A DNA stretch of 9,666 nucleotides from Dialister sp. CAG:486. GTDB lineage: Bacteria > Bacillota > Negativicutes > Veillonellales > Dialisteraceae. Under the pieces are notes generated by a model. That model was given only the letters and a program-made list of their open reading frames with translations. It ran no database searches and was not told the DNA's origin. The stretch covers positions 1-9,666 of the forward strand of contig FR879523.1 in NCBI GenBank assembly GCA_000434475.1. Reading direction: 5' to 3'. The stretch's first letter is position 1; each line of letters opens with the position of its first letter. This document shows positions 1 through 9,666 of this stretch, in pieces. The position numbers and the translations under genes were made by a program.

Positions 1-20
1 AGGCGGCCTTGCGGCCGCCT
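1..20. terminator. Perfect GC-rich palindrome, possible terminator of the gene to the left
   Basis: Eight-base arms AGGCGGCC and GGCCGCCT flank a TTGC loop, giving a perfect GC-rich hairpin at the window edge. What follows (ATTCCCCTATT) is only weakly T-rich, so it would be a poor intrinsic terminator. It may simply be a palindromic repeat. Its position 49 bases before the first gene suggests that any upstream gene ends here. Confidence 0.35.
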
Positions 21-69
21 ATTCCCCTATTGTCCCAAAGTGTTTCCACAAGAAAAGAGGTGAATCCCT

Positions 70-1623
70 ATGCGTATTTTCTTTTGCTATCTATCTCTCT
101 TTTTCCTCCTGCTATTCCCGCTCGCTTTCGCGGGCTGCGGGGACGCGCCGAAGACGGGAGAGGAGAAAGAGATCGTACTCGCAGCGGGCAGGGATCTTTC
201 GCCGGGGGAGAAGGATCCTTACTACTCCACCGTGATCCTAAAGACTTGGGAGTCGCTGGTCGGGATTTCTGATGATGGGAAAGTCATGCCGATGCTCGCC
301 GAGTCTTGGGAGTCGAATGCGGAAAAGACGGAGTGGATTTTTCATCTGAAGAAGGGGGTGAAGTTCCATGACGGGGGTTCCTTCGATGCACATGCGGCGC
401 GAGAGAATTTCTATCGCGTGACGCACATGGGGTACAAGCCATCTTCGTTCTATGGTTACTTGGTTTCGCGCATTTACCCGGGGCTTGTCCGTTATGAGGC
501 GGACGATGACCACACGCTCCATCTGTATTTCGAGCGGCCTGTCCCCATGCTGATCTATCGCATGGCGGGCTGGGGGAGCGCGATGTTCAGTCCGGCTTCT
601 TTTGATAGAGAAACGGGAGATTTCACGAAAATCGCAGCGGGCACAGGGCCTTTTCAGATCATTGACAGGAAGGCGGACGACTATACGCTCCTTTCGCGCT
701 TTGATGGATACCATGGCGAAAAAGCAAAGGCGAAGCGGATCCGTATCCGCGTGATCACATCGGCGGAGGCGCGGTATTCGGCGATGCGTTCGGGAGAGGT
801 GCAGGGGGTCTTGGATCTGGGCGGACTGACACCGATGATGGTGAGGGAGCTCATGCGAACGGGGGATTTCTCGGTAGACAACGCACATTCGACGATTTCG
901 CACTACCTGTCTGTCAATGGCGGCCGTTTCCCTTTCTCCGATGAACGCATGCGAAGGGCGCTGGATCTTGCCATCGACAGGGAGAAGATCGTGAAGTATT
1001 ACTTTGCGGGATTTGGTACGCCGACGAGAAGTTTCTTAAATAGTACGAATCCTTTTTCGCGGCTGGAGCCGCCGATTTATGATCCTGCTGAGGCGAAGGC
1101 ACTTGCGCGAGAAGTGCTGGGGGATGCCCGGTGTGAGGTGAAATTCCTCCTGCCACAGTATGGTGCCGAGCGCTACCCTTACAAGGTCATTTCAGAATTT
1201 CTGCAGGCTGAGCTGAAAGATCTCGGGCTGGATGTCAAGATCGTGATGGTGGATGGTCTGACGTCAAGGAAAATGATGAAGGAAGGGGATTACGATCTCG
1301 CCATCGGGACGAGGGGGCTCGGAAATCTCGATCCGACTTCGCTTTTGAGAGAGTTCTTTCATAGCGATGGTGCGACGAATCTTGCCAGCCATTTCTGCTA
1401 TGCCAATCCGAAAATAGATGCAGCCTTTGATGCGCTTACTCATACCTATGAGATCGAAGATCGGCAGGCGCTCTACCATGAGATCCGGGAAGAGCTGCTT
1501 CTCCATCCGGCGGTCATCCCGCTCTTGGAAGATGAGAATCTCGCTGTCTGTTCGAAAAAAATCACAGGCTACCATGCGGCGGTCTATGGTATTACGCTGG
1601 ACAAGGTGGCGTGGAAGGAGTGA
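70..1623 (+). CDS. Family-5 ABC transporter substrate-binding lipoprotein (nickel/peptide type)
   Basis: Extracytoplasmic binding protein that captures a solute, probably nickel (or a metal chelate) or an oligopeptide, and delivers it to an ABC permease. The 517 residues fit the OppA/NikA class. Residues 1-22 form a hydrophobic signal peptide ending in a lipobox-like AFAGC, so C23 should be lipidated; Phe at -3 and a single basic N-terminal residue are atypical. The family core PMLAESWES...WIFHLKKGVKFHDG lies at about 74-102, GTGPF at 191-195, a RRALDLAIDREKIV segment at 295-308 and a DPTSLLREFF segment at 421-430. The overall pattern resembles E. coli NikA more than typical OppA, but the NikA ligand residues cannot be assigned, so the substrate is open. 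The ATG has a good AGAGGTGA Shine-Dalgarno sequence 6-7 bases upstream. No permease or ATPase gene follows; partners may lie to the left or elsewhere. Confidence 0.92.
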   Translation: MRIFFCYLSLFFLLLFPLAFAGCGDAPKTGEEKEIVLAAGRDLSPGEKDPYYSTVILKTWESLVGISDDGKVMPMLAESWESNAEKTEWIFHLKKGVKFHDGGSFDAHAARENFYRVTHMGYKPSSFYGYLVSRIYPGLVRYEADDDHTLHLYFERPVPMLIYRMAGWGSAMFSPASFDRETGDFTKIAAGTGPFQIIDRKADDYTLLSRFDGYHGEKAKAKRIRIRVITSAEARYSAMRSGEVQGVLDLGGLTPMMVRELMRTGDFSVDNAHSTISHYLSVNGGRFPFSDERMRRALDLAIDREKIVKYYFAGFGTPTRSFLNSTNPFSRLEPPIYDPAEAKALAREVLGDARCEVKFLLPQYGAERYPYKVISEFLQAELKDLGLDVKIVMVDGLTSRKMMKEGDYDLAIGTRGLGNLDPTSLLREFFHSDGATNLASHFCYANPKIDAAFDALTHTYEIEDRQALYHEIREELLLHPAVIPLLEDENLAVCSKKITGYHAAVYGITLDKVAWKE

Positions 1624-1654
1624 CGGTGCAGTGGGGGGCAGATTTTCCCGTCTT

Positions 1655-1682
1655 GTCATCTCGAGCGAAGCCGAGAGATCTG
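1655..1682. repeat. Palindromic repeat module just after the first gene
   Basis: A copy of the short palindromic module GTCATCTCGAGCGAAGC followed by CGAGAGATCT. Related versions occur at 4021-4058, 6184-6225, 6294-6335 and 7371-7412, and a degenerate one at about 8508-8546. The same kind of sequence is widespread in bacterial intergenic DNA and creates spurious peptides of ERSREI type when translated. No T-tract follows, so it is not a convincing terminator. Confidence 0.75.
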
Positions 1683-1687
1683 AGGAT

Positions 1688-2045
1688 GGGTTCAGGGCTC
1701 AGGGTTAGCCCGTAGGACGAGCTGTCCCTTGATTGTTTGTGAAAGAGGGGGAGCGGGCTCTACCGGTTCAGAGGGGGGCAGCGCATAAAAATATGGAAGC
1801 GCCGCGGAGTATTGAAATAAGCTTAAAACGCGTCCCCCCTTGGAGAAGGGGGTGCCCGAAGGGCAGGGGATAGACTGCCTCGAAGAGGCAGAATTCTGCA
1901 GAATGAGAAACAAGAACTGTTGAATAGACTAGAGTAGATAGCATGAGCCGCTATGTAGAAGGGTGCCGTTACGCGGCACATCCATCCTGCGACTTTGGTG
2001 CTCCTAATCCCTAGCCACTAATTTCTAGTCACCAGTCACTAGTCC
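1688..2045 (+). repeat. Composite intergenic repeat, copy A
   Basis: Fills almost the whole gap between the converging binding-protein and exonuclease genes. It begins with GGGTTCA, GGGCTCA and GGGTTAG (1688-1708), continues with a TTGATTG...GTGAAAG segment (about 1729-1746) shared with copies B, C and D, and contains GAAGCGCCGCGGAGTATTGAAATAA (in part, about 1797-1819) and a chain of hairpins (1835-1891). It ends with six contiguous 7-mers of CTAATCC/CTAGTCA type at 2004-2045, three bases before the exonuclease stop codon. A further palindrome, GTGCCG...CGGCAC, lies at 1963-1979. No coding signal and no clear terminator for either flanking gene is seen. Confidence 0.8.
1835..1891. repeat. 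String of three perfect short hairpins
   Basis: Three perfect inverted repeats follow each other: CCCCCTT/AAGGGGG with loop GGAG (1835-1852), GCCC/GGGC with loop GAA (1854-1864), and CTGCCTC/GAGGCAG with loop GAA (1875-1891). They lie between convergent genes and could slow polymerase in either direction, but no T-tract is present, so a terminator call is not justified. The CCCCCTT-GGAG-AAGGGGG-TGCCCGAAGGGC arrangement is a recurrent intergenic motif in several bacterial groups. Confidence 0.7.
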
Positions 2046-2048
2046 CCA

Positions 2049-2636
2049 TTATTTGAAGATCAATTTCTTCTTCATCCGATCGATGGAGAAGGTGCGCAGC
2101 GGCTGTCCCGTTTCCTTCAGAAGCTCTTTCGGAGAAGAGAGGGATCTCTCGGTCAGCGCCGCGCGTACGATGTATGCACAGGCGCGGGCATCATCCAAGG
2201 CCTGGTGGTGATGGAAGGCAAAGCCCAGTGCTTCGGCGACGGTATTCAGCTTGTGATTTTCCATATCCGGCCAGAGTTTGACGGAGAGCGGGACGGTATC
2301 GCCATAGCAAAAGTGCAGGTCGGGAAGACCGTAGGTGGCGATCGACGAGGCGAGGACGCCCATGTCGAAGCGGGCATTGTGCGCAAAGACCACCTGTCCC
2401 TCCAGACGCTCCCGGATCTCTTCGAAAAGAAGCGGGAAGGCGGGCTCCTCCGCTACGTCGGCAGGGGAGATGCTATTCACCTTCTGGCATTGGGCATCAA
2501 AATTCATGGAGAGGGGGTGGATGAGATGGTACCACTCGTCGATGACTTTTTCGCCATCGCTGGTCACGATGCCAAGGGAGCAGGCATTCGCCGGGCCCCA
2601 GTAGGCGGTTTCAAAATCGATTGCAATGTAGTTCAT
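2049..2636 (-). CDS. DEDDh-family 3'-5' exonuclease (DnaQ/PolC epsilon-like)
   Basis: Metal-dependent 3'-5' exonuclease acting on DNA or RNA ends in the cytoplasm, 195 residues. All three exonuclease motifs are present: Exo I DFE (D7, E9), Exo II HNARFD (D91) and Exo III HQALDDA (H144, D149), the DEDDh arrangement of DnaQ-type proofreading domains. The domain occupies about residues 1-160. A short basic tail (165-195, ending in KKKLIFK) has no recognisable BRCT or helicase domain, so this is a stand-alone exonuclease rather than PolC itself. The start is forced: the next Met (44) would lose Exo I. It has no Shine-Dalgarno sequence; instead (GAACCCT) repeats lie a few bases upstream, with an in-frame stop 30 bases before the ATG. 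Substrate and partner are not evident from the neighbours. Confidence 0.93.
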   Translation of the reverse strand: MNYIAIDFETAYWGPANACSLGIVTSDGEKVIDEWYHLIHPLSMNFDAQCQKVNSISPADVAEEPAFPLLFEEIRERLEGQVVFAHNARFDMGVLASSIATYGLPDLHFCYGDTVPLSVKLWPDMENHKLNTVAEALGFAFHHHQALDDARACAYIVRAALTERSLSSPKELLKETGQPLRTFSIDRMKKKLIFK

Positions 2637-2645
2637 GATGATTGA

Positions 2646-2904
2646 GGGTTCAGGGTTCAGGGTTCAGGGTTAGCCCTTGGGGCGGGGCGCCCTTTGATTG
2701 CGTGCGAAAGAGGTTCAGCGGGGGTGGTGCGGCACCAGATCCTTCGACTCTGTTCTCACTGTTCCGCCTTTACATTTTCGAACATCCGACATTTCACTCC
2801 GCTCAGGATGACGAAATGCGCCGCGGAGTATAAATAATGGAGATGCCCGAAGGTGGCATTTCAAGTCACTAGTCACTCGAGGCTCCTAATCCCTCGCCAC
2901 TTAT
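2646..2904 (+). repeat. Composite intergenic repeat, copy B
   Basis: Starts with three perfect GGGTTCA units and GGGTTAG (2646-2673), beginning nine bases upstream of the exonuclease ATG. It then carries CCCTTTGATTGCGTGCGAAAG (about 2689-2709) as in copies A, C and D, and a GATCCTTCGACTC...CCGCTCAGGATGAC segment (about 2739-2812), another motif common in bacterial spacers. A GCGCCGCGGAGTATAAATAATGG block is at 2817-2839. Copy B ends in CTAGTCA/CTAATCC-type 7-mers (about 2862-2900). The block 2816-2880 matches the reverse complement of 7470-7533 in copy F. Confidence 0.8.
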
Positions 2905-3022
2905 TCCTGTTTTCAAATATAAGGTTCGAGATATGCCGTATTCCCGTTATTGCCAAACTGAACCCTGAACCCTGAACCCTTACTGTAAGTTTTGAAAACT
3001 AATGAGCAAGAACGGTATTTTC
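2905..3022. repeat. Spacer tail with an inverted heptamer array
   Basis: After copy B comes unremarkable AT-richer sequence. At 2959-2979 there are three perfect TGAACCC units, the reverse complement of the array at 2646-2666. The two arrays therefore face each other about 290 bases apart and bound the whole exonuclease-B3/4 spacer. No terminator or promoter is evident. Confidence 0.75.
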
Positions 3023-3757
3023 TCAAATATCCGTCTCGAAGGTATGCGGTGCTTCTTCGATCCAGCCGACCTCTACCGCACGGTCGAAGGCGGACTTGAT
3101 GCGGCGGGCGAGTTCATTTCTGGCGGCGGCGACTTTCTTTCGGTTCGGCGCAAATCCGGTGATGAGGATGAGAACGTCTTCGGTCGCCGGGGTGATCTTT
3201 CCTGCCTTTTGATCTTCGGCCAGCCAGCCGGTGGTGCAGAGGTCGTCTCCGAGAGAAACGGTGACATCATCCTCTGTTTTCCTGATGGAGAGTGTCCGGC
3301 TGCGGTCGCCCATGTCGTAGGCGTGGATATCGACGTGGAATTTCAGCATGCCGGCACGCACCATGTCGAGGATCGGATTCCGGCGCGGAAGCACATCAGA
3401 GCCGGCGAGTTCATCCAGTGTCGCCGTCTTGGGGGCAGGAAGGATCTCCATGGGAGTCTCTGCCGCCTCTTCCTTTTCGAAGAGCCCCAGGTCCTTCTTG
3501 TATTCCGTAAAGGTCTTTGCCAGACCGGACGCACCAGCGATGGAGAGCTTTTTAAGGACGTTCTGATAGCGCTCGATCTCTTGGTCGGCGATATGGGGAT
3601 TCATCTTGAGGAGCAGGTTCGCCTCGGTGCAGCAGCGGCGGCGGAAGGCTTCTGCTTCCAGATTCACATCGCGGTTGTCAGCGGCGCGCAGGGCTACGAC
3701 GCCGATGCACAGGCCGGGGATGGTATCGAATAACTGATCGTCTACAGTGATTTTCAT
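3023..3757 (-). CDS. B3/4-domain-like protein (PheRS beta-subunit-like tRNA/amino-acid domain)
   Basis: A 244-residue cytoplasmic protein resembling the stand-alone B3/4 domain proteins, related to the editing domain of phenylalanyl-tRNA synthetase beta chain. Supporting features: an N-terminal PGLCIGVVALRAADNR segment (14-29), a helical middle with FTEYKKDLGL (83-92), and the family-like block VLPRRNPILDMVRAGMLKFHVDIHAYDMGD (in part, about 122-151) followed by RTLSIRKTEDDVTVSLG (154-170). The linker at 94-118 is Glu/Pro-rich. The function of stand-alone members is poorly defined; trans-editing of mischarged tRNA or amino-acid binding is possible. The ATG at 3757 is preferred over an in-frame TTG four codons earlier because GGAGG sits five bases upstream of it and the TTG overlaps that site. 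An extended -10 promoter lies 34 bases upstream. Confidence 0.72.
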   Translation of the reverse strand: MKITVDDQLFDTIPGLCIGVVALRAADNRDVNLEAEAFRRRCCTEANLLLKMNPHIADQEIERYQNVLKKLSIAGASGLAKTFTEYKKDLGLFEKEEAAETPMEILPAPKTATLDELAGSDVLPRRNPILDMVRAGMLKFHVDIHAYDMGDRSRTLSIRKTEDDVTVSLGDDLCTTGWLAEDQKAGKITPATEDVLILITGFAPNRKKVAAARNELARRIKSAFDRAVEVGWIEEAPHTFETDI

Positions 3758-3790
3758 GATTGCCTCCAAATGGGAAAATGTGTCTTCACT

Positions 3791-3799
3791 ATTATAGCA
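3791..3799 (-). promoter_or_regulatory. Extended -10 promoter for the B3/4-like gene
   Basis: Read on the minus strand, TGC-TATAAT is a perfect extended -10 element. The TATAAT ends 33 bases before the ATG, and GGAGG lies between. The sequence 14-17 bases further upstream has no convincing -35 box, fitting TG-dependent promoters. The core TATGCTATAATA also occurs before pgeF and before the DUF4931 gene. Confidence 0.75.
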
Positions 3800-3895
3800 T
3801 AGATAAAGGGCTTGGGTTGATGGGGGCGGGGTTCAGGGGCCCCTTTGTATTTAACGGAATATAGGTCAACGAGCAGTAAATCAGTTTTGCTGAAA
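3800..3895. other. Spacer, no gene seen
   Basis: Contains the upstream part of the B3/4 promoter region, one GGGTTCA-like unit followed by a GGGGCCCC palindrome (about 3830-3843), and AT-rich sequence leading into copy C. Nothing else can be supported. Confidence 0.5.
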
Positions 3896-4231
3896 GTTAG
3901 GAGTTAGGAGTTAGGAGTTAGGAGTGAAGGTACGGCGCGTCAAATTTGGAAGCGCCGTGAAATTTTATATAAACTGACGAGCAAGCGGTGATTGAAATAG
4001 CGCAGTTGGTACACTGACCATTCTGCAAGGAAGATCTCTCGGCTACGCTCGAGATGACGACGACGCGAAGCGCTATCAAAATCCTGCGGCGCTTCTATAG
4101 TTTTATGCGCCGCACCACCATTTCTCATTTCTAATTTCTCATTTCTAATTCAAACGAAGCTTTCACCCGCAATCCATGGACGGCACGCCCCGCGGGCTAA
4201 CCCTGAACCTTGAACCCTGAACCCCGAACCC
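3896..4231 (-). repeat. Composite intergenic repeat, copy C (inverted)
   Basis: Lies between divergent genes. Read on the minus strand it starts with GGGTTCG/GGGTTCA/AGGTTCA units and GGGTTAG (4231-4197), then the TTGATTG-like/GTGAAAGCTTCG segment, then four 7-mers of TAGAAAT/GAGAAAT (4147-4120), then the GAAGCGC...GCGCTTC inverted repeat (about 4094-4066), then the TCGTCATCTCGAGCGTAGC palindrome module (4058-4021). It ends in four perfect TCCTAAC units (plus strand GTTAGGA, 3896-3923). Positions 3979-4203 align with the reverse complement of 8367-8588 in copy D almost without gaps. Confidence 0.85.
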
Positions 4232-4239
4232 TTTATAAT
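4210..4239 (+). promoter_or_regulatory. Putative promoter for the pseudouridine synthase gene, -35 inside the repeat
   Basis: A perfect TATAAT (4234-4239) follows TTGAAC (4210-4215, four of six matches to TTGACA) with an 18-base spacer. The -35 candidate is formed by the last heptamer units of copy C; the -10 lies just outside. Predicted transcription would begin near 4246, about 20 bases before the AAAGGGGA ribosome binding site. Confidence 0.55.
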
Positions 4240-4279
4240 AATGACAACCAATGAAAGTCAATCGAAAGGGGAATGAATT

Positions 4280-5146
4280 TTGCAACTGGAACTCATAGTA
4301 TCGGAGGCCCAGGCGGGGCGGATGGTGAAGGACGCGGTGAAAGTGTTGCATTTGTCCGGCGGATTGTGGAAGCGGATCAAATGGAATGGGCGCGTGACGG
4401 TGAATGGCGAGGAGGTACACAATGCGCGCAGGAGAGTCGCAAAGGGCGATCGCATCGTGCTCACGTGGAGTGAGGAGAATGATATCGTCCCATCGGACAT
4501 CCCGCTCTCCATCACGTATGAGGATGAGGCGCTCCTCGTCGTGAATAAGGGGCCGGGCATGATCATCCATCCGACGGCGCGCGGCGCGCATGATACGCTG
4601 GTGAATGCGGTGGCAGGCTACTATGCGCAGCGGCGCATCGAGGCGGGCATCCATCCCATTTATCGTCTTGACCGCAATACGACGGGGCTTGTCGTGGTGG
4701 CTAAGTCAGCGAAGGGGCAGTATGACCTCTCTAAGAGCCATGACCAGATCTACCGCGAGTATCTGGCTCTCGTTTCCGGACATATGGATGAGAAGGCAGG
4801 GCGCATCGATCGCCCCATCGGACGCAGGGACGGTTCGATCGTGGAGTGGATGGTCAGGGAAGACGGCAAGCGTGCCATCACGGACTATGAGGTGCTGGGC
4901 GAGTATGAAGGGTATTCGCTGTTGAAGATCCATCTTCTGACGGGACGCACGCACCAGATCCGCGTGCATTTTGCGAGCCTCGGGCATCCGCTCTTAGGTG
5001 ATGACCTCTACGGCGGGCCCCTCGGTCTCATGACGCGGCAGGCACTTCACGCCTATACCGTCCGCTTCGCTCATCCGGTGACGGGAAGGGAAATGAGATT
5101 CACCGCTCCCGTGCCGGAGGATATGAGGAAATGGATGGAGAAATAA
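4280..5146 (+). CDS. RluA/RluD-family rRNA or tRNA pseudouridine synthase
   Basis: Isomerises specific uridines in structured RNA (usually 23S rRNA for this family) to pseudouridine. The 288 residues match the usual length. The N-terminal part (about 15-65, with KRIKWNGRVTVNG at 31-43) is an S4-like RNA-binding domain. The catalytic domain carries HPIYRLDRNTTGLVVV (125-140) with D131 the expected nucleophile, and the C-terminal GRTHQIRVHFASLGHPLLGD (222-241) is the family signature. The start is TTG: AAAGGGGA lies eight bases upstream, a TGA stop is two codons before it, and the first in-frame ATG (codon 15) would cut into the S4 domain. The target uridine cannot be told from sequence. pgeF follows after 79 bases, the same neighbour as rluD has in E. 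coli (yfiH). No terminator is seen between them, so read-through into pgeF is plausible. Confidence 0.94.
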   Translation: MQLELIVSEAQAGRMVKDAVKVLHLSGGLWKRIKWNGRVTVNGEEVHNARRRVAKGDRIVLTWSEENDIVPSDIPLSITYEDEALLVVNKGPGMIIHPTARGAHDTLVNAVAGYYAQRRIEAGIHPIYRLDRNTTGLVVVAKSAKGQYDLSKSHDQIYREYLALVSGHMDEKAGRIDRPIGRRDGSIVEWMVREDGKRAITDYEVLGEYEGYSLLKIHLLTGRTHQIRVHFASLGHPLLGDDLYGGPLGLMTRQALHAYTVRFAHPVTGREMRFTAPVPEDMRKWMEK

Positions 5147-5166
5147 AGGGCGCAGCAGGCTCTGTA

Positions 5167-5175
5167 TGCTATAAT
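5167..5175 (+). promoter_or_regulatory. Extended -10 promoter for pgeF
   Basis: TGC-TATAAT (TATAAT at 5170-5175) inside TATGCTATAATAAGAA, nearly identical to the elements before the B3/4 and DUF4931 genes. It lies 50 bases before the pgeF ATG and 20 bases after the preceding stop codon. There is no good -35 box. It would give pgeF its own transcript in addition to any read-through. Confidence 0.72.
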
Positions 5176-5225
5176 AAGAAGACATATTTTCCTTTTTATT
5201 CGCATCGAAAGGTGGCTTTGGGCTT

Positions 5226-6038
5226 ATGAAATTTATTTCCGCAGACGGGATCCTTTACATGACATTCGACTGTTATCAGGGACAGAGGGTCGTAGCGGCT
5301 GTGTCATGCCGCACTGGCGGGGTGAGTGAGCCGCCATTTTCCTCTCTGAATATGGGTTTTCATACGGGCGACGATGCGGATGCGGTGCGTGAGAACCGCC
5401 GCCGCTATTTCGAGGCACTGGGGCTTTCCGCCTCGCGCCTTGTCTCGGGGAATCAGGTGCATGGCACCTACATCTACAAGGTGACGGAGAAGGATGCCGG
5501 ACGCGGCGCACTCACGATGGAGACGGCGATCCCTGCCTGTGATGGCTTCATGACGGATGAGAAGAATATCCCGATCACGATGAATTATGCCGACTGCACG
5601 CCGCTCTTTTTCTACGATCCGGTGAAGCGGGCGATCGCGCTGTCTCATGGAGGCTGGAGGGGGACAGCCGGCAATATCGCTGCGCTCACGGTGGCGAAGA
5701 TGGAGAAGAACTATGGCTCGAAGCGGAAGAATATCCTGTGTGCGATCGGTCCGGCGATCGGACTGGAGTGCTTCGAGGTGGGGGAGGAAGTGGTAGAGGA
5801 ATTCTATAAGCTCTTCAATGAGAAGGAAATCTCGCGTCTTTCGGTCAAAAAAGCCAATGGGAAGTACCTCTTCGATCTGCACAATGCGAACCGCCGCCTT
5901 CTCGAAAAGGCGGGCATACCGGCCGGCCACATCGAAGACTGCGGGCTCTGTACCTACTGTCATGATGATCTTTTCTACTCGTATCGGAAATCCGGCGGAA
6001 AAACAGGCCGTCACATGGCGGTGATGGCGCTCGTTTGA
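5226..6038 (+). CDS. pgeF: Peptidoglycan editing factor PgeF (YfiH/LACC1 family)
   Basis: Multi-copper-oxidase-like fold enzyme of the YfiH/DUF152 family. In E. coli the protein removes L-Ser-containing mispaired peptidoglycan precursors, and relatives act as purine nucleoside phosphorylases/deaminases. The 270 residues are full length. The metal-binding triad is visible: SGNQVHG with H79, ADCTPL with C124, and SHGGWRGT with H141. AIGPAIG (173-179), the ECFEVG segment (181-186), CTYCHDDLFYSYRK (242-255) and the final GRH (261-263) are also family hallmarks. The ATG at 5226 has AAAGGTGG about ten bases upstream; a later Met at codon 12 lacks such a site. The gene has an extended -10 promoter in front and an intrinsic terminator right behind, so it can be a single transcription unit despite its link to the pseudouridine synthase gene. 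Confidence 0.95.
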   Translation: MKFISADGILYMTFDCYQGQRVVAAVSCRTGGVSEPPFSSLNMGFHTGDDADAVRENRRRYFEALGLSASRLVSGNQVHGTYIYKVTEKDAGRGALTMETAIPACDGFMTDEKNIPITMNYADCTPLFFYDPVKRAIALSHGGWRGTAGNIAALTVAKMEKNYGSKRKNILCAIGPAIGLECFEVGEEVVEEFYKLFNEKEISRLSVKKANGKYLFDLHNANRRLLEKAGIPAGHIEDCGLCTYCHDDLFYSYRKSGGKTGRHMAVMALV

Positions 6039-6050
6039 TCGGTGGAAGAT

Positions 6051-6083
6051 AAAAAGCTCACGGCTTCTGTCGTGAGCTTTTTT
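6051..6083 (+). terminator. Intrinsic terminator after pgeF
   Basis: A 12-base stem, AAAAAGCTCACG paired with CGTGAGCTTTTT, with an 8-base loop and a run of six Ts, starting 12 bases after the pgeF stop. The A-run on the left arm makes it potentially bidirectional, so it could also stop transcripts arriving from the minus-strand operon on the right. Confidence 0.93.
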
Positions 6084-6092
6084 ATTTGGGGT

Positions 6093-6369
6093 GACTAGGG
6101 ACTAGGGATTAGGGATTTGGGATTAGGAGACTAGGAGACTGGGGGACTGGGGGACTGGGGGACTGGGAGACAGCAGGCTCTCTCGTATCGTCATTGAAAG
6201 CGTTGCCGAGAAATCTCTATTGCAGAATGCCCATTGCCGCATGTGAGGCAATGGGCATCGTCTTTCCTCGGTGCATACGTGCTGATTACCGTAGTGCAGT
6301 AGAGATTCCTCGGCTGCGCTCGGAATGACGATACGGGAAAGGCGGTGTTCTCGTATCGCCCCTGAACCC
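6093..6369 (-). repeat. Composite intergenic repeat, copy E (inverted)
   Basis: Fills the space between the pgeF terminator and the 77-aa gene. Its left end is five 7-mers of GACTAGG/GATTAGG type (6093-6127), which change abruptly into five 8-mers of AGACTAGG/GGACTGGG type (6128-6167). The middle is a 152-base inverted-repeat structure (6184-6335). The right end is a single TGAACCC unit (6363-6369) one base before the 77-aa gene's stop codon. No gene or promoter was seen. Confidence 0.8.
6184..6335. repeat. MITE-like nested inverted repeat inside copy E
   Basis: Two 42-base arms, 6184-6225 and 6294-6335, are inverted copies of the CGTATCGTCATT...CGAG-AATCTCTA-TGCA module and match at 34 of 42 positions by my count. 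The 68-base centre contains a second, perfect 12-base palindrome (ATGCCCATTGCC / GGCAATGGGCAT, 6227-6258, 8-base loop). No open reading frame of note lies inside. It could be a non-autonomous mobile element or two palindromic repeats inserted head to head. Confidence 0.7.
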
Positions 6370-6370
6370 T

Positions 6371-6604
6371 TCATCCCATCGTATTCTTCCCGAAGACGGG
6401 GTGACTGCAGGGCCGAAGGCTTCGTTTTTCGATGAGGGAGAGGGCTTCCTGCATATCGACATCATGGCGTTCTTTTCCTGTCTCGTAGACGAGCATGGGA
6501 GAGGCGGCATCCAGCTCGCTGGCGGGAAGGTAGATGTATTCCTGCATGTGCGGGTCGCCGTAGATGAAGCCGGCGAGAAGTTTGCTTTCGGCAAGTCTAT
6601 GCAT
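6371..6604 (-). CDS. Unrecognised 77-residue protein coupled to the metallophosphoesterase
   Basis: No family recognised. The 77 residues are mixed polar and hydrophobic without a signal peptide or membrane segment. Visible features are an N-terminal helix-like LAESKLLAGF, a MQEYIYLPASELD stretch, and an acidic/basic ERHDVDMQEALSLIEKRSL helix. There are no paired cysteines or catalytic motifs. The ATG at 6604 is chosen because GGAGG lies six bases upstream; an in-frame ATG six codons earlier lacks a site of its own. It overlaps the metallophosphoesterase gene by eight bases (ATGCATAG, where TAG is the upstream stop), the arrangement expected for translational coupling. The clear ribosome binding site and overlap argue that it is a real gene. 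It may be an accessory or regulatory subunit, but this is inference from position only. Confidence 0.7.
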   Translation of the reverse strand: MHRLAESKLLAGFIYGDPHMQEYIYLPASELDAASPMLVYETGKERHDVDMQEALSLIEKRSLRPCSHPVFGKNTMG

Positions 6605-7313
6605 GAGGCGCCTCCAGATCACAGATGAAGTATGGCTTGAAGTCCAGATAGTCCGAGCTCGTCAGGCAAAGCGGAACGCCCAGGAGGGAATCCGGCAGAT
6701 TTTTGAAATTCGGCGCGCCGTGGATGTGGCCATAGAGGCAGAGGTCTGCGCCGCCGGCGGCGATGATCTCCATCATGTGCGAAGGCCGCCGCATTTCATC
6801 GAAGGGCGGGTAGTGCAGGATCGCGATGATCCGGTCTGCCTTCATCTGCTTTGCCAGGGCGAGCGAGCGCTCCATGCGCCCTTCTTCGCGCAGGATGATG
6901 GACTTGTCGGTGCCTTCTTTATATGTTTTTGCCGTCTCGGAGATCCATCCGCGCGTACCGGCGAGCGCTACATTTCCGACCTGAATGGCGGAGTTGTGAA
7001 TAAATTCGAAGGCGCCATGCGTCATGGCGGTCATCTTCGTGACGGTGGACCACCAGAAGTCGTGGTTGCCGCGGACGATGATCTTACGTCCCGGGAGCGT
7101 GCCAAGCATGGTGAGGTCGGAGATGGCGCTCTCCATGCTCATTGCCCAGGAGAGGTCGCCTGCCATGATGACGGCATCGTCTTCGCGGATCGTCTCCTTC
7201 CATGCATTCACGATCTTTTCCCGGTGGTTCTTCCAGTTCTCTCCGAATATATCCATGGGCTTCGTTGGCGGATCTCCGGAGAGATGAAAATCACTGAAGG
7301 CATATAGTTTCAT
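6597..7313 (-). CDS. Calcineurin-like metallophosphoesterase
   Basis: Predicted cytoplasmic two-metal phosphohydrolase, 238 residues. The complete motif set of the superfamily is present: DFH (D8, H10), GDLSW (D53), RGNHD (N83, H84), HYPPF (H167) and GHIHG (H196, H198). A Trp/Phe-rich DFWWSTV follows the GNHD motif (85-91). The substrate (phosphomonoester, diester or cyclic nucleotide) cannot be deduced. There is no signal peptide or membrane segment. The ATG is preceded by GAGG with a seven-base spacing. It is the first gene of a two-gene minus-strand operon with the overlapping 77-aa gene. No promoter is recognised upstream, where the 7-mer array of copy F begins about 25 bases before the ATG. 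The DUF4931 gene further upstream is in the same direction but 250 bases away. Confidence 0.95.
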   Translation of the reverse strand: MKLYAFSDFHLSGDPPTKPMDIFGENWKNHREKIVNAWKETIREDDAVIMAGDLSWAMSMESAISDLTMLGTLPGRKIIVRGNHDFWWSTVTKMTAMTHGAFEFIHNSAIQVGNVALAGTRGWISETAKTYKEGTDKSIILREEGRMERSLALAKQMKADRIIAILHYPPFDEMRRPSHMMEIIAAGGADLCLYGHIHGAPNFKNLPDSLLGVPLCLTSSDYLDFKPYFICDLEAPHA

Positions 7314-7338
7314 AGGGTAACCTCGTTTAGGGATGGGG

Positions 7339-7553
7339 GATTAGTGACTAGTGACTGGGGGATATCAGACTCTCGTATCGTCATTTCGAGCGAAGCGAGA
7401 AATCTTCCTTGCAGACCGACAAATGAAGGATGTGTGAAAGCAAGGATAAGTGACTGGGAATTAAGAGACGCGAGTGAGTGGTGACTTGAATACTACTTTC
7501 GGGCATCGCCTCATATATATTCGCGGCGAAGCCGCCACCACAACCTTGAACCC
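7339..7553 (-). repeat. Composite intergenic repeat, copy F (inverted)
   Basis: Fills the gap between the DUF4931 stop and the metallophosphoesterase start. The left end has three 7-mers GATTAGT, GACTAGT and GACTGGG (7339-7359). Next comes a CGTATCGTCATTTCGAGCG/AGCGAGAAATCTTCC palindrome module (7374-7410). Then 7470-7533 matches the reverse complement of copy B (2816-2880), including a GCGGCTTCGCCGC hairpin (about 7522-7534). It ends with TGAACCC (7547-7553), ten bases from the DUF4931 stop codon. No terminator for DUF4931 or promoter for the next gene was recognised here. Confidence 0.78.
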
Positions 7554-7563
7554 ACAACCTTTT

Positions 7564-8325
7564 TTATCCAAAATACTTTTCTGATTGCAATGTCTCGATG
7601 ATCCGCTTCTTGCTCGTTTCGTCCATCACATTTGTGATGCGGTAGCCCATGTAGAGAGGGCTTGCTGTGAAGCGGGGGAAGATCTTGGCGTGGATCTGAT
7701 TTCTCAGATGATAAAAGAAAATGTTGTAGCTCGAGCAGCGGATAGGGAAGTCGGAGAGGACGTAGCGCGCGAGGGTCTGTATGGTGTCAGCAAAGCCGTC
7801 ACTTCCTCCCTCCTTCTTCAGTGTCACGTTCAGCTCGCCGACGCCGCTCAAGGGGTACTCTGCGAGCGAAGCGTAGCAGTCGTCATTTTCATAGATGACC
7901 TCGCCCAGGAAATTTTCGCCCTGCAGATTGTCGCGGTAGTCGTACTCTTCAAGCCCGATGATCTGCGAGTGCGGGTGGCGCTGTGAGCCGCCGGAGGTGG
8001 GGCCGAAGTTGCGGAAGTAGATGACGGAGCGGAAACGCTTGTCACTTTCCATTTCCTGCCACTTGGCAAGGCCGAAGGCGATCACCTCGTGGAGCTTCTC
8101 GGGCGCATAGGTGCTGAGCTCGCTGTCGTGGTCGGCTGTCTCGACGATGACGGTGGGGACAGTCTTCTCAAAGACGGGATACTTGTTCATGAGCCAGATG
8201 ATATCGTCTTTCCGGTCAAGAATGTGCGTGAGATTTTCAGGATGGCAGAAAGGGCAGACTTTTTGTGTGCCGGAATGAGGCTTCTCGCTGCCGATGGATA
8301 TATTGAATGTGATAGGATTGGTCAT
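7564..8325 (-). CDS. DUF4931 protein, galactose-1-phosphate uridylyltransferase-like (HIT superfamily)
   Basis: A 253-residue protein with the layout of a GalT/HIT nucleotidyltransferase or hydrolase. It has a zinc-knuckle-like CPFCHPE (C24, C27), IIWLMNKYPVF (42-52) equivalent to the NKYPAL region of GalT, IVETADHD (60-67) equivalent to the GalT VETPEHD region, and RHPHSQIIG (116-124) matching the catalytic HPHGQ loop with H117 and H119 present. Near the C terminus HAKIFPRFTASPLYMGYRI (212-230) resembles the second metal/substrate region. It is shorter than GalT (about 350), so a different nucleotide-linked substrate is likely. The ATG at 8325 is preferred over a GTG three codons earlier, because GAGGTG, six bases upstream, includes that GTG. 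An extended -10 promoter is 28 bases upstream. No sugar-pathway genes are adjacent. Confidence 0.87.
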   Translation of the reverse strand: MTNPITFNISIGSEKPHSGTQKVCPFCHPENLTHILDRKDDIIWLMNKYPVFEKTVPTVIVETADHDSELSTYAPEKLHEVIAFGLAKWQEMESDKRFRSVIYFRNFGPTSGGSQRHPHSQIIGLEEYDYRDNLQGENFLGEVIYENDDCYASLAEYPLSGVGELNVTLKKEGGSDGFADTIQTLARYVLSDFPIRCSSYNIFFYHLRNQIHAKIFPRFTASPLYMGYRITNVMDETSKKRIIETLQSEKYFG

Positions 8326-8352
8326 GGTGTACACCTCATCTTTCCGATTCTT

Positions 8353-8361
8353 ATTATAGCA
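8353..8361 (-). promoter_or_regulatory. Extended -10 promoter for the DUF4931 gene
   Basis: Minus-strand TGC-TATAAT within TATGCTATAATAAGAAT, nearly identical to the pgeF and B3/4 elements. The TATAAT ends 27 bases before the ATG, giving a short leader that just accommodates the GATGAGGTG ribosome binding site. The composite repeat copy D begins only five bases upstream of the TG motif, so any -35 region lies inside the repeat; none is recognisable. Confidence 0.75.
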
Positions 8362-8366
8362 TAGAA

Positions 8367-8644
8367 GGGTTAGTCCGTTGGGCGTGCTGCCTCTTGATTG
8401 CGGATGAAAGCTTCGCTTGAATGAGAAATTAGAAATGAGAAATGCGAAATGGTGGGGCGGCGCAGAAAAAAGAAGCGCCGCAGAATTTTGATAGCGCTTC
8501 GCGCTGTCGGCACCGGAAGCGTTGGCGAGAGATCTTCCTTGCAGAACGGTCAGCGCATCAATTGCACTATTTCAAACATCGCATGCTCCTAATCCCTAGC
8601 TACTAATCCCTAGTCCCTGTTCACCAGTCACTAGTCACGAATCC
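8367..8644 (+). repeat. Composite intergenic repeat, copy D
   Basis: Occupies the divergent gap between the DUF4931 promoter and the promoter of the last gene. It opens with GGGTTAG (8367-8373), then CTCTTGATTGCGGATGAAAG (8391-8410), four 7-mers of GAGAAAT/TAGAAAT type (8423-8450), the GAAGCGC...GCGCTTC inverted repeat (8472-8500), an AGCGC-TTC-GCGCT hairpin (8493-8505), and a degenerate palindrome module with GAGAGATCTTCCTTGCAGAA (about 8528-8548). It closes with eight contiguous 7-mers of CTAATCC/CTAGTCA type (8589-8644). It aligns with the reverse complement of copy C over 8367-8588. Confidence 0.85.
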
Positions 8645-8670
8645 CTTTTCATGATATTTCACTTCTTTAC

Positions 8671-8699
8671 TTGACAAAAGGATTTTTATAGGATAAGAT
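8671..8699 (+). promoter_or_regulatory. Near-consensus housekeeping promoter for the amino-acid-binding protein
   Basis: A perfect TTGACA (8671-8676), a 17-base spacer and TAAGAT (8694-8699, five of six matches to TATAAT). It starts 27 bases after the end of copy D. Transcription would begin near 8706, leaving a leader of about 63 bases before the ATG at 8769. This is the best -35/-10 pair in the window. Confidence 0.88.
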
Positions 8700-8768
8700 A
8701 TGTGCATACCGATACTTTACCGAGATAAAGAAATGAAGATTTCAAAAATGGGAACAGGAGAGATGACC

Positions 8769-9581
8769 ATGAAAATGAAAAAACTGATGATCGCTGGAAT
8801 GCTGGCTCTGGGTGCTTGTGGAATGCTCGCAGGATGCGGCGGGGGAGACAAGGCGGCTTCGAGTGCGGCCAAGGCCGCATCCGGCAAGCCGGCGAAGATC
8901 GTAGCCGGTATGGATGATACCTTTGCTCCGATGGGCTTCCGCGATGACAGCGGCAAGATCGTCGGCTTTGATATCGATATGGCAGAAGCGGTATCGAAGG
9001 AGATCGGCGTGCCGATCGAATTCAAGCCGATCGACTGGGCTTCCAAGGAAACGGAACTGAATTCCGGCCGTATCGACTGCATCTGGAATGGCTTCACCAT
9101 GACGCCGGAGCGAACCAAGAAGCTCGCCTTCACGAAGCCGTACATGGATAATATCCAGGTCTATGCGGTACTGAATGACAGCGCTGTCAAGACGGCGGAA
9201 GATCTGAAGGGCAAGAAGATCTCCATTCAGGAAGCCTCCACCGCAGAAACGGCGCTGAACCGTGATGAAAACCTCAAGAAGTCTTTCTCTGAGATCAAAG
9301 CATACCCGGATCTTACGGCCTGCTTCATGGATCTCGAGTCCGGCCGCTGTGATGCCGTCCTCGCTGACTCTGTCCTCATCGAATACTATATGACGAAGAA
9401 ACCGGGACAGTTCAAAGAACTCGAGGGTGTCGTTTCTAAGGATACCTTCTCCATCGGGATCAAGAAGGACAATCAGGCTCTCGTCGATCTCTTGAATGAT
9501 GGCATCGCCAAGGTCGTAGCCAGCGGCGAAGCCAAGAAGATCTCTGAAAAATGGTTCGGTAAGGATGTCGTGCTGAAATAA
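8769..9581 (+). CDS. Family-3 ABC transporter substrate-binding lipoprotein (polar amino acids)
   Basis: Solute-binding lipoprotein for amino-acid uptake (polar amino acid, glutamine or cystine type), 270 residues. MKMKK and a hydrophobic stretch lead to the lipobox LAGC, with C23 the lipid-anchored residue, followed by a Gly/Ala/Ser/Lys linker (24-43). The fold signature is clear: GMDDTFAPMGFRDDSGKIVGFDID (in part, 47-70) then MAEAVSKEIG, FTMTPERTKKLAFTKPY (109-125) with R115 the expected carboxylate-binding Arg, and SGRCDAVLADSVL (191-203) with D195. The start at 8769 is chosen because AGGAG is eight bases upstream; the ATG at 8763 is only two bases from it, and the in-frame ATG at 8700 sits inside the promoter. 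It has its own strong promoter and terminator. No permease or ATPase gene is seen before the window ends, though they could follow the terminator. Confidence 0.95.
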   Translation: MKMKKLMIAGMLALGACGMLAGCGGGDKAASSAAKAASGKPAKIVAGMDDTFAPMGFRDDSGKIVGFDIDMAEAVSKEIGVPIEFKPIDWASKETELNSGRIDCIWNGFTMTPERTKKLAFTKPYMDNIQVYAVLNDSAVKTAEDLKGKKISIQEASTAETALNRDENLKKSFSEIKAYPDLTACFMDLESGRCDAVLADSVLIEYYMTKKPGQFKELEGVVSKDTFSIGIKKDNQALVDLLNDGIAKVVASGEAKKISEKWFGKDVVLK

Positions 9582-9602
9582 TTTGAGATGATTTTTGAAA
9601 AA

Positions 9603-9647
9603 GGGCTGTGAAGAAATGAATCCCCATTTCTTCACAGCCCCTTTTTA
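9603..9647 (+). terminator. Strong intrinsic terminator after the amino-acid-binding protein
   Basis: A perfect 16-base stem, GGGCTGTGAAGAAATG (9603-9618) with CATTTCTTCACAGCCC (9625-9640), a 6-base loop, then C and five Ts. It begins 21 bases after the stop codon. The long perfect stem would end or strongly reduce transcription into any permease gene to the right, a common way to make more binding protein than membrane components. Confidence 0.93.
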
Positions 9648-9666
9648 CTTTGCTTTCATTTGGTTC

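What the first reader, a model, noticed from the sequence alone, without database searches (positions are those of the whole stretch)
1688..8644. One composite repeat with fixed polarity and two different heptamer-array ends occupies six intergenic gaps
Copies A (1688-2045, +), B (2646-2904, +), C (3896-4231, -), E (6093-6369, -), F (7339-7553, -) and D (8367-8644, +) share the same order of parts: GGGTTCA-type 7-mers and/or GGGTTAG at one end, GC-rich palindromic modules in the middle, and CTAATCC/CTAGTCA/CTCCTAA-type 7-mers at the other end. Orientation is independent of the neighbouring genes. The ends lie close to functional edges: three bases from the exonuclease stop, nine from its start, one from the 77-aa stop, and five from the TG motif of the DUF4931 promoter. 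This suggests an element, or a targeted repeat-building process, that fills gaps without damaging genes. Period-7 tandem repeats recall cyanobacterial STRR sequences, but two distinct arrays bounding a palindromic core is not something I recognise as a named family.
Basis: partly seen in the sequence, partly recalled or inferred. Interest (0 to 1): 0.8.

Follow-up and report, generated by a model that had tools for sequence, protein, structure and literature searches.

The report
Inward repeat arrays filling gene gaps
In a Dialister-like bacterium, all six gene gaps longer than 100 bases in this stretch carry a patchwork of short (mostly seven-letter) tandem repeats whose G-richer strand reads inward from the genes, plus hairpin-forming DNA; it likely spreads as tiny non-coding mobile pieces, and related patchworks in sister species could help explain why seven-letter repeats are so common in bacteria.

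Summary
The repeats are real: 97 windows in the gaps match themselves at a 7-base lag, against none in 6,939 coding bases or in shuffled gaps. The part order and polarity of copies A-D recur once in another Dialister genome (L116). But it is not one fixed element: E and F lack the GGGTTCA module, gap 2 holds an unlisted reversed GGGTTCA array (2958-2980), and no second whole copy was found in six relatives. The better invariant is that the G-richer strand of the arrays reads inward from gene edges: 10 of 10 runs here and 80 of 118 intergenic arrays of three relatives. Xanthomonas and Nostoc heptamer arrays do the same (PMC4692102), so this is a new variant of a known, unexplained kind. New here: in genome G006, arrays of different units end at G[GT]GAAGG followed by hairpins of many stem sequences, and unit cores recur at periods 7, 8 and 9. 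Spread as small foldback-like elements is inferred. Y1 transposase and reverse transcriptase genes are each found in only one of six relatives, so the mover is unknown. Sparing of genes needs only selection.

The parts
1688..1745 (+). Copy A left end: GGGTTCA/GGGCTCA/GGGTTAG array and GGGTTAGCCC..GGAC-GAGCT-GTCC..TTGATTG..GAAAG module
   Evidence: aligned with B, C, D and L116
1778..1805 (+). Copy A GC hairpin GCAGCGC..GCGCCGC
2001..2047 (-). Copy A right end: CTAATCC/CTAGCCA/CTAGTCA array; its G-richer strand is minus and reads inward
2646..2710 (+). Copy B left end: (GGGTTCA)3-GGGTTAG array and module
2842..2893 (+). Copy B GATGCCCGAAGGTGGCATTTCA hairpin followed by CTAGTCA/CTAATCC units
   Evidence: the hairpin is also in F and L116
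2958..2980 (-).
3895..3969 (+). Copy C: (AGTTAGG)4 array joined through GTGAAGGT to hairpin ACGGCGC..GCGCCGT and AAATTTTATA
   Evidence: (z -3.6)
4018..4059 (-). Copy C REP-like palindrome CGTCATCTCGAGCGTAGCCGAGAGATCT
4074..4150 (-). Copy C: AGAAATT/AGAAATG array joined through GGTGGTG to hairpin GCGGCGC..GCGCCGC
   Evidence: (z -3.9)
4160..4231 (-). Copy C GGGTTCA array and GGGTTAG module
6091..6171 (+). Copy E array: GGGACTA/GGGATTA heptamers then GGGGGACT octamers
6189..6330 (.). Copy E: two REP-like palindromes facing each other (6189-6217, 6302-6330) around hairpin 6227-6258
7337..7359 (+). Copy F array GGGATTAGTGACTAGTGACTGGG
7379..7415 (+). Copy F REP-like palindrome CGTCATTTCGAGCGAAGCGAGAAATCT
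7465..7541 (-). Copy F GATGCCCGAAAG-type hairpin with flanks (shared with B and L116)
8367..8410 (+). Copy D GGGTTAG module with a single array unit
8420..8493 (+). Copy D: AATGAGA array joined through GGTG to hairpin GCGGCGC..GCGCCGC and AGAATTTT
   Evidence: (z -4.2)
8514..8549 (+). Copy D partial REP-like stretch
8586..8645 (-). Copy D right array CTAATCC/CTAGTCC/CTAGTCA; its G-richer strand is minus and reads inward

Best explanation
The six gaps hold a modular non-coding repeat mosaic, in which short (mainly 7-base) arrays whose G-richer strand reads inward from the gene edges surround GC-rich hairpins and REP-like palindromes, and which likely spreads as small non-autonomous, foldback-like elements moved by an enzyme supplied in trans and is then likely reshaped by repeat slippage and recombination. 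Shown: inward orientation, modular make-up, the same composite order in a second species, arrays joined to hairpins through GKGAAGG in G006 and in one half of copy C (through GGTG in the other half of C and in D), reuse of one array type with several hairpins and the reverse in G006, and different spacer contents between sister species in the gaps compared. Inferred: movement as elements, the missing enzyme, slippage as the source of unit number, recombination between arrays as the source of reassortment, and purifying selection as the reason that genes are spared.
For: Inward reading: window 6 of 6 TRF arrays and 10 of 10 runs at a looser threshold, in all six gaps (three gaps have runs at both ends, three have one run each); G001 14/20, G002 28/41, G006 38/57 (80/118, p=1.4e-4). 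Composite order in L116. G006 whole genome: 59 matches of GAGRTTTCG-N8-38-GAAGG against 0 control matches, 50 of 59 with length 7n+1 (by eye one of the 50 and two others look like chance hits in genes); unit types TTCGTGR and TGCGGGR alternate and mix between the same flanks and a few arrays pass to 9-base units. Junction GKGAAGG followed by a hairpin (stem 5 or more) in 113/241 places, mirror side 18, random positions 247/1994, control words GGAAGKG 9/105 and AAGGGKG 14/75; 93 have stems of 6 or more with 56 distinct arms. Self-match at lag 7 is 0.451 on the 5' side of 127 junction sites and 0.282 on the 3' side. Spacer contents differ between G001 and G002 in the gaps compared. Unfilled B34-exonuclease junction in three relatives.
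Against: No mover found: PF01797 in 1 of 6 genomes and not beside the modules, PF00078 in 1 of 6. No target duplication could be defined. No second whole composite in six relatives (for G002 40 of 72 candidates were scored). The 3' hairpin bias is clear only in G006 (56/91 against 8/91, control 12%); G001 has 12 against 9 of 39 and G002 18 against 15 of 53 (controls 13% and 16%), so there hairpins are near both sides. In the window only 3 of 15 array edges have a strong 3' hairpin, and E left has its strongest structure on the 5' side (z -4.9). Left and right arrays of 15 facing pairs in G006 match weakly (76 of 2000 shuffles as good; 6 back-to-back pairs 10 of 2000; 36 same-direction pairs 705 of 2000), and in the window the ends differ, unlike true terminal inverted repeats. 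With my crude ORF calls a good share of arrays in relatives fall inside called ORFs (outside: period 7 G001 8/10, G002 9/14, G006 44/61; period 9 9/16, 17/32, 7/19), as do 29 of 93 G006 junction hairpins.
Confidence: 0.5

Rival explanations
1. The arrays arise in place by polymerase slippage where replication stalls at hairpins near gene edges; no element moves, and similar arrays arise by convergence.
For: Whole-number unit lengths and mixed arrays; the array sits at the hairpin foot in G006; a slippage idea for heptamers is cited in PMC4692102 (discussion section read).
Against: The same 5' flank and array types are dispersed over some 50 places in G006 and the composite order is shared across species; stalling would not be expected to favour one side of the hairpin by motif.
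Confidence: 0.25
2. REP/REPIN elements mobilised by a REP-associated Y1 transposase (RAYT), with the arrays as passengers.
For: A short tag (GGTG/GGTA) at the foot of a hairpin and some inverted pairs resemble REPINs.
Against: Y1 in 1 of 6 genomes, with no GKGAAGG site in the two loci fetched; stems very diverse for one recognised hairpin.
Confidence: 0.07
3. The arrays and hairpins are kept for function, as G-quadruplex or terminator-like insulators at gene edges.
For: B and E arrays have four GGG tracts (sequence); T-run after the hairpin in 57/93 junction hairpins (stem 6 or more) against 41/333 other hairpins (stem 7 or more) in the G006 sample; inward placement like the arrays of PMC4692102.
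Against: Little relation to gene direction: upstream gene on the same strand 37, opposite 24 among the G006 junction hairpins with a called upstream gene (29 of 93 lay inside called ORFs, 3 had none). Several unit families lack GGG (TTCGTGA, AGAAATG, AGTTATC), yet 13 of 15 TTCGTG-type arrays have the same 36-base length as most others (read from the table).
Confidence: 0.13
4. Target-primed reverse transcription of a short RNA with a hairpin and repeat tail, as in LINE/SINE tails (recalled).
For: Hairpin next to a short tandem tail.
Against: Reverse transcriptase in only 1 of 6 genomes (G002), none found in G006 or G001, which have the arrays.
Confidence: 0.03

Closest known systems
G-rich intergenic heptamer arrays of Xanthomonas and Nostoc (PMC4692102; sections 10, 13, 16 and passages read)
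   Same: Period 7; GGGANTN-type units in E, F and the right ends of A and D; intergenic; G-strand reading inward from the nearer ORF; convergent pairs (reported there for Xanthomonas); length and sequence variation between sister species
   Different: Dialister has many other unit families, periods 8 and 9, and hairpin and REP-like modules inside; a hairpin-junction rule is not described in the parts read
CGTC-tagged REPs (PMC3733652; passages from abstract and text seen)
   Same: CGTC tag, AT-rich first stem bases, facing dimers (copy E), no dedicated transposase known
   Different: Contiguous stem about 5 rather than 8-9 bp, tail CTT/CTC rather than CCA; the five phyla listed there do not include Firmicutes
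REPIN/RAYT systems (PMC3733652 passages; PMC3116915 listing and abstract start only)
   Same: Tag plus hairpin, some inverted pairs, intergenic
   Different: No RAYT found in 5 of 6 relatives, no GTAG tag, stems not conserved
Foldback transposons (recalled; PMC4079207 and PMC3573991 seen only in the listing)
   Same: Inverted ends made of short tandem repeats around a core
   Different: Ends differ in sequence in the window; no transposase; far shorter
Cyanobacterial STRR heptamers (recalled) and TAACTGA repeats (PMC4679880, passages seen)
   Same: Intergenic heptamer arrays
   Different: Different units; no inward hairpin composite described in the passages seen

Membership tests
Xanthomonas/Nostoc-type G-rich heptamer arrays | Tandem GGGANTN or GGGGAYT units | tested here: inconclusive
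   Met by E left (GGGACTA GGGATTA GGGATTT GGGATTA) and some units of F and the A/D right ends; not met by GGGTTCA, AGTTAGG, AGAAATG arrays
Xanthomonas/Nostoc-type G-rich heptamer arrays | Intergenic | tested here: met
   Window: 97 lag-7 windows in gaps, 0 in 6,939 coding bases. Less clean in relatives under crude ORF calls
Xanthomonas/Nostoc-type G-rich heptamer arrays | G-strand reads inward from the nearer ORF; convergent pairs | tested here: met
   10 of 10 runs in the window, 80/118 in three relatives; convergent runs in three window gaps
Xanthomonas/Nostoc-type G-rich heptamer arrays | G-quadruplex formation in vitro | not testable with these tools
   Only the GGG spacing in B and E can be read
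REPIN/RAYT | GTAG tag and conserved hairpin | tested here: not met
   Junction is GKGAAGG, mostly then T; 56 distinct arms among 93
REPIN/RAYT | RAYT gene flanked by the repeats | tested here: not met
   PF01797 in 1 of 6 relatives, no GKGAAGG in its two loci; the window's own genome is not held
CGTC REP | CGTC tag | tested here: met
   C, E (both), F
CGTC REP | 8-9 bp stem, 4-5 nt loop, CCA tail | tested here: not met
   Read from the sequence: about 5 contiguous pairs (ATTTC/GAAAT), tail CTT or CTC; one search reports 5 pairs for copy C
Foldback/MITE | Matching terminal inverted repeats | tested here: inconclusive
   G006 facing pairs 76/2000 shuffles as good; window ends differ
Foldback/MITE | Target-site duplication and empty site | tested here: inconclusive
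   Unfilled B34-exonuclease junction in L001-L003 but too diverged to read a duplication
Cyanobacterial STRR | Named STRR units | not tested
   Unit names recalled only

The most novel reading that the evidence does not exclude
Dialister carries an array-building activity that lays down short units at the 5' foot of a tagged hairpin: each unit is a fixed core (GGGTTC, AGKGA or CGKGR) plus an elastic spacer, giving periods 7, 8 or 9, with one preferred array length whether or not the units have G-runs. The inward GGGANTN arrays of Xanthomonas and Nostoc would be products of the same kind of machinery in other phyla.
Probability: 0.07. Interest if true: 0.85.

Novelty: new variant of a known kind. 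Interest (0 to 1): 0.5.

Why it matters
What the inward G-rich heptamer arrays do is stated as open in PMC4692102, which also cites only a hypothesis for why heptamers are over-represented in bacteria; how CGTC-tagged REPs spread without a dedicated transposase is open in PMC3733652. Dialister offers both kinds of sequence in one set of compact genomes, with unit cores recurring at periods 7, 8 and 9 and with array and hairpin modules in many combinations. That lets slippage, element insertion and function be told apart by comparing strains.

Tried and rejected
Viral contigs: the CTAATCC-type pattern hit 9 stretches, all one kind of unrelated phage coding sequence; the GATGCCCGAA pattern hit none. 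Phages and plasmids by blastn with the copy D region: none. Rfam at gathering thresholds: none. Y1 transposase and reverse transcriptase as common movers: rejected. Terminators chosen for neighbouring genes: orientation too neutral; consensus terminator and promoter counts in the window are near shuffled expectation (9 against 7.1; 5 against 4.5). G-quadruplex as the reason for array length: arrays without G-runs have the same length. Strong hairpins 3' of every window array: not found, 3 of 15 edges (the 15 edges were defined by hand). A motif test of unit cores by TRF consensus was mixed: GKGA 14/19 against 4.0 in shuffled units (G006 period 9), 17/61 against 5.3 (G006 period 7), 6/8 against 1.8 (G001 period 8), but 0/5 in the window, 2/10 against 1.3 (G001 period 7), 4/14 against 3.2 and 1/4 against 0.8 (G002 periods 7 and 8), and below expectation in period 9 of G001 (0/16) and G002 (2/32); GGTT was 15/16 and 27/32 in the last two and 3/5 in the window. 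One control (GGKAAGG, 83/182) was faulty because GGGAAGG fits both patterns; I do not use it.

Sampling and rows dropped: the 13 G006 stretches came from 8 contigs picked because they held heptamer or element matches, so their density is inflated; searched whole genomes. Arrays counted needed 2.4 or more copies and TRF score 36 or more, and periods 7, 8, 9, 14, 16 or 18 for the geometry tests. One search kept 6/6, 20/39, 41/53 and 57/91 arrays (window, G001, G002, G006), those with called genes on both sides and not inside a called ORF; ORF calling was crude. In one search, with slightly different rules, the G006 hairpin counts were 59 against 9 of 91.
Full report
What the window is. Pfam assigns a solute-binding protein, an RNase T exonuclease, a B3/4-like protein (below cut-off), an RluA-type pseudouridine synthase, a laccase-like oxidoreductase, a metallophosphoesterase, DUF4931 and a second solute-binding protein; the short ORF at 6371-6622 has no match. 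The exonuclease is 68% identical to Dialister sp. UBA1703 and D. succinatiphilus, so I treat the window as Dialister-like. No genome is held for it. Six relatives were searched as G001-G006, and twelve genomes (those six included) at family level.

Observation. In the window, period-7 arrays lie in the gaps and not in genes: 97 windows of 14 bases match at lag 7 in the gaps, 0 in 6,939 coding bases, and shuffles give at most 0. The repeat finder shows the shared parts between copies, and alignment shows the GGGTTAG..TTGATTG..GAAAG module in A, B, C and D. Its short stem changes on both sides (GGAC/GTCC, GGGC/GCCC, with G-T intermediates), as read from that alignment. E and F do not have this module. 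The gap of copy B carries a further GGGTTCA array on the other strand at 2958-2980.

Same order elsewhere. A blastn search with copy D found L081/L116 in G001. There a 7-base GGTTCAA/GGGTTCA array, the GGGTTAG-type module, GGTGGCGGCTTCGCCGC, the GATGCCCGAAAGCGGCATTTC hairpin (shared with B and F) and the CTAATCC/CTAGTCA array follow in the window's order and polarity. Searching 126 bases of that copy against six genomes found itself and only partial matches. So the composite is real but rare in these relatives, and its parts are more common than the whole.

Orientation. At a looser threshold one search lists ten array runs in the six gaps longer than 100 bases, and all ten read inward from the nearer gene on their G-richer strand: three gaps have runs at both ends, facing each other, and three have one run each. 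In relatives the G-richer strand reads inward in 14/20 (G001), 28/41 (G002) and 38/57 (G006) intergenic arrays (together 80/118, p=1.4e-4). The paper on Xanthomonas and Nostoc heptamers reports the same placement in all three species and 70 and 75 convergent pairs in the two xanthomonads (PMC4692102, sections 10, 13, 16 read). This is the strongest link to a known kind. In the relatives a good share of arrays fall inside my crude ORF calls, which I take to be partly spurious ORFs but did not test.

Arrays and hairpins. In the G006 sample, arrays of different units (GGGGTGC, TTCGTGA, GGATTTC, GGGATTA, CGGGANNNN and others) end at G[GT]GAAGG and a GC hairpin. GKGAAGG is followed by a hairpin in 113 of 241 places against 247 of 1,994 random positions; the 93 hairpins with stems of six or more have 56 distinct arms. 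Pairing is kept while sequence is not. A hairpin lies within 25 bases 3' of the G-strand in 56 of 91 arrays and 5' in 8 of 91, with 12% in control windows. GKGAAGGTGNCGCC occurs 77 times in whole G006 with no control match, and 0 to 3 times in each of 11 other family genomes. In the window, copies C (both halves) and D show an array directly followed by GGT(A/G) and a strong hairpin (z -3.6, -3.9, -4.2); the other 12 array edges tested do not. In G001 and G002 hairpins are near both sides of arrays and the side bias is absent.

Array turnover. A whole-genome pattern search of G006 shows 59 matches between GAGRTTTCG and GAAGG; 50 have length 7n+1, 38 of them 36 bases. Between the same flanks the unit is TTCGTGR in some, TGCGGGR in others, mixed in a few, and in a few passes to 9-base CGGGNNNNN units. 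The core GGGTTC has period 7 here and mostly period 9 in G001 and G002; AGTGA has period 7 here and 8 in G001 (and sequence). G001 and G002, 95.6% identical over an 8.8 kb conserved stretch, carry different arrays and hairpins in the gaps I compared.

Gene edges. B34 and the exonuclease align with 12-13 bases between them in L001-L003, and lie 386 bases apart here; the filling separated two adjacent genes without touching their frames. Selection against damaging insertions explains this without targeting.

Mechanism. I favour small non-autonomous elements, foldback-like because both ends carry inward arrays, with later slippage and recombination. The mover is not identified: Y1 transposase in G006 only and not next to the modules, reverse transcriptase in G002 only. 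CGTC-tagged REPs have the same gap in knowledge (PMC3733652 passages). Slippage in place is the main rival.

Novelty. Searches of the paper library with Dialister plus repeat terms and heptamer plus hairpin, REP or foldback terms showed, among the papers listed (lists were capped), no title or abstract start describing these Dialister repeats or the array-hairpin junction; most subscription papers are not held.

Noticed in passing
2637-2650: The relative L001 has AGGAGG before the exonuclease start; here the bases before the ATG are ACCCTCAATCATC, with no Shine-Dalgarno-like sequence, so the filling may have altered its expression. L002 also lacks AGGAGG at that place.
   Followed up: partly
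4210-4239: A promoter-like match upstream of the RluA gene takes its TTGAAC from the C-strand of the GGGTTCA array and its TATAAT from outside; total promoter-like matches are near shuffled expectation.
   Followed up: partly
8351-8367: The DUF4931 gene keeps an extended -10 (TG-n-TATAAT on minus) directly next to copy D, so its -35 region lies inside the repeat.
   Followed up: no
L191, L192, L193 (G002): Three reverse transcriptase genes with the same score and a 469-aa open frame, probably a group II intron in several copies.
   Followed up: no
L001:8860-9130: One gap strings together at least five different short arrays (GCTGTCC, AGCAGTA, GTCGGAA, CACTGTCC, CACTAGTA).
   Followed up: partly
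L170:3887-5852 versus L107:6285-6290: A stretch of about 2 kb present in G001 and absent in G002 at a precise site between conserved sequence.
   Followed up: no
L116:7962-8180 versus other G001 contigs: The GGGTTC array next to the GGGTTAG module has period 7, while those next to GGTGGTGGCGGC hairpins in the same genome have period 9, so period seems to follow the module rather than the species.
   Followed up: partly
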